Shown here one piece after another: positions 1-64,000 of a stretch of 64,000 bases of DNA. How positions within the stretch are numbered: the first letter of the stretch is position 1; every line of letters begins with the position of its first letter. The DNA comes from Emticicia sp. 21SJ11W-3 (GTDB taxonomy: Bacteria > Bacteroidota > Bacteroidia > Cytophagales > Spirosomataceae). The position numbers and the translations under genes are program-made. Location: positions 248,001 to 312,000 of the forward strand of contig NZ_CP092074.1 of the NCBI RefSeq assembly GCF_024138715.1, written 5' to 3'. The notes under the pieces were generated by a model. That model was not told where the DNA came from, did not search any database, and was given only the letters and a program-made list of their open reading frames with translations.

Positions 1-465
1 TCAGATATTACCAGCGCTAAACTTTACAGAGATAACAGACTGGTTTTTGTAGATTTTGAGAAGGCACTTAAAAACAGAAATACCCCATCTAATCTTTTTC
101 TGGAAAACGGAGACAGAATAGAGATTCCTAAAGAAAGGCAAACGGTTACTATTGCAGGGCAGGTGCTTAATCCTACCAGTGTGGCTTATCAGCCGGGTTT
201 TGTTTTCAGAGATTACATAGCACAAGCTGGGGGCTTTACCGACAGCGCTTTTGTAAGAAAAACCTACGTAATATACTCTAACGGTAGCACTGACAGAACC
301 AGAAGCTTTTTAGGTATAAAGGCGTATCCGAAGGTAAAGTCAGGTATGACCGTAATGGTGCCAAAAAGAAACAGGGTTAGAATGACCACCGCCGAGCGAA
401 TTGCATTGAGCACTGGCTTAGTTTCATTATCTGCCGTGTTGCTAACGCTAATCAGGCTTTTATAG
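1..465 (+). CDS. SLBB-domain polysaccharide export protein, C-terminal part
   Basis: The reading frame is open from the first base, so the start lies outside the window; 154 codons remain. The text is typical of the outer-membrane polysaccharide export (Wza-like) family: an SLBB-type segment (TVTIAGQVLNPTSVAYQPG, then a segment with AQAGGF) followed by a basic stretch and a hydrophobic C-terminal helix of about 20 residues ending in LIRLL. Family members form the outer-membrane channel for capsule or exopolysaccharide. The next gene, 77 bases on, encodes the Wzz-like partner, which fits an export operon. The N-terminal signal and the Poly_export domain cannot be seen here. I am confident of the family and not of the substrate. 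Confidence 0.8.
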   Translation, partial: SDITSAKLYRDNRLVFVDFEKALKNRNTPSNLFLENGDRIEIPKERQTVTIAGQVLNPTSVAYQPGFVFRDYIAQAGGFTDSAFVRKTYVIYSNGSTDRTRSFLGIKAYPKVKSGMTVMVPKRNRVRMTTAERIALSTGLVSLSAVLLTLIRLL

Positions 466-542
466 ATATTTTTTTGATTGAGCGCACCAATAGTTGTTGA
501 AGTAGAAAGTGGAAGTTAAAAAGAAAGCATAAGGATTACCCA

Positions 543-1583
543 ATGAAGGAATCAACAAATAATACAGTTAGTCTTAATTTCAAGGCCCTTTTTCAGGTTA
601 TCTGGAAAGAAAAAATTCTTATTTTTATGATCATACTGGCTTCGGCAGGTATAGGTCTCTGGTATGGCTTTTCACAAAAAGAACAATTTACTGCTCAGGG
701 AAAAATACTGCCCGAGATGCTGGGCAGAGGAGGGCTGCGGCTCGGTAATTTAGCAGGCATTGCAAGCCTTGCCGGTGTAGACATAGGTAGTGCAGACGGC
801 ACCGAGGCGGTAAGGCCTGATTTGTATCCGGATATTCTTAAGAGTACTCCTTTCTTTCTGGAGCTTTTCAAGCAGCCTGTTGTAACCAGAGATAACAGAA
901 AGATAACCTTTGAACAGTTTTATGAGGGCGAATTTGAAAAAAAATCTGACGAAAAACAGAAAGATACTGTCAAGGCGCCACATAATCAAAATGGCGTTCT
1001 TGTAATTGGTAAAAAATACGAACGGAGAATCCAGGCCTTGAAAGCAAGAATTGTTGGGGTTATTGACAAAAAAAGTGGGGTTATTAATATATCTGTTAAA
1101 ATGCCCGACCCTTATGTGGCAGCTGAGGTAGCAAATTTTGCTATGAATTACCTTACACAATATGTAACGCGCTACAGGGTAGATAAGGCACAGAAAGACC
1201 TTGATTTTCTGGAAGAAAGGGTAAATGTAGCCAAAGGCAAATATTACTTTAACCAAACAAAAAAGGCACAGTACAGCGACCAGTTTCAGGAGTCAACCAT
1301 GAGGTTGCAATCAGCTGATATTCAGCGTGAAAGAATAGAGTCAGAATACCGCATGGCTTCTACTTTTTATAATGAACTTTTAAAAAAATATGAGGAAGCA
1401 AAAATTAAAGTTCAGCAGGAAACACCCGTTTTTAAGGTTTTAGAACCCCCAACAGTGCCTACCAGAAAAAGTGAGCCAAGAAAAAGTTTAATTCTTTTAG
1501 TAGCAGTATTTATAGGCGGCTTAATTGCCCTGATAGCCGCTTTGATAAGAAATAACAATTACTCAAAAGTTATAAATAGCTAA
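543..1583 (+). CDS. Wzz/GumC-like polysaccharide chain-length determinant protein
   Basis: The 346-residue inner-membrane protein has the Wzz layout. A short cytoplasmic head is followed by a first membrane helix near residues 27-45 (ILIFMIILASAGIGLWYGF). A long periplasmic part rich in Lys/Glu, with a coiled-coil stretch around residues 215-290, comes next. A proline-rich VLEPPTVPTRKSEPRK segment precedes a second helix near 318-338. There is no C-terminal BY-kinase domain, so it is the short type. The family controls polymer length and joins the synthesis machinery to the export channel, whose gene is directly upstream. The ATG at 543 follows an AT-rich stretch without a clear ribosome binding site. 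Confidence 0.88.
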   Translation: MKESTNNTVSLNFKALFQVIWKEKILIFMIILASAGIGLWYGFSQKEQFTAQGKILPEMLGRGGLRLGNLAGIASLAGVDIGSADGTEAVRPDLYPDILKSTPFFLELFKQPVVTRDNRKITFEQFYEGEFEKKSDEKQKDTVKAPHNQNGVLVIGKKYERRIQALKARIVGVIDKKSGVINISVKMPDPYVAAEVANFAMNYLTQYVTRYRVDKAQKDLDFLEERVNVAKGKYYFNQTKKAQYSDQFQESTMRLQSADIQRERIESEYRMASTFYNELLKKYEEAKIKVQQETPVFKVLEPPTVPTRKSEPRKSLILLVAVFIGGLIALIAALIRNNNYSKVINS

Positions 1584-1620
1584 GGCGGCCTTTAGCTATG
1601 GTGCTGGTTACAATAATACT

Positions 1621-1665
1621 TGCTGCTAAACACCAAGAGGTGTTTTAATGTACAATATAGCAGCA
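1621..1665 (+). other. Nested inverted repeat downstream of the wzz-like gene
   Basis: Outer arms TGCTGCTA (1621-1628) and TAGCAGCA (1658-1665) are exact complements. They enclose an inner perfect hairpin AACACC-AAGA-GGTGTT. On RNA this would fold into a stem interrupted by a side stretch. It lies 40 bases after the stop codon and before the terminator at 1712. It may protect the 3' end of the message or pause polymerase; the role is inference. Confidence 0.5.
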
Positions 1666-1711
1666 GATAACTAATGCTACAATAAAGAAATGCCTCGTGC
1701 AATAAAATTTT

Positions 1712-1743
1712 CAGGGGTGTGCTAAAGGTTCACCCTGTTTTTT
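1712..1743 (+). terminator. Intrinsic terminator after the export/wzz pair
   Basis: CAGGGGTG and CACCCTG form a GC-rich stem (one bulged G) around an 11-base loop, followed directly by six T. It closes the transcript of the SLBB and wzz-like genes, which implies that the dehydrogenase gene at 1873 is transcribed from its own promoter. Confidence 0.7.
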
Positions 1744-1872
1744 CTACTCTCTGTCGCTGCGTTTGCAATCAATCGGCTTTAATGCCAGTTCTAATGAATA
1801 GAATTTTAATTAGAGTTGAACTGAAATTCTGAATAGCCAATAGAATCAATACAAGCAAGCCATTTCATCATC

Positions 1873-3153
1873 ATGCGCTTTAACGATATACAAATTACAA
1901 TAGTGGGTCTGGGATATGTTGGCTTACCGCTTGCTGTGGAATTCGGGAAGAAGTTTGCGACTATAGGCTTTGATATAAATATCGATCGTATCCGTGAACT
2001 TCAGAATGGATACGACAGAACAAAAGAACTAAGCAGTAAAGATTTGGAGTCTGCCGACAAGCTTTCATTCTCTTCTTCACTGGTTACCGATGAGAAAAAA
2101 CCAGGCGGGCAAAATGTATACATAATCACTGTTCCAACACCGATAGACAGCTTTAAAAGGCCTGATTTAAAATACCTGCTGGCGGCATCTCAATCGGTTG
2201 GCAGGGTATTGTCAAAAGGCGATATTGTCATTTATGAAAGCACTGTGTACCCCGGTTGCACAGAAGAAGATTGCGTGCCGGTTTTAGAGGGGTACAGTAG
2301 CCTTCGCTATAATCAGGACTTTTACTGTGGTTATTCACCTGAGCGGATTAACCCCGGAGATAAACTGCATACACTCACAAAAATTAAGAAAGTTACTGCA
2401 GGAAGCACCCCCGAAATTGCAGACTTTGTTGATAAACTATATGCTACTATAATTGAAGCCGGCACTTTTAAAGCTACATCAATTAAAGTGGCTGAGGCTG
2501 CCAAACTGATTGAAAACTGCCAGAGGGATATCAATATAGCTTTTATGAATGAGCTGGCACTTATTTTTGATAAAATGGGGCTTGATACGCTTTCTGTGCT
2601 TGAAGCAGCTGGGACAAAGTGGAATTTTCTTCCGTTCAGGCCAGGCCTTGTTGGTGGCCATTGTATAGGGGTTAATCCGTATTATCTGGCTTATAAGGCA
2701 GAGGCATTGGGGTATCATCCACAGGTGATACTTGCCGGCAGGAAGATTAATGACTACATGGGCAAGCATGTAGCCGTAGAGACGGTAAAACTTCTGATAA
2801 AAAATAACGTAATTGTAAGTAAAGCAAAGGTACTGATTTTAGGTATTACCTTTAAAGAGAATTGTCCGGATATCCGTGATACAAGGGTGTTAGATGTAAT
2901 AAATGAACTGACTGACTATGGCATTTCTACTGATGTTTTTGACCCCTGGGCAGTAGCAGACGAAGTAAAGGCGGCTTATGCAATTGAATTAAAAGAAGAT
3001 TTGAATTTTAAAGATTATGACGGCATAATACTGGCAGTAAATCATTATCAGTTCAATGAGTCTGCCATTCAAAATTCTCTGAGAGATTTTACCGGAGTAA
3101 TTTATGATGTAAAAGGCCAGCTTGCTAAAGAGATAATTGATAAAAGGCTGTGA
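1873..3153 (+). CDS. tviB: UDP-N-acetylhexosamine 6-dehydrogenase (TviB/WbpO-like)
   Basis: The 426-residue enzyme belongs to the UDP-glucose/GDP-mannose dehydrogenase family. It oxidises C6 of a UDP-N-acetylhexosamine to a uronic acid with NAD+, in two steps. Visible features are the NAD-binding VGLGYVGLPLA near residue 11, the STVYPGCTEEDCVPVLE segment (about 123-139), Lys211 in AEAAKLIEN, and the catalytic Cys264 in GGHCIGVNPYYL. The C-terminal domain has GITFKENCPDIRDTR. The TVYPGCTEE text is typical of the TviB/WbpO subgroup rather than UDP-glucose dehydrogenase. It would supply an acidic sugar to the polysaccharide of this locus. It stands alone: a terminator lies upstream and a 654-base spacer follows. 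GlcNAc versus GalNAc specificity cannot be decided here. Confidence 0.88.
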   Translation: MRFNDIQITIVGLGYVGLPLAVEFGKKFATIGFDINIDRIRELQNGYDRTKELSSKDLESADKLSFSSSLVTDEKKPGGQNVYIITVPTPIDSFKRPDLKYLLAASQSVGRVLSKGDIVIYESTVYPGCTEEDCVPVLEGYSSLRYNQDFYCGYSPERINPGDKLHTLTKIKKVTAGSTPEIADFVDKLYATIIEAGTFKATSIKVAEAAKLIENCQRDINIAFMNELALIFDKMGLDTLSVLEAAGTKWNFLPFRPGLVGGHCIGVNPYYLAYKAEALGYHPQVILAGRKINDYMGKHVAVETVKLLIKNNVIVSKAKVLILGITFKENCPDIRDTRVLDVINELTDYGISTDVFDPWAVADEVKAAYAIELKEDLNFKDYDGIILAVNHYQFNESAIQNSLRDFTGVIYDVKGQLAKEIIDKRL

Positions 3154-3807
3154 TAAACCCAGGTTTTTCTACTTTAATATGTTTTTTTCTTTTCCTTCTA
3201 AAATCAAGTTATTTTCAAGTTAAGTCGTTGATTAAATTATTTTAATTCGTGTCGTAAAGATTTTTTAATGTTCATTTTCAAAAATAAATAGTATTTTAGC
3301 AATAATTTATTTTGATACTATCAATCACGGTAGAATAACAAATTATCCCTCTGATTTCTGATTGTTGTTTTTACTATTATTTAGCTCAATCAGTCATTTT
3401 TCTTAAAGTATTTTTAAAAATGTGTCATGGCCATTTGGCATTAGTTAATTGTGGGCACTATGGCTTCATGAAACCAAGGGTTTGATGTTAGTTATCTGCG
3501 CATGATGATAACTTGTGTTTTCTTTGTTAAACAGTTGAAAAGAGACTATAATTTATTCTGTCGAGTTCGGCGCCACGGTTGTTGAGATTTAAATGAATGG
3601 GTTGGAATAAACCAGCATATCCAGAGAGAATAATAGTCATTAAGTTTAGAAAATGCAAAGCAATTTCTGACTCCCGGGTAAGATATAATCTATAGGCTTA
3701 ATCTGGTTGGTTCAATTGATTATTGTATTAAAAGACGACTGCATCAGTGTCAGATTTAGAATCGAAGAGAAAACAAACAATTAACGTTAAGTATTTAAAG
3801 TCTAAAA
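3154..3807. other. Long AT-rich intergenic stretch
   Basis: These 654 bases have no convincing reading frame, tRNA or repeat. The stretch is strongly AT-rich and dense in stops in all frames. No perfect TAnnTTTG element was found; TAGTATTTTAGC near 3289-3300 only resembles one. It separates the dehydrogenase gene from the ATP-grasp gene and could hold a leader RNA or the remains of a lost gene. I see no positive evidence for either. Confidence 0.5.
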
Positions 3808-4767
3808 ATGGATAATCTATTAATTACTTCTGCTGGAAGAAGAGTGTCACTAGTTAAAGCGTTTAAAAAAGAACTAAAACTATTTTTTCCCGAAAGCAAA
3901 GTTTTTGCCGTTGATTTAAATCCTGATTTATCTGCTGCTTGTTATGTTGCTGATGGCTACTTTAAAGTTGGTAAAGTAACTGACGAAAATTATATTAATG
4001 AACTATTAGAGCTTTGCCTGAAACATCATATTAAGCTTATTATTCCAACAATTGACACTGAGCTCCAGATACTTGCTAAAAACAAGCAGTTTTTCAAAGA
4101 TAATGGTATAAATGTGATTGTATCTGACCCGTGCTTTGTTAATATTTGCAGAGACAAAAGAGTTACCAATAGTTTTTTTCTAGAGAAAGGTATTTTGTTC
4201 CCTAAAGTGATTGATAAAACAGAAAACTACTTTCCGATATTTATTAAACCTTACGATGGCAGTCTTAGCAGAGATACATTTACCGTTCGTAAAGCTGACG
4301 AATTAACTGCTTACCATTTTTCAAATCCTAAACTGCTTTTTTTTGAATTCATCGACCCCGAATTTCATGATGAATATACATTGGATATGTATTATGATAA
4401 GAATAATCTCTTAAAATGTGTAGTTCCCAGAAGAAGAATTGAGACCAGAGGAGGTGAAATAAGCAAAGGGCTAACGGTAAAAAATGAAATTGTTGAAATT
4501 GTAAAAGAAAAATTAAACTTCATTGAAGGAGCTATAGGTTGTATCACGTTTCAGGTTTTTTATAATTTAGAAAAAAAGAATTTGATAGGGATTGAAATTA
4601 ATGCACGCTTTGGTGGAGGATATCCTTTAAGCTATCTTGCAGATGCCAACTTTCCGAGATTTTTAATCAGTGAATACCTTTTGGGAAAAGATATTGAATA
4701 TTTTGATAACTGGAAAGAAAACACACTAATGTTAAGGTATGACCATGAAATTATAGTTCAGTTATGA
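3808..4767 (+). CDS. ATP-grasp enzyme of a polysaccharide locus (CarB/PylC-like)
   Basis: The 319-residue protein has the ATP-grasp order. A Rossmann-like pre-grasp part comes first (NLLITSAGRRVSLVKAF at the N-terminus). Then comes a lid region with IFIKPYDGSLSRD. The catalytic core holds FFEFIDPEFHDEYTLDMYYD and EINARFGGGYPLS, where Glu and Asn bind Mg-ATP. Such enzymes join a carboxylate to an amine or similar acceptor through an acyl phosphate. Annotation pipelines often call this group carbamoyl-phosphate synthase large subunit-like, but it is far too short for that. It shares a 4-base overlap (ATGA) with the HAD gene, so the two are translationally coupled. Base composition is clearly more AT-rich than in the housekeeping genes, which suggests transfer. 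The substrate is unknown; modification of a nucleotide amino sugar is possible. Confidence 0.8.
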   Translation: MDNLLITSAGRRVSLVKAFKKELKLFFPESKVFAVDLNPDLSAACYVADGYFKVGKVTDENYINELLELCLKHHIKLIIPTIDTELQILAKNKQFFKDNGINVIVSDPCFVNICRDKRVTNSFFLEKGILFPKVIDKTENYFPIFIKPYDGSLSRDTFTVRKADELTAYHFSNPKLLFFEFIDPEFHDEYTLDMYYDKNNLLKCVVPRRRIETRGGEISKGLTVKNEIVEIVKEKLNFIEGAIGCITFQVFYNLEKKNLIGIEINARFGGGYPLSYLADANFPRFLISEYLLGKDIEYFDNWKENTLMLRYDHEIIVQL

Positions 4768-5417
4768 GTTCAAAATTTGTAATTTTTGACTTGGATGATA
4801 CACTTTACAAAGAAATCAGCTATTTGAAATCCGCATTTTACTCAATAGCCTACTCCCTTTTTTCAATTAAAGACGCCCCCCATGTGTATAATCAAATGCT
4901 TTCATGGTATTTTAATAAAGAGAATGTTTTCGCTAATTTGATTGAAAATTACTCGCTATCAACAGAAGTTACTAAGCTTATTGAATCTTACAGGAACCAC
5001 TATCCCAATATTCAGCTTGATAAAGAAACTAGTCACTTACTTAGTGAGCTTAAAAGCAATAAAGTTAAAACGGGGTTGATTACTGATGGTTTTTCTATTA
5101 CACAAAGAAACAAACTTAAAGCACTAGGTCTTGATTCATATTTTGACTCTATTGTAATATCCGAAGAGTTTGGAACTTCAAAACCCCATATAAATAACTT
5201 CGCTCATTTTTTGCAATTCGGCGCTACTGATTACTTTTATATTGCAGATAATATAAAAAAAGATTTCATTACTCCAAATGAGTTAGGGTGGTGTTCTATT
5301 TGTCTTCAGGATAATGGAGAGAACATCCACAAACAGGATTTTGATATTGAGACAAAATATCTGCCTAAATATGTACTAACTTCAATGAATGATTTACTTC
5401 CATTAATTTTTGATTGA
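4764..5417 (+). CDS. HAD-family hydrolase coupled to the ATP-grasp gene
   Basis: The 217-residue HAD phosphatase begins with motif I FDLDDTLYKE (Asp nucleophile and second Asp). Motif II is in TGLITDGFS. A conserved Lys lies in FGTSKPH, and the acidic motif IV is degenerate (FYIADNIKKD). The helical cap after motif I is of type C1. The start codon overlaps the end of the ATP-grasp gene. Proteins of this type remove phosphate from sugar or nucleotide intermediates. The pairing suggests both act on one substrate, perhaps in making a precursor for a decorated amino sugar, but that is inference. The gene is AT-rich like its partner. Confidence 0.82.
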   Translation: MSSKFVIFDLDDTLYKEISYLKSAFYSIAYSLFSIKDAPHVYNQMLSWYFNKENVFANLIENYSLSTEVTKLIESYRNHYPNIQLDKETSHLLSELKSNKVKTGLITDGFSITQRNKLKALGLDSYFDSIVISEEFGTSKPHINNFAHFLQFGATDYFYIADNIKKDFITPNELGWCSICLQDNGENIHKQDFDIETKYLPKYVLTSMNDLLPLIFD

Positions 5418-5477
5418 AAATTAGTTGGTCTAATGTTTTTAAGACTTTCCACCATTAGAATGTTTATTGGAAATCGG

Positions 5478-5510
5478 TTGTCATTTTGTTTAAGTTATAT
5501 GTTACTTTTG
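5478..5510 (+). promoter_or_regulatory. Bacteroidota-type promoter for the aminotransferase gene
   Basis: TTG at 5478-5480 and a perfect TAnnTTTG box (TACTTTTG, 5503-5510) are 22 bases apart. The predicted transcription start is about 40 bases before the ATG at 5558. Confidence 0.5.
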
Positions 5511-5557
5511 AGTTTTAAAAAATTCTTTGAAAGGGAAAACCAAGCAACTTTAGTAAA

Positions 5558-6682
5558 ATGAGTAGTAAAATATGGTTGTCATCTCCTCATATGGGAGATA
5601 AGGAGATAGAATTTGTAACAGAGGCTTTTGAATCAAATTGGATTGCCCCTCTAGGCCCTAACGTGAATGGCTTTGAGCAAGATATCTGTAATTATACAGG
5701 CATTGCGCACACAGCTGCTTTAAGTTCAGGAACAGCGGCTATTCACCTGGCCTTAATTTTACTCAACGTTGGCAACGGAGACGAAGTACTTTGCTCAAGT
5801 TTTACTTTTTCAGCTACCTGTAACCCAATCGTTTATCAGGGAGCTACGCCGGTTTTCATTGATTCTGAAGAGTTAACCTGGAATATGGACCCCGAAGCAC
5901 TGGAAACCGCAATTAAAAATCGGTTGGCCATGGGTAAAAAACCAAAAGCTATTATTCTGGTGCATTTGTATGGAATGCCAGCGCAGTTAGACAAGATACT
6001 TTCTATTGCAAGTAAGTATGATATTCCGCTGATTGAAGACGCCGCAGAGGCACTGGGCTCTTTCTTTAAAGGCAAAAGTTTGGGTACTTATGGTAAATTT
6101 GGCATCTACTCTTTTAATGGCAACAAAATTATTACCACTTCGGGTGGAGGGGCATTGGTATCTGATGAGAAAGATATGATTGACCGCTCCAGATATCTGG
6201 CTACACAGGCGCGTGATAATGCGCCTCATTACCAGCATTCGGCTATTGGGTATAATTATCGTATGAGCAATGTTTGTGCGGGTATTGGCAGAGGTCAGAT
6301 GTTGGTATTGAATGACAGAGTAAGTCAAAGAAGAGCCAACTATTTTTATTACAAAAACGAGTTGGAAGGTAATAGTGAAATAACGTTTCTTGATGAGCCT
6401 TCTTCTGATTATTTTTCAAATAGATGGTTGACCTGTATATTGTTTGAGAATTATGAAAAAAGAGAAAAAATCAGACTTCATCTGGAAAAACACAATATAG
6501 AATCACGGCCCCTATGGAAACCCATGCATCTTCAGCCTGTTTTTACTGATGCCCCTTTTTATGGGGCCGGGGTTTCGGAAGTATTGTTTAACAGGGGTTT
6601 ATGTTTACCCTCTGGCTCTAACCTGAGTGTATCTGAACTGGAAAGGATTGTTTCAGAGATAAAGATATGTATTCAAGAATAA
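5558..6682 (+). CDS. PglE-like DegT/DnrJ/EryC1/StrS sugar aminotransferase
   Basis: The 374-residue PLP enzyme transfers an amino group, usually from glutamate, to a 4-keto sugar nucleotide. The start (SSPHMGDKEIEFVTEAFESN, then WIAPLGPNVNGFE) strongly resembles PglE-type enzymes that make UDP-4-amino sugars for bacillosamine. Asp161 in LIEDAAEALGS and the Schiff-base Lys190 in SFNGNKIITTSGGG are in place, as is the SSGTAAIHLAL phosphate-binding segment near 56-66. Its natural substrate would be the product of the PglF/WbpM-like dehydratase encoded at 8107. The acetyltransferase (PglD) expected in a bacillosamine path is not in the window. Confidence 0.88.
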   Translation: MSSKIWLSSPHMGDKEIEFVTEAFESNWIAPLGPNVNGFEQDICNYTGIAHTAALSSGTAAIHLALILLNVGNGDEVLCSSFTFSATCNPIVYQGATPVFIDSEELTWNMDPEALETAIKNRLAMGKKPKAIILVHLYGMPAQLDKILSIASKYDIPLIEDAAEALGSFFKGKSLGTYGKFGIYSFNGNKIITTSGGGALVSDEKDMIDRSRYLATQARDNAPHYQHSAIGYNYRMSNVCAGIGRGQMLVLNDRVSQRRANYFYYKNELEGNSEITFLDEPSSDYFSNRWLTCILFENYEKREKIRLHLEKHNIESRPLWKPMHLQPVFTDAPFYGAGVSEVLFNRGLCLPSGSNLSVSELERIVSEIKICIQE

Positions 6683-6848
6683 TTAATTGCCCTTATTCAA
6701 TCAAACTTAGATACACTTTAAAACCATAAATGCTTGCCTGGTTTCAATTTGTTTTTTCAAAGAAGTTAAACATCAGGCTGTTTAGGGTATTTTTATCAAT
6801 AATTAAAAAAATAGCACCCAATCAATAAAAAAAATAAATAATATTTTT

Positions 6849-6875
6849 TTTGACGTAAAAACCTGTATATATTAG
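6849..6875 (+). promoter_or_regulatory. Weak promoter-like element before the fibre-like protein
   Basis: TTTG (6849-6852) and TATATTAG (6868-6875, one mismatch to TAnnTTTG) lie 15 bases apart, shorter than the usual 19-23. The preceding 13-mer TTTTTTTTGACGT also occurs at 41563-41575, upstream of the DUF2795 gene. Confidence 0.3.
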
Positions 6876-6909
6876 CGCGTAATCAAGTAAAAACTTTAAT
6901 TTGCCACGT

Positions 6910-7671
6910 ATGAAAACAATCTTTACCAAATCATTTTGCATACTTGCCATGTTTTCTGCAAGTACTTTGGTGGGCTTTGCTCAAAAAGAAAGGAGTAACG
7001 TGGGTATTGGTACAACATTACCGCATGAATCTGCCGTTTTAGATATTAAGTCTTCAAGCCAGGGTCTTCTTATACCCCGTATGTCATTGCAGCAACGTAA
7101 TTCCATTCAGAATCCTGCCAATGGGTTGATGGTCTACCAAACTGATTTAATTTCAGGGTTTTACTACTATAATGGTAGCGAATGGAAAGGTATGAGCTCA
7201 GATAACCTTAGCCCACTTATTAAAGGAGAATTTGACAATAAAAATGTCAGAATAAACCTGGGTTCTTCTAAGTCGAGCTCCCTGGGGTTTCTTGCTGTAG
7301 GTAATTTTGATGCTGAATTCCCCATGCCGACCAACAACGAGTATCGCCTTATTGTTCAGGACGGAATCATTACTGAAAAAGTAAAAGTTGCCTTGAAAAG
7401 CTCTAAAGACTGGGCCGATTATGTATTTGAGCCTTCTTATGAGTTAATGCCTCTTGATAAAGTTGAGTCTTTCATAAAAGAGAATAAGCACCTGCCTAAT
7501 GTTCAGTCAGCAGAAGAATTTCATAAAAACGGCCTTGATGTATCTAAAACAAGCGCCAAATTAATGGAGAAGATAGAAGAGCTTACGCTGTATATGATTG
7601 AATTAAATAAAGAAGTAAAAGCCTTGAAGTTGGAAAATGAGCAACTAAAAAAGGCGGTTTCTAATAAATAA
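6910..7671 (+). CDS. Exported fibre-like surface protein within the polysaccharide locus
   Basis: The 253-residue product has a signal peptide (TIFTKSFCILAMFSAS, cleavage likely after GFAQ). It then carries the Bacteroidota exported motif NVGIGTTLPHESAVLDI followed by GLLIPRMSLQQRNSI, NGLMVYQTD and FYYYNGSEW. The C-terminal part (YELMPLDKVESFIKENKHLP and a heptad-like helix from about 215 on) is like the region that ends phage tail-fibre and S74-type proteins, where it forms a trimeric coiled coil. The S74 peptidase itself is not recognised. I prefer the ATG at 6910; a TTG at 6901 would add three residues. Its place between two sugar-nucleotide genes suggests a surface role linked to the polysaccharide. 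Function is unknown. Confidence 0.7.
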   Translation: MKTIFTKSFCILAMFSASTLVGFAQKERSNVGIGTTLPHESAVLDIKSSSQGLLIPRMSLQQRNSIQNPANGLMVYQTDLISGFYYYNGSEWKGMSSDNLSPLIKGEFDNKNVRINLGSSKSSSLGFLAVGNFDAEFPMPTNNEYRLIVQDGIITEKVKVALKSSKDWADYVFEPSYELMPLDKVESFIKENKHLPNVQSAEEFHKNGLDVSKTSAKLMEKIEELTLYMIELNKEVKALKLENEQLKKAVSNK

Positions 7672-7685
7672 TTCTAAGCCTTTGT

Positions 7686-7719
7686 AGGGAGTTGCCGTTT
7701 TAAAAGTAGCTCCCTTTTT
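7686..7719 (+). terminator. Intrinsic terminator after the fibre-like gene
   Basis: AGGGAG (7686-7691) and CTCCCT (7710-7715) pair around an 18-base loop and run into five T. It lies 14 bases after the stop codon, so the gene is probably monocistronic. Confidence 0.55.
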
Positions 7720-8037
7720 CTATGTCCACAGCATAAGAACAGGGCTTTTGAGTGTACCAAGTGCAGGGTTTTATCTGACAACTGAAGTAATGTGTTTAGC
7801 TGAAAGATTTAATAATGTACTAAATATCAGTTATTCCTTCCGTATATGAACGTTTGTATTGGAGTGCCGCTGGTTTTGACTTTTTTATAACACCCTAAGT
7901 CTTCTCTTGTAATTTATTTATTCTATTGACTATTGCATTCTGATAGTATAAAACCAATCAAAAATGCGCTATCATTAAAACAGGTTGCAAAAGGTTATCC
8001 GCTTAAAAAGTTTTCGGTGTTAAAAAGAGTTTTTTGA
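7720..8037. other. AT-rich intergenic stretch
   Basis: This stretch between the terminator and the promoter of the dehydratase gene is rich in A and T. I see no gene, repeat or RNA structure in it. Confidence 0.5.
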
Positions 8038-8067
8038 TTGTGCCTTGAATGATAAATAATAAATTTG
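8038..8067 (+). promoter_or_regulatory. Bacteroidota-type promoter for the dehydratase gene
   Basis: TTG at 8038-8040 and a perfect TAnnTTTG box (TAAATTTG, 8060-8067) are 19 bases apart. Transcription would begin near 8074. This rules out the in-frame TTG at 8065 as a start and supports the ATG at 8107. Confidence 0.55.
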
Positions 8068-8106
8068 CTGTGCTTTCCGATTTATAAAATTAATGATTCA
8101 GAGTCT

Positions 8107-10056
8107 ATGACGATTTCTACACGAAAATATTCTGAGAAATTCGCCTCTAAATGGCTGATTTTTTTGGTTGATCTTATTATATGTTCCATAACTTTTACAC
8201 TTGCTATTTTTGTTCACTTTGATTTCGAACTTACTTATGTAGAGCCTCAGTTTTATAAATATCATTTGTTTTTTGTTTTGCTTATTAACGGCCTCTTTTT
8301 CATTATTTTCAAGTCGTATGAGGGCATTGTAAGGCACACCAGTACAGAAGATATTACACTATTGGTGAAGGTCGTATCATTAAGCAGCATATTTATATTC
8401 TTCCTGTCAAATTTTGGGTGTTATCATAACATCATTTATTTGTGTATACCACCTCGTATAACTATTATTAGTTATTTTGTTACCCTTTTTGCACTTATTT
8501 TCAGCAGATTCCTTGTAAAAAGCCTTTATGAAACATTTTACAGAAACATTAAGGCTATCAGCCCCATTATTATTTACGGAACCGGAGACCTGGGGCGTAT
8601 AACCAAAAACAGCCTGCTTAACGATAAAACCAAAAGCTATAAAATCTTATGCTTTATTGATGATAACCCACAAAAAACCAATAAAACTATTGAAGGAATA
8701 AGGGTTTTGTCAAGAAAAGACGCAATTGAAAAGTATATTACTAATCCAAGGTCTACAGAAGAAGACCTGGAAGTTGTTTTTGCCATAGAAAAAATAACGC
8801 CATTAGCAAAAGCTAAAATTGCCGAAGATTTTCTTGCTCTGGGCATTATACTTAAGTCAATTCCGCCTATTGATAAGTGGATAAATGGGGAATTAACTAC
8901 CAAGCAAATACAAAATATTGAAATTGACGATTTGCTTGAGCGTGACCCGATATTTATAAATAACCGTTTTGTAGAAAGGTTTATAAAAGATAAAAAAGTG
9001 CTAGTTACCGGTGCTGCCGGTTCAATAGGGAGTGAGCTAGTACGGCAACTGCTGAAGTTTTCGCCGGGAAGAATTGTTTTGATTGACCAGGCAGAGTCGG
9101 CGCTTTATGACTTAGAGAGTGAGATACTCAGAACCTCAAATGTTGATAACAGCCAGTTGCCCGACATACGTGTAGAGGTGTACGATGTAACGAATGAAGG
9201 GTTAATGGACCACCTCTTTAATGAAGAACGACCTCAGGTGATTTTCCATGCTGCGGCATATAAGCATGTGCCTCTCATGGAAAAAAGTCCGTATCAGGCT
9301 GTTAGAGTAAATGTGCATGGTACAAAAATTATAGCAGAGCTTGCCTCAAAATATGAGGCTGAAAAATTTGTAATGATTTCTACCGATAAAGCCGTGAATC
9401 CCACCAATGTAATGGGTGCTTCCAAACGTCTGGCAGAAATGTACGTGCAGGCATTGGATAGCCACCACGGTAACAGAACAAGGTTTATAATTACCAGATT
9501 TGGCAACGTGCTTGGGTCTAATGGTTCGGTTATCCCGTTATTCAAAAAACAGATAGAGAACGGCGGCCCCGTTACGGTAACGCATAAAGAAATTATCAGA
9601 TATTTTATGACTATCCCGGAGGCATGCCAATTGGTGCTTGAAGCAGGTACAATGGGTAAAGGTGGTGAGATATATGTTTTTGATATGGGCAAGCCTGTGA
9701 AAATATATGACCTTGCCAAGAAAATGATTCAGTTGTCTGGTCTGGAGCTCGATAAAGATATTGAAATAAAAATAACGCAACTCAGGCCCGGTGAAAAACT
9801 GTATGAAGAACTACTGAATAGTAACGAAAATACACAACCAACCTATCATTCAAAAATTATGATAGCCAAAGTTGTACCTGAAGACTATGACCTGCTGAAA
9901 GTGGCAATTGCCCATCTGGAAACCACTATTGCTTCGCTCAATAATAACCAGATTGTATCAGAAATGAAAAAACTGATTCCGGAATTTATCAGCAATAATT
10001 CAGTTTACGAAAATCTTGACTTTGATGAGTTAGAAGAAAGTTCTTTGTATCCCTAG
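8107..10056 (+). CDS. Membrane-bound UDP-sugar 4,6-dehydratase (PglF/WbpM/CapD-like)
   Basis: The 649-residue protein has four membrane helices in the first 135 residues and a CoA-binding-like Rossmann domain (IIIYGTGDLGRI, about residue 154). A short-chain dehydrogenase domain begins at VLVTGAAGSIGSE (about 298-310). The catalytic stretch STDKAVNPTNVMGASKR holds Met436 and Lys440 in place of the usual Tyr-x-x-x-Lys. This is the hallmark of the FlaA1/WbpM/PglF group, which forms UDP-4-keto-6-deoxy sugars. Length matches WbpM. Its product would feed the PglE-like aminotransferase. The last 27 bases overlap the end of the Wzi-like gene on the other strand. Confidence 0.88.
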   Translation: MTISTRKYSEKFASKWLIFLVDLIICSITFTLAIFVHFDFELTYVEPQFYKYHLFFVLLINGLFFIIFKSYEGIVRHTSTEDITLLVKVVSLSSIFIFFLSNFGCYHNIIYLCIPPRITIISYFVTLFALIFSRFLVKSLYETFYRNIKAISPIIIYGTGDLGRITKNSLLNDKTKSYKILCFIDDNPQKTNKTIEGIRVLSRKDAIEKYITNPRSTEEDLEVVFAIEKITPLAKAKIAEDFLALGIILKSIPPIDKWINGELTTKQIQNIEIDDLLERDPIFINNRFVERFIKDKKVLVTGAAGSIGSELVRQLLKFSPGRIVLIDQAESALYDLESEILRTSNVDNSQLPDIRVEVYDVTNEGLMDHLFNEERPQVIFHAAAYKHVPLMEKSPYQAVRVNVHGTKIIAELASKYEAEKFVMISTDKAVNPTNVMGASKRLAEMYVQALDSHHGNRTRFIITRFGNVLGSNGSVIPLFKKQIENGGPVTVTHKEIIRYFMTIPEACQLVLEAGTMGKGGEIYVFDMGKPVKIYDLAKKMIQLSGLELDKDIEIKITQLRPGEKLYEELLNSNENTQPTYHSKIMIAKVVPEDYDLLKVAIAHLETTIASLNNNQIVSEMKKLIPEFISNNSVYENLDFDELEESSLYP

Positions 10057-11508
10057 GTAACCCCCTAAGGTGCTTGTGAACAGATTACCTTCATCAAATG
10101 ATACAGAAGAAACAATAGAAAATTTAGGAAGTTTGTACCTTACCCGGCACAGCAAGGCAAATTGCCGGCGGTCTAGTACAAATGGGTAAGTACCTGTATT
10201 TATGTTATAAAGTGCTTTGGTATAATAATCCATGTTTTTGGCTTTCCCGCTTATACCCAAAGAAAACGCCTGAACCCGGTTTAGTATATAGGTGTCATCC
10301 TGCATTACCAGCTCTGCCGGCAAACCTTCTTTATTTACTGTCCACAAAGGCACTAACAATGGGGTTCCTATGGTGTTGCCGTAATAGGTCCAACCCCTTG
10401 TATAAGTACCATTCTGGAAATAATTATCCATACCTCTTAGTTCTGGAACTGTGTTTTCACTTCCGGTTGATCCTCCCTGGCTTCTGGTATCCAGATATTC
10501 GAAGGTAACTCTTGTTATACCTTTCTCTACGAATTTACGCCTTAAAGATACGCCAAGTAGTCCATCAGTTATATTATTGAGGTAAAACAGTGAACCATCT
10601 TCATAAATGCTTTGCCGGTACAGAAACACATCAAACAGGCGGGTGTTAATTTCTGCTGCAATATCAAAACTGCCGAGATGGTTTCCGGGTCTGTTCCAGG
10701 CTTCATTTATTGGTATGTTTGAGTTTAGGCTGCTCTCTCCTTTATTGATACTTAAACCTGAAATTATCTTTAGGTATGTAGCAAAATCTGAAGGATAGGT
10801 TGTGATAAGTGCACCTGATTTTTTGTCAATAAATGGCTCAGCTGGTCGTCCCCCCCATTGGACCTGATGGTTACCACCGGCATATAATTTTACACGCCAG
10901 TTGGGTTTCCCGATTCTTAAATACAGGTGCTTCTGGTGCAAAAAAAAGTTCTGAACAGGGCCGTTCTCAAACCAACCATGGGCAAATGCCCCTTTCACAG
11001 AAAATAGACCTTTTCCAAGAATAGAAACATAGTTGGGCAGGCCAATTTGTACTTTAGGAATAGGTAAGGCATTGCCCGACCAGATGTAAGAACCCATAGT
11101 AAGAGCGGTATCTACCAGGCCTGTAATTTCTTTTCTTCGGCCGCCGTATAATTCAAAAGCGCCAAACCTTATTTTAAGATAGGCTTCAGGAAGTAAAAAC
11201 TGATTGGCTTTACCCGCATTAGCTACGGCGCTGATGCCGTATCCGTAAGAGAATTTTCTTAGTTTATGGCTTGATGATGTTTTGGTAGAATCATATTCTT
11301 TGATAAGCCCTGCCCTTAATGTAAAGATGGGGTTTTCAATCGGAACAGTACCATACTGATTAGAGTGTATCAAAAAAGGTGTTTTGCCTGAACTGGACAC
11401 AAAGACTCCGCTTTCGATATGAAGCTTTGCGCCATTGGTAGGGTTCTGGCTAAAAGCAAAAGACATCGAAAGAAATATTAAAATACCAGTTCTGTAAAAA
11501 AAACTCAT
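10030..11508 (-). CDS. Wzi-like capsule assembly outer-membrane protein
   Basis: The 492-residue product has a signal peptide (GILIFLSMSFAFSQ) and then a beta-rich sequence of alternating hydrophobic and aromatic strands. It ends in an aromatic residue (QRTFF), as expected for an outer-membrane barrel. Motifs such as FELYGGRRKEITGLVD and YAGGNHQVQWGG are typical of the Bacteroidota capsule assembly Wzi family. Wzi of enteric bacteria is a lectin-like barrel that anchors capsule to the surface. It converges on the dehydratase gene with a 27-base overlap of coding ends. Family assignment is good; capsule attachment here is inferred from the family and the locus. Confidence 0.8.
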   Translation of the reverse strand: MSFFYRTGILIFLSMSFAFSQNPTNGAKLHIESGVFVSSSGKTPFLIHSNQYGTVPIENPIFTLRAGLIKEYDSTKTSSSHKLRKFSYGYGISAVANAGKANQFLLPEAYLKIRFGAFELYGGRRKEITGLVDTALTMGSYIWSGNALPIPKVQIGLPNYVSILGKGLFSVKGAFAHGWFENGPVQNFFLHQKHLYLRIGKPNWRVKLYAGGNHQVQWGGRPAEPFIDKKSGALITTYPSDFATYLKIISGLSINKGESSLNSNIPINEAWNRPGNHLGSFDIAAEINTRLFDVFLYRQSIYEDGSLFYLNNITDGLLGVSLRRKFVEKGITRVTFEYLDTRSQGGSTGSENTVPELRGMDNYFQNGTYTRGWTYYGNTIGTPLLVPLWTVNKEGLPAELVMQDDTYILNRVQAFSLGISGKAKNMDYYTKALYNINTGTYPFVLDRRQFALLCRVRYKLPKFSIVSSVSFDEGNLFTSTLGGYLGIQRTFF

Positions 11509-11717
11509 ATATAGGGCTTTAGCAAAAAATTATCTTTTAAAAAATTTGGGTTGCTGCAATTCACGAAGTCATAATCCAATCATTCATCCTCAGGCTATCT
11601 AATGAAAGATGAAATTAAAAAGAGGGTTTAACCATGCTGATTCTTAACAATTAACATTTAATTCACAATAATCATGAGCAGTCGTTTTTCTCTCAATAGC
11701 ATTAATAGTCTTCCCGG

Positions 11718-11748
11718 CAAAATTATTCATTGCAATATAGCAAAGATA
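11718..11748 (-). promoter_or_regulatory. Two overlapping -7 boxes upstream of the Wzi-like gene
   Basis: On the minus strand TATCTTTG (11748-11741) and TAATTTTG (11725-11718) both match TAnnTTTG perfectly. They point towards the Wzi-like gene, whose start is about 210-230 bases further on, so a long leader would result. Spacing to a -33 box is not ideal for either. Confidence 0.35.
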
Positions 11749-11799
11749 CCGTAGCCTGCAAAATGAATCGGGCATTAGAGGTTATTATATCAAATACCC

Positions 11800-12774
11800 T
11801 TAATTAAACTTTGAGACATATTTTCTGTTTATGTTTTCTTTGAGGCTGTCGTTAAGGTAAGCCGAGAACAACAGGGCACCTGCTTTATTCAGGTGGGTTT
11901 CGTCTTTCCATTTATCAGGTTGTTGTAAGTCTGCTAACTTATAAACATCGCTCATATCAATAACTCTGGCCGGGTTTTTTTGGGCAGAAACGAATGCTTT
12001 TAGTTTATCGCTATAAACTTTGTGGTAATAGATGTTTTTGAAATTCGGCGGAAAAACTATATAGAGTTTTACATTGAATTTTGCACATTGATTGATTACG
12101 TGCCTTAGAGCTTTTAGCTTTAGCTTATCGAGTTTAATAGGTTCAACTTTGTGCTTTACGCTTTCATGTCTGATTTTTGAGGTATCTAATCTGGCTAGCA
12201 GAGGAGAAAAACCGAATGGATTTATCATGTTTTTTTCGTTTATGTAATTAAACATAATAGGATAAACCTTGAAATTATATTTAAACATATCAGATTGTAC
12301 CAGCATTGTTTCTTTCCATCCAATATCTTTTACATATTCTTTTAATAACTCGCTTTCTGCATAAAACGGATAAAGTGCTCTAAGCTCCAGATTATTCTGT
12401 TTCTGCCGCGATTCATCAAAATAATTTGCATCCATTTGCAATATTACCGAATGCGGCCTTATTTGTTCGGCAAGCAATAAATCCAGCAATATACTGCTAT
12501 ATAAAACGCCACCAACGGCGTTTTCACCGGCATTATATCCTTTACCCTTTAGGTTCGTAAGCAAGAGCGGGTCTATTTGGTGCCTGGCTCTTGAAGACCC
12601 CAGAATAAGAAAGTTGATGTTTCTGTTTTTTTGCAATATGTAATTGATTGTACCCCCACGTTCTCCAGAAATGGTCTTCTTAAATATAAAATGAGAGAAC
12701 AAAACACCAAACAGTTTGTCTATCACCAGCAAAATCAAAATCAGAAAAGCAAGTTTAGCTAATATTTGTTTCAT
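11800..12774 (-). CDS. SGNH-like membrane-anchored protein, partner of the MBOAT acyltransferase
   Basis: The 324-residue protein has one N-terminal membrane helix (residues 8-27) and an extracytoplasmic domain. LILGSSRARHQIDP (Ser60/61) resembles the SGNH block I nucleophile. WKDETHLNKAGALLFS near the C-terminus gives the Asp291-x-x-His294 pair of the same fold. It lies 7 bases after the MBOAT gene on the same strand. Such pairs (AlgI with AlgJ/AlgX, DltB with DltD) acylate exported polymers: the MBOAT protein moves the acyl group across the membrane and the SGNH partner places it on the sugar. Acetyl as the acyl group is inference. Confidence 0.75.
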   Translation of the reverse strand: MKQILAKLAFLILILLVIDKLFGVLFSHFIFKKTISGERGGTINYILQKNRNINFLILGSSRARHQIDPLLLTNLKGKGYNAGENAVGGVLYSSILLDLLLAEQIRPHSVILQMDANYFDESRQKQNNLELRALYPFYAESELLKEYVKDIGWKETMLVQSDMFKYNFKVYPIMFNYINEKNMINPFGFSPLLARLDTSKIRHESVKHKVEPIKLDKLKLKALRHVINQCAKFNVKLYIVFPPNFKNIYYHKVYSDKLKAFVSAQKNPARVIDMSDVYKLADLQQPDKWKDETHLNKAGALLFSAYLNDSLKENINRKYVSKFN

Positions 12775-12781
12775 GGGCTGG

Positions 12782-14185
12782 TCAGAATTGGAAATAAATA
12801 AATTGCGTTTCGTTGATATTGCCTTGCAAAAAAACAGAAACAGTAATGAAAATAGTTAGAGCATTGAGATAGAGATTACCGGATTTCATCTCGTATATAT
12901 CATCAAAGCTGAATTTTCTAAGCACAAAGTACTCAAACGCTGTCATGAGAGTCCAGCTGATAATGGCAGGCATCAAAATAAAGATATCTAACGCGTTAAA
13001 TTTTGAGGGGTAAAAATCGGTAAATATGGTATGAATGATATAACTGGCCTGGTCAAAAGTTACAGACCTGAATAGAATAAGGGGAAACATTATAAGTAAA
13101 TGAACATATATGTAGCCAATGGCTTTATAAATAAATCCCGGACGGCTCCGCAAAGTGAAATTCAATAGTTTTTCGGCCGTTAAATAAACACCGTAAATAA
13201 GGCCCCATATTACGAAATTCCAGGATGCACCATGCCATAAACCACCTATCAGCATAGTAATGAACAGATTCCTGTAGGCAATCAGTTTTCCTTTCTTTGT
13301 GCCGCCTAATGAAAAATACACATAATCTCTCAGCCAGTTGCTTAAAGAAATATGCCATTTTCGCCAGAGTTCGGTGATACTTGTTGAAAAAAAAGGCAGT
13401 TTAAAGTTTTCATTAAATCTGTAGCCCAGCATTCTGGCAACACCAATGGCCATATCTGAGTAGCCTGAAAAATCACAATACAGCTGATAAGTGAACATCA
13501 GCATGGTTATAAAAAAAGTAAAGCCTGAGTGATGCGTGTAGCTGTTAAAAATGGTATCAACATACTGGCTTAATACGTCTGCAACGGCTACTTTTTTAAA
13601 GAGTCCCCAAAAAAACTGGCTTAGCCCCACAGTAAAATCACGGTAAGTTATTGGGTTATCTTTTCTTAATTGGGGCAATAGATTCTCTGCTCTCTCAATT
13701 GGCCCGGCAACCAATTGCGGAAACATCATTACAAAATTTGAATAAATGAGCAGGTTCCGCTCGGCTTTTATTTTGCCTTTGTAAACTTCAATAACGTACC
13801 CCAGGCTTTGAAACACATGAAATGAAAGCCCTATTGGTAGTATTATTTCCCAGTGTCTGGCACTTCTGAATCCGAGGTAATTCAGGTTGTCGACAAAAAA
13901 GTTGTAGTACTTAAATACAAATAAAACAATACATGTATTGATGATACCAAACAGCAGATGAAGCTTTTTTGTAGCAGGTTTTGTACTGTCTTCAATTCTG
14001 ATAGCGGCAAAATAATCAATAAGAATAGTTAAAAACAATATGAGAATATACGAAGGAATAAACCACATGTAAAAAACAGAACTTGAAACCAGAAGAATTA
14101 CCTGCCTGTTGAATCCGCGGGAATAATAGAATAAAATAAATACAATAATGAAGAAAATTAGAAAGTCAATAGAATTAAAAACCAT
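12782..14185 (-). CDS. MBOAT O-acyltransferase (AlgI/DltB-like)
   Basis: The 467-residue polytopic membrane protein has about ten hydrophobic helices. Diagnostic MBOAT text is present: FPQLVAGPIERAENLLPQL (about 155-173), YCDFSGYSDMAIGVARMLGY, ELWRKWHISLSNWLRDYVY with His278, and GGLWHGASWNFVIWG with the likely catalytic His318. The family transfers acyl groups, often acetyl, to extracytoplasmic polysaccharide. With the SGNH gene just downstream it forms a two-gene acylation unit at the edge of the polysaccharide locus. It is probably the first gene of that transcript. Confidence 0.9.
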   Translation of the reverse strand: MVFNSIDFLIFFIIVFILFYYSRGFNRQVILLVSSSVFYMWFIPSYILILFLTILIDYFAAIRIEDSTKPATKKLHLLFGIINTCIVLFVFKYYNFFVDNLNYLGFRSARHWEIILPIGLSFHVFQSLGYVIEVYKGKIKAERNLLIYSNFVMMFPQLVAGPIERAENLLPQLRKDNPITYRDFTVGLSQFFWGLFKKVAVADVLSQYVDTIFNSYTHHSGFTFFITMLMFTYQLYCDFSGYSDMAIGVARMLGYRFNENFKLPFFSTSITELWRKWHISLSNWLRDYVYFSLGGTKKGKLIAYRNLFITMLIGGLWHGASWNFVIWGLIYGVYLTAEKLLNFTLRSRPGFIYKAIGYIYVHLLIMFPLILFRSVTFDQASYIIHTIFTDFYPSKFNALDIFILMPAIISWTLMTAFEYFVLRKFSFDDIYEMKSGNLYLNALTIFITVSVFLQGNINETQFIYFQF

Positions 14186-14577
14186 ATAAGTTTTTCAATT
14201 AAGTATCATCAGGGTTTAGAAAAAAGCCGGAAATGTTTCTGGCGGTTATTGCTATTTGCCTTCCATAAAGCTGAAAATTATAGATATAAGCACAGCATTT
14301 GGCCTAATATCCGGCAGTATGCCAAAGTATACCAGTGTTTAGTGGTTGCAATGCTAATTATCTTAATTGAAGTAAGATAAATTAAGGTTTAGGCAAAAAG
14401 GTTAATTTTAAAAAGTCAGGGCACAAAATAACAGAAATATAAGTGAATTTAGCCTACAATTCTAGTAGAAAATTCTCTGTTTTCAGGTAGAAAACAAAAA
14501 ATTCATAACCATAAAAGCAGAAAAAAAGAAGATGTATAAACTAAGTGGTTTTTATGTGAAGCAGGATATTTTTAAAA
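14186..14577. other. Intergenic stretch between the acylation unit and DUF1501
   Basis: These 392 bases contain no convincing gene. They must carry the promoter of the MBOAT gene on the minus strand, but no perfect -7 box was found. A loose inverted repeat (CTTAATT and AATTAAG, near 14364-14387) is the only structure noted. Confidence 0.45.
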
Positions 14578-15780
14578 TTAGACGAGTTTTAAATTTCCTG
14601 ATACACGGCCCAGTATTTTTTTTGCGTCAGAGTGCAACCAGTCATTTAGCAACGATTCATAAATATCTCTGAAATCAACTGAAAATTTCAAATCGCCCTC
14701 ATCCAGATTGGTTAAATCAGGGGCTTCATTCAATATTTCAGGGCGTTTGAGGCTACCGCCTATTAAAAATAAATTATTAGCTGTTCCGTGGTCTGTACCG
14801 GCACTGGCATTTTCTTTTACTCTTCTGCCAAATTCTGAGAAAGTCATAATCACAACATCGTTAATTTTATTGTTTTTTTGCAGGTCATTAACGAATACCT
14901 GTATGGCCGAAGAGTAGTTCTGCAGAAGCCTTTCCTGCTGATTTAGCTGATTAAAGTGGGTGTCGAAACCAGAAACGCTTACATAATATACTCTGGTGGG
15001 CAGGTCTGATATAATAAGTTCTGCAATAGTTTTCAGGCGCTGGCCCAGTTCTCCGACCGGATAAGTGGCCGAAGATTTATAAATTTTTGATTGAGTATGT
15101 AAGAACTCGGCTGAAGACGATGTTTCAGCAAGGGTTTTATACATATATGACAGATTCTGATTGACTGACACCGGCGCAACACCTGCAACCTTTCTGATAA
15201 ACGGACGGCTAACCTGCCGGTATAGTTTTTCTGTATCTTTTACTGCCAATGCCTTTACATTTTCGCCTTTCATTGACAGGCTTAGGGTGTCGTCAATTTC
15301 CAATGCCTGATAAGGTGTACAATGCCCGGCGCAGTTGGCATCCAGGTATCGTCCCAGCCATCCGGTATTCAGGTATTCGGTTGATTCACTGGCGGTATGC
15401 CAAATATCCATAGAGCGGAAATGAGAACGGTCAGGGTTAGGGTAACCAACATTATTAATGATACTCACCAGGCCATCGTCATATAATCGTCTGAGGCCGT
15501 CCATGGCAGGGTTAAGGCCAAGTTCTCCGTTTAGTTTTAGTACTTTGTCAGGCGCAATACCAATATTGGGCCGGGCTTTATAGTAAATATCGTTTGTGTA
15601 TGGAATTACCGTGTTTAGGCCATCATTACCACCTGACAACTGAACAACAACCAAAACCTTGCCGTTCACCGGCTCTACACCCAAGTGTTGTGTTTCGTAG
15701 GCTTTCAGAAAATGAGGAACCAGCATACCGCCTATGGTTGCCAATGCCGATTGCTTGATAAAATCTCTTCTTGATGCCAT
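14578..15780 (-). CDS. Tat-exported DUF1501 protein
   Basis: The 400-residue protein starts with a twin-arginine signal (SRRDFIKQSALATIGGMLVP). The body matches DUF1501: VVVQLSGGNDGLNTVIPY near residue 45, NPDRSHFRSMDIWHTAS near 115, SGFDTHFNQLNQQERLL, and TFSEFGRRVKENASAGTDHG near the end. The fold is alkaline-phosphatase/sulfatase-like in other members, but the substrate is not known. It lies 51 bases after the DUF1800 gene on the same strand. This two-gene unit is very common in Bacteroidota and Planctomycetes and the two proteins are likely to work together outside the cytoplasm. Confidence 0.9.
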   Translation of the reverse strand: MASRRDFIKQSALATIGGMLVPHFLKAYETQHLGVEPVNGKVLVVVQLSGGNDGLNTVIPYTNDIYYKARPNIGIAPDKVLKLNGELGLNPAMDGLRRLYDDGLVSIINNVGYPNPDRSHFRSMDIWHTASESTEYLNTGWLGRYLDANCAGHCTPYQALEIDDTLSLSMKGENVKALAVKDTEKLYRQVSRPFIRKVAGVAPVSVNQNLSYMYKTLAETSSSAEFLHTQSKIYKSSATYPVGELGQRLKTIAELIISDLPTRVYYVSVSGFDTHFNQLNQQERLLQNYSSAIQVFVNDLQKNNKINDVVIMTFSEFGRRVKENASAGTDHGTANNLFLIGGSLKRPEILNEAPDLTNLDEGDLKFSVDFRDIYESLLNDWLHSDAKKILGRVSGNLKLV

Positions 15781-15831
15781 TATTGATAAACCAATTTAAA
15801 TGTATAAATAAAAAAGACTGACAGGTTATGC

Positions 15832-17262
15832 CTAGCATAGCTGGTATTCAGGGAGCATCCATAAATACATGGTTGTTTTTTTCATGGCCTCTACCTGTGG
15901 CCCGGCCTTAACGTGGCTCTCAATTTCTTTCAGTATGCTTTCATCGGGCATTGCCTGCAGCAAATAATTAGTCATTTCTTCCAGCAGGTTAGTTTTTTTG
16001 CCTGCAAAGTATGGCGCTAATTTTAGCCAGTCAGATTCACCGCTGAACCCTCTTTTACGTGTCTGGTACTCCGTATTGATGTCGCCATCGCTTTTAGCGC
16101 TTATTTCGGGTTGCCTGTCTGTAAAAATAAGAGACGGAAGCTGCATTCTGAATAAAAGACTGGAGCTGTCGATCCAGTTTTTGCCTCCCGGCCACCCCGC
16201 TACATTGGGCGGATACAGTAATATCTGGCCTAACAGCCGCTCAATAAGCAATGGTGCCTCCGGGTCATCAAAATGTATTTGCATGGTTGTTTTCATGCCC
16301 ACCAGTAATTCTATGGGTGATTTAATATGCGACCCGATGTTGCGCGCATCGAAGAACCAGTCTGAAGTAAAAATATGTTGAAGCAAAAGCGAAATTTCAT
16401 AGCCCGATTCATAAAACCGCTCAGCAAGTTTTAGTATTTTTTCGGTATGCCAGGGGTTAGCGGTATCTTCATTTACAAGCTGCCTGTAAATTTTTTCTGT
16501 TACAAAAATGGCAGTTTCTTTTTTTTCAAGAATCATAGAGATAACTTCTTCTCCCTTAAAGTTTCCGGTTTTGCCAAAAATGGTTTTATCGCCGTCGTCA
16601 TGTTGTTTTTCTTTAAAAACAAACTGGCCGTTTGTGTCAAAGTCCCATCCTGTAAACGCTCTGGCTACCTGTTTAATGTCTTTTTCGGTGTAGTTGCCTC
16701 TGCCAAGTGTAAACAACTCCATCAATTCTCTGGCAAAGTTTTCATTCGGACTTTTTTTTCGGTTCTGCCTGTTATTTAAAAACTGTAGCATTGATGGTTC
16801 TTTAGAAACCGCAAGCAGCAAATCTCCGAACTTCCCCAAAGCATATTTACGAAGGGTATTTACATAGCTTTGCGAATAATAGGCATCCTGACTTCTGGAT
16901 ACCAGATGTCCATGCCAGTAAAATGCCATTTTTTCTCTCAGAACCTCTTTGCCCGAACTCATCTTTTCAATCCAGGCAATATTAAGTCTGGTTTGGTCTT
17001 CCTTTCTTTGCTTCTCAATTTCAAGCTGCTTCTCTTTTAGGCGTGCCAGGTCTGTTTTGTCAATGGCATTTGCCTTTGACTTAGAATAGGTATCTGTCGT
17101 ATCCGGAGGCTTCACCACTTCGATAGGGCTGAAAGATTCAGAATCTTTCAGCAGCCTCTTGAAAATTCTTTTGGCAGAATGGTGTTTGGCCTCTTTTATG
17201 GTTGAGAGTGGCGCTCCGAATCCCGCTCTCCAGAACAAGTGCTGGGTTTGCTTTTGTAACAC
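15832..17262 (-). CDS. DUF1800 protein, partner of DUF1501
   Basis: The 476-residue protein opens with the DUF1800 signature QHLFWRAGFGAPLS. It continues with REKMAFYWHGHLVSR, NENFARELMELFTLGRGNYT, QVARAFTGWDF and LYPPNVAGWPGGKNWI. A Lys/Glu-rich helix lies around residues 60-95. The only usable start is GTG at 17262: an in-frame stop lies three codons upstream. No classical signal peptide is visible, so it may move with the Tat-exported DUF1501 partner or stay inside. The function of the family is unknown. It is the first gene of the pair and faces away from ileS. Confidence 0.88.
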   Translation of the reverse strand: MLQKQTQHLFWRAGFGAPLSTIKEAKHHSAKRIFKRLLKDSESFSPIEVVKPPDTTDTYSKSKANAIDKTDLARLKEKQLEIEKQRKEDQTRLNIAWIEKMSSGKEVLREKMAFYWHGHLVSRSQDAYYSQSYVNTLRKYALGKFGDLLLAVSKEPSMLQFLNNRQNRKKSPNENFARELMELFTLGRGNYTEKDIKQVARAFTGWDFDTNGQFVFKEKQHDDGDKTIFGKTGNFKGEEVISMILEKKETAIFVTEKIYRQLVNEDTANPWHTEKILKLAERFYESGYEISLLLQHIFTSDWFFDARNIGSHIKSPIELLVGMKTTMQIHFDDPEAPLLIERLLGQILLYPPNVAGWPGGKNWIDSSSLLFRMQLPSLIFTDRQPEISAKSDGDINTEYQTRKRGFSGESDWLKLAPYFAGKKTNLLEEMTNYLLQAMPDESILKEIESHVKAGPQVEAMKKTTMYLWMLPEYQLC

Positions 17263-17429
17263 GGCTTGTTATTTATGTGTGCAGTGTTAGATAACAATAC
17301 AGTTTGTCGGTTTAATTCTGAATGATTTAATCTCAAAATTTTAATCTTAAACCCGGATAAACCAGGTTTTGAATTTGATTAAAACCTTAAATCTGTTGGT
17401 TTCAATTATTTCTATGGGCTAAAAATCGT

Positions 17430-17437
17430 TATCTTTG
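17430..17437 (+). promoter_or_regulatory. -7 box of the ileS promoter
   Basis: TATCTTTG followed by C is a perfect Bacteroidota -7 element, 52 bases before the ATG at 17489. No strong -33 TTG lies at the usual distance. An in-frame TTG at 17435 falls inside this box and therefore cannot be the translation start. Confidence 0.5.
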
Positions 17438-17449
17438 CACTCTGTTTCA

Positions 17450-17471
17450 GGCAGGATTTGTAAAGCCTGCC
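17450..17471 (+). other. Hairpin at the 5' end of the ileS leader
   Basis: GGCAGG (17450-17455) and CCTGCC (17466-17471) are exact complements around a 10-base loop. They lie just after the predicted transcription start and 18 bases before the ATG. It might affect message stability or translation. It is too short for a T-box. Confidence 0.45.
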
Positions 17472-17488
17472 GATATTCGCTTTTACAT

Positions 17489-20400
17489 ATGCATTATAAA
17501 GAATATAAATCTGTTAACTACGCAGCCATCGCTGACGAAATTCTGGAGTTCTGGAAAAAGAATAAAGTATTTGAGCAATCGGTAGAGGTAAGAGAAGGCG
17601 CACCTGCTTTTACTTTCTATGAGGGGCCTCCGTCTGCTAACGGAACGCCGGGTATCCACCACGTAATGGCTCGTACTATTAAAGATATTTTCTGCCGGTA
17701 CAAAACCCTGAAAGGCTTTCAGGTAAAACGTAAAGGTGGTTGGGATACCCACGGCCTGCCGGTTGAACTGCAAGTGGAAAAAGAACTGGGTATTACCAAA
17801 GAAGACATTGGGATTAAGATATCGGTTGAAGAATATAACCGGAAATGCCGTGAAACGGTGATGCGCTTTACCGACCAATGGAATGACCTGACCGAAAAAA
17901 TGGGTTACTGGGTAGACCTTGACAACCCATACATTACCTATAAAAACGAATACATAGAGTCTATCTGGTATCTGATTAAGGAGTTCTACAAAAAAGGACT
18001 GCTCTATAAAGGGTATACCATTCAGCCATACTCGCCTGCTGCAGGAACGGGGCTTTCGTCTCATGAGTTAAACATGCCCGGCACTTACAAAGAAGTGAAA
18101 GACACTTCTCTTACGGCACAGTTTAAGGTGAAGAAATCAGACAAGTCTGACTTTTTGTTTGAAGCAGCCCAAGGCAATGAGGTGTACATATTGGCCTGGA
18201 CCACCACACCGTGGACACTCCCTGCCAACTCTGCACTTACTGTAGGTAAAAACATTGACTACGTATTGGTAAAAACGTTTAATCCGTACACCTACCTGCC
18301 GGTAAATGTGGTGTTGGCAAAAGTGTTGGTGAGTAAATATTTCTCTGAGAAAGGGCTGGACGGTGATTTTGACGGCTTTGCTGCGTCAGACAAAAAACTG
18401 ATTCCGTGGACAATCCTAACTGAATTTAAAGGCGCTACATTAGAAGGTATTGAGTATCATCAGTTATTGCCCTATGTTCAGCCTGATGCAGCTGCTTTCA
18501 GAGTTATTATAGGTGACTTTGTTACTACTGAAGACGGCACAGGGGTTGTACATACTTCACCAACCTTCGGTGCTGACGACTTCCGTGTTGCACAGCAAAA
18601 TGGTATTCCGCCGATAATGGTGAAAGACGAAAACGGCAAAGAGGTGCCTATTGTTGATAAGCGTGGCCGTTTTGTAAAAGAAATTTCTGACTTTGCCCTG
18701 GAGTATGTTAAAGAGGCATATCTGACAGACGACGAAAAAGAAACAGAACGCCAGAAACAGGGCCGAGACAAATATCTGTCGGTAGATGAGCGCATCGGTA
18801 TCAAACTGAAAACAGAGAATAAGGCTTTCAATGTTCAGAAGTTTGACCACCCTTACCCACACTGCTGGCGTACTGATAAACCGGTGCTATACTACCCGCT
18901 TGATAGCTGGTTTATTCGCACCACAGCCATGAAAGAAAGGCTGGTAGCCTTGAATAAGACCATTAACTGGCAGCCTGAAAGCACCGGAACGGGTCGTTTC
19001 GGCAACTGGCTTGAAAACGCCGTAGACTGGAACCTGTCTCGTAGCCGTTACTGGGGTACTCCGCTACCTATCTGGCGGTGCGAAGATGGTGAAGAGGTTT
19101 GTATTGGCTCATTGGAAGAACTGAAAAACGGTATTCTGCATGCCCTGAAAGATGAGGCACTATCTGCCGAACAAAAGCAGAAAAACGAGTATTTTCTTGC
19201 ATTGCTGGCCGATAACAAAGAAGACCTGCACCGCCCTTATGTAGATGAGGTGTATCTGGTATCTACCAGCGGTAAAGTAATGCAACGTGAAACCGACCTG
19301 ATTGACGTTTGGTTTGACTCTGGCGCTATGCCGTTTGCACAATGGCATTATCCGTTTGAGAACAAGGAGGTTTTTGATAATAATTACCCTGCTGATTTCA
19401 TTTCGGAGGGTGTTGACCAGACACGCGGTTGGTTCTTTACGCTACATGCCATATCTGGTATGTTGTACGACTCTATTGCCTTTAAAAACGTGGTGTCGAC
19501 AGGATTGGTGCTTGACAAAAACGGCAACAAGATGTCTAAACGCCTGGGTAATGCCGTCAATCCGTTTGAGACGCTATCTCAATATGGGGCCGACCCAACC
19601 CGCTGGTATATGATTACCAATGCCGAGCCCTGGGATAACCTGAAGTTTAATATTGACGGTATCACAGAAGTGCAACGTAAGTTTTTTGGTACACTTACCA
19701 ATACTTATAATTTCTTTGCACTGTATGCCAACCTTGATAATTATAAAATGACAGAGGCCGACCGTGTGCCTTATGAGCGTTTGCCTGAAATGGACCGTTG
19801 GATTCTGTCTAAATTATATACGCTTATTAAAGAAGTTGAAGAGCAATATGAAACCTACAACCCTACTAAAGCAGGGCGTTTGATACAGGATTTTGTATGT
19901 GACCAACTCTCTAACTGGTATGTGCGTTTGTGCCGCCGCCGTTTCTGGCAAGGCGAAATGACCGAGAACAAAAAGGCAGCCTATGAAACATTACAGCATT
20001 GTCTGGTTGCAGTTTCGCAGTTGATGTCGCCTATTGCGCCTTTCTATGGAGACTGGTTGTATAGAAACATGACTGATTGTATCCGTGAGGAAGCTAAAGC
20101 CAGCAAAACCCGTTTCTTGCATGAGTCTGTGCACTTTACTGAATGGCATAAATATGACGAAACGTTGGTAGATTCTGATTTGGAAGAGTCGATGGATTTA
20201 GCGCAGAGAATATCATCGCTGGTACACTCATTGCGTAAAATACATAAAATTAAGGTTCGCCAGCCACTGCAAAGAATTTTGATTCCGGTGCTTTCTGAAA
20301 GTACGCGTGAGAAGATTCGTCATGTAGAAGAGATCATCAAGTCGGAAGTAAACATTAAGGCTGTTGAATATCTGGATGACGATTCTGGTATCCTGAAAAA

Positions 20401-20926
20401 GAAAGTGAAGCCAAACTTTAAAGTACTGGGCCCTAAATACGGCAAGGACATGAAAGAGGTGGGCAACTTTATTACTGCCATAACTCCGGAACAACTGAAA
20501 GAACTGGAAAAAACCGGCGAACTGGCCACGCAGTCAGCACTGGCAGCGTTTACACATCTGAAACTGGAAGACGTTGAGATACTGACAGAAGACGTACCGG
20601 GCTGGTTAGTTGCCAGCGAAGGTGGGCTAACAGTTGCGCTGGATATGACCATTTCTGAAGAACTGCGTTATGAAGGTATCGCCCGCGATTTTGTAAACCG
20701 TATTCAGAACTACAGAAAAGATAATGGTTTTGAAGTAACCGATAAAATCAGGATATCGTTAGCCAACAATAATGAAACGCTGGTAGCGGCGGTTCAGGCC
20801 AATAAAGATTATATCTGCCAGGAAGTGCAGGCGCTTTCGCTGGATGTAACTGAGGCAATTGTACAAGCCGCTGAAATTGAAATGGACGAGTTCCTGTTGC
20901 TTGTTAACGTAGAAGTAGCAAAGTAA
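17489..20926 (+). CDS. ileS: Isoleucyl-tRNA synthetase, type 2, with inverted HIGH motif (GIHH)
   Basis: The 1145-residue class I synthetase charges tRNA-Ile. The ATP-site motif after EGPPSANGTP reads Gly55-Ile-His-His58, where most synthetases have His-x-Gly-His. The second motif is KMSKR at 681-685 (NGNKMSKRLGNAVNP). The editing domain (WTTTPWTLPANSALTVG, about 245-260) and the tRNA-binding C-terminus (WYVRLCRRRFW and beyond) are complete. Length and motif text fit type 2 (eukaryote-like) IleRS. The swap to GxHH is reported to make IleRS2 extremely resistant to mupirocin. The ATG at 17489 is chosen because the promoter box covers the alternative TTG. A strong terminator follows. Confidence 0.95.
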   Translation: MHYKEYKSVNYAAIADEILEFWKKNKVFEQSVEVREGAPAFTFYEGPPSANGTPGIHHVMARTIKDIFCRYKTLKGFQVKRKGGWDTHGLPVELQVEKELGITKEDIGIKISVEEYNRKCRETVMRFTDQWNDLTEKMGYWVDLDNPYITYKNEYIESIWYLIKEFYKKGLLYKGYTIQPYSPAAGTGLSSHELNMPGTYKEVKDTSLTAQFKVKKSDKSDFLFEAAQGNEVYILAWTTTPWTLPANSALTVGKNIDYVLVKTFNPYTYLPVNVVLAKVLVSKYFSEKGLDGDFDGFAASDKKLIPWTILTEFKGATLEGIEYHQLLPYVQPDAAAFRVIIGDFVTTEDGTGVVHTSPTFGADDFRVAQQNGIPPIMVKDENGKEVPIVDKRGRFVKEISDFALEYVKEAYLTDDEKETERQKQGRDKYLSVDERIGIKLKTENKAFNVQKFDHPYPHCWRTDKPVLYYPLDSWFIRTTAMKERLVALNKTINWQPESTGTGRFGNWLENAVDWNLSRSRYWGTPLPIWRCEDGEEVCIGSLEELKNGILHALKDEALSAEQKQKNEYFLALLADNKEDLHRPYVDEVYLVSTSGKVMQRETDLIDVWFDSGAMPFAQWHYPFENKEVFDNNYPADFISEGVDQTRGWFFTLHAISGMLYDSIAFKNVVSTGLVLDKNGNKMSKRLGNAVNPFETLSQYGADPTRWYMITNAEPWDNLKFNIDGITEVQRKFFGTLTNTYNFFALYANLDNYKMTEADRVPYERLPEMDRWILSKLYTLIKEVEEQYETYNPTKAGRLIQDFVCDQLSNWYVRLCRRRFWQGEMTENKKAAYETLQHCLVAVSQLMSPIAPFYGDWLYRNMTDCIREEAKASKTRFLHESVHFTEWHKYDETLVDSDLEESMDLAQRISSLVHSLRKIHKIKVRQPLQRILIPVLSESTREKIRHVEEIIKSEVNIKAVEYLDDDSGILKKKVKPNFKVLGPKYGKDMKEVGNFITAITPEQLKELEKTGELATQSALAAFTHLKLEDVEILTEDVPGWLVASEGGLTVALDMTISEELRYEGIARDFVNRIQNYRKDNGFEVTDKIRISLANNNETLVAAVQANKDYICQEVQALSLDVTEAIVQAAEIEMDEFLLLVNVEVAK

Positions 20927-20947
20927 ATACTGATTAAACAGATACAG

Positions 20948-20976
20948 AAAAGGTGGAGCGCGCTCCACCTTTTTTT
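20948..20976. terminator. Bidirectional terminator between ileS and the convergent aminotransferase gene
   Basis: A perfect palindrome with core GGTGGAGCG-CGCTCCACC, extended by AAAA on the left and TTTT on the right (26 bases, 20948-20973), runs into further T. It can end both ileS and the convergent gene, whose stop codon lies in the T-run. Confidence 0.85.
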
Positions 20977-22261
20977 ATGTTTTAGCAATGTGCTTTATGC
21001 CATCCAGCAGCCGGTCTAAGTCGTTAAGAGTAGTGTACACATGAGGTGTTACCCGTACGCCATCCAACTTTTCCCATTTAACGGGCGAGGTATGTATTTT
21101 GAATTTCCCGAGCAATTCGCCTTCAATTTTGCCGGCTTCCAGGCCTTCTATGCCAAAATGCGCCAATGCACCCGAGTATTCGGCTTTTAAAGGCGTATTC
21201 AGCTTAAACTTTGTAATACCTGAAGCCTCTTTGGCCCAGTAGTTTTTCAGATACCGCAAGCGGGCTTCTTTACGGGCATTGCCAATAGCCAGCTGGAAAT
21301 TAAGCGCCTGCCCAATGGCCTGCTCTATCATAAAAGGTCTGGTACCCAGATTTTCAAACTTACGGATATTGTCAGACGTGGGCTTATCATTAGGTATCAA
21401 CGGAAACACCTTGCTGATTTTCTCTTTCTTTATCCATAACATACCAGAGCCTATGGGTGCCGATAGCCATTTATGCAGGCTGGTGCCGTAATAATCACCT
21501 CCTAAATCAGGTATTTTATATTCCAGATGCGCAAAAGAATGAGCGCCGTCTATCAGTACTTCAATGCCTCTTTTATGGGCCTCGTCAGCTATTCTTCTTG
21601 CCGGTAGAATTTGTCCGTTCCAGTTTACAATGTGGGTAATATGCACCACTTTAGTTCGGGGTGTCATTTTCTCCACAAATTTCTTCACAATCAGGTCGTT
21701 GTCTTCAAGCGGCAGGTCTATATCTACATAGTTGATTTTCAGTCCGTCGCGCATTTCTCGCATCCGCCAGGCATGCAGCATATTCGGGTAATCGTAGCGG
21801 GTCATTACCACCTCATCACCTTTTTGTAACGGTAAGCCCAGAATCACGGTGTCCAGTGCTTCGGTTGCATTGCGGTTGATAGCAATTTCTTCCGGCGATA
21901 CCCCCGCATATTTTGCCAGATTCTCTCTCAGGGGTTCTCTTCCCTGGTCTAGTATGCGCCACATAAAATAACTGGGCGCTTCGTTGGCAAATTTTCCATA
22001 ACGTTCTACGGCATTTTGTACCACCAGGGGTGCAGGGCTTACGCCACCGTTATTCAGGTTAATAATCTGAGGAGACACCGTATAAGCCTGTTGAATCTGA
22101 TACCAGTAGTCTTCGTCAGATGCCAGTTCCAACGCTGATTTATTGGTTTTTAATGAGCCGATGGTTACGAGCTCGTCGGCTGAAAGTGCCTTTAATGAGG
22201 GTAAGAGCGATGCTCCGGTGAGCGCAGATACACTGCGGATGAAGTGCCGGCGTGAGTTCAT
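20975..22261 (-). CDS. Tat-exported class V aminotransferase-fold PLP enzyme
   Basis: The 428-residue protein starts with a twin-arginine signal (NSRRHFIRSVSALTGASLLP). A class V fold-type I PLP domain follows, of the isopenicillin N epimerase/cysteine desulfurase-like type. NRNATEALDTVILGLPL is the phosphate-binding stretch, IEVLIDGAHSFAHL holds the cofactor-ring Asp, and YYGTSLHKWLSAPIGSGML holds the Schiff-base Lys. Tat export would let it leave the cell folded with its cofactor. The substrate is unknown. The gene stands alone, converging on ileS. I am confident of the fold and the signal, not of the reaction. Confidence 0.85.
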   Translation of the reverse strand: MNSRRHFIRSVSALTGASLLPSLKALSADELVTIGSLKTNKSALELASDEDYWYQIQQAYTVSPQIINLNNGGVSPAPLVVQNAVERYGKFANEAPSYFMWRILDQGREPLRENLAKYAGVSPEEIAINRNATEALDTVILGLPLQKGDEVVMTRYDYPNMLHAWRMREMRDGLKINYVDIDLPLEDNDLIVKKFVEKMTPRTKVVHITHIVNWNGQILPARRIADEAHKRGIEVLIDGAHSFAHLEYKIPDLGGDYYGTSLHKWLSAPIGSGMLWIKKEKISKVFPLIPNDKPTSDNIRKFENLGTRPFMIEQAIGQALNFQLAIGNARKEARLRYLKNYWAKEASGITKFKLNTPLKAEYSGALAHFGIEGLEAGKIEGELLGKFKIHTSPVKWEKLDGVRVTPHVYTTLNDLDRLLDGIKHIAKT

Positions 22262-22516
22262 TGATTCAGTAGTTTAGGAATTGAGTGTTTGCGAATATAA
22301 GTAAAAGCAAAACAGATACAAATGGAAGAATTATATTTATTGCTGATTAGACCGGATGTCATTAAAATACATTACAAAATCCAAAAAAAACACAAAATGC
22401 CAATGTATATACATGTATGCACTTTAGCTGAAGTGGCTTAAAGCACCTCCGGAGTAAACACTCAATAAACCAAAACACTGAAAGAACAAAGAAACGGGTA
22501 GGCCGATTGATAAATT
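22262..22516. other. Intergenic stretch upstream of the exported PLP enzyme
   Basis: There is no coding frame of note. A 12-base palindrome ATGTATATACAT (22403-22414) is followed by CATGTATG and may be an operator or chance in AT-rich DNA. No clear promoter box was identified. Confidence 0.4.
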
Positions 22517-22552
22517 AAAAGCCGACTCAAAATCTGATTTGAGCCGGCTTTT
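22517..22552 (-). terminator. Terminator after the superoxide dismutase gene
   Basis: Fifteen-base arms AAAAGCCGACTCAAA and TTTGAGCCGGCTTTT pair with one mismatch, which becomes a G-U pair in minus-strand RNA. The loop is 6 bases. It lies 25 bases beyond the sod stop codon and ends in TTTT. Confidence 0.75.
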
Positions 22553-22577
22553 ATATATCAATAGAACGAGAATAATT

Positions 22578-23183
22578 TTATTTACCTGAATACAATTTCG
22601 CTACTGCATCCCAGCTCACTACATTCCAGAATGTATCTACGTAGTCAGGGCGTTTGTTCTGGAATTTCAGATAATAGGCGTGTTCCCAAACATCAAGACC
22701 CAGAATCGGTGTGCCTTTTTTATCTGCCACGTCCATCAAAGGATTATCTTGATTAGGAGTAGACGTAATAAATAACTTCCCATCGGCATCGGCTGCTAAC
22801 CATGCCCAACCCGAACCGAAACGTCCAAGAGCCGCTTTTTTAAACTCATCTTTGAAAGTATCAAAAGAGCCAAAAGCCTCATCAATTGCTTTGCCAAGGT
22901 CGCCGGTAGGGGCACCACCGCCATTAGGAGACAAAATGTTCCAGAATAAATCATGGTTGAAATGGCCACCACCGTTGTTTCTTACAGGCGCAGGGTATTT
23001 GCTGATATTTGTCAACAATTCTTTCAAACTTAAACCTTCTAATTCAGTACCGGCAATGGCATTGTTGAGATTAGTTACATAGGTTTGGTGATGACGGTCA
23101 TGGTGGATTTCCATTGTTGCCTTATCAAAATGAGGCTCCAGTGCGTCACTTGCATAAGGGAGCGGATCGAGTGTGTATGCCAT
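22578..23183 (-). CDS. sodA: Superoxide dismutase, Mn/Fe family
   Basis: The 201-residue enzyme converts superoxide to hydrogen peroxide and oxygen. Metal ligands are His27 (EIHHDRHH), His77 ([11 protein letters not shown]), Asp164 and His168 ([10 protein letters not shown]). Gly at residue 73, next to the ligand loop, and the Gln in [10 protein letters not shown] are the pattern of manganese-type enzymes, though cambialistic forms share it. No signal peptide is present, so it acts in the cytoplasm. It lies downstream of tadA on the same strand, with 88 bases between. Metal preference is the main uncertainty. Confidence 0.93.
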
Positions 23184-23271
23184 ATCTTAAAGAAAGTTTT
23201 AATTGTGATTATCAAATAACTTAGTGTTGAATGTAACGCCGTAGCTATTAGTTTAACGCGAAGCGCTAAAA

Positions 23272-23730
23272 TTATGTTCGCAAATTTCTGAAAAAATTCT
23301 TCATTAGTGTTTCGCAATCCTTTTCCAGAATGCCTTTTACGAGCGTAGTTTTAGGATGAAGAATATTGGGAGAAACCCTGGAAAAACCACGTTTCGGGTC
23401 AGATGCCCCATATACAATCCGGTCAATCTGCGACCACCCCAAAGCCCCGGCGCACATCACACAAGGTTCAAGCGTTACGTATAAGGTGCAGTCTTTCAGG
23501 TATTTGGCACCCAGAAATTGTGCGGCTGCCGTAATGGCAATGATTTCGGCATGCGCCGTTACATCGTTCAGTTGTTCGGTCTGGTTGGTACCTTTGCCTA
23601 TAATTTTGCTGCCACCTGCTACTACAATTGCACCCACCGGAATTTCCCCGGCATCACCTGCCTGAATGGCTAAATCTAATGCTTTGGCCATGAAGTATTC
23701 GTGCGAGTATAGCGGATAAGAGAGACCCAC
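23272..23730 (-). CDS. tadA: tRNA-specific adenosine deaminase TadA-like
   Basis: The 152-residue zinc deaminase has HAE (His60, Glu62) and PCVMC (Cys90, Cys93), the catalytic set of the CMP/dCMP deaminase fold. LYSHEYFMAKALDLAIQAGD and GEIPVGAIVV near the start match TadA, which converts A34 to inosine in the anticodon of tRNA-Arg. RIVYGASDPKRGFSR after the Cys pair also fits. The start is GTG at 23730; an in-frame stop lies five codons upstream. Guanine deaminase is a less likely alternative. Confidence 0.88.
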   Translation of the reverse strand: MGLSYPLYSHEYFMAKALDLAIQAGDAGEIPVGAIVVAGGSKIIGKGTNQTEQLNDVTAHAEIIAITAAAQFLGAKYLKDCTLYVTLEPCVMCAGALGWSQIDRIVYGASDPKRGFSRVSPNILHPKTTLVKGILEKDCETLMKNFFRNLRT

Positions 23731-23752
23731 AATAGTAGAATGTTATAATAAT

Positions 23753-23773
23753 GGCTTCCTGAAACAGGAAGCC
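23753..23773 (-). terminator. Hairpin between nadA and tadA
   Basis: GGCTTCCTG and CAGGAAGCC form a perfect 9-bp stem with a 3-base loop, 22 bases beyond the nadA stop. The T-tract after it on the minus strand is weak (ATTATTATA), so it may reduce rather than stop readthrough to tadA. Confidence 0.55.
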
Positions 23774-23794
23774 CGGGTAAAATCAAAATTAAAT

Positions 23795-24760
23795 TTACAA
23801 CCCAAACTTCGCCGAAAGCTCCAGCATCCTTTCAATAGGTTTGCGGGCCTCTGCAATAATTTCAGGTGATAAGGTTATTTCAGGTGCTTCGTCTCTTAAA
23901 CACAAATAGAGTTTCTCAAGGGTGTTAAGCTTCATGTGCGGACAATCAGAACAAGCCAGGCAGGCATGGCCATTCTTAGAGGTGGGCGCTACAATGAACT
24001 TCTTATCTGGCACGGCTTTGCGCATCTGATGCAGAATGCCCGACTCAGTAGCCACAATAAATTCTTTCTCAGGGTTGTTAATTACGTATTTTAATAATCC
24101 GGTAGTAGACCCAATATAGTCGGCCAGTTGCAAAACAGATTCTTCGCTTTCGGGGTGCGCCACAACCAGCGCGGCAGGGTGTTTGGCTTTCAAATCCTGA
24201 ATCATTTTGCCAGAGAAGGTCTCATGCACCATACAGGCGCCGTTCCACAAAACCATGTTCCGGCCTGTAACTCTGTTAATGTATCCACCCAGATTTTTAT
24301 CAGGTGCAAAAATTATCTTCTGGTCTTTCGGAAAACTCTCCACAATCTTCACCGCATTGCTGCTGGTGCAAACCACGTCTGTCAGGGTTTTCAAAGCTGC
24401 TGAGCAGTTTACGTAAGATATCACCAGGTGGTCCGGGTGCTGCGCTTTAAATGCCGCAAATTCATCAGCCGGGGCTGATTCTTCCAGCGAACAACCAGCG
24501 TTCATATCCGGAAGCACCACTTTCTTTTGCGGCGACAATATCTTTGCTGTTTCTGCCATGAAGCGCACACCGGCAAAAACAATCATGTCGGCATCTGTTT
24601 TAGCTGCCTGCTGAGAAAGCCCCAGGCTGTCGCCTATGTAATCGGCAATGTCCTGAATTTCAGCTACCTGATAATAATGTACCAGAATAACGGCATTCTT
24701 TTCTTTCTTCAGTCGTGCTATTTCAGCAACATAATCAATATTTTCCTTTACCATCTTCAT
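23795..24760 (-). CDS. nadA: Quinolinate synthase
   Basis: The 321-residue enzyme condenses iminoaspartate with dihydroxyacetone phosphate to quinolinate in NAD synthesis. It carries an oxygen-sensitive 4Fe-4S cluster held by Cys90 ([10 protein letters not shown]), Cys176 ([10 protein letters not shown]) and a Cys in [12 protein letters not shown] (267/270/273). [20 protein letters not shown] at the start and [16 protein letters not shown] are family hallmarks. I chose ATG 24760 over an upstream in-frame TTG at 24781; ATG 24754 is also possible. No nadB or nadC is nearby. A divergent -7 box at 24813-24820 probably drives it. Confidence 0.95.
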
Positions 24761-24812
24761 TCTATTTGTAAAAACTGTCAATAAAACGCAAAACCTTTAC
24801 TGGTTTTAGCTG

Positions 24813-24832
24813 CAAAGATATTGCTACTTTTG
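24813..24832. promoter_or_regulatory. Back-to-back -7 boxes between nadA and yifB
   Basis: On the minus strand TATCTTTG (24820-24813, then CAGC) points to nadA. On the plus strand TACTTTTG (24825-24832) points to yifB. Both match TAnnTTTG perfectly and are only 4 bases apart, so the two transcripts would start away from each other. For the nadA box a CAA (minus TTG) at 24844-24846 is the candidate -33, spaced 23. Confidence 0.5.
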
Positions 24833-25001
24833 TATCTTTAATGCAATAACAATTTTTACTTACGCAAAATCTCATTCATACTGAAATAGTTTCCCGGGTC
24901 AGCCAAAACAATAGCCCTTACAAGCCGAAGTTTGCCTGATTGAAAGCAGGATTTGTTTAGTATTAAAATGATGGTTTAATTTGACAGAAAAAAACGATTA
25001 T

Positions 25002-26543
25002 ATGTTATCAAAAACCTTTGGGGCTGCTGTATATGGAGTAAATGCCACCTTGATAACAGTTGAAGTAAGTGTAGTACAAGGCATCGGGATGTCTATAGTA
25101 GGGCTGCCCGATGGTGCTGTGAAAGAAAGTCAACAACGTATTGATGCTGCGCTAAAAAACTGCAATTATCAGATTTCCAGACAAAAAACGGTTATTAATC
25201 TGGCTCCGGCCGATATCCGGAAGGAAGGGTCGGCTTATGATTTGCCGATGGCTGTGGGTATCCTGACAGCGGGTGAGTTAATCAGCCCGGCTAAAAATCT
25301 GGTAGAATATGTGATTCTGGGCGAACTGGCCCTCGATGGTACCCTTCGGCCCATTAAAGGCGTGCTGCCGATTGCTATAGAAGCGCGGAGGTCAAAGCTG
25401 AAAGGTTTTATTCTGCCTGCTGAAAATGCCATGGAGGCTTCTATCGTTAATAATCTGGATGTTATTGGGGTAAAGACCTTAACAGAAGCCATTGATTTTA
25501 TAATCGGTGAGAAAGAAATAGAGCCGCTGGTAACCGATACACGTGATATTTTCTATAACTCGATTAACGAATATGAAGCAGATTTCTCTCATGTGCAGGG
25601 GCAGGAGAATATCAAACGAGCCATGGAAATTGCCGCGGCCGGTGGGCATAATGTAATTATGATAGGCCCGCCGGGGGCAGGTAAAACCATGCTTGCCAAA
25701 CGTATTCCGTCTATCTTACCTCCGCTGACACTCCATGAAGCGCTTGAGACAACCAAAATCCATTCGGTAGCCGGAAAACTGGGCTTAAAGGCCTCATTAA
25801 TTGCCCGTAGGCCGTTCCGCGCACCACATCATACCATTTCAGATGCGGCTCTGGTAGGAGGGGGCGGGTTTCCGCAACCCGGTGAAATTTCGCTGGCACA
25901 TAACGGGGTTTTGTTTCTGGATGAATTGCCCGAGTTTAAACGCACCGTACTGGAAGTAATGCGCCAGCCACTGGAAGAACGGAAGGTGGTGATATCAAGA
26001 ACAAGACAGGCGGTTGAGTTTCCGGCCAATTTTATGCTCATAGCCAGCATGAACCCATGCCCCTGCGGATTTTATAATCATCCGGAAAAAGAATGTACCT
26101 GCCCACCCGGAACCGTTGGCAAATATCTGAACCGGATTTCAGGGCCCTTGCTCGACAGAATTGATTTGCACGTAGAGGTAACACCGGTGAGTTTCGACCA
26201 GATATCATCTACCCGCAAGAATGAATCATCGGCTGTTATCAGAGAAAGGGTAATAAAAGCAAGGGAGATACAGACAAATAGATTTGAAAAATATCCGGAT
26301 ATTCATTCTAATGCCATGATGCCGCCCGAAATGGTGAAAGAAATATGTGAAATAGGCGATGCCGGAAAAGCGCTTCTGAAAAAAGCTATGGAACGGCTGG
26401 GTTTATCGGCCAGAGCTTACGACAGGATTCTGAAAGTATCGCGCACGATTGCCGATCTGGCAGAGTCGGAAGAAATAAGGATTGAGCATCTGGCAGAAGC
26501 CATTCAGTTCAGAAGTCTGGACAGAGAAAGCTGGGCGGGCTGA
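25002..26543 (+). CDS. yifB: YifB/ComM-family Mg-chelatase-like AAA+ ATPase
   Basis: The 513-residue protein starts with the ChlI/Lon-like S5 fold (LSKTFGAAVYGVNATLITVE). The AAA+ core has Walker A GPPGAGKT at 222-229, Walker B GVLFLDELPEF, and the cysteine-rich insert MNPCPCGFYNHPEKECTCPP before the sensor region. The C-terminal helical domain ends in ESWAG. Related ComM is a hexameric helicase that drives branch migration in natural transformation. Here it is a single gene in a non-competence context. The ATG at 25002 gives the usual start; a TTG at 24981 is less likely. Confidence 0.92.
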   Translation: MLSKTFGAAVYGVNATLITVEVSVVQGIGMSIVGLPDGAVKESQQRIDAALKNCNYQISRQKTVINLAPADIRKEGSAYDLPMAVGILTAGELISPAKNLVEYVILGELALDGTLRPIKGVLPIAIEARRSKLKGFILPAENAMEASIVNNLDVIGVKTLTEAIDFIIGEKEIEPLVTDTRDIFYNSINEYEADFSHVQGQENIKRAMEIAAAGGHNVIMIGPPGAGKTMLAKRIPSILPPLTLHEALETTKIHSVAGKLGLKASLIARRPFRAPHHTISDAALVGGGGFPQPGEISLAHNGVLFLDELPEFKRTVLEVMRQPLEERKVVISRTRQAVEFPANFMLIASMNPCPCGFYNHPEKECTCPPGTVGKYLNRISGPLLDRIDLHVEVTPVSFDQISSTRKNESSAVIRERVIKAREIQTNRFEKYPDIHSNAMMPPEMVKEICEIGDAGKALLKKAMERLGLSARAYDRILKVSRTIADLAESEEIRIEHLAEAIQFRSLDRESWAG

Positions 26544-26560
26544 TAATTGAAAGTAGCTTA

Positions 26561-26615
26561 AAAAAGAGAAGGCTGTTCTTGATTTTGATTGCTCAAAACT
26601 CAATGACAGCCTTCT
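26561..26615 (-). terminator. Terminator after the Gfo/Idh/MocA gene
   Basis: AGAAGGCTGT (26567-26576) and ACAGCCTTCT (26606-26615) are exact complements, with further pairing inside the loop. On the minus strand the stem runs into a T-rich tract (complement of 26561-26565). It lies between two convergent genes and fits the minus-strand gene best. Confidence 0.65.
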
Positions 26616-26640
26616 TGATTATCTCTGAAAATCAAATTTA

Positions 26641-28098
26641 CTAAACTTTCCAGCCATCGCGGTAAGAAGTTCTTCCTACAAACTGGTTGGCTTCTTCCAG
26701 GTTAGTAATTCTCATGTTCTCTCCGTCCCAAAGTAGTTTTTTGCGTGCGTAGAATTCCGCCTGCCCTTTGCTGTTTTCTCTGCGTAGCATATAGCTTCTG
26801 ATAGCCAGGTTACCCATTAAAACAGTTTCTGTCATTGGTCCTGCATAATCAAAAGAAGAGGTAAGCCCTTTGTGTTCTTTGCTGTTAAAGCCGGCCTTAC
26901 AGGCGTCTACCCATCTGCGTTGGTGTCCGTATTCCGGCTCTATATCCTTTGGCAGGTCAGGGCCTAGTTCTTTTGTGCCATCATTCAGGAATAATTTAGG
27001 CATCATTGGCGAGCTGTCATTGATATTCGTGGTTATAATGCCCTTTTCACCAATAATCATTACACCATTGCTGCTGTTGGTGCCGCCAATATCCTCATTA
27101 GCCGGTATGATATCCGGGTGAGCAGGTCTGATACCTCCATCACTCCAGGTCATTTCAATCGGCGATTTACTTTTAGCAGTAGCGCCAAAATGAAGGGTAA
27201 TAAATGAAGAAGCCGGGCAACCTTCAGGGTTGTATTCTGGCGACCACATTTTTGTATAAACCGAAGCAACACTACATTCGGCGTCAGTAGGGTATTTTAA
27301 TCCTAATGTTCTGAACGGAATATCTATCAGGTGGCAGCCCACATCGCCCAAAGCTCCGGTGCCGTAATCCCACCAGCCTCTCCAGCCAAACGGATGTAGA
27401 TTCGGAATATACGGTTTATATTCATTTGGCCCCAGCCAGAGGTTCCAGTCTAAGTCTTTAGGTTTCAGGCTGTCGTCTGGTTTTGGCATAGCATTTCCTT
27501 GTGGCCATACCGGGCGGTTGGTCCATATCTGTACTTTGGCAATTTTACCCAGTTTGCCAGAGTCTACCCAAGCCTGTACGGTTTTAAGCAAAGGGTTAGA
27601 AGCTCCCTGATTACCCATCTGGCTCACAATTTTATGCTTTCTGGCCATTTCGGTTAGCATACGTGCCTCGCGGATATTGTGCGTCATTGGTTTTTGCACA
27701 TACACGTGTTTGCCGCGTTCCATGGCAAAAGCTGCTGCAGGCCCATGTACGTGGTCAGGCGTAGAAATGGTTACAGCATCAATGTCTTTTTGCTTATCCA
27801 GCATCTCGCGGTAGTCGGCAAAAAGCTTGGCATTAGGGAATAGCTTGACAGTTTCTTTGGCTGAGCCTGAAAAGTCGACATCGCAAAGTGCCACAATTCG
27901 TTCTCTGCCTTTTACTGAAGCATTGGTGATGTCGCTGCGGCCTTTACCTCCGGCACCGATAGCAGCAATGTTAAGCTGGTCGCTGGGAGAAATAAACCCT
28001 ATACCACCGAGCACGTTCCGGGGAACTATAAAAAAAGAAGACGCAATGGCTCCTTTTTTAATGAATTCTCTCCGGGATTCACTTGATTTTTCTTTCAT
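26641..28098 (-). CDS. Tat-exported Gfo/Idh/MocA family oxidoreductase
   Basis: The 485-residue protein starts with a twin-arginine signal (ESRREFIKKGAIASSFFIVP). A Rossmann domain follows (LNIAAIGAGGKGRSDI, about residues 43-58). The family motif DAVTISTPDHVHGPAAAFAM, then GKHVYVQKPMTHN, carries the Lys of the conserved EKP-like site. The C-terminal part (WGWRGWWDYG-type text, GALGDVGCHLIDIPFR) is that of the large Bacteroidota/Planctomycetes exported group. These enzymes oxidise or reduce sugars or sugar derivatives with a tightly bound NAD(P). The next gene encodes a CE15-like esterase on the same strand, so a role in plant-polymer use is possible but not shown. Confidence 0.88.
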   Translation of the reverse strand: MKEKSSESRREFIKKGAIASSFFIVPRNVLGGIGFISPSDQLNIAAIGAGGKGRSDITNASVKGRERIVALCDVDFSGSAKETVKLFPNAKLFADYREMLDKQKDIDAVTISTPDHVHGPAAAFAMERGKHVYVQKPMTHNIREARMLTEMARKHKIVSQMGNQGASNPLLKTVQAWVDSGKLGKIAKVQIWTNRPVWPQGNAMPKPDDSLKPKDLDWNLWLGPNEYKPYIPNLHPFGWRGWWDYGTGALGDVGCHLIDIPFRTLGLKYPTDAECSVASVYTKMWSPEYNPEGCPASSFITLHFGATAKSKSPIEMTWSDGGIRPAHPDIIPANEDIGGTNSSNGVMIIGEKGIITTNINDSSPMMPKLFLNDGTKELGPDLPKDIEPEYGHQRRWVDACKAGFNSKEHKGLTSSFDYAGPMTETVLMGNLAIRSYMLRRENSKGQAEFYARKKLLWDGENMRITNLEEANQFVGRTSYRDGWKV

Positions 28099-28157
28099 GT
28101 TTAAAACGCTGTATAAAAGGATTGAATGATTACGTTTTTAGGTAATAAGGTCTGAAG

Positions 28158-28165
28158 CAAAGCTA
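28158..28165 (-). promoter_or_regulatory. -7 box upstream of the Gfo/Idh/MocA gene
   Basis: TAGCTTTG on the minus strand matches TAnnTTTG perfectly, 60 bases before the start codon. No -33 TTG is clear at the usual spacing. Confidence 0.4.
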
Positions 28166-28301
28166 GTTGTTTTGGCTTTGCTAAAGTAAATAATTATGCA
28201 TTTATAATGGGTCAGTGAGGAAATTATTTTATTGCCAATCAGCTAAATAGAATAAATTTCGCGCCTTATTACCAAAAGCAAAATAAATGTGGCGCCGCGC
28301 T

Positions 28302-29828
28302 TTACTTCTGATACTTCAAAACCCTGCTGGCCCATGGTATAAAGTGCTGCATATTCGGCCAGTCGGTATGGCCTCCGTCGTGTTGTCGCCAGGCAAGGTG
28401 CCCATCCAGCATGTCTTTGTTTACAGGCGGCATCTTTTCTTTGGTGTAATCGTTCGATACCCCCAGGTCTTTTGCACCTAATAACCTGAATACTTCTCCT
28501 GCTGCTATGGTTGCCATATAACTGCCCTGCTGGTCCAGCCAGCGGGCGTCTCCTTTCTCAGGTATGCCGTAACTGATAAACGTGGGTCTTGGCGCACATA
28601 AGGCAATTAATTCGTGCGAGTCAACGGGTAAGTCACAGCCGGTTTTTCTGCCAAAAGAGGCTTCTTCCGCGCCGTATTTCATATAATTACCGGCCATCCA
28701 GTAGTATTCTCCGCCTGTAAGGCTTTCAACGGCTTCGCCAAACACCCGGCGGTGAAGCGTAGCACCCCCTTTGCCTGAAGAGCCAATCAGTCCGATAGCG
28801 AAACGGGTTTCAAAAGCCAGCGTAACCAAAGCAGCTTTACCATAGCGTGAAACGCCCTCAATACCTACCCGTTTGGCGTCTACGGCGGGGTCGGTCTCTA
28901 AATAATCAAGGCCTCTTGCGGCACCCCAGGCCCATGCTCTCAAGGCTCCCCAGTCATCTGGTTTGCGGGGCTGGCCTTTATTGACCAGGCCTATAATACC
29001 ACGGGTTATGCCTGCACCGTTATCAGCCTGTATACTGGCAGGGTCAATAGTGGCATAGCCCCAGCCTGCGGCCAGCAGTTGCTCGGTAGAGGGCGACTCG
29101 CCGTTTACTGGTGGCGCAAAGAAGTTAGGCCCCGGTAAGCGGGTAATAGGCAAGTACGCAGGGTATTGGTCAAAAACAGCCTTCAGAGAAGGGTCATGCT
29201 TAATCATCATGTCTTTAAAAGCGGCGTTGATTTTCTCCATGTGCTCCGGGCCGGGCTGTGCCGGGGCAGGGAACGACGGCCTGCCGAACATCATCAAAAC
29301 CGGTACGGGGCCTTTTACGTTGGCTGGTACCACCAACATCATATTGATGTCGACATTGATGAGCGGGTATTCACTATTGTCTACATGGCCTATTAGCTGT
29401 TTCGCTACCACAGGTATGCGTCCTATCAGTTCTTTGTCGGTTATTTTTACTGTCCAGGTTACGGCAGGTATTTTATCAGGCAGGCGGCCATACACTTCGC
29501 GTTCCAGGTCTTCTATCAGTTCGGGGCGGCGCTTGTTCCACCAATCTTCGGGTGTGCTTACCTTTTTCCCGTTTTTGAGGGTTAGTGCATCGGGTAGTAC
29601 CGGACACGGATTCGCCATTGCTTCATCATAGTTGGCATGATTCGGAGCAGATTCATTACCACTCGGGCCGGGTCTCAGGCGTTTAATACCCAGTTGCTGC
29701 ATCATGTTTTCATGGTCCTGTTGGTCGGTAAAAGTTACAGGAGAGGGTAGTTGCGCCTTAGAAGAGGCCGCTTTTTGCGCCACAACGCATGTTGACAAAA
29801 GCCACAGAGCAAAGAAAATTCTTTTCAT
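28302..29828 (-). CDS. CE15-like glucuronoyl esterase, exported
   Basis: The 508-residue protein has a signal peptide (RIFFALWLLSTCVVAQK) and an alpha/beta-hydrolase fold. The nucleophile elbow GVSRYGKAAL (Ser327) and the motif RQHDGGHTDWPNMQHF (His487) match the carbohydrate esterase family 15 pattern GxSRxGK. WGALRAWAWGAARGLDYLE before the elbow and LIALCAPRPTFISYG after it are also typical. CE15 enzymes split esters between glucuronic acid on xylan and lignin alcohols. The stretch up to about residue 90 lacks a known domain. It precedes the Gfo/Idh/MocA gene in the same direction, with 203 bases between. Confidence 0.82.
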   Translation of the reverse strand: MKRIFFALWLLSTCVVAQKAASSKAQLPSPVTFTDQQDHENMMQQLGIKRLRPGPSGNESAPNHANYDEAMANPCPVLPDALTLKNGKKVSTPEDWWNKRRPELIEDLEREVYGRLPDKIPAVTWTVKITDKELIGRIPVVAKQLIGHVDNSEYPLINVDINMMLVVPANVKGPVPVLMMFGRPSFPAPAQPGPEHMEKINAAFKDMMIKHDPSLKAVFDQYPAYLPITRLPGPNFFAPPVNGESPSTEQLLAAGWGYATIDPASIQADNGAGITRGIIGLVNKGQPRKPDDWGALRAWAWGAARGLDYLETDPAVDAKRVGIEGVSRYGKAALVTLAFETRFAIGLIGSSGKGGATLHRRVFGEAVESLTGGEYYWMAGNYMKYGAEEASFGRKTGCDLPVDSHELIALCAPRPTFISYGIPEKGDARWLDQQGSYMATIAAGEVFRLLGAKDLGVSNDYTKEKMPPVNKDMLDGHLAWRQHDGGHTDWPNMQHFIPWASRVLKYQK

Positions 29829-29997
29829 CGGTTTATAAGATTGAATAGTTTCTTTTTTAGGAGAGTTGTGGATTTACAGAACTGTCAGGGAGTATCAGTA
29901 TTCTGATTTAAAGCTAAACCGGAAAGCGGGGATTTCAAAGTATTAGTGGATTTTTGTATAAAGGGAGTTTAGGCACTAAACAGCAAATAGCATCATG

Positions 29998-30291
29998 TTA
30001 AAGACGGTTTTTTACATCAATGCTTACATGTGATATACGGATTATTTCTGTTATACCCTCAGAAGATATTCTGTAGAAAATGTAGTGCTTACCATATAGT
30101 GCCTTTTTGTAGCCGGGTAACACATAATCAATAGGTTTCCCAATTGCATGTCCATTTGCTATTGAGTTGAAAGATGCCAGTATGCCTTCAATATATTTAT
30201 CGGCTTGTTCACGAGACCATTCGTGAATTGTATAGTCCCAAATATCCTCTAAATCCTGTTGTGCAAGTTGCGAAATTCTGTATTCAGACAT
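29998..30291 (-). CDS. ParE/RelE-family toxin
   Basis: The 97-residue protein has the ParE fold text: YRISQLAQQDLEDIWDYTIHEW at the start, ADKYIEGILASFNSIA in the middle, and YKKALYGKHYIFYRIS with IIRISHVSIDVKNRL at the end. ParE toxins poison DNA gyrase, while RelE relatives cleave mRNA. The sequence favours ParE. The start lies one base after the antitoxin stop, so translation is coupled. The partner antitoxin is upstream, the usual order for ParDE. Confidence 0.88.
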   Translation of the reverse strand: MSEYRISQLAQQDLEDIWDYTIHEWSREQADKYIEGILASFNSIANGHAIGKPIDYVLPGYKKALYGKHYIFYRISSEGITEIIRISHVSIDVKNRL

Positions 30292-30292
30292 A

Positions 30293-30538
30293 TCAACCTA
30301 CAGATTTTCGTCTTAACTTTTCCTGAAATTCCTGAGGATTAAAGCCTTCAACAAACCCGCTCTGCTCGCCTTCTCTCAATGCCTGTTTCAAAAGCTTTAG
30401 TTTTTCTTCTTCCTGCTCTAGTAAACGTAATCCGGCTCTAATCACCTCACTGGTTGATGCGTAACGGCCTGCTTCAATCTGCCTTTGAATGAAGGAGTCA
30501 AAATGAGACCCAATGGATATAGATGTATTTTTGCTCAT
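30293..30538 (-). CDS. ParD-family antitoxin
   Basis: The 81-residue protein opens with a ribbon-helix-helix DNA-binding domain (NTSISIGSHFDSFIQRQIEA) and the typical GRYASTSEVIRAGLRLLE helix. The C-terminal charged tail binds and blocks the toxin. ParD proteins repress their own operon, and the inverted repeats in the promoter at 30549-30590 are a good candidate operator. The ATG at 30538 is clear. Confidence 0.9.
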   Translation of the reverse strand: MSKNTSISIGSHFDSFIQRQIEAGRYASTSEVIRAGLRLLEQEEEKLKLLKQALREGEQSGFVEGFNPQEFQEKLRRKSVG

Positions 30539-30548
30539 GGTATTAATT

Positions 30549-30590
30549 GTTACCTAAACAAAAATACCAAAAATTGGTAACTTTGACAAA
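30549..30590 (-). promoter_or_regulatory. Promoter and candidate operator of the parDE pair
   Basis: On the minus strand TTTG (30590-30587) and the perfect box TATTTTTG (30566-30559) are 20 bases apart, a textbook Bacteroidota promoter. Two nested inverted repeats overlap it: TACCAA-AAA-TTGGTA (30565-30579) in the spacer, and the wider pair GTTACC (30549-30554) with GGTAAC (30576-30581). Binding of the ribbon-helix-helix antitoxin there would block transcription. Confidence 0.65.
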
Positions 30591-30603
30591 TGCTTTACCC
30601 AAC

Positions 30604-30636
30604 AAAAAAGAGAAACATTCAATGCTTCTCTTTTTT
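30604..30636 (-). terminator. Terminator of the efflux operon
   Basis: Eleven-base arms AAAAAAGAGAA and TTCTCTTTTTT enclose an 11-base loop that itself holds CATT-C-AATG. It lies 9 bases after the TolC stop on the minus strand and ends in a T-run. Confidence 0.75.
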
Positions 30637-30644
30637 GTTTACGT

Positions 30645-31988
30645 TTACTCCTGCACATCACCCGTATAAAACTGCAGCAGTTTCTGCTGGTAACGGACCT
30701 GAATAGTGGCCCGGGCCACATTTACTTTGGCTGATGCCAGCGAGTTTTGTGCCGTAAATAAATCTATTAAGGTAGCCAGACCATTCTGAAAGCGGCCTTG
30801 CTGTAACTCAAAAGCGGCTTGTGCTGCTGATAACTGCGCCTGTGCAGTGTTGTACTGTTGTTGTGCGGTTTCGTAGTCGGTCAAGGCTTGTTTAATTTCT
30901 GCTCTGATCTGGTCTTGCCTGTCCTGAATATCCAGTTGGCGGTTCATTTCTTCTATGCGGTTTTTGGCAACAGCCGTTTTGGTCTGGTTGCGGTCAAATA
31001 TATTCCAAACCAGATTTAACCCTGCATATACGTTTACCTGGTTACCCAACTGGCGCAGCATATTGCGTTGCTCAATGCTGCTCAATACATCATTACCATT
31101 GATATTCTGCTGGAAAAGGTACCTGCCTGCGGTGGTTAAACCTCCCGTAGCAACCAGTTGGGGTTTTAAATTGGCCTTAATAATCGGGGTTCTCAAGGCA
31201 ATGGCCTCACGTTGCTGCTTCAGTGTCAATAAATCATTTCTTCTGCTATAAGCTGAACTGATTGCCTCCTGCGCTGAATAACCAGGCAGGCTCTCGTCGG
31301 GTAAATCCTGAAAATCGTATTCCCCGGCTGGCAGGTTTAACCTGCGTATTAAGAATATCTTGTGGTTCTGTAGCAGGTTTCTGGCAGCTATTACCTGTTG
31401 CTCGTCCAGTCGGGTTTGTGCCTGTTGCTGGTAAAGTTCATTGGGTAATCTAAGGCCGGCTTTTACAAGGCCTGTCAGTACAGTATCGCGTTCTTTAGAC
31501 AGTTGCCAGTTCTGTTCGGCAATCTCAATTAACCGGCGGTCGAGCGATAATTGCAAAAATGCCAGGCTCAAGTCATTGGTTAGTTGCTGACGCGTAAATT
31601 TAAGCTGAGTGGTTGCCGCTTCTTCTGTTTTTTCTGATACCAGCACCTGATACCTACGGGCAGCGCCATCGGCCAACACATAGTTACTGTTGGCCTGCAG
31701 GTTTAGCCCTGTATAAGTACTGGCTACCAGAGAAGGCGTAGCCACGGTAAGCAGGTTACTGCCCGACTGGAAATTGAAGCCGCCGTTAAATGTAGCATTA
31801 GGCAGGAAGAGGTTCTTGCTTCCGTAAACATCCCATCTGGCAGATTCTACGCTATTCTGTGCTTTTTTAATGCCCACATTCTGCTGTACGGCCATTTGAA
31901 GCGTTTCCTGAAAACTTAAAGTTTTTACCTGTGCCGAAAGAGTGAATCCACAGCCCCAGATACATAAAATCAATATGACTCTTTTCAT
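30645..31988 (-). CDS. TolC-family outer-membrane efflux protein
   Basis: The 447-residue protein has a signal peptide (RVILILCIWGCGFTLSAQ) and the two-repeat helical architecture of TolC-like proteins. Long amphipathic helices are rich in Gln, Ala and Leu (for example YETAQQQYNTAQAQLSAAQA and QNGLATLIDLFTAQNSLASA). It forms the outer-membrane channel for the RND pump encoded upstream. Its ATG overlaps the adaptor stop in TAATG, so the two are co-translated. It is the last gene before the operon terminator. Confidence 0.92.
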   Translation of the reverse strand: MKRVILILCIWGCGFTLSAQVKTLSFQETLQMAVQQNVGIKKAQNSVESARWDVYGSKNLFLPNATFNGGFNFQSGSNLLTVATPSLVASTYTGLNLQANSNYVLADGAARRYQVLVSEKTEEAATTQLKFTRQQLTNDLSLAFLQLSLDRRLIEIAEQNWQLSKERDTVLTGLVKAGLRLPNELYQQQAQTRLDEQQVIAARNLLQNHKIFLIRRLNLPAGEYDFQDLPDESLPGYSAQEAISSAYSRRNDLLTLKQQREAIALRTPIIKANLKPQLVATGGLTTAGRYLFQQNINGNDVLSSIEQRNMLRQLGNQVNVYAGLNLVWNIFDRNQTKTAVAKNRIEEMNRQLDIQDRQDQIRAEIKQALTDYETAQQQYNTAQAQLSAAQAAFELQQGRFQNGLATLIDLFTAQNSLASAKVNVARATIQVRYQQKLLQFYTGDVQE

Positions 31989-33079
31989 TATTTAGTTGCC
32001 GGTTTATTAACCACTTTTACCAGTGTGCTATCTATTAATGAGTTTCCTACGTTCAGGGCCACCACGTCTCCTTCGTTCAGGCCTGCATAAACCCGGTAAT
32101 GAAGCCCGTCTCCTGCACCTATTTTGATGGGTCTGTAAAACACACGGTTGTCTTTAATAACAGGTGCAAAATACTTATCACCTTTCACCACCAATGCCTG
32201 AGCAGGCATGCTTAGAAACTCCTGAGCAGGCAGGTGAATCAGCACTTTCAGAAAACTGCCTGCCAGTATCTGGTTATTGGCGTTGTTGTATTCAATCTCG
32301 GCCAGCATCATGCGCGTGCGCGCATCCAGTTCGCCGGTCATACGGGTAATGCTGGCATGCAGGGTATCGGCCGAGCCCGGTACAAGAATATCAACCGGTG
32401 TACCCGGGCGGATAGAGGCGGCATCGGCCTGCTCTATAAATATTGTAATCCTTAAACGATTTACCTGCGACACCGTAACCACAGGCAAGGCACTGGTTTG
32501 TGAGGATGTAGCAGCCTGCAATAAAGCGCCTACGTCGGCATAACGTGCTGAAACGTTACCCGCAAATGGAGCTCTGATGATGGTGTAAGACAACTTCTCC
32601 CGCTGGGCATCCAGGCGGGCCCTGGCCATCTCAACATCGGCGCGTGCTTTATCGGTTTCCTGCTCGGTTACATATTTTTTCGACAGCAAAGACTCAACCC
32701 TGTGCAGGTAGCTTTGCTTTTGTTTCAAATCTGCCTCTAAGGCCAGTTTTTCCTGTTCCAAATCCGGAGACTCTATCACAGCAATGGTCTGGCCTGCTTT
32801 TACGTTCTGCCCTTTGTCTACATATAATTTTTGCAGATAACCACTTATTTTGGCAAAAAGTGTAACCGATTGGTAAGGACGCGCCTCTGCCGATAGCATC
32901 AGGGTTCTTTCTGACTTTTGCCGGCTAATGGTAATGGTGCTTACCGAGGTAGCATCGGCTGTTTTAGAAACCGGAGGTTCGGCAGAATCAGCCCGGTTTA
33001 TCACAAAAATCCCAACCCCTATAGCCACCACAATGATGGTCAATAATCCGATCCGGCGAAGATTTTGTTGATTTTTCAT
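31988..33079 (-). CDS. RND efflux periplasmic adaptor (membrane fusion protein)
   Basis: The 363-residue protein has one N-terminal anchor helix (IGLLTIIVVAIGVGIFVI, about 11-28). A biotinyl-lipoyl half (ISGYLQKLYVDKGQNVKAGQ) is followed by a helical hairpin (LALEADLKQKQSYLHRVESL onward). The second lipoyl half (YTIIRAPFAGNVSARYADVG) and a beta-barrel domain come next. It bridges the inner-membrane pump and the TolC channel. It lies 48 bases after the permease gene and overlaps the TolC start by one base. Confidence 0.93.
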   Translation of the reverse strand: MKNQQNLRRIGLLTIIVVAIGVGIFVINRADSAEPPVSKTADATSVSTITISRQKSERTLMLSAEARPYQSVTLFAKISGYLQKLYVDKGQNVKAGQTIAVIESPDLEQEKLALEADLKQKQSYLHRVESLLSKKYVTEQETDKARADVEMARARLDAQREKLSYTIIRAPFAGNVSARYADVGALLQAATSSQTSALPVVTVSQVNRLRITIFIEQADAASIRPGTPVDILVPGSADTLHASITRMTGELDARTRMMLAEIEYNNANNQILAGSFLKVLIHLPAQEFLSMPAQALVVKGDKYFAPVIKDNRVFYRPIKIGAGDGLHYRVYAGLNEGDVVALNVGNSLIDSTLVKVVNKPATK

Positions 33080-33127
33080 ATTACTTACTTGTTTTAAATG
33101 TCTGTTTGTTTCAAGGTTTTTGTTTGA

Positions 33128-36100
33128 TCAGGCTTCTGATTGGCTGTTGTCATCCTGGTCGTCCAGCAGGCTTATATTTGCTTTGGCTTTACCTTTATAT
33201 AAACCGGCATACACGGCCGGAACTACAAAAAGCGTAAACAGCGTGGCAACAATCAGGCCACCTATAACGGCACGTGCCAATGGTGCATTTTGTTCTGAGC
33301 CTTCGCCCAGGCCAATCGCCATCGGAATCATCCCTAACACCATGGCAAGGGCTGTCATCAGAATAGGGCGCATACGTACCTTTCCTGCCTCGGTAATGGC
33401 TTTTAGCACGGTATAACCTTCTGCCCGCAAATCATTGGCATAGCTCACCAATAAGGTTGCGTTAGAAGCGGCAATACCCACCGCCATAATTGAGCCCATC
33501 AGCGATACTACATTGATGGTAGTGCCTGTGGCAAAAAGAAACAGGATGATGCCCATCAATGCACCCGGGATTGATACCAGTACAATAAGCGGGTCTTTCA
33601 ATGACTGAAACAAAACTACCATCAGTACATATACCAGCAATATGGCCAGCACCAGACCCTGAGCCATATTAGTAAATGACTCGTTCATTACCTGGCCTTG
33701 TCCGCGCACGTTAATGCTGAATCCCTTAGGCAACTGCCCCATGTTTTTTATGATGCGCTCAATATCTGCTGACACTGAGCCTAAGTCGCGGTCTTCTACA
33801 TTGGCAGATACATTCAGCACACGCTGGATATTCTCATGGTTTATCTGGCTTGGCATAACGCCGGGGGTAATTTCTGATACATTACGCACCGTCTGGGCTA
33901 TCTGCCTGGGCACGTCTGTTGGCTGCAATGTCGAGTTACTGCTTAAGGCATTGGCCGTAGCGCTGGTGGTGAGCGGCAGATTCATCAGGTCACTTACCGA
34001 CTGAATCTTACTGCTTGGTGTTTTTACCACTACCGTATAGTTTACATTATTGGCCGGGTTCAGAAAATAAGAAGGTGCAAACAAACCACTCGACGACAGG
34101 TTTACCAATAAATTACTGGCCACGTCTCTCTGGCTAAGGCCCACCTGTGCTGCCCTTATGCGGTCAACGTCTACTTTCAGGGTAGGGTAGTCTAGTACCT
34201 GTTTAATGGTAACATCTTTTAAGCCGGCTACTTTTCTCAGTGAATCCCGCAATACTTTGGCCATTTCGTAGCCTTTGTTATAGTCGGTTACTTCTATCTG
34301 CACATCAATCGGCGAACTCAAGCCGAAGTTCAATACCTGCCCCACCATGTCGGCTGTCTGAAAATACGACTGTGTTCCGGGAAACTCGTTATTCAGAACC
34401 TCCCTTATCTTGTTTCTGTATATCTCGGTTGGTTTGTGGTCTTTCTTCAGGGCAATCATAATTTCGGCGTCCATACCGTTTACGTTGTCAGACTGCACAT
34501 AGGCCAGGTTAAAGAAAATCGGCACACCGATATTGGCGCTGATAGTACTTAATTCTTCCGGAGGAACAATCTTCCTTACGGCTTCTTCAATTCTTTCTAC
34601 ATATTTTTCTGTTTCTTCAATACGCGTGCCAAAAGGCGCTCTGAAATGCAGTTTCATAAAGCCCGTATCTGTAGTGGGGAAGAAGTCGGTACCTACCATT
34701 GGGGTTATGAGTACAACCGTTAGCACTACCAGAACAAGCGAGCCTGCCAATAGTAAGCCCTTCTGTTTCAGCATTTTGCCCAGGCGGCTGGCGTAGGTAT
34801 TTTGCAGACGTTCAAACTGGCGGTCTCTCCAGCGGTCAAATCGGCTGCCATGTGCTTCATGCGCCCCTGCCGAAAGCATTAATCTTGAAAGCAGCGGCAC
34901 GAGTGTGCGCGATAGCACGTAAGAGGTAAGCATGGCCACTACTACCGACAAGGCCATTGGCACAAACAGAAACCCTGCCGGGCCAGTAATGAACAAAACC
35001 GGAATAAATACAATACAGATAGATAGCGTAGCAACCAAAGCGGGCGTAGCAATTTCGGCTGCCCCGTCTAGTATGGCCCGAACGAGCGATTTACCCATGC
35101 CTAACTGGCGGTGGATACTCTCAATGGCCACGGTGGCGTCGTCAACCAGCATACCTACGGCTAATGACAAGCCGCCGAGCGTCATGATGTTCAGCGAGTT
35201 ACCCGTCAGGTCTAAAACAATAATGGCTGTCAGGATTGCCAACGGGATAGACGTGATAACAATGAATACGTTACGCCAGTTACCCAGAAATCCGAATATC
35301 ATCAAACCAACCAGAAATATGGCCAGAATCATCTCGTGCAATACGTTATCTATGGCAGCACTTACAAATATACTCTGGTCGAAATCGGTCGTTATTTCCA
35401 GACCTTCAGGCGCCACTTCTTTTATTTTAGGAATCATGTTTTTTGATGATTCCACAATGGTAAGAGTAGAAGCGCTTGATTTACGCAATATGGTAAGATA
35501 GCTGGCGTGCTTGCCGTTAATGCGTACAATATTGGTTGGGTCGGCAAATGAGTCGGATATCTTACCGATGTCTTCAATTTTAATGGTCTGGCCGTTAATT
35601 ACCTTTACCGGAATATCATAAAACTGGTCAACCGTACTCGGGCTGGCGTTCAGTGCTATGTTATATTCGGTTTCGCCCATACGGGCTGTTCCTGCCGGCA
35701 GAATAACGTTTGAGTTCTGCAGGGCAGAAATAACATCGGCGGCCGACAACCCTTTGGCTGTTAGCTGGGCAGGGTCTATGTCAATATTAATCTGGCGTTG
35801 CTTCCCCCCATAAACACCAGGGGTCTGCAAGCCCGGAATAGTAAATAAACGCAAACGCAGAAAGTTATTGGTGTAGTCGGCCACGGCATCTTCTCCCATG
35901 GTGTTACTTGAAATAATCATGTGTAACACGGGTAGGTTAGAGGCATTATAAGGCAGTAAAACAGGTGGCTGCATACCCGGAGGCATCTGCCGGAGGGCTG
36001 TGGATGATACTGCCGAGATTTGTGCCAGCGCCTGGCCCAGGTCTGTGCCGGGTTGAAAATACACCCGTAACAAGCCAATACCCGGAATAGAGCTTGACTC

Positions 36101-36343
36101 AATACGCGACACCCCCTGTACCTGAGAGGAAATACCCCTTTCGTTATTAATAACAACCCGGCGCTCCATATCCTGAGCTGAAAGACCCGGATATGCCCAA
36201 ACGATGTTAACAACAGGTATATCAATTTTCGGGAAAATATCCGTTTGCATCGAACGGATTGCCATAATGCCCCCGAGCATCATCAAAAATGCCATGACAG
36301 CAATGGTATAGGGGCGATTAAGGGCTAATCGAACAATCCACAT
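33128..36343 (-). CDS. RND efflux transporter permease
   Basis: The 1071-residue inner-membrane pump has the 12-helix layout with two large periplasmic loops. The proton-relay pair Asp401-Asp402 is present in VGMLVDDATVAIES. The fourth relay position in helix 10, Lys940 in AcrB, appears to be Ser960 here (VGIAASNATLLV). SKDPLIVLVSIPGALMGI-type text and PVLLPYNASNLPVL are common in Bacteroidota multidrug RND pumps. The substrate is unknown. It follows the aldo/keto reductase gene by 43 bases and precedes the adaptor gene by 48. Confidence 0.93.
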   Translation of the reverse strand: MWIVRLALNRPYTIAVMAFLMMLGGIMAIRSMQTDIFPKIDIPVVNIVWAYPGLSAQDMERRVVINNERGISSQVQGVSRIESSSIPGIGLLRVYFQPGTDLGQALAQISAVSSTALRQMPPGMQPPVLLPYNASNLPVLHMIISSNTMGEDAVADYTNNFLRLRLFTIPGLQTPGVYGGKQRQINIDIDPAQLTAKGLSAADVISALQNSNVILPAGTARMGETEYNIALNASPSTVDQFYDIPVKVINGQTIKIEDIGKISDSFADPTNIVRINGKHASYLTILRKSSASTLTIVESSKNMIPKIKEVAPEGLEITTDFDQSIFVSAAIDNVLHEMILAIFLVGLMIFGFLGNWRNVFIVITSIPLAILTAIIVLDLTGNSLNIMTLGGLSLAVGMLVDDATVAIESIHRQLGMGKSLVRAILDGAAEIATPALVATLSICIVFIPVLFITGPAGFLFVPMALSVVVAMLTSYVLSRTLVPLLSRLMLSAGAHEAHGSRFDRWRDRQFERLQNTYASRLGKMLKQKGLLLAGSLVLVVLTVVLITPMVGTDFFPTTDTGFMKLHFRAPFGTRIEETEKYVERIEEAVRKIVPPEELSTISANIGVPIFFNLAYVQSDNVNGMDAEIMIALKKDHKPTEIYRNKIREVLNNEFPGTQSYFQTADMVGQVLNFGLSSPIDVQIEVTDYNKGYEMAKVLRDSLRKVAGLKDVTIKQVLDYPTLKVDVDRIRAAQVGLSQRDVASNLLVNLSSSGLFAPSYFLNPANNVNYTVVVKTPSSKIQSVSDLMNLPLTTSATANALSSNSTLQPTDVPRQIAQTVRNVSEITPGVMPSQINHENIQRVLNVSANVEDRDLGSVSADIERIIKNMGQLPKGFSINVRGQGQVMNESFTNMAQGLVLAILLVYVLMVVLFQSLKDPLIVLVSIPGALMGIILFLFATGTTINVVSLMGSIMAVGIAASNATLLVSYANDLRAEGYTVLKAITEAGKVRMRPILMTALAMVLGMIPMAIGLGEGSEQNAPLARAVIGGLIVATLFTLFVVPAVYAGLYKGKAKANISLLDDQDDNSQSEA

Positions 36344-36386
36344 AAGTAAAGATTTAGGTTTTAATTATAACTATCAGACCGGCAGA

Positions 36387-37211
36387 TTAACTAAGAACCG
36401 AGGGTTCCAGTTGCCATACAGCCAGGTTTTCCTGCAAATGTTTTTCAGATGATGTTCCCGGAATGGGAATAATATTTGATGACTTTCTCAAAAGCCAGAG
36501 TAACGAAAGTTGAGGCAGGGTAATACCCAGCTCTGCGGCTTTCTGCCGGTATTTCGGGGCTTTATCGGTGTCAATCATTGCTGTGGGGCAATAGGCAATA
36601 AACGCAATGTTTTCGGCGGCACAGGCTTTGGCAAAGTCCAGATGTGTTTGGTTAGTAATGCTGAGCGAATTTTGTACCGAAACTATTTTTGTAATGCCCT
36701 GAGCCAGCCTTAACTGCGCCGGTTTTACATTAGATAAGCCAATCTCTTTGATTTTCCCCTGTTTCTTCAGTGTTGCCAGCATCCAAACCGATTCCTCAAT
36801 TGGTACTTCGGGGTCTACATCATCCAGCTGATACAAATCAATGGCTTCCACATTCAGGCGTTTCAGGCTGGCTTCAACAGCGGTTTTCAGATAACCGGGC
36901 TTACCACTGGCGAATATCTTGCCGGGAGCATATTTAACCGACCCACCTTTGGTAGCTACTATTACTTCATGCCTGAAAGGCTCTATGGCCTCGGCTAAAA
37001 TCAGTTCAGAACAACCCGGGCCGTAGGCATCTGAAGTATCAAAAAAATTGACACCCAGTTCGTAGGCCTTCCGTATCACTCTGATAACCGCCTGGCGGTC
37101 GGTGGGTTCACCCCACAACCCCGCCCCGGTTGTAGCACGCATGGTACCCAGGCCAATCCGGTTTATAACCAGCGAATTGCCGATGGTGTATTGTTTGGTA
37201 AGTATGTCCAT
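36387..37211 (-). CDS. Aldo/keto reductase
   Basis: The 274-residue NADPH-type reductase has a TIM-barrel fold. The tetrad positions are Asp58 (FFDTSDAYG), Tyr63, Lys88 (VIVATKGG) and, where a His is expected, Asp130 (IDLYQLDDVDPEVP). The cofactor-site text IPIPGTSSEKHLQENL near the C-terminus is normal. Loss of the His is unusual, though some groups of the family vary here. It is the first gene of the likely efflux transcript, suggesting it reduces a toxic carbonyl compound that the pump also handles; that is inference. Confidence 0.9.
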   Translation of the reverse strand: MDILTKQYTIGNSLVINRIGLGTMRATTGAGLWGEPTDRQAVIRVIRKAYELGVNFFDTSDAYGPGCSELILAEAIEPFRHEVIVATKGGSVKYAPGKIFASGKPGYLKTAVEASLKRLNVEAIDLYQLDDVDPEVPIEESVWMLATLKKQGKIKEIGLSNVKPAQLRLAQGITKIVSVQNSLSITNQTHLDFAKACAAENIAFIAYCPTAMIDTDKAPKYRQKAAELGITLPQLSLLWLLRKSSNIIPIPGTSSEKHLQENLAVWQLEPSVLS

Positions 37212-37390
37212 GAATACTATAATAGAAAATAGGCCACAAAGTTCAGTTTACAAAGCCTGTCAAGCACGGTAAGTATTGCATGAAGAATGGTAAAAATCGA
37301 AGATGCAGATACCCAAAACTCATGTATTATATAATTATAGCAAGATTTATTATAATTTGCAAATCATAGCCGTTCTCTTATAGTGTACTT

Positions 37391-38308
37391 TCAGGCGGTT
37401 TGCATGCGGTATTCGCGGGGTAACATCCCTGTTGATTTTTTAAAGAATTTGGTAAAGTTGGTTGGTTCGTCAAAGCGTAGCCGGTAGGCAATCTCTGTTA
37501 CAGAGAGTTCTGTTGTATGCAGCAAAGATTTGGCCTCAAAGGCCAGTCGTTCATTAATCAGCTGTTTGGCCGACTTCCCCAGCTCACGGCGTAGCATATT
37601 GCTCAGGTGATTAGGGTGTACATTCAGTTGCTCGGCAAATTCGTTCACCGAAAATACCTTTCCTGTTCTGCCTTTTGATAGCAGCAGAAAGTGTTCTTCC
37701 AGCAGGCGTTCAAAAGCGCTGGTCAGTCGTTGGTTTTTTGAATCACCAGCGGTTTGATTGGTATGTGCCTGGTAGGTTTCCTGTGCCTTAATAAAAAAGA
37801 TTTGCATCAGATGGCGCAGGATGTCCCAGCGAGATGCCCCCGTATTACCTGCTTCTTTCAGCATGAGCTCAAACAGGTCTATAAAGGGCTGTTGCTGGTC
37901 GGCTGTCAGGTCAAAAACAGCCCTGCCTTCCAGCTGATACATGGGCAGGTCTTTTACGCACTGCAGGCCTTCCGGGGTAGAGGCAAAGAAATTCTCGTTG
38001 AAAAAGCAAATGTATCCCGTCAGGTCTTCCAGCCGGTGGTATTGCTGCAAATGCCAGGGGCTTAAGAAATACAGCGTGCCGGCCTGCATCATAAAGTCTG
38101 AAATACCAACTTTAAACGCCAGCCGTCCGCTTGTTATAAGGGCAAAAATGTAGCAGTCGCTTCTGTAAACAGGGCTAAGGGCAGGTCTTGTTTTCATGGC
38201 TTCTTCAAACCTGTATAGCTGGAAATCAGACGAATACGGATTGGGTAAGCCTAAAGCCTGCATCAGTTTTGTGATGCCAATAAATACTTCGAAGTCAGGC
38301 GTTTTCAC
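37391..38308 (-). CDS. AraC-family transcriptional regulator
   Basis: The 305-residue protein has an N-terminal ligand-binding part (cupin-like, about 1-170) and a C-terminal double helix-turn-helix. The latter comprises FSVNEFAEQLNVHPNHLSNM, then SVTEIAYRLRFDEPTNFTKF and FKKSTGMLPREYR. The start is GTG at 38308; an in-frame stop lies four codons upstream. It lies 180 bases upstream of the aldo/keto reductase gene in the same direction and is the best candidate regulator of that gene and the efflux set. The inducer is unknown. Confidence 0.9.
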   Translation of the reverse strand: MKTPDFEVFIGITKLMQALGLPNPYSSDFQLYRFEEAMKTRPALSPVYRSDCYIFALITSGRLAFKVGISDFMMQAGTLYFLSPWHLQQYHRLEDLTGYICFFNENFFASTPEGLQCVKDLPMYQLEGRAVFDLTADQQQPFIDLFELMLKEAGNTGASRWDILRHLMQIFFIKAQETYQAHTNQTAGDSKNQRLTSAFERLLEEHFLLLSKGRTGKVFSVNEFAEQLNVHPNHLSNMLRRELGKSAKQLINERLAFEAKSLLHTTELSVTEIAYRLRFDEPTNFTKFFKKSTGMLPREYRMQTA

Positions 38309-38326
38309 AAAAATTGGTTAAAAGCC

Positions 38327-38334
38327 CAAAAGTA
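38327..38334 (-). promoter_or_regulatory. -7 box upstream of the AraC gene
   Basis: TACTTTTG on the minus strand is a perfect match, 19 bases before the GTG start, so the leader would be short. The -33 box is not clear. Confidence 0.4.
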
Positions 38335-38450
38335 CAAAATGAAAGCAGAAATAGAATTTAAAAACTAATTAAATTCGTCCTTAAAAAACCTGATTTGCTC
38401 ATGTTTTTTGGCCGTTCATCCCAAACGCATAATTTTTTAGACCAAGTATC

Positions 38451-38481
38451 TTGCATTGCATAGTACCTTTTATTATCTTTG
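38451..38481 (+). promoter_or_regulatory. Bacteroidota-type promoter of the padR-pspC transcript
   Basis: TTG (38451-38453) and perfect TATCTTTG (38474-38481) are 20 bases apart. Transcription would start near 38488, which excludes the in-frame TTG at 38451 and the ATG at 38484 and supports ATG 38526. Confidence 0.6.
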
Positions 38482-38525
38482 TTATGTTAAATCGAGCAGA
38501 AACTGCTTTAAACGATATAGATAAT

Positions 38526-38861
38526 ATGGATTTAGAAAATGCTCAAGTGCAGATGCGGAAGGGGATACTGGAGTACTGCATCTTACACATAATTTCGAGG
38601 GGTGAGATTTATGCCTCCGAAATTCTGGACGAACTTATCAATGCCAGAATAATGGTAGTTGAGGGTACGCTCTATCCACTGTTGACACGCCTTAAAAACT
38701 CTGGTCTTTTAGATTACAAATGGGTTGAGTCAACCTCGGGGCCGCCAAGAAAATATTATGTATTAACCGAAACCGGGCAAATGTTTCTGGAAAACCTTAA
38801 TGGTACCTGGAATGAGCTGTCAGAATCGGTAAGTACCATTATCAGCAAGAAAACCAAATAA
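38526..38861 (+). CDS. PadR-family transcriptional regulator
   Basis: The 111-residue protein is a winged-helix PadR repressor. It shows MRKGILEYCILHIIS (helix 1), YASEILDELINARIMVVEGTLYPLLTRL (recognition helix with the signature GTLYPLLxRL), and the wing GPPRKYYVLTETG. The promoter at 38451-38481 decides the start at 38526. It lies 79 bases before the PspC-GIN gene in the same direction. PadR-type regulators paired with PspC genes are common in Bacteroidota, so it probably controls its neighbour and itself. Confidence 0.92.
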   Translation: MDLENAQVQMRKGILEYCILHIISRGEIYASEILDELINARIMVVEGTLYPLLTRLKNSGLLDYKWVESTSGPPRKYYVLTETGQMFLENLNGTWNELSESVSTIISKKTK

Positions 38862-38939
38862 TCTTACAATACTGAAGACTTACCTTTCTTTTAAATAAGC
38901 CACAGCGGCAATTTCCGGTGGTATTTACAGTTTAAGACA

Positions 38940-41450
38940 ATGAAAAAGACAATACAGATAAATATAGCAGGCGTAGTTTTTAATATTGAAGAAGATGCCT
39001 ACGACAAATTAAGTAACTATCTGCGTTCTATCCAGCAGTATTTTTCTTCTTATGAGGGCAGTCAGGAAATAGTTTCTGACATCGAAGCCCGCATAGCCGA
39101 AAAATTCTGGATCAAGGGCAAGTCAGACACCGTGGCTCAGGTAATAACCCTTGAAGGCGTAAACGACCTCATCCAGTCGATGGGCAGTGTGGCCGACTTT
39201 GAGGCATTTCAGGAAGAAGAAGACCTTAAAAGCAAAGCTAATGCCAAAGCAGAAAGTACCGCGGCAGGTTCTGAGCCATCTGGGGCTTCTGCTCAGGATA
39301 CCACCTCTGCCGGCCAGGCAGCCCAGCCTGCAGCCCCTAAACGCCTGTATCGTGATGTAAAACGCAAAGCACTCGGAGGCGTACTCTCTGGTCTGGCGCA
39401 TTATTTCAATATGGATGTGGTTTGGGTACGCATCATATACTTGTTTTTATTTCTGGGTATTCCGCCTTTGATTGATGACCTGGCGTCAATTTCTGCTTTT
39501 GTTTTTCTTGGCTACTTTGTTTGCTGGATAGTGTTTCCACCCAATGCCAACCTTGAAGAAGACGAGAAAATCAAGAAATTTTATAGAGACAACGACAACA
39601 AGGTGCTGGGTGGGGTAGCCAGTGGTCTGGCGGCTTATTTCGGAGTCGACGTTACGGTTATCCGCTTATTGTTCGTTATTGGTGTGCCTATTGTGTTTAT
39701 TGGTGGTATAACCTATATTATTCTCTGGATTGTGGCGCCTAAAGCACAAACCCTTACCCAAAAGATGGAAATGAAAGGTGAGCCAGTTACACTTTCTAAT
39801 ATTGAAACCAATATTAAAGAGGGTCTTAAAGTAGACAAAAGCGCTCCTGAAAATGCCTTGACCAAGGTATTGTTATTCCCATTCCGTTTAATAGCGGTTG
39901 TTATTAAGGGTATCGGCGATGTATTAAAGAATCTGGGGCCTGTAGTAAGAATTCTTGCGGGTATAGTGCTGATGTGTTTTGCATTGGTAGCTTTAGTAGC
40001 GGTAGTAGGCTCTGTGGCTGCGTTTTTCGGAGTAGCCAGTGGTATAGAAGGTACCGAGTTTTTTGATAACAGCCCTTTCAGGGTGTTTGCAGATGACATT
40101 CATCCAACTGCCGGTCTGTTTGCCTTTATGGCTATGTTTACCCCTTTTCTTGCTCTTTTACTGGTTGGTTTAATATTAATAACCAACCGCCGGATAGGTA
40201 CCCGTAATTTCTGGGTTTCTTTACTCGGGCTATGGCTGGCCGGTTTAATGGGAACGGGTATTCTGGCAACTAAATATGCCATGAATTTCAAGAAAAGCGG
40301 CAGGGTTGAAGTAACCAAAAACTTCCCTTTACCAACCCAGACCCTGGTTATTGATTCTTATGACAACCATGATGATGAGTTTGACGGAATAGAAGTTAAA
40401 AATCAGGTGAGCGTAGAGCTGAAAGGCTATGAAGGCACAGACCTGAAACTGGAACAACGCTTTGAAGCAAAGGGCCGCACAAAAGCAGAAGCAGAGCAAA
40501 ACGCCAGAAATGTATTATATGAAGTAAAACAGCGTGACTCGGTGCTTGTGTTTAATGAAGAAATGCTATTGGGAGAAAAGGCGCGTTTCCGCCGCCAAGA
40601 CCTTGATATGACACTTTACATACCTTATAACAAAGATTTTAAGCTAACAAGAAGATTCTATTATGAGGTGTTTAGTCGTTGGAATAATGAATTTGATGTA
40701 AACGATGACGATATAGACCGATATACCTTCGTAATGAAGAGGGATTCTGGTATGGTTTGCCGCGATTGCCCCAAACTAAGCAATGAAGAACGCGAAGCCT
40801 TAAGAAACAGAGACAATTATAACGACGATGAAATATCGTTTGATACTGAGGTTTTTGAAGGCAAAGGTCAGTTTGATAAAAAGTTTGATGTACGCAATTT
40901 TAAAGAAATTGAAGTTGGAGGCGCATTTGTTGTAACGGTGCGGCAGGGAGAAACGTTTAGTGTTGAGGCTAATTCAGACAGCCAGGATAATATTGATGAT
41001 CTGGATGTAAATGTAAACGGTGGGACCCTTGAAATAGAATACAGAGATAAATTCAGTTTCAGCCGCCGGAATGAAAGAACACGCATTAATATTACGATGC
41101 CAAAACTGGAAGGTCTTGACCTATCGGGCGCATCGAGCGTAAAAGTAATAGGCTTTAAAGACAAAACTCAGGACATTAACATTGAATTGTCTGGTGCAGT
41201 AAAACTGGCCTTGGACGTTGATGCACGTGAAATAGGCCTGAACGCCTCTGGCGCCTCTAATGCAGACATGCGCGGTTCGGCTAATAAGGTAGATGTAGAT
41301 GCATCTGGTGCCAGTCATATTAACGCACGCAACATGGCAATTGACCAGGTTGAGGCTGACGCAAGCGGGGCAAGTAGCATAAGGCTGGGTAAAGTAAGAG
41401 CGCTGAACTCTTCTCATACCAGCGGCGCAAGTAAAATTACCCGTGAGTAA
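38940..41450 (+). CDS. Tandem-PspC envelope protein with C-terminal GIN (DUF2807-like) domain
   Basis: The 836-residue protein is a multi-domain membrane protein. Residues 1-90 form a cytoplasmic domain. Two PspC domains follow (about 135-200 and 213-268), each with KALGGVLSGLAHYF or KVLGGVASGLAAYF followed by helices. Three more membrane helices lie at about 335-430. An extracytoplasmic part ends in a GIN/DUF2807-type beta-helix from about residue 638 to the end. That part has six SGA(S/V) turns (LSGASSV, ELSGAVK, ASGASNA, ASGASHI, ASGASSI, TSGASKI). It looks like a sensor or scaffold that links the membrane to the envelope. The function is unproven. Confidence 0.9.
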   Translation: MKKTIQINIAGVVFNIEEDAYDKLSNYLRSIQQYFSSYEGSQEIVSDIEARIAEKFWIKGKSDTVAQVITLEGVNDLIQSMGSVADFEAFQEEEDLKSKANAKAESTAAGSEPSGASAQDTTSAGQAAQPAAPKRLYRDVKRKALGGVLSGLAHYFNMDVVWVRIIYLFLFLGIPPLIDDLASISAFVFLGYFVCWIVFPPNANLEEDEKIKKFYRDNDNKVLGGVASGLAAYFGVDVTVIRLLFVIGVPIVFIGGITYIILWIVAPKAQTLTQKMEMKGEPVTLSNIETNIKEGLKVDKSAPENALTKVLLFPFRLIAVVIKGIGDVLKNLGPVVRILAGIVLMCFALVALVAVVGSVAAFFGVASGIEGTEFFDNSPFRVFADDIHPTAGLFAFMAMFTPFLALLLVGLILITNRRIGTRNFWVSLLGLWLAGLMGTGILATKYAMNFKKSGRVEVTKNFPLPTQTLVIDSYDNHDDEFDGIEVKNQVSVELKGYEGTDLKLEQRFEAKGRTKAEAEQNARNVLYEVKQRDSVLVFNEEMLLGEKARFRRQDLDMTLYIPYNKDFKLTRRFYYEVFSRWNNEFDVNDDDIDRYTFVMKRDSGMVCRDCPKLSNEEREALRNRDNYNDDEISFDTEVFEGKGQFDKKFDVRNFKEIEVGGAFVVTVRQGETFSVEANSDSQDNIDDLDVNVNGGTLEIEYRDKFSFSRRNERTRINITMPKLEGLDLSGASSVKVIGFKDKTQDINIELSGAVKLALDVDAREIGLNASGASNADMRGSANKVDVDASGASHINARNMAIDQVEADASGASSIRLGKVRALNSSHTSGASKITRE

Positions 41451-41474
41451 CATAAACACGGAGTAGCCCGTAAC

Positions 41475-41518
41475 AAAAAAACTCCTTTTTATTTTGATAA
41501 AAAGGAGTTTTTTTTATT
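41475..41518 (+). terminator. Terminator of the padR-pspC transcript
   Basis: A long hairpin with arms AAAAAACTCCTTTTTAT and ATAAAAAGGAGTTTTTT encloses a 4-base loop and ends in a T-run, 24 bases after the stop codon. Confidence 0.8.
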
Positions 41519-41634
41519 TTTGTAATAGATTGATAGTCAGTAGGCTTATCTATAAAATGTAGTTTTTTTTGACGTTTATATAATATTTTAGAAAAAAAAC
41601 GTTTGACAATTAGTACATTTTAGCAACAAAATAC

Positions 41635-41663
41635 TTGACAAATTAAAAATTGTTATACTTTTG
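41635..41663 (+). promoter_or_regulatory. Strong promoter of the DUF2795 gene
   Basis: TTG (41635-41637, in TTGACA) and the perfect box TACTTTTG (41656-41663, then C) are 18 bases apart, 41 bases before the ATG. Two further TTTGAC-containing units lie just upstream (41568-41591 and 41602-41616). Confidence 0.7.
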
Positions 41664-41703
41664 CAGCCACAAATTTTTTGTAACATTAAATAAGGAATAA
41701 ACT

Positions 41704-41925
41704 ATGTATTGGACACTCGAACTTGCGTCATACCTTGAAGACGCTCCGTGGCCCGCTACAAAAGATGAGTTGATAGATTTTTCGATTCGTTCAGGAGCAC
41801 CCATTGAAGTTATTGAAAATTTACAAGAATTAGAAGACGACGGACAACCGTACGAAAGCATCGAAGAAATTTGGCCTGATTATCCGACCAAAGATGACTT
41901 TTTCTTCAACGAAGATGAATATTAG
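41704..41925 (+). CDS. Small acidic DUF2795-family protein
   Basis: The 73-residue cytoplasmic protein has the conserved DUF2795 text: WTLELASYLEDAPWPATKDE, LIDFSIRSGAPIEVIENLQE, and IWPDYPTKDDFFFNEDEY. It is very acidic at the C-terminus. Related proteins are found in nearly all Bacteroidota as single genes of unknown function. A strong promoter and a strong bidirectional terminator flank it, which suggests high expression. Confidence 0.85.
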   Translation: MYWTLELASYLEDAPWPATKDELIDFSIRSGAPIEVIENLQELEDDGQPYESIEEIWPDYPTKDDFFFNEDEY

Positions 41926-41937
41926 GTTTTCAGTTAT

Positions 41938-41973
41938 AAAAAGAGCAATAAACACCGTTTATTGCTCTTTTTT
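41938..41973. terminator. Bidirectional terminator between DUF2795 and uvrA
   Basis: AAAAAGAGCAATAAAC and GTTTATTGCTCTTTTT form a perfect 16-bp stem around a 3-base loop with T-runs on both strands. It ends both the small gene and uvrA. Confidence 0.88.
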
Positions 41974-41987
41974 CTTGATGAGGCTTG

Positions 41988-44831
41988 TTATTTTAATTCT
42001 TCTTTCAGAAAATACCCCGTATAGCTGCCTTTTACTTTGGCAACCTGCTCAGGTGTGCCCTCGGCAATAATCTGCCCTCCTTTGGTGCCGCCTTCCGGCC
42101 CCAAGTCAATCAGATGGTCAGATACCTTGATTACATCCAGATTATGTTCAATAATCAATACCGAATTACCCTTATCTGCCAGCTTTTGAAGTACCTCCAA
42201 TAGCTTTTTGATATCCTGAAAATGCAGGCCTGTGGTAGGCTCGTCTAGTATATAAAGTGTTTTACCTGTATCTTTCTTAGATAACTCTTCGGCCAGTTTC
42301 ACGCGCTGAGCCTCACCGCCAGACAACGTTGTGGCATGCTGGCCAAGCGTAATATAGCCCAGGCCTACATCAAAGAGCGTTTGTACTTTTCTGAAAATTT
42401 TCGGCTGAAACTCAAAAAAATCAAGTGCCTGTTCAACCGTCATGTCAAGCACATCTGCTATTGATTTGCCTTTAAAGCGTACTTCCAGGGTTTCACGGTT
42501 AAACCGCTTGCCTTTGCAGGTCTCGCAGGCTATGTGTACATCAGGCAGAAACTCCATCTCAATCTTTTTCATTCCTGCGCCTTCGCAGGCTTCACAACGG
42601 CCGCCTTTTACATTAAACGAGAACCGACCAGGCTTATACCCTCTTATTTTGGCTTCCGGTAATTCGGCAAACAAAGTACGTATGTCAGAAAACATACCTG
42701 TGTACGTGGCAGGGTTACTTCTGGGCGTACGTCCAATCGGGCTTTGGTCTACCTCAATTACTTTATCAATAGCCTCAAGCCCCTCAACCGATTTATATGG
42801 CAGTGGCTCTCTTTTAGAATTATAGAAATGACGGTTCAGAATCGGGAATAGGGTTTCATGAATCAACGAAGATTTGCCGCTACCACTTACACCGGTAATA
42901 GAAACCATTTTACCTAACGGTATTTTCAGGGTAACGTTTTTCAGGTTGTGCCCGGTAGCCCCTTTAATTACCAGTGCTTTATCATTGCCTTTTCTACGTT
43001 CTTTTGGTATGTCTATATTTATACGGCCACTTAGGTAGTCAGAGGTGGTACTTCTGTTTGCCAGAAACTCCTGTGGTGTACCTTTGGCTACAATGTTTCC
43101 GCCATGTCGGCCGGCTCCGGGGCCAATGTCCAAGATATAGTCTGACTCCAGCATCATGTCTTTGTCGTGCTCTACTACCAGAACCGTATTGCCCAAATCT
43201 CGCAGGTCTTTCAGGGCCTGTATCAGTTTTACGTTGTCTCTCTGGTGCAGGCCAATGCTGGGTTCGTCCATGATATACAATACGCCCACCAGCTGTGTGC
43301 CAATTTGCGTGGCAAGACGAATCCGCTGCGATTCTCCCCCTGAAAGCGTTCTTAAAGGCCTGTTTAGTGTCAGGTAGTCTAAGCCTATACCCAGCAGAAA
43401 CCCAAGCCTCTTTCTTATCTCTTTTAATATCTCTTTGGCAATAATATTCTGGCGGTCAGACAACCTGCTTTCCAGGTTTTCAAACCAGGCAGCAATTTCA
43501 CTGATATCCAATTCTGCCAGTTCGGCAATATTTTTTTTGTCTATTCTAAAATGCAGCGATTCTTTTTTTAACCGCAAGCCATTACAATCAGGGCAGGTTC
43601 TTATTACCAGAAAGTCGCGTACCCAATCCTGTATTTTATCGTTGTCAGAGTCCTGCTGGCGTTTCAGGAAGGTAATAACCCCTTCAAAATTGGTGTTCCA
43701 TTCAGTGCCAGGATGTTTTTTTGATGGCACGGCCACCGGCTCTTCACTGCCATAAAGAATGGTCTTAAGTGCCTCGGGTGGTAGTTTATCAATCGGCGTT
43801 GAGATATTGGCCTTAAAACTTTTCAGTATAATTTCTATCTGCTTGAAAATCCACAAATCGCGGTATTCGCCCAGTGGTGCAATACCACCGCGGCTAATGC
43901 TCAGCGATTTATCAGGAATAATTGATTCTTCGGTTATTTCTTCAATCGTGCCCAAACCATTACAGGTAGGGCAGGCGCCATAAGGCGAATTGAACGAAAA
44001 ACTGTTGGGCGATGGGTCTTCGTAAGAAATACCCGATTTAGGGTCGGTCAGGTTCTGCGAAAAATACTGTGCTTTGTCTTGTGCATCTACCAGCATCATA
44101 GACCCCTTGCCTTGCTTCAAGGCCGTGCTGACCGACTGGTTTAAACGATATCGGTCTTCAGATTTGGGTACTATTCTGTCAATAACCACTTCAATATCAT
44201 GTATCTTGTAGCGGTCCAGCTGCATTTTTGGCGTTATGTCTGCTATTTCGCCATCAACGCGCACTTTGTTATAGCCCATTTTTGCTATCTGAACAAACAA
44301 TTCCCGATAGTGTCCTTTCCGGCCTTTTACCAATGGCGCCAGTAAAGTGATTTTCTGGTTTTCGTGCTGTTGCAGAATATGGTCAATAATCTGGTCCTGC
44401 GTTTGCTTCACCATTTTATCGCCAGATACATAGCTGAATGCCTCACTGGCACGCGCAAATAGCAGGCGAAGGAAATCGTAAATTTCGGTGGTTGTACCCA
44501 CTGTAGAGCGGGGATTTTTTGAAGTAGTTTTTTGCTCGATTGAGATAACCGGCGACAAACCATTGATTTTATCTACATCCGGCCGTTCCATGTCGCCGAT
44601 GAAACTTCGTGCATAAGAAGAGAAGCTCTCCATGTATCGTCTCTGGCCTTCGGCATAGATGGTATCGAAAGCCAGTGAAGATTTACCACTACCCGAAATA
44701 CCTGTAATAACTACAAGCTTGTTACGGGGAATGTTGACGTCAATATTTTTTAGATTATGTTCTCTGGCACCTAAAACCTCTATCTGGTCAAAGCCGGTAA
44801 GGTCGATGTCGTTCAATTGTTTTTCGCTCAC
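41988..44831 (-). CDS. uvrA: Excinuclease ABC subunit A
   Basis: The 947-residue damage sensor of nucleotide excision repair is complete. The first Walker A is GISGSGKSSLAFDT and the second is GVSGSGKSSLIHET. ABC signatures are LSGGESQRIRLA and LSGGEAQRVKLAEEL. Zinc-binding Cys pairs are in CPTCNGLG, CPDCNGLR, CEACEGAG and CETCKGKR. The start is GTG at 44831. Length fits the family. No uvrB is nearby. It shares the terminator at its 3' end with the DUF2795 gene. Confidence 0.97.
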   Translation of the reverse strand: MSEKQLNDIDLTGFDQIEVLGAREHNLKNIDVNIPRNKLVVITGISGSGKSSLAFDTIYAEGQRRYMESFSSYARSFIGDMERPDVDKINGLSPVISIEQKTTSKNPRSTVGTTTEIYDFLRLLFARASEAFSYVSGDKMVKQTQDQIIDHILQQHENQKITLLAPLVKGRKGHYRELFVQIAKMGYNKVRVDGEIADITPKMQLDRYKIHDIEVVIDRIVPKSEDRYRLNQSVSTALKQGKGSMMLVDAQDKAQYFSQNLTDPKSGISYEDPSPNSFSFNSPYGACPTCNGLGTIEEITEESIIPDKSLSISRGGIAPLGEYRDLWIFKQIEIILKSFKANISTPIDKLPPEALKTILYGSEEPVAVPSKKHPGTEWNTNFEGVITFLKRQQDSDNDKIQDWVRDFLVIRTCPDCNGLRLKKESLHFRIDKKNIAELAELDISEIAAWFENLESRLSDRQNIIAKEILKEIRKRLGFLLGIGLDYLTLNRPLRTLSGGESQRIRLATQIGTQLVGVLYIMDEPSIGLHQRDNVKLIQALKDLRDLGNTVLVVEHDKDMMLESDYILDIGPGAGRHGGNIVAKGTPQEFLANRSTTSDYLSGRINIDIPKERRKGNDKALVIKGATGHNLKNVTLKIPLGKMVSITGVSGSGKSSLIHETLFPILNRHFYNSKREPLPYKSVEGLEAIDKVIEVDQSPIGRTPRSNPATYTGMFSDIRTLFAELPEAKIRGYKPGRFSFNVKGGRCEACEGAGMKKIEMEFLPDVHIACETCKGKRFNRETLEVRFKGKSIADVLDMTVEQALDFFEFQPKIFRKVQTLFDVGLGYITLGQHATTLSGGEAQRVKLAEELSKKDTGKTLYILDEPTTGLHFQDIKKLLEVLQKLADKGNSVLIIEHNLDVIKVSDHLIDLGPEGGTKGGQIIAEGTPEQVAKVKGSYTGYFLKEELK

Positions 44832-44884
44832 AAGTATAAGGCAGATTATTTAAAACTAACGAAAAACAGGGGCTTGTGGTTCCT

Positions 44885-44910
44885 GTTTAAAACTAATTAA
44901 GCGGCCATAG
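44885..44910 (-). terminator. Hairpin after dxs
   Basis: AATTAAGCGGC and GCCGCTTAATT form an 11-bp perfect stem with a 4-base loop, 35 bases beyond the dxs stop. The T-tract is short. It probably ends dxs before uvrA. Confidence 0.65.
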
Positions 44911-44945
44911 CCGCTTAATTTCAGTATCATACATGTACAGATTTC

Positions 44946-46880
44946 TTAGTACACCAGAATCCTGTTATTAATCATCTCCCGGGCAGCTTCAGCTATACCT
45001 TCAGGGTCAAAACCACACTCACGGTGCAGCTCAATCTGCTCTCCATGTTCCACTATACGGTCCGGAATACCCAGGCGTTTTACCTTGGCGGTATATTCAT
45101 TGTCGGCCATAAACTCTAGTACGGCACTTCCCATACCACCTTTCAGGCAACCGTCTTCTACGGTTATTACTTTATCAAATTGTCTGAACACCTCATGCAA
45201 AAGACCTTCGTCCAGTGGTTTTACAAATCTTAAATCGTAGTGTGCTGCGCTTATACCCTCGACCTCTAACATTTGGCAGGCCTCTACTGCATAATTGCCT
45301 ATGTGGCCAATAGTTAGAATGGCAATGTCTGCGCCATCTTTTATTTTTTGCCCTTTACCGATGGTCATTTTTCTGAGCGGTCGTCTCCAGTCAGGTAAAA
45401 CTCCCTCGCCACGCGGATACCGTATCGTAAAGGCTGTTTTCAGCTTTTGCGACTCATCCAGCTGGAAGGTGTACATCATATTCCGCAGCTCTTCTTCATT
45501 CATAGGGGCGGCTATTACCATATTCGGTATGCAGCGCATGTAAGCAATGTCATAAGCGCCATGATGCGTAGGGCCGTCGGCACCGGCAAAACCCGCTCTG
45601 TCGAGGCAAAAGATAACCGGTAGCTCTTGTATGCATACATCATGAATTACCTGGTCGTAGGCGCGCTGCATAAAAGTTGAATAGATGTTGCAATAAACTA
45701 CCATTCCCTGGGTAGCCATTCCGGCAGAGAACGTAACGGCATGTTGTTCGGCAATGCCTACATCAAAGGCCCTGTCTGGTATGGCTTTCATCATTATATT
45801 TAATGATGACCCTGAGGGCATGGCAGGTGTAACACCAATAATTTTAGTGTTTACTTCGGCCAGCTCAACAATGGTATGGCCAAATACATCCTGATACTTA
45901 GGAGGCATTGGCTTGTCATAGACTTTTTTCTTTATTTCGCCGGTAACTTTATCAAAAAGCCCTGGGGCGTGCCATTTGGTCTGGTCTTTTTCAGCCGGGG
46001 CATATCCTTTACCTTTTACTGTAAGACAGTGCAGGATTTTCGGGCCCGGAATATTCTTCAGGTCTTCCATTACGCTTACCATGTGGTCAAGGTCATGACC
46101 ATCAATGGGGCCAAAATAACGGAGATTTAACGCTTCAAATAAATTACTCTGGCTAAGCAAGGCGCCTTTCATGGCGTTTTCTACCTTTTGCACAATTTCT
46201 CTGGCACTTTTGCCAAAGGTGCTCATTTTACCCAGAAGATTCCAGACATCATCTTTGGCCTTATTGTAGGTCTGTGATGTGGTAATGTCGGTCAGATACT
46301 GCTTCAATGCCCCAACGTTGGGGTCAATAGCCATGCAGTTATCGTTCAGAATAATCAGCAGATTGGCATCTTTTACATCACCGGCATGGTTCATTGCTTC
46401 AAAGGCCATTCCGGCTGTCATAGAGCCGTCGCCGATTACGGCAATGTGCTGGCGTTTTTTGTTGCCGTTTTGCAGCGAGCCAACCGCCATACCCAGTGCA
46501 GCTGATATTGAGGTAGAAGAATGCCCAACACCAAACGTATCGTATATGCTCTCTTTTCGTTTCGGGAAACCAGAAATACCGCCATAAAAGCGGTTAGTAT
46601 GAAACTGTTTTCTGCGGCCGGTAAGAATCTTATGGCCATAGGCCTGATGCCCCACATCCCAAACGAGCTGATCATCCGGCGTATTGAATACATAATGAAG
46701 GGCTACAGTTAGCTCAACCACACCAAGGCTTGCGCCAAAATGCCCACCATAAACAGACACAATATCTATAATAAACTGTCGGAGTTCGTCGGCAACCTGC
46801 GGAAGTTTTGAGCGGTCAAGTTTTCTTAGATCGTAGGGTTCTTCAATATTTTCCAGAAGTTCGCCGGGTGTGATGAGCAT
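44946..46880 (-). CDS. dxs: 1-deoxy-D-xylulose-5-phosphate synthase
   Basis: The 644-residue thiamine-diphosphate enzyme joins pyruvate and glyceraldehyde 3-phosphate, the first step of the MEP isoprenoid pathway. Visible are HFGASLGVVELTVALHYVF with the substrate His, WDVGHQAYGHKILTGR, the cofactor motif GDGSMTAGMAFEAMNHAG with the Mg ligand Asn in ILNDNCMAI, the Glu region GIAEQHAVTFSAGMA, and the C-terminal transketolase domain. Length is normal. It probably has its own promoter (47027-47034) and a structured leader. Confidence 0.96.
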   Translation of the reverse strand: MLITPGELLENIEEPYDLRKLDRSKLPQVADELRQFIIDIVSVYGGHFGASLGVVELTVALHYVFNTPDDQLVWDVGHQAYGHKILTGRRKQFHTNRFYGGISGFPKRKESIYDTFGVGHSSTSISAALGMAVGSLQNGNKKRQHIAVIGDGSMTAGMAFEAMNHAGDVKDANLLIILNDNCMAIDPNVGALKQYLTDITTSQTYNKAKDDVWNLLGKMSTFGKSAREIVQKVENAMKGALLSQSNLFEALNLRYFGPIDGHDLDHMVSVMEDLKNIPGPKILHCLTVKGKGYAPAEKDQTKWHAPGLFDKVTGEIKKKVYDKPMPPKYQDVFGHTIVELAEVNTKIIGVTPAMPSGSSLNIMMKAIPDRAFDVGIAEQHAVTFSAGMATQGMVVYCNIYSTFMQRAYDQVIHDVCIQELPVIFCLDRAGFAGADGPTHHGAYDIAYMRCIPNMVIAAPMNEEELRNMMYTFQLDESQKLKTAFTIRYPRGEGVLPDWRRPLRKMTIGKGQKIKDGADIAILTIGHIGNYAVEACQMLEVEGISAAHYDLRFVKPLDEGLLHEVFRQFDKVITVEDGCLKGGMGSAVLEFMADNEYTAKVKRLGIPDRIVEHGEQIELHRECGFDPEGIAEAAREMINNRILVY

Positions 46881-46988
46881 ATCTTTATAACAAATTACAA
46901 GTCGATTGTTCTGCTTAAACTAAAGAAATTATAAAATGTTTATTTTCATTGTAAAAATTTACATTTTTCGCCCAAACAGTTTGCCAAC

Positions 46989-47034
46989 CATACTTAATTT
47001 TGAAGTATGAAGTTAAATGAAGCCAACAAAGGTA
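46989..47034 (-). promoter_or_regulatory. -7 box and leader hairpin upstream of dxs
   Basis: TACCTTTG on the minus strand (47034-47027) is a perfect -7 box. About 20-40 bases downstream is the inverted repeat CATACTT-AATTTTG-AAGTATG (46989-47009), so the dxs message would begin with a hairpin in a leader of about 140 bases. A -33 TTG is not clear. Confidence 0.4.
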
Positions 47035-47059
47035 TAAAAAATAACAGAATTTACTTGAA

Positions 47060-47968
47060 CTAATCTTTCTTTTGGCTGGCACGATAAAGCTTATGCTTTT
47101 CTTCTTTGGTAAGGCTTTCATAGCCAGATTTCCCAATTTTGTCCAGAATAGCATCTACTTCATCCTGGTCCGGAAAATAATTGGGGTCCAGGCCGGAGCT
47201 GCTCATACCTTTGTTAGATACCGTAGACTCACTGTATCTTCTTTGCGGTATTTTCATTTTGGGCTTTGGTCTCCAGAAATCACTCCACCAGTCAGCAACG
47301 GCTTCGATAGGGCTGCCCAGGTTAACCCCTTTGCGCAATAAATAAATGTAAGAATAGCCTGCCAAAGCACCACCCAGATGAGAAATTCCACTGCTGGGCA
47401 CTATAAAAGAAAGTAGCAGAAAAAACCAGGCAATGTATTTTATTTTAATAAGAAAAAGCCCGAAAAAATAAAACTCGTATTCAGGCAGAAGCGTTACGGC
47501 CGCAAACATAACCGCACATACCGCTGCAGAAGCCCCCAGTATTGTTGAATTGATGTTATTAACCTGAGGCGCCAATAAAAGCAGGTTATAAATACCCACG
47601 TAAATAATGCCACTGAAAACCGCCCCGAGAATATATATACTTAGCAGTTTACGACTGCCTATAAACTCCTGTACCAGCGTTCCAAACCAGAACAGGGTCA
47701 TCATATTAAAGAGCAGGTGCCAGAAACTGTAATGCGTAAAACCGTAGGTAAGGAGGGTCCAGGGTTGCATCACAAGTTCCCTTAAAGGCGCAACCAATAT
47801 AATGTTGTTATTGATGGCTCTTTCAATAACACTGCCGCCGGGAACAAAAGACAAAATAAAGCCTGCCAGAATTAAAGACAAGAAAACCACCGCATTGATG
47901 AGCATTAGTTGCACCAATGTGTTCCCACGACGAAAAGGTCTTTTTATGTCTTCTAAGAAATTTGCCAA
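47060..47968 (-). CDS. Rhomboid-family intramembrane serine protease, second copy
   Basis: The 302-residue protein has six membrane helices. The catalytic Ser is in LGASAAVCAVMFAA (GASA variant of GxSx) and the catalytic His in SGISHLGGALAGYSYIYL. FTHYSFWHLLFNMMTLFWFG is the conserved WR-like/HxxxN segment. A hydrophilic tail of about 90 residues follows (SSSGLDPNYFPDQDEVDAIL), absent from the first copy. The start is uncertain: TTG at 47968, or an ATT further up, since an in-frame stop lies nine codons upstream. It is the third gene of the mutL operon. The substrate is unknown. Confidence 0.88.
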   Translation of the reverse strand: MANFLEDIKRPFRRGNTLVQLMLINAVVFLSLILAGFILSFVPGGSVIERAINNNIILVAPLRELVMQPWTLLTYGFTHYSFWHLLFNMMTLFWFGTLVQEFIGSRKLLSIYILGAVFSGIIYVGIYNLLLLAPQVNNINSTILGASAAVCAVMFAAVTLLPEYEFYFFGLFLIKIKYIAWFFLLLSFIVPSSGISHLGGALAGYSYIYLLRKGVNLGSPIEAVADWWSDFWRPKPKMKIPQRRYSESTVSNKGMSSSGLDPNYFPDQDEVDAILDKIGKSGYESLTKEEKHKLYRASQKKD

Positions 47969-48004
47969 CTTCTCTGTTTTCCTTAAACAAATTTAAACAA
48001 AAAA

Positions 48005-48658
48005 TTAATACCGCATTTTTCCGAAACCGAAATATCTTAACAGAATGAAGCCTACCAGCAGGCCGCCTACGTGTGCAAAATGAGCTACTCCCATTGATGA
48101 GCCATGAACCCCAGAGTATAACTCATAGATACCATAAAAAGCGACCAGATACTTGGCCTTAATGGGTATCGGGAGCGGGAAAATAATCAGCTCGTTATTC
48201 GGGAACAGATAAGCGTATGCTATCAGAATACCGAAAATCGCGCCCGATGCCCCCACCATTGGCGTTAAGGCCAGTAAAGCGTAAGCATCTGACTCCGGCG
48301 AGAACTGTAGCATATCGTAAATATTTACAAAAGTGTAAATAAAGCTAGCTCCGACCCCCGTTATTAAATAGTATATTAAAAAACGTTTCGAACCCAAAAA
48401 TGTTTCAATGCCCGAGCCAAAAATAAGTAAAGCAAACATATTACTTATTAAGTGGTTGAGGTTGGCGTGCATAAACATATAAGTAACGGGCTGCCATATC
48501 TTAAAATTCGGGTTCAGTAGCATCGATTCGCCAGGCAGAATCGGATTATAGAACGCAAATTGTTGTGTAATGTAATCATCATTGAGAAAGCGCGACAGAA
48601 AAAATACTACAACATTTATTATCAATAAATTACGGGCAACAGGGCTTAAATAAAACAT
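48005..48658 (-). CDS. Rhomboid-family intramembrane serine protease, first copy
   Basis: The 217-residue protein is the compact six-helix form. The catalytic Ser lies in MVGASGAIFGILIAYAY (GASG) and the His in MGVAHFAHVGGLLVGF. YMFMHANLNHLISNMFALLIFG is the conserved HxNHLxxNM segment. It lies 10 bases after mutL and 36 bases before the second rhomboid gene on the same strand. Family members cleave transmembrane substrates; the target here is not known. Confidence 0.9.
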   Translation of the reverse strand: MFYLSPVARNLLIINVVVFFLSRFLNDDYITQQFAFYNPILPGESMLLNPNFKIWQPVTYMFMHANLNHLISNMFALLIFGSGIETFLGSKRFLIYYLITGVGASFIYTFVNIYDMLQFSPESDAYALLALTPMVGASGAIFGILIAYAYLFPNNELIIFPLPIPIKAKYLVAFYGIYELYSGVHGSSMGVAHFAHVGGLLVGFILLRYFGFGKMRY

Positions 48659-48668
48659 ATCTTTTGAT

Positions 48669-50567
48669 TTATTTTTTAATAATGAGTTCGGCCAGGCGTT
48701 CTACCGATAAAATGGTCATAATCGGTTCTCCACTCGGAGTATAACCTGGAACAGCCGTTTCAAAAAGTTGATGAATCAGTAAATTTATTTCAATTTTCGA
48801 AAGTTCGCCAATATATTTGGCAGAAGATTTTTTTGAGAACGAGCGCGCCACATTCTCAATCACATCCAGATGTAAATCGCTTTGGTTGGTCTTATATTGT
48901 TGTAATAACCCCTCAAAAATCTCTTTTTCGTTTTCTTCCTGCACCTCCGGTGGTACACCACTTATTTTGATGGTGTTCTGCCCGAATTCTTCAAAAGAAA
49001 AACCCAATGCCTTAATCTCATCCTGTATCTCAAGCACCAGTTGAAAATCAGCAGGATGGAGGTCCACAGTTTTCGGGAAAAGCAGTTGTTGCGTAAACGA
49101 GTTTTTATTTTTCAGGTTGTTATGATACTTCTCGTAAAGAATACGCTCATAAGCGGCTCTCTGGTCAATAAGCATCAAACCACTTTTGGCCTGCGCCACA
49201 ATAAACCTGTTCTGAACCTGAATAGCCGTTATTTCTTTTATTTCGGCCAGCCTTTTACTTTCGTCAAGAATAATATCATTGGCTTTGCTGCCCAGTGTTA
49301 TGGGTGCATCGGCAGGAGAGGCGGCACTCTGAAAACCCAGGGTACTCTGGTTATTGGGCTTGAAACTCTCCATACCTTCAAACAGTTTACGCCAGTTTTC
49401 GGTATTTCCTCTGTCTCTTAATGAATCACTCATTGACGCTAGTGACTCAAGCCCCCTTCGTGGTTTTTCAAAATCTGAAATGGACTGGCTGATGGGCGTT
49501 GGTGTGTCGCTGAACCTGCCGGTTGAAGTGATATTGCCAAAATTAATATCAGATTCAAAATCAATAGTAGGTGTCAGGTTATATACGCCAATGGCCCGTC
49601 TTACTGCCGACCTGATGATGGCATACACGGCTCTTTCATCATCAAATTTTATCTCCGTTTTGGTCGGATGAATGTTAATGTCTATGTGTGATGGGTCAAT
49701 CTCAAGAAATAACACGTAAAACGGGCTGCTGCCTTCGGGTATTGTGGCCTCAAAGGCACTTAGCACGGCATGGTGCAGGTAATTATGCTTGATAAACCGT
49801 TTATTGACAAAGAAAAACTGCTCACCGCGCCCTTTCTTGGCCGACTCCGGCTTACCCACAAAGCCTTCTACATTTACAAAAGGTGTTTCTTCTTCGCAAT
49901 TAGCTAATTGCTCGCGGTAGTTTTTGCCAAAAATATCAATAATCCTGCGGCTTAGTTTTCCGGCCGGAAGGTTATAAACCTCCACATCGTTATGGTAAAG
50001 CGTAAACTGAATTTCGGGGTGTGCCAGTGCCACACGCTGAAACTCGTCCAGCACATGCTTCATTTCAACCGGGTTCGACTTTAGGAAGTTTCTTCTGGCG
50101 GGCACGTTAAAAAACAGATTTTTTACCTGAAAATTAGTACCCTTGGTACAAGATACAGACTCCTGACTTTTTAACTCCGAGCCTTCAATTCTAATCATCG
50201 TTCCCACCTCGTCATTTTGTCGGCGTGTACGTAATTCTACCTGAGCCACCGCGGCTATTGAAGCCAGCGCTTCGCCCCTGAACCCCATGGTACGGATGGC
50301 AAACAAATCATCGGCTGTTTTAATTTTTGAGGTAGCGTGCCGTTCAAAACTCATGCGTGCATCAGTGGCCGACATCCCCACACCGTCGTCAATTACCTGT
50401 ATCAGGGTTCTGCCGGCATCTTTTACAATCAGTTGTATGGTCTGGGCCTGGGCGTCTATCGAATTCTCCAATAATTCTTTTACTACTGAAGCCGGTCTTT
50501 GCACAACTTCTCCCGCCGCAATCTGATTGGCAATCGAATCAGGTAGTAAATGAATAATATCTAGCAT
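48669..50567 (-). CDS. mutL: DNA mismatch repair protein MutL
   Basis: The 632-residue protein starts with the GHKL ATPase. IANQIAAGEVVQRPASVVKE and LLENSIDA hold the catalytic Glu and the Mg-binding Asn. DDGVGM and the GFRGEALASIAAV lid follow, then FVNKRFIKH and IHPTKTEIKF. The C-terminal dimerisation domain contains LIDQRAAYERILYE at 466-479. The endonuclease motif of many MutL proteins reads DQHAxxE, but here it is DQRA (Arg470). The protein is the first gene of a three-gene unit with two rhomboids. MutS is not in the window. Confidence 0.96.
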   Translation of the reverse strand: MLDIIHLLPDSIANQIAAGEVVQRPASVVKELLENSIDAQAQTIQLIVKDAGRTLIQVIDDGVGMSATDARMSFERHATSKIKTADDLFAIRTMGFRGEALASIAAVAQVELRTRRQNDEVGTMIRIEGSELKSQESVSCTKGTNFQVKNLFFNVPARRNFLKSNPVEMKHVLDEFQRVALAHPEIQFTLYHNDVEVYNLPAGKLSRRIIDIFGKNYREQLANCEEETPFVNVEGFVGKPESAKKGRGEQFFFVNKRFIKHNYLHHAVLSAFEATIPEGSSPFYVLFLEIDPSHIDINIHPTKTEIKFDDERAVYAIIRSAVRRAIGVYNLTPTIDFESDINFGNITSTGRFSDTPTPISQSISDFEKPRRGLESLASMSDSLRDRGNTENWRKLFEGMESFKPNNQSTLGFQSAASPADAPITLGSKANDIILDESKRLAEIKEITAIQVQNRFIVAQAKSGLMLIDQRAAYERILYEKYHNNLKNKNSFTQQLLFPKTVDLHPADFQLVLEIQDEIKALGFSFEEFGQNTIKISGVPPEVQEENEKEIFEGLLQQYKTNQSDLHLDVIENVARSFSKKSSAKYIGELSKIEINLLIHQLFETAVPGYTPSGEPIMTILSVERLAELIIKK

Positions 50568-50893
50568 TTGTATGTATTTTTGCCCTCTTAACTGTTTTTA
50601 ATTATTTAATTAACCTTAATTTTAAACCAAATTGTTCCTGTCTTGCAAATAAATTCAACCCCAAAGGCTTACACTTGCTCAGGGCCGCTTACAATTTTAC
50701 ACATATTGGTTTTCAAAAAAAGTATAAAGCATTTGCACCGCAAAATTGACGTTTTCTGAAATGAAAACAGAAAAAAACTTTATTTAATTTTAGTGGCTCT
50801 TCAAACGAACCGCCTCAAAGATGAGTTCTTATAAAAAAGCAGCGTCTTTAAATAGTGGCTCAGCATTAATCAATTACTTTAAATTCTTCTCGT
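50568..50893. other. Divergent intergenic region between mutL and DUF2911
   Basis: These 326 AT-rich bases should contain promoters for both flanking genes. A plus-strand TATTTTTG at 50575-50582 matches the -7 box but lies too far from the plus gene to be convincing. No gene or RNA was recognised. Confidence 0.4.
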
Positions 50894-51418
50894 ATGAACA
50901 AAAAGATAGGAATACTTCTTGCCGGGGTGGCTGTATTAGCTCTGGCTTTTTTTGGCGTAAGGGCCTATACCAAAAGCAAAAGCCCTGCTGATACCGCATC
51001 GTTTAATCAGAATGGCTTATCGGTTCAGGTAGATTACTGCCGCCCTTACAAAAAAGACCGTGTGGTTTTTGGCCAGCTGGTGCCTTATGGCAAAGTCTGG
51101 AGAACCGGTGCTAACGAGGCCACGCTCTTTACAGTAAAGCAAGATGTAAAAATTGCAGGCAAACCACTAAAAGCCGGAACATATACTTTATGGACAGTAC
51201 CCAATGCGGATGTATGGACTATAGTGCTGAACAGACAAACCGGGCAGTGGGGTACCAAATATGACGAGTTGCAAGATGTACTAAGGGTAGATGTGCCAGC
51301 CGGCAAAACCACCGGAACCGTAGAGCAATTTAAAATAGACTTTGCTGCAATGGCCGGGGGAGCAAACATGGTTTTGCTTTGGGAGAACACCGAGGTAAAA
51401 GTACCTGTTACACTTTAA
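50894..51418 (+). CDS. DUF2911 family protein, exported or membrane-anchored
   Basis: The 174-residue protein has an N-terminal hydrophobic helix (IGILLAGVAVLALAFFGVRA) and a DUF2911 domain. Conserved text includes VQVDYCRPYKKDRVVFGQLV, PYGKVWRTGANEATLFTV and LKAGTYTLWTVPN. The family is common in Bacteroidota and has no known function. It lies 43 bases before prmA in the same direction and could share its transcript. Confidence 0.88.
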   Translation: MNKKIGILLAGVAVLALAFFGVRAYTKSKSPADTASFNQNGLSVQVDYCRPYKKDRVVFGQLVPYGKVWRTGANEATLFTVKQDVKIAGKPLKAGTYTLWTVPNADVWTIVLNRQTGQWGTKYDELQDVLRVDVPAGKTTGTVEQFKIDFAAMAGGANMVLLWENTEVKVPVTL

Positions 51419-51461
51419 GATAAATACTTTGTAAGTAAGAAGAATTTCCGAACTTTACAGC

Positions 51462-52289
51462 ATGGATTATATAGAATTAACGTTACAGGCAGATGCCGAT
51501 TTTGTGGAAATTCTGATGGCAGAATTGGCCGAGTTAGGTTTTGAATCGTTCGTTGAAACCGAAGACGGGCTGGAGGCCTACATTCAGGAAGAAATTTTCA
51601 ATGATATGGCCGTGAAGCAAATGCTGGAAAGCTACGCTGCGCGCACGGGTATTTCGTATCAGTTTAAAAAGATAGTAAGGCAGAACTGGAACGCAGAATG
51701 GGAGAAGAATTTTCAGCCGATTCAGATTGGTGAACAGATTTTTGTTCGGGCTGATTTTCACGAACCCAGGCCCGGGTTTCCTTATGAAATCATTATTACA
51801 CCTAAGATGTCGTTCGGTACGGGGCATCATGAAACCACCTCTATGGTAATGGAGCATCAGCTTAACATTGACCATACGGGCAAAAAAGTGCTTGATGTTG
51901 GCACAGGTACCGGTATTCTGGCTGTTTTGGCGTCAAAACTGCAAGCAAGCCATATTAGTGCATTTGATATTGACGAGTGGTCTGTTGAAAACACCATAGA
52001 AAACATACGGCTGAATAATGTAACAAACGTAAGTGTAAGGCAGGGTACCATAGAAGACCAACCACAAGATGTTTACGAAATTGTACTGGCCAATATTAAC
52101 CGGAATATCCTTATCAGCCAGATACCGGCGTATGTTAAATTCATGGCTCCGGGCGCCGAACTGATAGTAAGTGGGTTTTATGAAAAAGATATTGCTGATA
52201 TTCAAACAGTTGCCGAGTCGGCGGGGCTAAAAAAACTGGCTCATCTAAGCAAGAATAATTGGGCGGCAGTCGTTTTTAAATATAAGTAA
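51462..52289 (+). CDS. prmA: Ribosomal protein L11 methyltransferase
   Basis: The 275-residue enzyme trimethylates ribosomal protein L11 with SAM. The N-terminal substrate-recognition domain has LAELGFESFVETEDGLEAYI. The SAM domain has FGTGHHETTSMVMEHQL, VLDVGTGTGILAVLASKL (motif I), FDIDEWSVENTIENIRLNN and LANINRNILISQIP. No signal or membrane segment is present. It precedes the 1587-residue protein by 35 bases. Confidence 0.95.
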   Translation: MDYIELTLQADADFVEILMAELAELGFESFVETEDGLEAYIQEEIFNDMAVKQMLESYAARTGISYQFKKIVRQNWNAEWEKNFQPIQIGEQIFVRADFHEPRPGFPYEIIITPKMSFGTGHHETTSMVMEHQLNIDHTGKKVLDVGTGTGILAVLASKLQASHISAFDIDEWSVENTIENIRLNNVTNVSVRQGTIEDQPQDVYEIVLANINRNILISQIPAYVKFMAPGAELIVSGFYEKDIADIQTVAESAGLKKLAHLSKNNWAAVVFKYK

Positions 52290-52324
52290 TTTAAAAGGGC
52301 GAACACAATCGCAGTTCTTTTCAT

Positions 52325-55300
52325 ATGCGGCACCTAACTATTATCTTCTGTTGTGGTATTCTTTTGTCGGTTGGGGCAAAGGCACAATCAATCAGGTTGT
52401 CAGAAAACCCACAGACCTTTATCAGTGAGATTAAGACGGTAATGGGCGCAGAAAAAAATGCCATAGCCATTGCCATGGGCGATAAGTTTGAGGTTTACTG
52501 GACAACCCGCTTTACCGACAGCCAGAAAACGGTATTGATGAACACAACCAGGCGGATGGGGCTGAAAGGGCATAAAATGGCACAGTTTTATTACCTCTTT
52601 CTGCTGATTGATAAACTGATAACACAAGAAAACTATAACAATACACGCCTTGATAATTTTCTGGGGGTGGCGCAAAAGACGGTTGAGCAATATGACCTAA
52701 AAACAGCTACCCGTGTTTTTGAAACCTTCAAGGATTTTCTGGAGAAGCGGAGAATCTATGCCTCGGGCTTTAACCGGTTATATGTACTTGGGGGTACATT
52801 CGATTTCACTTTCTCTGGTAAAATGCCAGAAGCAGCAAAAGCTGCCCCACCTGCCACTACGGCAGCTCCTGCCCCTGAAGAAGAATCAAAATTATTTGAT
52901 GGCTGGGACGCCCCCGTACCCGTAACACCGCCGCTTTCTGCTGGCAATGGGTTACAGGAGTTGACTAAGAAACCCATGCCGGTGTTGTCTGGTGTGGCTG
53001 TTGAGTTCAGCAATGCCGACCTGGTTATGGCCACCGCCAGCGACTCAGTGGCTATTAGCCAAACTTCAGGCACCATAGCGTTGAAAGACGGCGTTTTTGT
53101 AGGTAAGGGCGGCACAATCACCTGGGCTAATCTCGGACTACCTCAGATTTCAGCAACCCTGGCCGACTATACCTTTGAAGTCAGAAACCCGCGTTTTACA
53201 GCAGAAGATGTTGCTTTTACCTATCCCGACCGCCTGACAGCCCCGGTAAAAGGAGTGCTGGAGTTTAAAGGCGAAAAGCGCGCCAAAAATGTACCGGCAT
53301 CGTATCCGCGTTTTATGTCTTACCAGAGCGACGCCTTCATCAAGAATATCGATAAAAGTATTGAGTACAAAGGTGGGTTTTCTATTATCGGCAAAAGAAT
53401 CTTTTCTTCATCTGCCAGCAATAGTTATGCATACATTACAGTAAAACAAGACGGCAAAACTGTTTTTAAAACCAGTAGTACGCGCTTCGAAATTAATGAT
53501 GCTTTCATCAATGCGCAGTTGGCCAGCTTTGTAACCTACATCGGCCAGGACTCCATCTATCATCCGGCCGTAAAACTCAATTACATACCTGCCGACGGCC
53601 TGCTGAAATTGAATAAAATAGAAGCCGGCAGCTACAGAGATGCCCTGTTTATAGATTCGTATCATCAGTTGGGTATCAAATGCGATGCCATGCGGTGGAA
53701 TCTGGCAGAAGGCAAAATGGATTTCTATATTGTATCCGGCAAAACGCAGGTACCGGCCTTGTTTGAATCGCTCGATTTCTTTGACGCCCAAAGGTTAGGC
53801 AGGCTCAGCGGTGGTGGCAGTTTTAATCCGTTGCTGGTGGCCTCTAATTTTGTGCAGAAAAACAACAAATCTTCTTTCAGTGTGCATGAGGTAGGCGCAT
53901 TTAATAATAACCGGGTATCGGCCCAGAACCTGAAATCAGGCTTTATGCTGGCCGAGCAGCAGGGGTTTTTATACTATAACCCCATAACAGACCTCTACAG
54001 CATTACCAGAAAAGGGCAGCATTATCTGGCTGCCAACACTGGTAAAAAAGATTTTGACGACCTGCTCATACCTTCTATTTATGGCAGCAGTAAAGACTCT
54101 ACCGCTAATGCTTCCTTAAACCTGACAGACAAATCACTGTTGATAAGGGGTGTGAAGCGTTTTAACCTGAGCGATTCGCTGGAAGCGTATGTATTGCCTT
54201 ATGATGGTATCGTAAAAGTAGGTAAAAACAGAACCTTTGCCTTTAATGGTCAGTTAAAGGCAAAGAACTTTCGTTTTTCTGGTAAAGAACTGGTACTCGA
54301 TTACGAGAAGTACTCGCTCTCTTTGCCGAGGATAGATTCAATTACCTTTACACCCCCTGATGCCTATGCCAAAGGCGCTACCAAAGAGATAGGCAGTAAA
54401 TTTAAATATGATAACGCAGGCGTGGTGTATCTGAACAAACCTGATAACAAGTCGGGCCGGATGCATTTGCCGCAGTATCCAATACTGAAAATAGATAAGG
54501 GAGTAATTGTTTATTTTGATGATGCCTACAGAGGCAACCGGGCATTTAACCGTGAAGTGCGATTTGAGGTGCCGAAAATAGACTTTGACAGCCTGAACGT
54601 AAAACCTTTGGAGTTTAGTGGTACCTTCTATTCGGGTAATATATTTAAACCGTTTAAAGAAAAGCTAAAAATTCTGACAGATACCACCATCGGCTTTTCG
54701 CATAAAGTGCCCGGCGGTAAGTACCCTGTATATGGCAGCGAAACCTCTGTTAAGTTTGCCTCTGAGCTGGTGATGGACGACAAAGGCCTGCATACTAAAG
54801 GAGACATTAATCATCTGGCTGCCACTTTAACATCTGACGAAATCTTCTTTTTTACCGACTCATTAACAGCCAAAGGCAAGGTGGGTAAAGTGCTGGAAAC
54901 CGCCAGGCCCGGTGGGGCTTATTACCCTAAGGTAGATGTAAAAGACTACACCCTGAAATGGATACCCAAAGCAGATTCAATGCTGATTGCCTCTACTGAA
55001 GGGTTTGATTTTTATCAGGCATCTTCATCTTTAAAAGGAAAAATACTATTAAGAAAAACCGGATTATTTGGTGCAGGCAACCTGGTTCGAAATGATTCAG
55101 AGACCGGCTCTGAACAATTCAAGTTTAATAAAGAAGGCTTTTTTGCCGATAACTCGCAGTTTAAAATCAAGGCCAGTTCTCCCTCAACCAAAGCGGTTTT
55201 GTTGGCAAAAAACGTAGATATTAATTTCAATATTACCAAAAGCCTGGTAAACATTGTGGGTAATGAAGGCAATAGCTTTAATGATACCACAAGGCAGACA

Positions 55301-57088
55301 TCGCTGGAGTTCCCTTATGCAGCCTATAAAACCAACATAGACAAAGCAGAGTGGAACATTAAGAAAAAACAGATAAGCATGAAAGGCGATTTAGCCTCTA
55401 CGCTGTTTGCATCAACTAATTCTGCCCAGGAAGGGCTGGCTTTCAAAGGGAGTTCGGCAGTATACGATATTGAGCAACTAACCTTGAATATCGGCGGAGT
55501 GCCATACATTCAATCGGCAGATGCCAGAATCATGCCTAACAAAGGGCAGGTGGCTATCAGAAAAGATGCCGAAATGCTACCTTTCAAAAATGCCCGACTG
55601 ACAATTGACACCCTGAACGGCTTTCATAACCTGAGCAACGGTAACATACAGATTCTTTCCAAAAGCAGATTTACCGGAGATGCCTCCTATCAGTTTGTGA
55701 ATGCCAGAAAAGATACTTTCAATATAAAAATGGGTGACTTTGAGTTAAGGGAGGTAAAGCTCCCGGCAGGGCCTGACGGCAGGAAAACAAAAGAGAAGGG
55801 GTATTCTACCTATGCTCATGCCACCGTCAGAGACCGCGATAGCGTGTATCTGTCACCAAAAATCATCTATCAGGGAGAAATTTCTATGTGGGCGCCTGTT
55901 AAAACCCTGGCTATGGATGGTTTCGTATTGCCGGTACTTAAAAAATATCCTAAACTGGGTGGTTACTGGATACCATACAAAGGAGAAAAGTCTGAAGAAG
56001 TGGTTATTACAGTTGATAAAAACCTGAAAAGTGATGAAGAACCGCTGTTTGCCGGTTTGCATTTCAGAACTACAACTTCTACTAATGGATTGTATCCTAC
56101 GTTTTTGTCTGCCAAAGAAACCGAAGAAGACCAGGATGTTTTTGTGGTAAACGGTGTCTTGCGCCGAGACGAAACAAACAGGCTGTTCAGTATAAAACCT
56201 GATGACCCCAAAGCCACAGCTGTTAATAAATACGAGCTGATTGAAGACAAGGGTATTATTAATCTTGAAGGCAAATACAACCTGTTGGGTAAAGAACTGG
56301 CACAGTATATGCAAACAACAGGTTTTGCTACTTTAAGACTCGATTCGTCAAGGCATCAGTTTAATACCATGATGCTGGTAAACTTCCCGGTGGCACAGCC
56401 TATACTGGCTAATATGGCTACTAAAATTGTAAAAACTAACCTTGACCTGGGTGTAAACGAAGCCGCCATTGAGCTTAATTCGCCTGAGTTGATTTCAAAA
56501 ATCTCGTATATCGTAGGCGAAAAAGACATTGAAGACTACAAGCTGCGGTCTGCTAAAGAATATGTGCCGTTATTCAGGTTTTCGCCCCGCTTTATCAATA
56601 CCATTGTATTCAGCGACCTGCAGTTGGTCTGGGAGCCTAAGCAGAACGCCTACAGAAGTGTAGGCAAGCTGGGGGTATCAAACATTGGCGAGACAGATAT
56701 CAATGCCAAAATAAATGGTTATGTAGAGATACGGAAAAACCCAGTTACCGGCGACGAGGTCTATGTTTTTCTGGAGCTATCGCCAGAAAGCTGGTATTAT
56801 ATGGGGTATAAAGAAAATGAAATGGGTATTATATCTTCTGATGATGCCTTCAATGCGCTGGTAACTAAAGGAGAGCGAAGAAAAGACCGTGGGTATCAGG
56901 TTATAGCCGTCGACCACTCAGAGGCCATTCTTTTCAGAAAGATGTTCCTGGAAACCTACCGCGGCCTGAAAGAACCACCTAAAGGAACCAAAGTTGACCC
57001 CAAGAAGCTGGCAGACGCCCCCAAAGAGGCAACGCAGAAAAAGGAAGAAAAGAAAAAGAAAGAAGAAGCAGAAAAAGAGGGTTTTTAA
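52325..57088 (+). CDS. Large exported protein of unknown function (1587 residues)
   Basis: I do not recognise this gene. A signal peptide is clear (LTIIFCCGILLSVGAKAQS). Residues about 22-165 look helical. A Pro/Ala linker follows (about 170-205, APPATTAAPAPEEES). Over 1250 residues of beta-rich sequence come next, with alternating strands and many aromatic and acidic turns. There are few Cys. The C-terminal 20 residues are Lys/Glu-rich low complexity (KKEEKKKKEEAEKEGF). No catalytic motif is seen. The long beta region might form a solenoid or a periplasmic bridge, like AsmA/TamB or LPS-transport proteins, but no motif supports a family. It follows prmA by 35 bases and probably shares its transcript. 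Confidence 0.9.
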   Translation: MRHLTIIFCCGILLSVGAKAQSIRLSENPQTFISEIKTVMGAEKNAIAIAMGDKFEVYWTTRFTDSQKTVLMNTTRRMGLKGHKMAQFYYLFLLIDKLITQENYNNTRLDNFLGVAQKTVEQYDLKTATRVFETFKDFLEKRRIYASGFNRLYVLGGTFDFTFSGKMPEAAKAAPPATTAAPAPEEESKLFDGWDAPVPVTPPLSAGNGLQELTKKPMPVLSGVAVEFSNADLVMATASDSVAISQTSGTIALKDGVFVGKGGTITWANLGLPQISATLADYTFEVRNPRFTAEDVAFTYPDRLTAPVKGVLEFKGEKRAKNVPASYPRFMSYQSDAFIKNIDKSIEYKGGFSIIGKRIFSSSASNSYAYITVKQDGKTVFKTSSTRFEINDAFINAQLASFVTYIGQDSIYHPAVKLNYIPADGLLKLNKIEAGSYRDALFIDSYHQLGIKCDAMRWNLAEGKMDFYIVSGKTQVPALFESLDFFDAQRLGRLSGGGSFNPLLVASNFVQKNNKSSFSVHEVGAFNNNRVSAQNLKSGFMLAEQQGFLYYNPITDLYSITRKGQHYLAANTGKKDFDDLLIPSIYGSSKDSTANASLNLTDKSLLIRGVKRFNLSDSLEAYVLPYDGIVKVGKNRTFAFNGQLKAKNFRFSGKELVLDYEKYSLSLPRIDSITFTPPDAYAKGATKEIGSKFKYDNAGVVYLNKPDNKSGRMHLPQYPILKIDKGVIVYFDDAYRGNRAFNREVRFEVPKIDFDSLNVKPLEFSGTFYSGNIFKPFKEKLKILTDTTIGFSHKVPGGKYPVYGSETSVKFASELVMDDKGLHTKGDINHLAATLTSDEIFFFTDSLTAKGKVGKVLETARPGGAYYPKVDVKDYTLKWIPKADSMLIASTEGFDFYQASSSLKGKILLRKTGLFGAGNLVRNDSETGSEQFKFNKEGFFADNSQFKIKASSPSTKAVLLAKNVDINFNITKSLVNIVGNEGNSFNDTTRQTSLEFPYAAYKTNIDKAEWNIKKKQISMKGDLASTLFASTNSAQEGLAFKGSSAVYDIEQLTLNIGGVPYIQSADARIMPNKGQVAIRKDAEMLPFKNARLTIDTLNGFHNLSNGNIQILSKSRFTGDASYQFVNARKDTFNIKMGDFELREVKLPAGPDGRKTKEKGYSTYAHATVRDRDSVYLSPKIIYQGEISMWAPVKTLAMDGFVLPVLKKYPKLGGYWIPYKGEKSEEVVITVDKNLKSDEEPLFAGLHFRTTTSTNGLYPTFLSAKETEEDQDVFVVNGVLRRDETNRLFSIKPDDPKATAVNKYELIEDKGIINLEGKYNLLGKELAQYMQTTGFATLRLDSSRHQFNTMMLVNFPVAQPILANMATKIVKTNLDLGVNEAAIELNSPELISKISYIVGEKDIEDYKLRSAKEYVPLFRFSPRFINTIVFSDLQLVWEPKQNAYRSVGKLGVSNIGETDINAKINGYVEIRKNPVTGDEVYVFLELSPESWYYMGYKENEMGIISSDDAFNALVTKGERRKDRGYQVIAVDHSEAILFRKMFLETYRGLKEPPKGTKVDPKKLADAPKEATQKKEEKKKKEEAEKEGF

Positions 57089-57237
57089 CAGAATTAAGGG
57101 TTGGCCGACTAAGAAGCCAGCCCTTTTTTGCAAAGCAAATAACCTGAAACAGCAGCAGGAATATTGATTGATCAGCACAGCCCTGCACAACCCGAATAAT
57201 GAAAACCGAAAGAACAGATAAGATTGAACTAAAACAA

Positions 57238-57270
57238 TTGCAATGATGTTGCATATTTGTTCTATCTTTG
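57238..57270 (+). promoter_or_regulatory. Promoter with inverted-repeat operator upstream of the MerC-domain gene
   Basis: TTG (57238-57240) and the perfect box TATCTTTG (57263-57270) are 22 bases apart. The inverted repeat TGCAA-TGATG-TTGCA (57239-57253) covers the -33 region. A second, imperfect repeat GTGTCAC-N7-GTGATAC (57270-57290) covers the predicted start of transcription. Both are where a metal-responsive repressor of the Fur/Zur kind could bind. Confidence 0.55.
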
Positions 57271-57305
57271 TGTCACGGTTTCTGTGATACAATTTCACAT
57301 GGAGT

Positions 57306-57698
57306 ATGCGGAAAATATTCACTCATTATCATAATCTCAATAAAGTAGGTCTGTGGCTTTCTATACTCTGCATGGTGCATTGTCTGGCTATGCCTTTTAT
57401 AATAACATCATTACCTTATCTGAGTAAAAATACCATCAGCGAAAAATCAGAGTTTTTTCTGATTGCCATAAGTGCCTGCCTGGCGGTTTATCTTTTGTTA
57501 AAAGATTACAAGAATCATCGTAATTCGCTTCCCCTTGCTTTGTTAACTCTGGCATTGGCATTTAATATGCTGGGTATCTTTATTGTTTCTAACGCCTACG
57601 AAACCATTTTTAATGTAAGCGGCGGCCTGTTAATGGCCCTTGCTTATGGCTTAAACTGGTATTTTCATAAAAGAGCCTGCCATAGCCACCAGCATTAA
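57306..57698 (+). CDS. MerC-domain membrane protein
   Basis: The 130-residue protein has four membrane helices and the MerC text LSILCMVHCLAMPFI, with the metal-binding Cys pair (CxxxC) in the first helix, and NRSGG-like GGLLMALAYGLNWY near the end. The C-terminus is His/Cys-rich (KRACHSHQH). The classical MerC moves mercury; chromosomal Bacteroidota members without a mer operon more likely handle another metal such as zinc. The gene has its own promoter with two inverted repeats. Confidence 0.85.
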   Translation: MRKIFTHYHNLNKVGLWLSILCMVHCLAMPFIITSLPYLSKNTISEKSEFFLIAISACLAVYLLLKDYKNHRNSLPLALLTLALAFNMLGIFIVSNAYETIFNVSGGLLMALAYGLNWYFHKRACHSHQH

Positions 57699-57705
57699 TC
57701 ATCCA

Positions 57706-57734
57706 TAAAAAAGGCCCTCATTTTCATGAGAGCC
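57706..57734 (-). terminator. Terminator of the M28 peptidase gene
   Basis: GGCCCTCA (57713-57720) and TGAGAGCC (57727-57734) form a stem with a G-U pair in minus-strand RNA. On that strand it runs into T (complement of 57706-57712). It is 14 bases beyond the peptidase stop. Confidence 0.7.
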
Positions 57735-57747
57735 CCGGTATAAAATC

Positions 57748-59229
57748 TTATTCTTTCCAACGCCAGTCTTTGCCAATTATCAGCTCGTTTTTCAGATTCT
57801 GTTTAATCAAAAACTCTTTGGTTTCTTCATCATTCATTTTCTTTGTAGGCAATGCATCAGCATTGGCCAGGGCATAAAGCATCATGGCTGTGAATCGAAC
57901 ATTATTGTTAATTTGTTTTTTATCAATTAAATCAAAGCGGTCGCAGTTGGCATGATAACAGTTGTAGGCTTTTACCGGGAAACTGCCCGACGGCGAGCAA
58001 ACCGGCACCCCCTGTATCATAAACGGCTGGTGGTCTGAGTGCAAACCGGCTCCGTTCGGATTGGTGTTGGTATAGCTGGAATCAATTTTTCTGATTTTAG
58101 TGCCTACTTCATCAAAGAAAGCCCTCAGTTCAGGGCGCCCCATTGCATTAAACCCGCGGGCATTGTTTACCATGTCCAGATTCATCATTAACTGAACTTT
58201 ATCCAGTTTTCCCTCATCCAGATATTTTTTCACCATGGCCTTAGAGCCCAGCAGGCCTTGTTCTTCGCCCATAAACATCACAAACTCAATAGTTCTTTTG
58301 GTTTTCAGTTTCAATGCCTGAAACACCCTTGCTACGTCTAAAACAGTAAAAGAGCCAATACCGTTATCCATTGCACCTGTTGCCAGATCCCACGAGTCCA
58401 GGTGTCCGCCAATTACAATTTTGTCATCTTTAAGTTTTTTAGAGCTTCCGGGTAGGGTAGCTATCACGTTCCTGGCTTTAATAGGGCGGCTGAAATTCTG
58501 CATATCAATTACCGCCAGCAGATTAGGCTCTTCGTTCATCCATTTCCGAATCTGCTTGCCACTTTCAACCGATACACAAACAGCAGGAATCGGAATCAGC
58601 GCGCCGGTAACAGAGGCCGTTCCTGTAAGCAGTACGCCTCCTTCAACCGCGTTGGCAATAATTACCCCCGCTGCGCCGTATTTAATGGCCAATGCTGTTT
58701 TTTCAGAGCGGTGCAGGTTTTTCTTGCCTTTGTTTTCCGGCGATTGCAGGTTGATATTGAACAACGCAATTTTACCTTTAACCTGATCTTTTACTTTTTC
58801 AAAGTCAGCCTCTACACCGTCGCCACAATCTACAATCGGGCCTTTGATGTGCGACGAAACCGGCGAGTGCGCCAGTGCCACTACCTCAACATCTCTGAAA
58901 TTATCACTGCCTTTGGGTACAATAGCCAGGCTAACGGTGTCTCTTGCCCACGATTCAACCTCAAAAGGCATATATTTCACGTCGGCAAAACCGTATTCCT
59001 TCAACAAGTTATAGGCAAAATCCTCAGCTTTTTTACCATTCGGGCTTCCTGTAAGGCGATGCCCGATGCTTGAGGTGGCTTCACCCAGAGTTTCATACGC
59101 ACGGCCGCGATTCAGAACATCATCATTGATTTTTCCGAAAACTTCTTCCAACTCGTCTTTGGGTAAAGTAAAAGCAGAAAACAACGAGACGCTTACAACA
59201 ACTGTCAAAAGTAAAATTCTCTTTCTCAT
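57748..59229 (-). CDS. M28-family zinc metallopeptidase, exported
   Basis: The 493-residue protein has a signal peptide (ILLLTVVVSVSLFSAFTLP). A protease-associated domain is inserted at about 110-240 (KYGAAGVIIANAVEGG). Metal ligands and catalytic residues of M28 are His276 and Asp278 in GGHLDSWD, Asp288 in GAMDNGIG, Glu322-Glu323 in MGEEQGLLG, Asp352 in NLDMVNN and His400 in HSDHQPF. It is an exported amino- or carboxypeptidase with a dinuclear zinc centre. A terminator lies at its end. Confidence 0.93.
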   Translation of the reverse strand: MRKRILLLTVVVSVSLFSAFTLPKDELEEVFGKINDDVLNRGRAYETLGEATSSIGHRLTGSPNGKKAEDFAYNLLKEYGFADVKYMPFEVESWARDTVSLAIVPKGSDNFRDVEVVALAHSPVSSHIKGPIVDCGDGVEADFEKVKDQVKGKIALFNINLQSPENKGKKNLHRSEKTALAIKYGAAGVIIANAVEGGVLLTGTASVTGALIPIPAVCVSVESGKQIRKWMNEEPNLLAVIDMQNFSRPIKARNVIATLPGSSKKLKDDKIVIGGHLDSWDLATGAMDNGIGSFTVLDVARVFQALKLKTKRTIEFVMFMGEEQGLLGSKAMVKKYLDEGKLDKVQLMMNLDMVNNARGFNAMGRPELRAFFDEVGTKIRKIDSSYTNTNPNGAGLHSDHQPFMIQGVPVCSPSGSFPVKAYNCYHANCDRFDLIDKKQINNNVRFTAMMLYALANADALPTKKMNDEETKEFLIKQNLKNELIIGKDWRWKE

Positions 59230-59314
59230 CTACACTGTATTTATTTTAATTTCATTTAGTTTATACCCGTAATATTAGGTATAAAAATCGTAATTATTTC
59301 TTTGTTGAACAAAA

Positions 59315-59332
59315 AACCGTTTTTTAACGGTT
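59315..59332. other. Perfect inverted repeat in the divergent region between two peptidase genes
   Basis: AACCGTT-TTTT-AACGGTT (7-bp arms, 4-base spacer) lies between the starts of the M28 and S9 peptidase genes. The position suits an operator or a leader hairpin shared by both. It is followed by the looser GC-rich repeat GCCGGC...GCCGG near 59350. Confidence 0.4.
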
Positions 59333-59421
59333 AATATAAAAACCAAAAGCCGGCGAAGGTATGCCGGTTTAAAATTCATATATTATCTGAATACAGAAAG
59401 AAAATTCCTAAAAATAACAAT

Positions 59422-61509
59422 ATGAGTACAATACAACTAATGAAACACGATGGGATTACCCCGCCCGTAGCAAAACCGCAACCCAAAGAATTATCAGTAC
59501 ATGGCCACACCCGCATAGATGAATACTATTGGCTTAATGAAAGAGAAAACCCCGAGGTTATAGCATATCTGAATGCTGAAAATGCCTACCTTGAGCAGGT
59601 GATAGCTCCGGTAAAGGATTTTGAAGAAAAGCTATTTCAGGAAATGAAAAGCCGTATTCAGGAACAAGACGAATCGGTGCCGGTTAAGGAAGGCAACTAT
59701 TTTTACTACTACCGATATATGGAAGGTGGCGAATATCCCATTTATTGCCGCAAAAAAGAAAGTTTGAATGCGCCTGAAGAGATACTGCTCGACGGTAATA
59801 AACTCGGGAAAGCTAAATCTTACTTTAATATTGGTGGATACGAAATTACCGATAACGATGAGGTGATGGCCTATGGAATAGATACCGTTAGCAGACGCAA
59901 CTATACCGTCAGATTCAAAAACCTGAAAACAGGTAAATTATATAAGGAACAGATAAAAAATACCGAGGGAGGCTGCTATGCCTGGGCGGCAGATAACAAA
60001 ACATTTTTTTATATCCGCCGCGACCAGCAAACGCTGCTGGGGTATCAGGTATGGCGCCACGAATTAGATACCGACGTAAAGACCGACGTACTGGTATATG
60101 AAGAAAAAGACAACCAGTTTTACATGGGGCTTTATAGAATGAAATCAAAAAAATACATTGCCATCAGTTGCGACCACAACGGCGTATCTACCGAATACAG
60201 ATTGTTAGAGGCTGCAAAGCCATTGGGCGAATTTAAAGTATTTGCCGAAAGAGAACGCGGGCATGAATACGTAATTGAGCATTTGCATGATAAATTTTAT
60301 ATCCGCACTAATCAGAACAAGGCCGTTAACTTTAAACTATTGGAGGTAAAGGAAAATGAAGCAGCCGATAAAACAAAATGGAAAGAGGTAATTGCTCACA
60401 GAAAAGATGTTTTTCTGGAGTCGATGGAGGTATTCACCAACCATCTGGTATTGCAGGAAAGGACAGAGGGGCTTATTCAATTGCGGGTAATTAATCAGAC
60501 CAACGGCAATGACCATTATATTGAGTTCAGCGAACCCGCCTATGATGCCTACATTGGCGCTAATCCAGACTTTAACACCCATGTGCTCAGATACATTTAT
60601 ACATCGCTTACAACGCCCGGTTCTACATTTGACTATAACCTTGATTCCCGTGAGGTAGAACTGAAAAAACAGCAGGCCGTTTTGGGCGACTTCAATAAAA
60701 ACAATTATGTATCTGAACGGGTTTTTGTAACAGCTCGCGACGGAGTAAAGGTACCGGTATCAATTGTTTATCGTAAAGACACACTGCTAAACGGCACGGC
60801 CCCTTTGTTACAGTATTCTTATGGTTCTTACGGATACTCAACCGATGCCACCTTTAGTTCGGTACGTTTAAGCCTCCTCGACAGGGGGTTTGTTTATGCC
60901 ATTGCGCACATACGCGGGGGGCAGGAAATGGGCCGCGAATGGTATGACAGCGGCAAAATGTTTAATAAGAAAAATACATTTTATGACTTCATTGACTGTT
61001 CCCGATTCCTAATTGCTAACCAGTATTGCAGCCCCGCCAAATTGTTTGCCATGGGGGGTAGCGCAGGTGGGTTACTGATGGGCGCCATTAATAATATGCA
61101 GCCTGATTTGTACAAGGGCATAGTAGCAGCCGTACCATTTGTAGATGTGGTTACTACCATGCTTGATGAAAGCATACCGCTAACCACCGGAGAGTTTGAA
61201 GAATGGGGTAACCCCAAAAACAAAGCGTCTTATGACTATATGCTGTCTTATTCTCCTTACGACAATATCGATACTAAGAATTATCCTAATATATTGATAA
61301 CTACCGGTTTACATGATTCGCAGGTGCAATATTTTGAGCCCGCAAAATGGGTGGCCCGATTACGCACCAGAAAAACCGACCAAAACCTGCTGTTATTGTA
61401 TACAGACATGGAGGCAGGGCATGGGGGTGCATCAGGTCGTTTTTCTTCTCTGAAGCTGATAGCGAAAGAGTATGTATTTATGCTCGATTTAGCCAATGCC
61501 TTACATTGA
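59422..61509 (+). CDS. S9-family oligopeptidase B-like serine peptidase
   Basis: The 695-residue enzyme has the beta-propeller plus alpha/beta-hydrolase layout. The propeller part begins with HTRIDEYYWLNERENPEV. The nucleophile Ser547 is in FAMGGSAGGLLMG, Asp632 in TGLHDSQVQYFEPAKW and His667 in EAGHGGASGRF. DRGFVYAIAHIRGGQEMG and SYGSYGYSTD are oligopeptidase B hallmarks. It cleaves short peptides, usually after Arg or Lys. No signal peptide is evident, so it probably acts in the cytoplasm or periplasm by another route. Confidence 0.93.
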   Translation: MSTIQLMKHDGITPPVAKPQPKELSVHGHTRIDEYYWLNERENPEVIAYLNAENAYLEQVIAPVKDFEEKLFQEMKSRIQEQDESVPVKEGNYFYYYRYMEGGEYPIYCRKKESLNAPEEILLDGNKLGKAKSYFNIGGYEITDNDEVMAYGIDTVSRRNYTVRFKNLKTGKLYKEQIKNTEGGCYAWAADNKTFFYIRRDQQTLLGYQVWRHELDTDVKTDVLVYEEKDNQFYMGLYRMKSKKYIAISCDHNGVSTEYRLLEAAKPLGEFKVFAERERGHEYVIEHLHDKFYIRTNQNKAVNFKLLEVKENEAADKTKWKEVIAHRKDVFLESMEVFTNHLVLQERTEGLIQLRVINQTNGNDHYIEFSEPAYDAYIGANPDFNTHVLRYIYTSLTTPGSTFDYNLDSREVELKKQQAVLGDFNKNNYVSERVFVTARDGVKVPVSIVYRKDTLLNGTAPLLQYSYGSYGYSTDATFSSVRLSLLDRGFVYAIAHIRGGQEMGREWYDSGKMFNKKNTFYDFIDCSRFLIANQYCSPAKLFAMGGSAGGLLMGAINNMQPDLYKGIVAAVPFVDVVTTMLDESIPLTTGEFEEWGNPKNKASYDYMLSYSPYDNIDTKNYPNILITTGLHDSQVQYFEPAKWVARLRTRKTDQNLLLLYTDMEAGHGGASGRFSSLKLIAKEYVFMLDLANALH

Positions 61510-61710
61510 AATTTCGAAAGGCAGGTGTAGTTCAGAAATATTCAGGGCTAAATGCGGTTTTAACCGGGTGTTTTTACCAATTAATCATATTTTCAAAAAA
61601 AATGAGCCCGTTTTTTTTAAATTTCTAACTATTTGTTTTTTATTTGCCACCATATTCCGAACAGATTGTGACCTTAATATTTTATTTAGTCCAATTTTTT
61701 TACAACATTT

Positions 61711-61718
61711 TATTTTTG
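61711..61718 (+). promoter_or_regulatory. -7 box of the OmpA-like gene
   Basis: TATTTTTG is a perfect match, 23 bases before the ATG at 61741, within a very AT-rich upstream region. The -33 box is not clear. A short leader is implied. Confidence 0.45.
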
Positions 61719-61740
61719 AATTAACAAAAAATTCCCCAAC

Positions 61741-63453
61741 ATGAAGAAGGCAATACTAGTATTTGCGTCGTTATTCGTCTTTGCCCTGACAACGCAAGCT
61801 CAAGACACCTGCAAAGTTTGCAAGCCATACAAATGGGAGGCAGGCCTCCTGCTTGGAGTTAACCAGAACTATGGAGACATGCAAGAAGATGCATCTTATC
61901 TTTCACAAAACCGTCCTATGTTCGGCGCATTTGTTCGTCGTCACCTGGGTAACTATTTTGCGTTAAGAGGTCAGGTCTTCTTTGGTGGTTTAGCCGGAAA
62001 CGATTTGGATAACCCTAACGGAAGATGGAATTATCGTCGCCTGAAATTTACTTCACCTCTTTCAGAATTATCTTTACTAGCTGAAGTATATCCTTTCGGC
62101 GAGCGCAAGTATTTCTGTGACGGAGGCTTTAAAAGAAACCTGACACCTTATCTATATGGTGGTCTTGCAGGTGTTTTCACTAATCCTACAGTAACGGTTC
62201 AGTCGGGTGCTACTGCCCCTCCGTTGCAATCATGGATGGATGAAGACAAAGCAAACCTTAAAAAAGGTGCGCTTGCAATTCCGTTTGGTTTAGGTGTAAA
62301 ATATAATGTAGCAGAAAGATGGACATTGGGTCTTGAAGTGGGTTACCGCTACGCATTCTCTGATTATCTTGATGGAACAAGCCGCGCTACTACAAGCCTT
62401 GTGTCTAATAAAGCTTATAATGATGGTTACGCTGTAGGTAATTTACTGGTATCTTACCGTTTTGGTGATAAAGACACAGATAAAGACGGTGTTGTTGATC
62501 GTTGCGACGCCTGTGTAAATGAAAAAGGTCTTCGTAAATTCCAGGGTTGTCCTGATACAGACGGTGACGGTATCCCTGATAAAGATGATGCCTGCCCTAC
62601 TCAGGCTGGTCCAATGGCCTTGAACGGTTGTCCTGACACAGATGGTGACGGCGTAGCTGATAAAGATGATGCCTGCCCAACTTTAGCGGGTCCTGCTTCT
62701 TTGCAGGGTTGTCCTGACCGCGACAAAGACGGCGTAGCTGATAAAGATGACGCTTGTCCTGACGTGCCTGGTTTGAAAGCCTTGAAAGGTTGTCCTGATA
62801 CAGACGGTGACGGTATTACAGATAAAGAAGATGCTTGTCCTAACGAGCCTGGTCCGGCTTCACTGAAAGGTTGTCCTGATACAGACGGCGACGGTATTCC
62901 TGATAAAGATGATGCTTGCCCTAGAGTTGCCGGTTCTGTAGCAGCTAAAGGTTGCCCTGACCGCGACAATGACGGTGTAGCTGACGATAAAGATAAATGT
63001 CCTGACCTGCCTGGTCTTGCGTCAAACGATGGTTGTCCTGAAGGTTACGTAAACGGTATGGCTCCGGGTTACAGAACGCTAAGCGGATGTATGATTACCA
63101 AAGAAGAATTGGATGAACTAAGCGCAGCAGCTCAGGGAATTGAATTCTACAGCGGAACCAACAAATTGAAACCAACATCATACAAAAAACTTGACCGCGT
63201 TTGTACATTGTTGCAAAGATGCCCTGATAGTATGCTTACTGTAGTGGCATACAACGATGGCCCAAGCACAGCCGCCAACCTTCGTGCTGCTAAATTGCGT
63301 GCCTGCGCTGTTTATGCTTACTTCTTGAAAAAGAAATGTATCAGCAAAGCACGCATGACCTACGAAGGAAAAGGAGACGAAGATCCTTCAACTCCTTACA
63401 CAACTCCGGATGGCAAGAAAACCAACACTCGTATTGAGTTCCAGTTGAAATAA
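61741..63453 (+). CDS. OmpA-family outer-membrane protein with TSP3 repeats
   Basis: The 570-residue protein has a signal peptide (ILVFASLFVFALTTQAQ). An eight-stranded-barrel-like part follows (about 21-240, with LGNYFALRGQVFFGGLAG). Seven thrombospondin type 3 repeats lie at about 243-433, each like DTDGDGIPDKDDACP and binding calcium through Asp. The C-terminal OmpA-like domain (about 455-570) keeps the Asp in VVAYNDGPS and the Arg in AAKLRACAV, the residues that bind peptidoglycan. This domain also carries extra Cys, including RVCTLLQRCPDS and KKKCISKAR. It joins the outer membrane to the cell wall. Confidence 0.94.
   Translation: MKKAILVFASLFVFALTTQAQDTCKVCKPYKWEAGLLLGVNQNYGDMQEDASYLSQNRPMFGAFVRRHLGNYFALRGQVFFGGLAGNDLDNPNGRWNYRRLKFTSPLSELSLLAEVYPFGERKYFCDGGFKRNLTPYLYGGLAGVFTNPTVTVQSGATAPPLQSWMDEDKANLKKGALAIPFGLGVKYNVAERWTLGLEVGYRYAFSDYLDGTSRATTSLVSNKAYNDGYAVGNLLVSYRFGDKDTDKDGVVDRCDACVNEKGLRKFQGCPDTDGDGIPDKDDACPTQAGPMALNGCPDTDGDGVADKDDACPTLAGPASLQGCPDRDKDGVADKDDACPDVPGLKALKGCPDTDGDGITDKEDACPNEPGPASLKGCPDTDGDGIPDKDDACPRVAGSVAAKGCPDRDNDGVADDKDKCPDLPGLASNDGCPEGYVNGMAPGYRTLSGCMITKEELDELSAAAQGIEFYSGTNKLKPTSYKKLDRVCTLLQRCPDSMLTVVAYNDGPSTAANLRAAKLRACAVYAYFLKKKCISKARMTYEGKGDEDPSTPYTTPDGKKTNTRIEFQLK
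62467..63039 (+). repeat. Tandem TSP3 repeats (seven units of about 81 bases)
   Basis: Seven units of about 27 codons run in tandem. All but the first and last share GATAAAGATGATGC-type DNA, and unit pairs are nearly identical at the base level. Units end in GGTTGTCCTGA (protein GCP). They code for the calcium-binding repeats of the OmpA-like protein. High identity makes copy-number change by slippage likely. Confidence 0.9.
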
Positions 63454-63477
63454 GAGCTAAGTAATAAAGCAATAAAT

Positions 63478-63516
63478 AAACCCCGGCTACGCAGTATGTG
63501 TATCCGGGGTTTTGTT
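63478..63516 (+). terminator. Terminator of the OmpA-like gene
   Basis: AAACCCCGG (63478-63486) and CCGGGGTTT (63504-63512) form a 9-bp GC-rich stem, then TTTTGTTTT. The loop of 17 bases holds inner pairing TAC/GTA. It can also serve the convergent hydrolase gene. Confidence 0.8.
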
Positions 63517-63634
63517 TTGTATCAATGCAGATGGCCTGTTTTAAGCGCTATATTCTCTTTAAAATAAACTGTTATTGTTGTGTGATATCCATATTGGTTA
63601 TACTCCATCACACATTCAGCAATACCTGGGGTTT

Positions 63635-64000
63635 TTATTTGTTTAATTTTAATAATTCAAAACCAATAGGCGCTACTTCTTCGGCTGAGTTAGACAATAC
63701 CACAACCGCTGTTTTTTTGGTTTTATCAAAAGCAACCAGAGTTCTGAATCCCCCTGTTCCTCCCGAATGCTGATAAATGTTTCTATTTTTAGTTAAATGC
63801 CAGCCCAGACCAATAATCTGTTGGCCCTGTTCAAATGTAATGGCGTGGGTAAGGTCTATTGCTTTTTGTAGATTTGCAGGTGCCTTGTTCATGTTGGCTT
63901 GTGTATATATAACCATGTCGTTAATTGTCGACCGTATGCCGCCCGCCCCTGCCAGGCTGTTCAGGTCCCAGGGTGAGGTGGCTTCACCTTTTTCGTTGTA
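63635..64000 (-). CDS. Serine hydrolase, class C beta-lactamase-like, C-terminal part
   Basis: The frame is open to the window edge, so the start lies outside; 121 codons remain. AGAGGIRSTINDMVIYTQAN is typical of the class C beta-lactamase/penicillin-binding-like family, and IYQHSGGTGGFRTLVAF holds the HxGGTGG element that replaces the KTG box. TAVVVLSNSAEEVAP also fits. The Ser-x-x-Lys motif would be upstream of the visible part. Such proteins are usually peptidases or esterases, often exported, rather than true beta-lactamases. Confidence 0.82.
   Translation of the reverse strand, partial: YNEKGEATSPWDLNSLAGAGGIRSTINDMVIYTQANMNKAPANLQKAIDLTHAITFEQGQQIIGLGWHLTKNRNIYQHSGGTGGFRTLVAFDKTKKTAVVVLSNSAEEVAPIGFELLKLNK

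Follow-up and report, generated by a model that had tools for sequence, protein, structure and literature searches.

The ileS gene in the stretch of the Emticicia sp. 21SJ11W-3 chromosome that we analysed (64,000 nucleotides, referred to here as the window) most probably encodes the normal housekeeping isoleucyl-tRNA synthetase (IleRS) of this organism, a type 2 enzyme of the G/AXHH subgroup, and is the only ileS detected in it. In our reading, to which we give a probability of about 0.92, the third residue of a swapped class I signature, His57, would be catalytic, mupirocin would bind very weakly, and the motif is apparently fixed in the phylum. The observation itself is real, its kind was already described in 2023, and the window gene is an ordinary Bacteroidota orthologue.

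The window encodes an IleRS with a swapped signature motif

The ileS gene (17489-20926, + strand) is an open reading frame with an ATG start and encodes 1145 amino acids; an alternative in-frame TTG start at 17435 would make the protein 18 amino acids longer. In profile searches the protein scored 982.7 bits against the ileS equivalog TIGR00392 (cut-off 621.4) and is thus a member of that family, and it scored 359.4 bits against valS TIGR00422, below the cut-off of 612.1. Domain searches detected PF00133, an anticodon-binding domain (PF08264, residues 769-929, 19793-20275) and a C-terminal DUF5915 domain (PF19302, residues 947-1143, 20327-20917). The CP1 editing domain region lies at approximately residues 200-400 (18086-18688), where the protein matched two solved IleRS fragments, 1wk8 (query residues 200-400) and 1wny (232-400), which we take to be editing domains. 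The second class I signature, KMSKR, is at residues 681-685 (19529-19543) and aligned with KMSKS of Priestia megaterium IleRS2 (PmIleRS2), consistent with the earlier description of this motif as intact.

The first class I signature, HxGH, is replaced by Gly-Ile-His-His (GIHH) at residues 55-58 (17651-17662, + strand; ggtatccaccac), exactly the positions and residue numbers given in the original prediction. A motif scan of the whole protein found a single [GA]xHH, at residue 55, and no HxGH. The active site therefore cannot hold another signature motif, the presence of which would have counted against the prediction. Among the matches listed, the named relatives closest to the protein were from two Cytophagaceae metagenome-assembled genomes (MAGs), from Emticicia sp. 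HJF.15 and from Emticicia aquatilis (82-84% identity), in a list from which the records nearest to the window's own genome may be absent. The match in a genome classed in the host's genus (G004) has coordinates identical to those of the match in the Emticicia sp. HJF.15 contig L047.

Neighbouring genes with DUF1501 and DUF1800 domains on the - strand (14578-17262) are adjacent to ileS. Elsewhere in the window, an open reading frame of 1587 amino acids (52325-57088, + strand) had no Pfam or NCBIfam match at an E value of 0.001, and no RNA element known to Rfam matched within the window at the gathering threshold.

We compared the motif with structures of known register. The best PDB sequence matches found with phmmer were all PmIleRS2 (8c8w, 8c8u, 8c8v and 8c9d); 8C8W is the mutant mut-GVHH-PmIleRS2, and 8C8U and 8C8V are the wild type, wt-HVGH-PmIleRS2 (PMC10485003). 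The alignment at the motif was free of gaps; PGIHH of the window protein faced PGVHH in 8c8w and PHVGH in both wild-type entries (8c8u and 8c8v). Glycine is thus in register at position 1 and histidine at positions 3 and 4, the G/AXHH pattern, and the proposed exchange of the first and third residues is confirmed. A count along the phmmer alignment matches His57, third in the motif, with residue 56 of PmIleRS2, the site of the G56H exchange (PMC10485003). The position of PmIleRS2 His582 is occupied by Leu673 (19505-19507).

The enzyme is type 2 and is encoded by the only ileS found

The window IleRS has DUF5915 at residues 947-1143 and lacks PF06827, the zinc finger of IleRS1 (zf-FPG_IleRS), which identifies it as type 2. 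The same domain search of E. coli K-12 IleRS1 gave the reverse result, with PF06827 present and DUF5915 not found, and a HIGH-type IleRS2 of Caldicoprobacter had DUF5915 and no zinc finger. Type 2 IleRS has been described as lacking the zinc-binding motif (PMC10485003). In a FastTree phylogeny the window IleRS grouped with type 2 and apart from type 1. Domains and tree thus agree with the type originally assigned.

The host genome is a single contig of 5,177,490 bases and is 99.94% complete. Within this sequenced contig there was one match over the ileS cut-off, and the runner-up (G000:C1:1671858-1674116) was a valine--tRNA ligase (NF004349, 1123.8 bits, cut-off 704). A second or type 1 ileS was therefore rejected for the 5.18-Mb assembly; the claims of a single chromosomal copy and of no type 1 IleRS, the latter made for the window, hold for the whole assembly. 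An acquired MupA or MupB was rejected as well, with scores of 735.5 bits (NF000257) and 751.8 bits (NF000258) against cut-offs of 1900.

GxHH looks fixed across the phylum

We determined the motif in two genome samples, which overlap in three genomes (G000, the host, G046 and G053). The sample of relatives had 58 genomes, host included, of which 55 gave a readable motif; the match began at residue 496 in one of the others (G023) and at residue 146 in another (G045), and the third (G035) is 66% complete and gave no IleRS-level match. All 55 readable relatives had GxHH (54 GIHH and 1 GVHH). The phylum sample had 118 genomes, host included, each at least 90% complete. Exactly one match at E ≤ 1e-100 was found in every one of them, over the ileS cut-off, and all 118 had GxHH (86 GIHH, 32 GVHH) and none HxGH. 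The motif is therefore not remarkable for the host genome, and on these sequences GxHH looks fixed phylum-wide. Two other features varied on this GxHH background: KMSKR replaced KMSKS in 28 of the 118 genomes, and the residue at the PmIleRS2 His582 position was Leu in 89 and His in 29. One IleRS match of the phylum sample (L248, in G123:C5) has an in-frame TAG.

We also read the best 80 loci among the contig matches listed. There were 77 with GxHH, one with HIGH (L120, the Caldicoprobacter enzyme) and two that were unreadable, L113 (an apparent frame shift) and L116 (no N-terminus). Their titles include Gammaproteobacteria (Salinisphaera, Oceanococcus, Abyssibacter), Clostridia and a Cloacimonadota MAG. 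Because these loci were picked by likeness to the window protein, they carry little information on frequency.

As an outside group we used the class to which the genome of Caldicoprobacter (G173) belongs, with 59 genomes, 58 of them readable (G233 lacks the N-terminus). The two types were told apart by the residue that follows GPP (Y/F or T/S), in agreement with the tree. The 19 type 1-like enzymes had HxGH (13) or HxGT (6) and never GxHH, whereas the 39 type 2-like enzymes had HxGH (26) or GxHH (13). The counts for GxHH, 0/19 against 13/39, fit what the published type-2-only mechanism requires. At the His582 position, 24 of the 26 type 2 enzymes with HxGH were readable (15 His, 8 Leu, 1 Ile), as were 11 of the 13 with GxHH (all Leu); reads of the KMSK neighbourhood of L294, L295 and L329 were left out as wrong matches. 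The link between this residue and the swap looks loose and lineage-like. The six HxGT enzymes, in which the fourth signature His is Thr, are L278, L279, L282, L283, L289 and L322. The IleRS match of L329 (G180:C2:22178-23995) lies in an open frame of 24,661 amino acids, perhaps from a run of N.

Position of the GxHH enzymes on the tree

The tree was built with FastTree from 123 rows and 809 columns with the signature masked. Taking every third of the 115 further phylum loci gave 39 rows; to these were added the window IleRS, 10 relatives, 14 other loci from the best 80, E. coli, and the outside class, whose 59 loci supplied 58 rows (all but L330). FastTree is prone to joining long branches, and the composition of ten rows was marked as odd. 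One starred branch separates 20 type 1 rows from 103 type 2 rows. The window row stands beside a locus of the same genus (L016), within a block of 59 rows that all have GxHH and that contains all 50 phylum rows and 9 others (7 gammaproteobacterial, 1 Calditrichaeota and 1 Thermoanaerobaculia). Another 18 GxHH rows, 13 from the outside class and 5 others, sit outside this block, and GxHH overall is therefore not one side of a branch.

The seven loci titled Gammaproteobacteria (L105, L107, L112, L114, L117, L119 and L122) encode GxHH IleRS2 enzymes. Their location inside the Bacteroidota-side block suggests horizontal transfer of the gene, although some MAG titles may be wrong.

Published mechanism and its application to the window enzyme

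In G/AXHH IleRS2 enzymes the third-position His replaces the first His in catalysis, which is possible in type 2 because the HIGH helix is shifted there; the third His clashes with mupirocin in a model, IleRS1 with the swap is inactive, and the swap occurs in type 2 only (PMC10485003). The natural ALHH enzyme of Deinococcus radiodurans (DrIleRS2) has a mupirocin Ki of 6.6 mM, which drops 823-fold when the motif is HVGH, and its catalytic efficiency equals that of canonical enzymes (PMC10485003). Swapping the motif in two canonical type 2 enzymes raised the Ki about 200- to 430-fold, and GVHH mutants had Ki values of 35 μM (TtIleRS2) and 460 μM (PmIleRS2) (PMC10485003). The swapped canonical enzymes were up to 10-fold worse in kcat and KM (PMC10485003), and the swap is therefore not free in every background. 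Because the published Ki values of G/AxHH enzymes span 35 μM to 6.6 mM, the motif alone does not set the degree of resistance.

If the window enzyme works as these enzymes do (PMC10485003), His57 would take on the catalytic role that the first His normally has in forming isoleucyl-adenylate. It would also occupy space needed by mupirocin, by steric clash, and the drug would therefore bind very weakly. This weak binding would add to the generally lower mupirocin affinity of type 2 enzymes, and the Ki of the window enzyme would be strongly raised. We infer that the enzyme should be active and mupirocin hyper-resistant; its standing as the only ileS product found in the genome is an indirect sign of competence in Ile activation. 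The original prediction had tied GxHH type 2 enzymes to hyper-resistance through blocked drug binding, a connection that is in print (PMC10485003), and its proposal of native hyper-resistance for the window enzyme is supported by analogy with the enzymes studied there. Given the apparent fixation of GxHH in the phylum, target resistance would be an old, native property and not an acquired one.

Alternative explanations

The swap could be a sequencing error, or the gene could be decayed or misannotated. We consider this practically negligible: the open frame is full-length and scores far over the ileS cut-off, the gene is the sole ileS of a nearly complete genome, and the uniform GxHH of the readable relatives refutes this reading, for which we found no support. 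A different question is how much the motif matters to the organism. The enzyme could resist in vitro while whole-cell resistance comes mainly from the outer membrane or efflux, a reading that we regard as doubtful. The window also encodes, at 33128-36343, an AcrB-type RND pump of 1071 amino acids (PF00873) that might offer another route to drug tolerance and for which we know of no substrate. Activation of efflux leads to mupirocin resistance in Pseudomonas (PMC13188873). On the other side, a target predicted to be insensitive would protect at any level of uptake. In keeping with our main reading, Maribacter halichondriae Hal144T, of the Flavobacteriaceae, is reported to be resistant to mupirocin (200 units; PMC10942906), which efflux or the Gram-negative envelope could equally explain. 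For Ornithobacterium hominis, a genome paper puts isoleucyl-tRNA synthetase under mupirocin (PMC10835994), and a passage of the genome paper on Flavobacterium spartansii speaks of predicted genes for mupirocin resistance but leaves them unnamed (PMC5714932). Target and uptake effects are not separable in these three reports. A literature text search found no paper joining Emticicia and mupirocin; the ileS of bifidobacteria is treated in PMC10469157.

The remaining alternative concerns the origin of the swap and not its function. It holds that the swap is an old variant whose early fixation in the phylum had causes other than mupirocin, with resistance as a by-product, and we think it plausible, if somewhat short of an even chance. 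The presence of GxHH in every sampled phylum genome is in its favour, as is the unreduced catalytic efficiency of the natural non-canonical DrIleRS2 (PMC10485003). In addition, two motif changes suffice on the 123-row tree, and the motif is therefore stable over deep branches. However, the tree is compatible with either gain or loss, and the published study favours selection by naturally occurring mupirocin (PMC10485003). With respect to the phylum, we lean slightly towards the view that GxHH is the ancestral, fixed IleRS form of the whole Bacteroidota in the broad sense and makes a natively mupirocin-insensitive target, that the gene later entered some Gammaproteobacteria, and that the motif is a phylum trait and not a local drug-driven adaptation.

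Implications and comparison with known systems

A published natural alteration of a drug target is now seen in the host organism, and our sample points to its general occurrence in the phylum. The window finding leaves the understood mechanism unchanged; the modest addition over the 2023 work is the apparent phylum-wide fixation of GxHH. No announcement of such fixation in Bacteroidota was found among the literature titles and openings of abstracts listed, and a search of the main text, the part covered, of PMC10485003 and of PMC4861432 gave no word beginning with "Bacteroid"; the tree of 379 IleRS sequences in PMC10485003 may show it. If true, phylum-wide GxHH would help explain the mupirocin insensitivity of these bacteria. 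Resistome surveys would also have reason not to score the ileS of these bacteria as acquired resistance, and mupirocin would be conceivable as a selective agent.

The mupirocin-resistant isoleucine--tRNA ligases MupA and MupB are distant relatives of the window IleRS. They differ from it in that the window gene is chromosomal, is the sole ileS found and scores far under their cut-offs. PmIleRS2 is closer: the swap in its engineered GVHH mutant is that of the window GIHH. Wild-type PmIleRS2, in contrast, has HVGH, and an IleRS1 occurs alongside it. The crystallised PmIleRS2 chain has 1032 residues, compared to 1145 in the window IleRS, and it has KMSKS and His582 where the window enzyme has KMSKR and Leu673; because of these two differences, the kinetics of the window enzyme may differ from those of the enzymes studied. 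Compared to the natural G/AXHH type 2 enzymes of Deinococcus radiodurans (ALHH) and Streptomyces griseus (Brkic et al. 2023, PMC10485003), the window enzyme differs in having GIHH and KMSKR and has the same exchange of the first and third signature residues.
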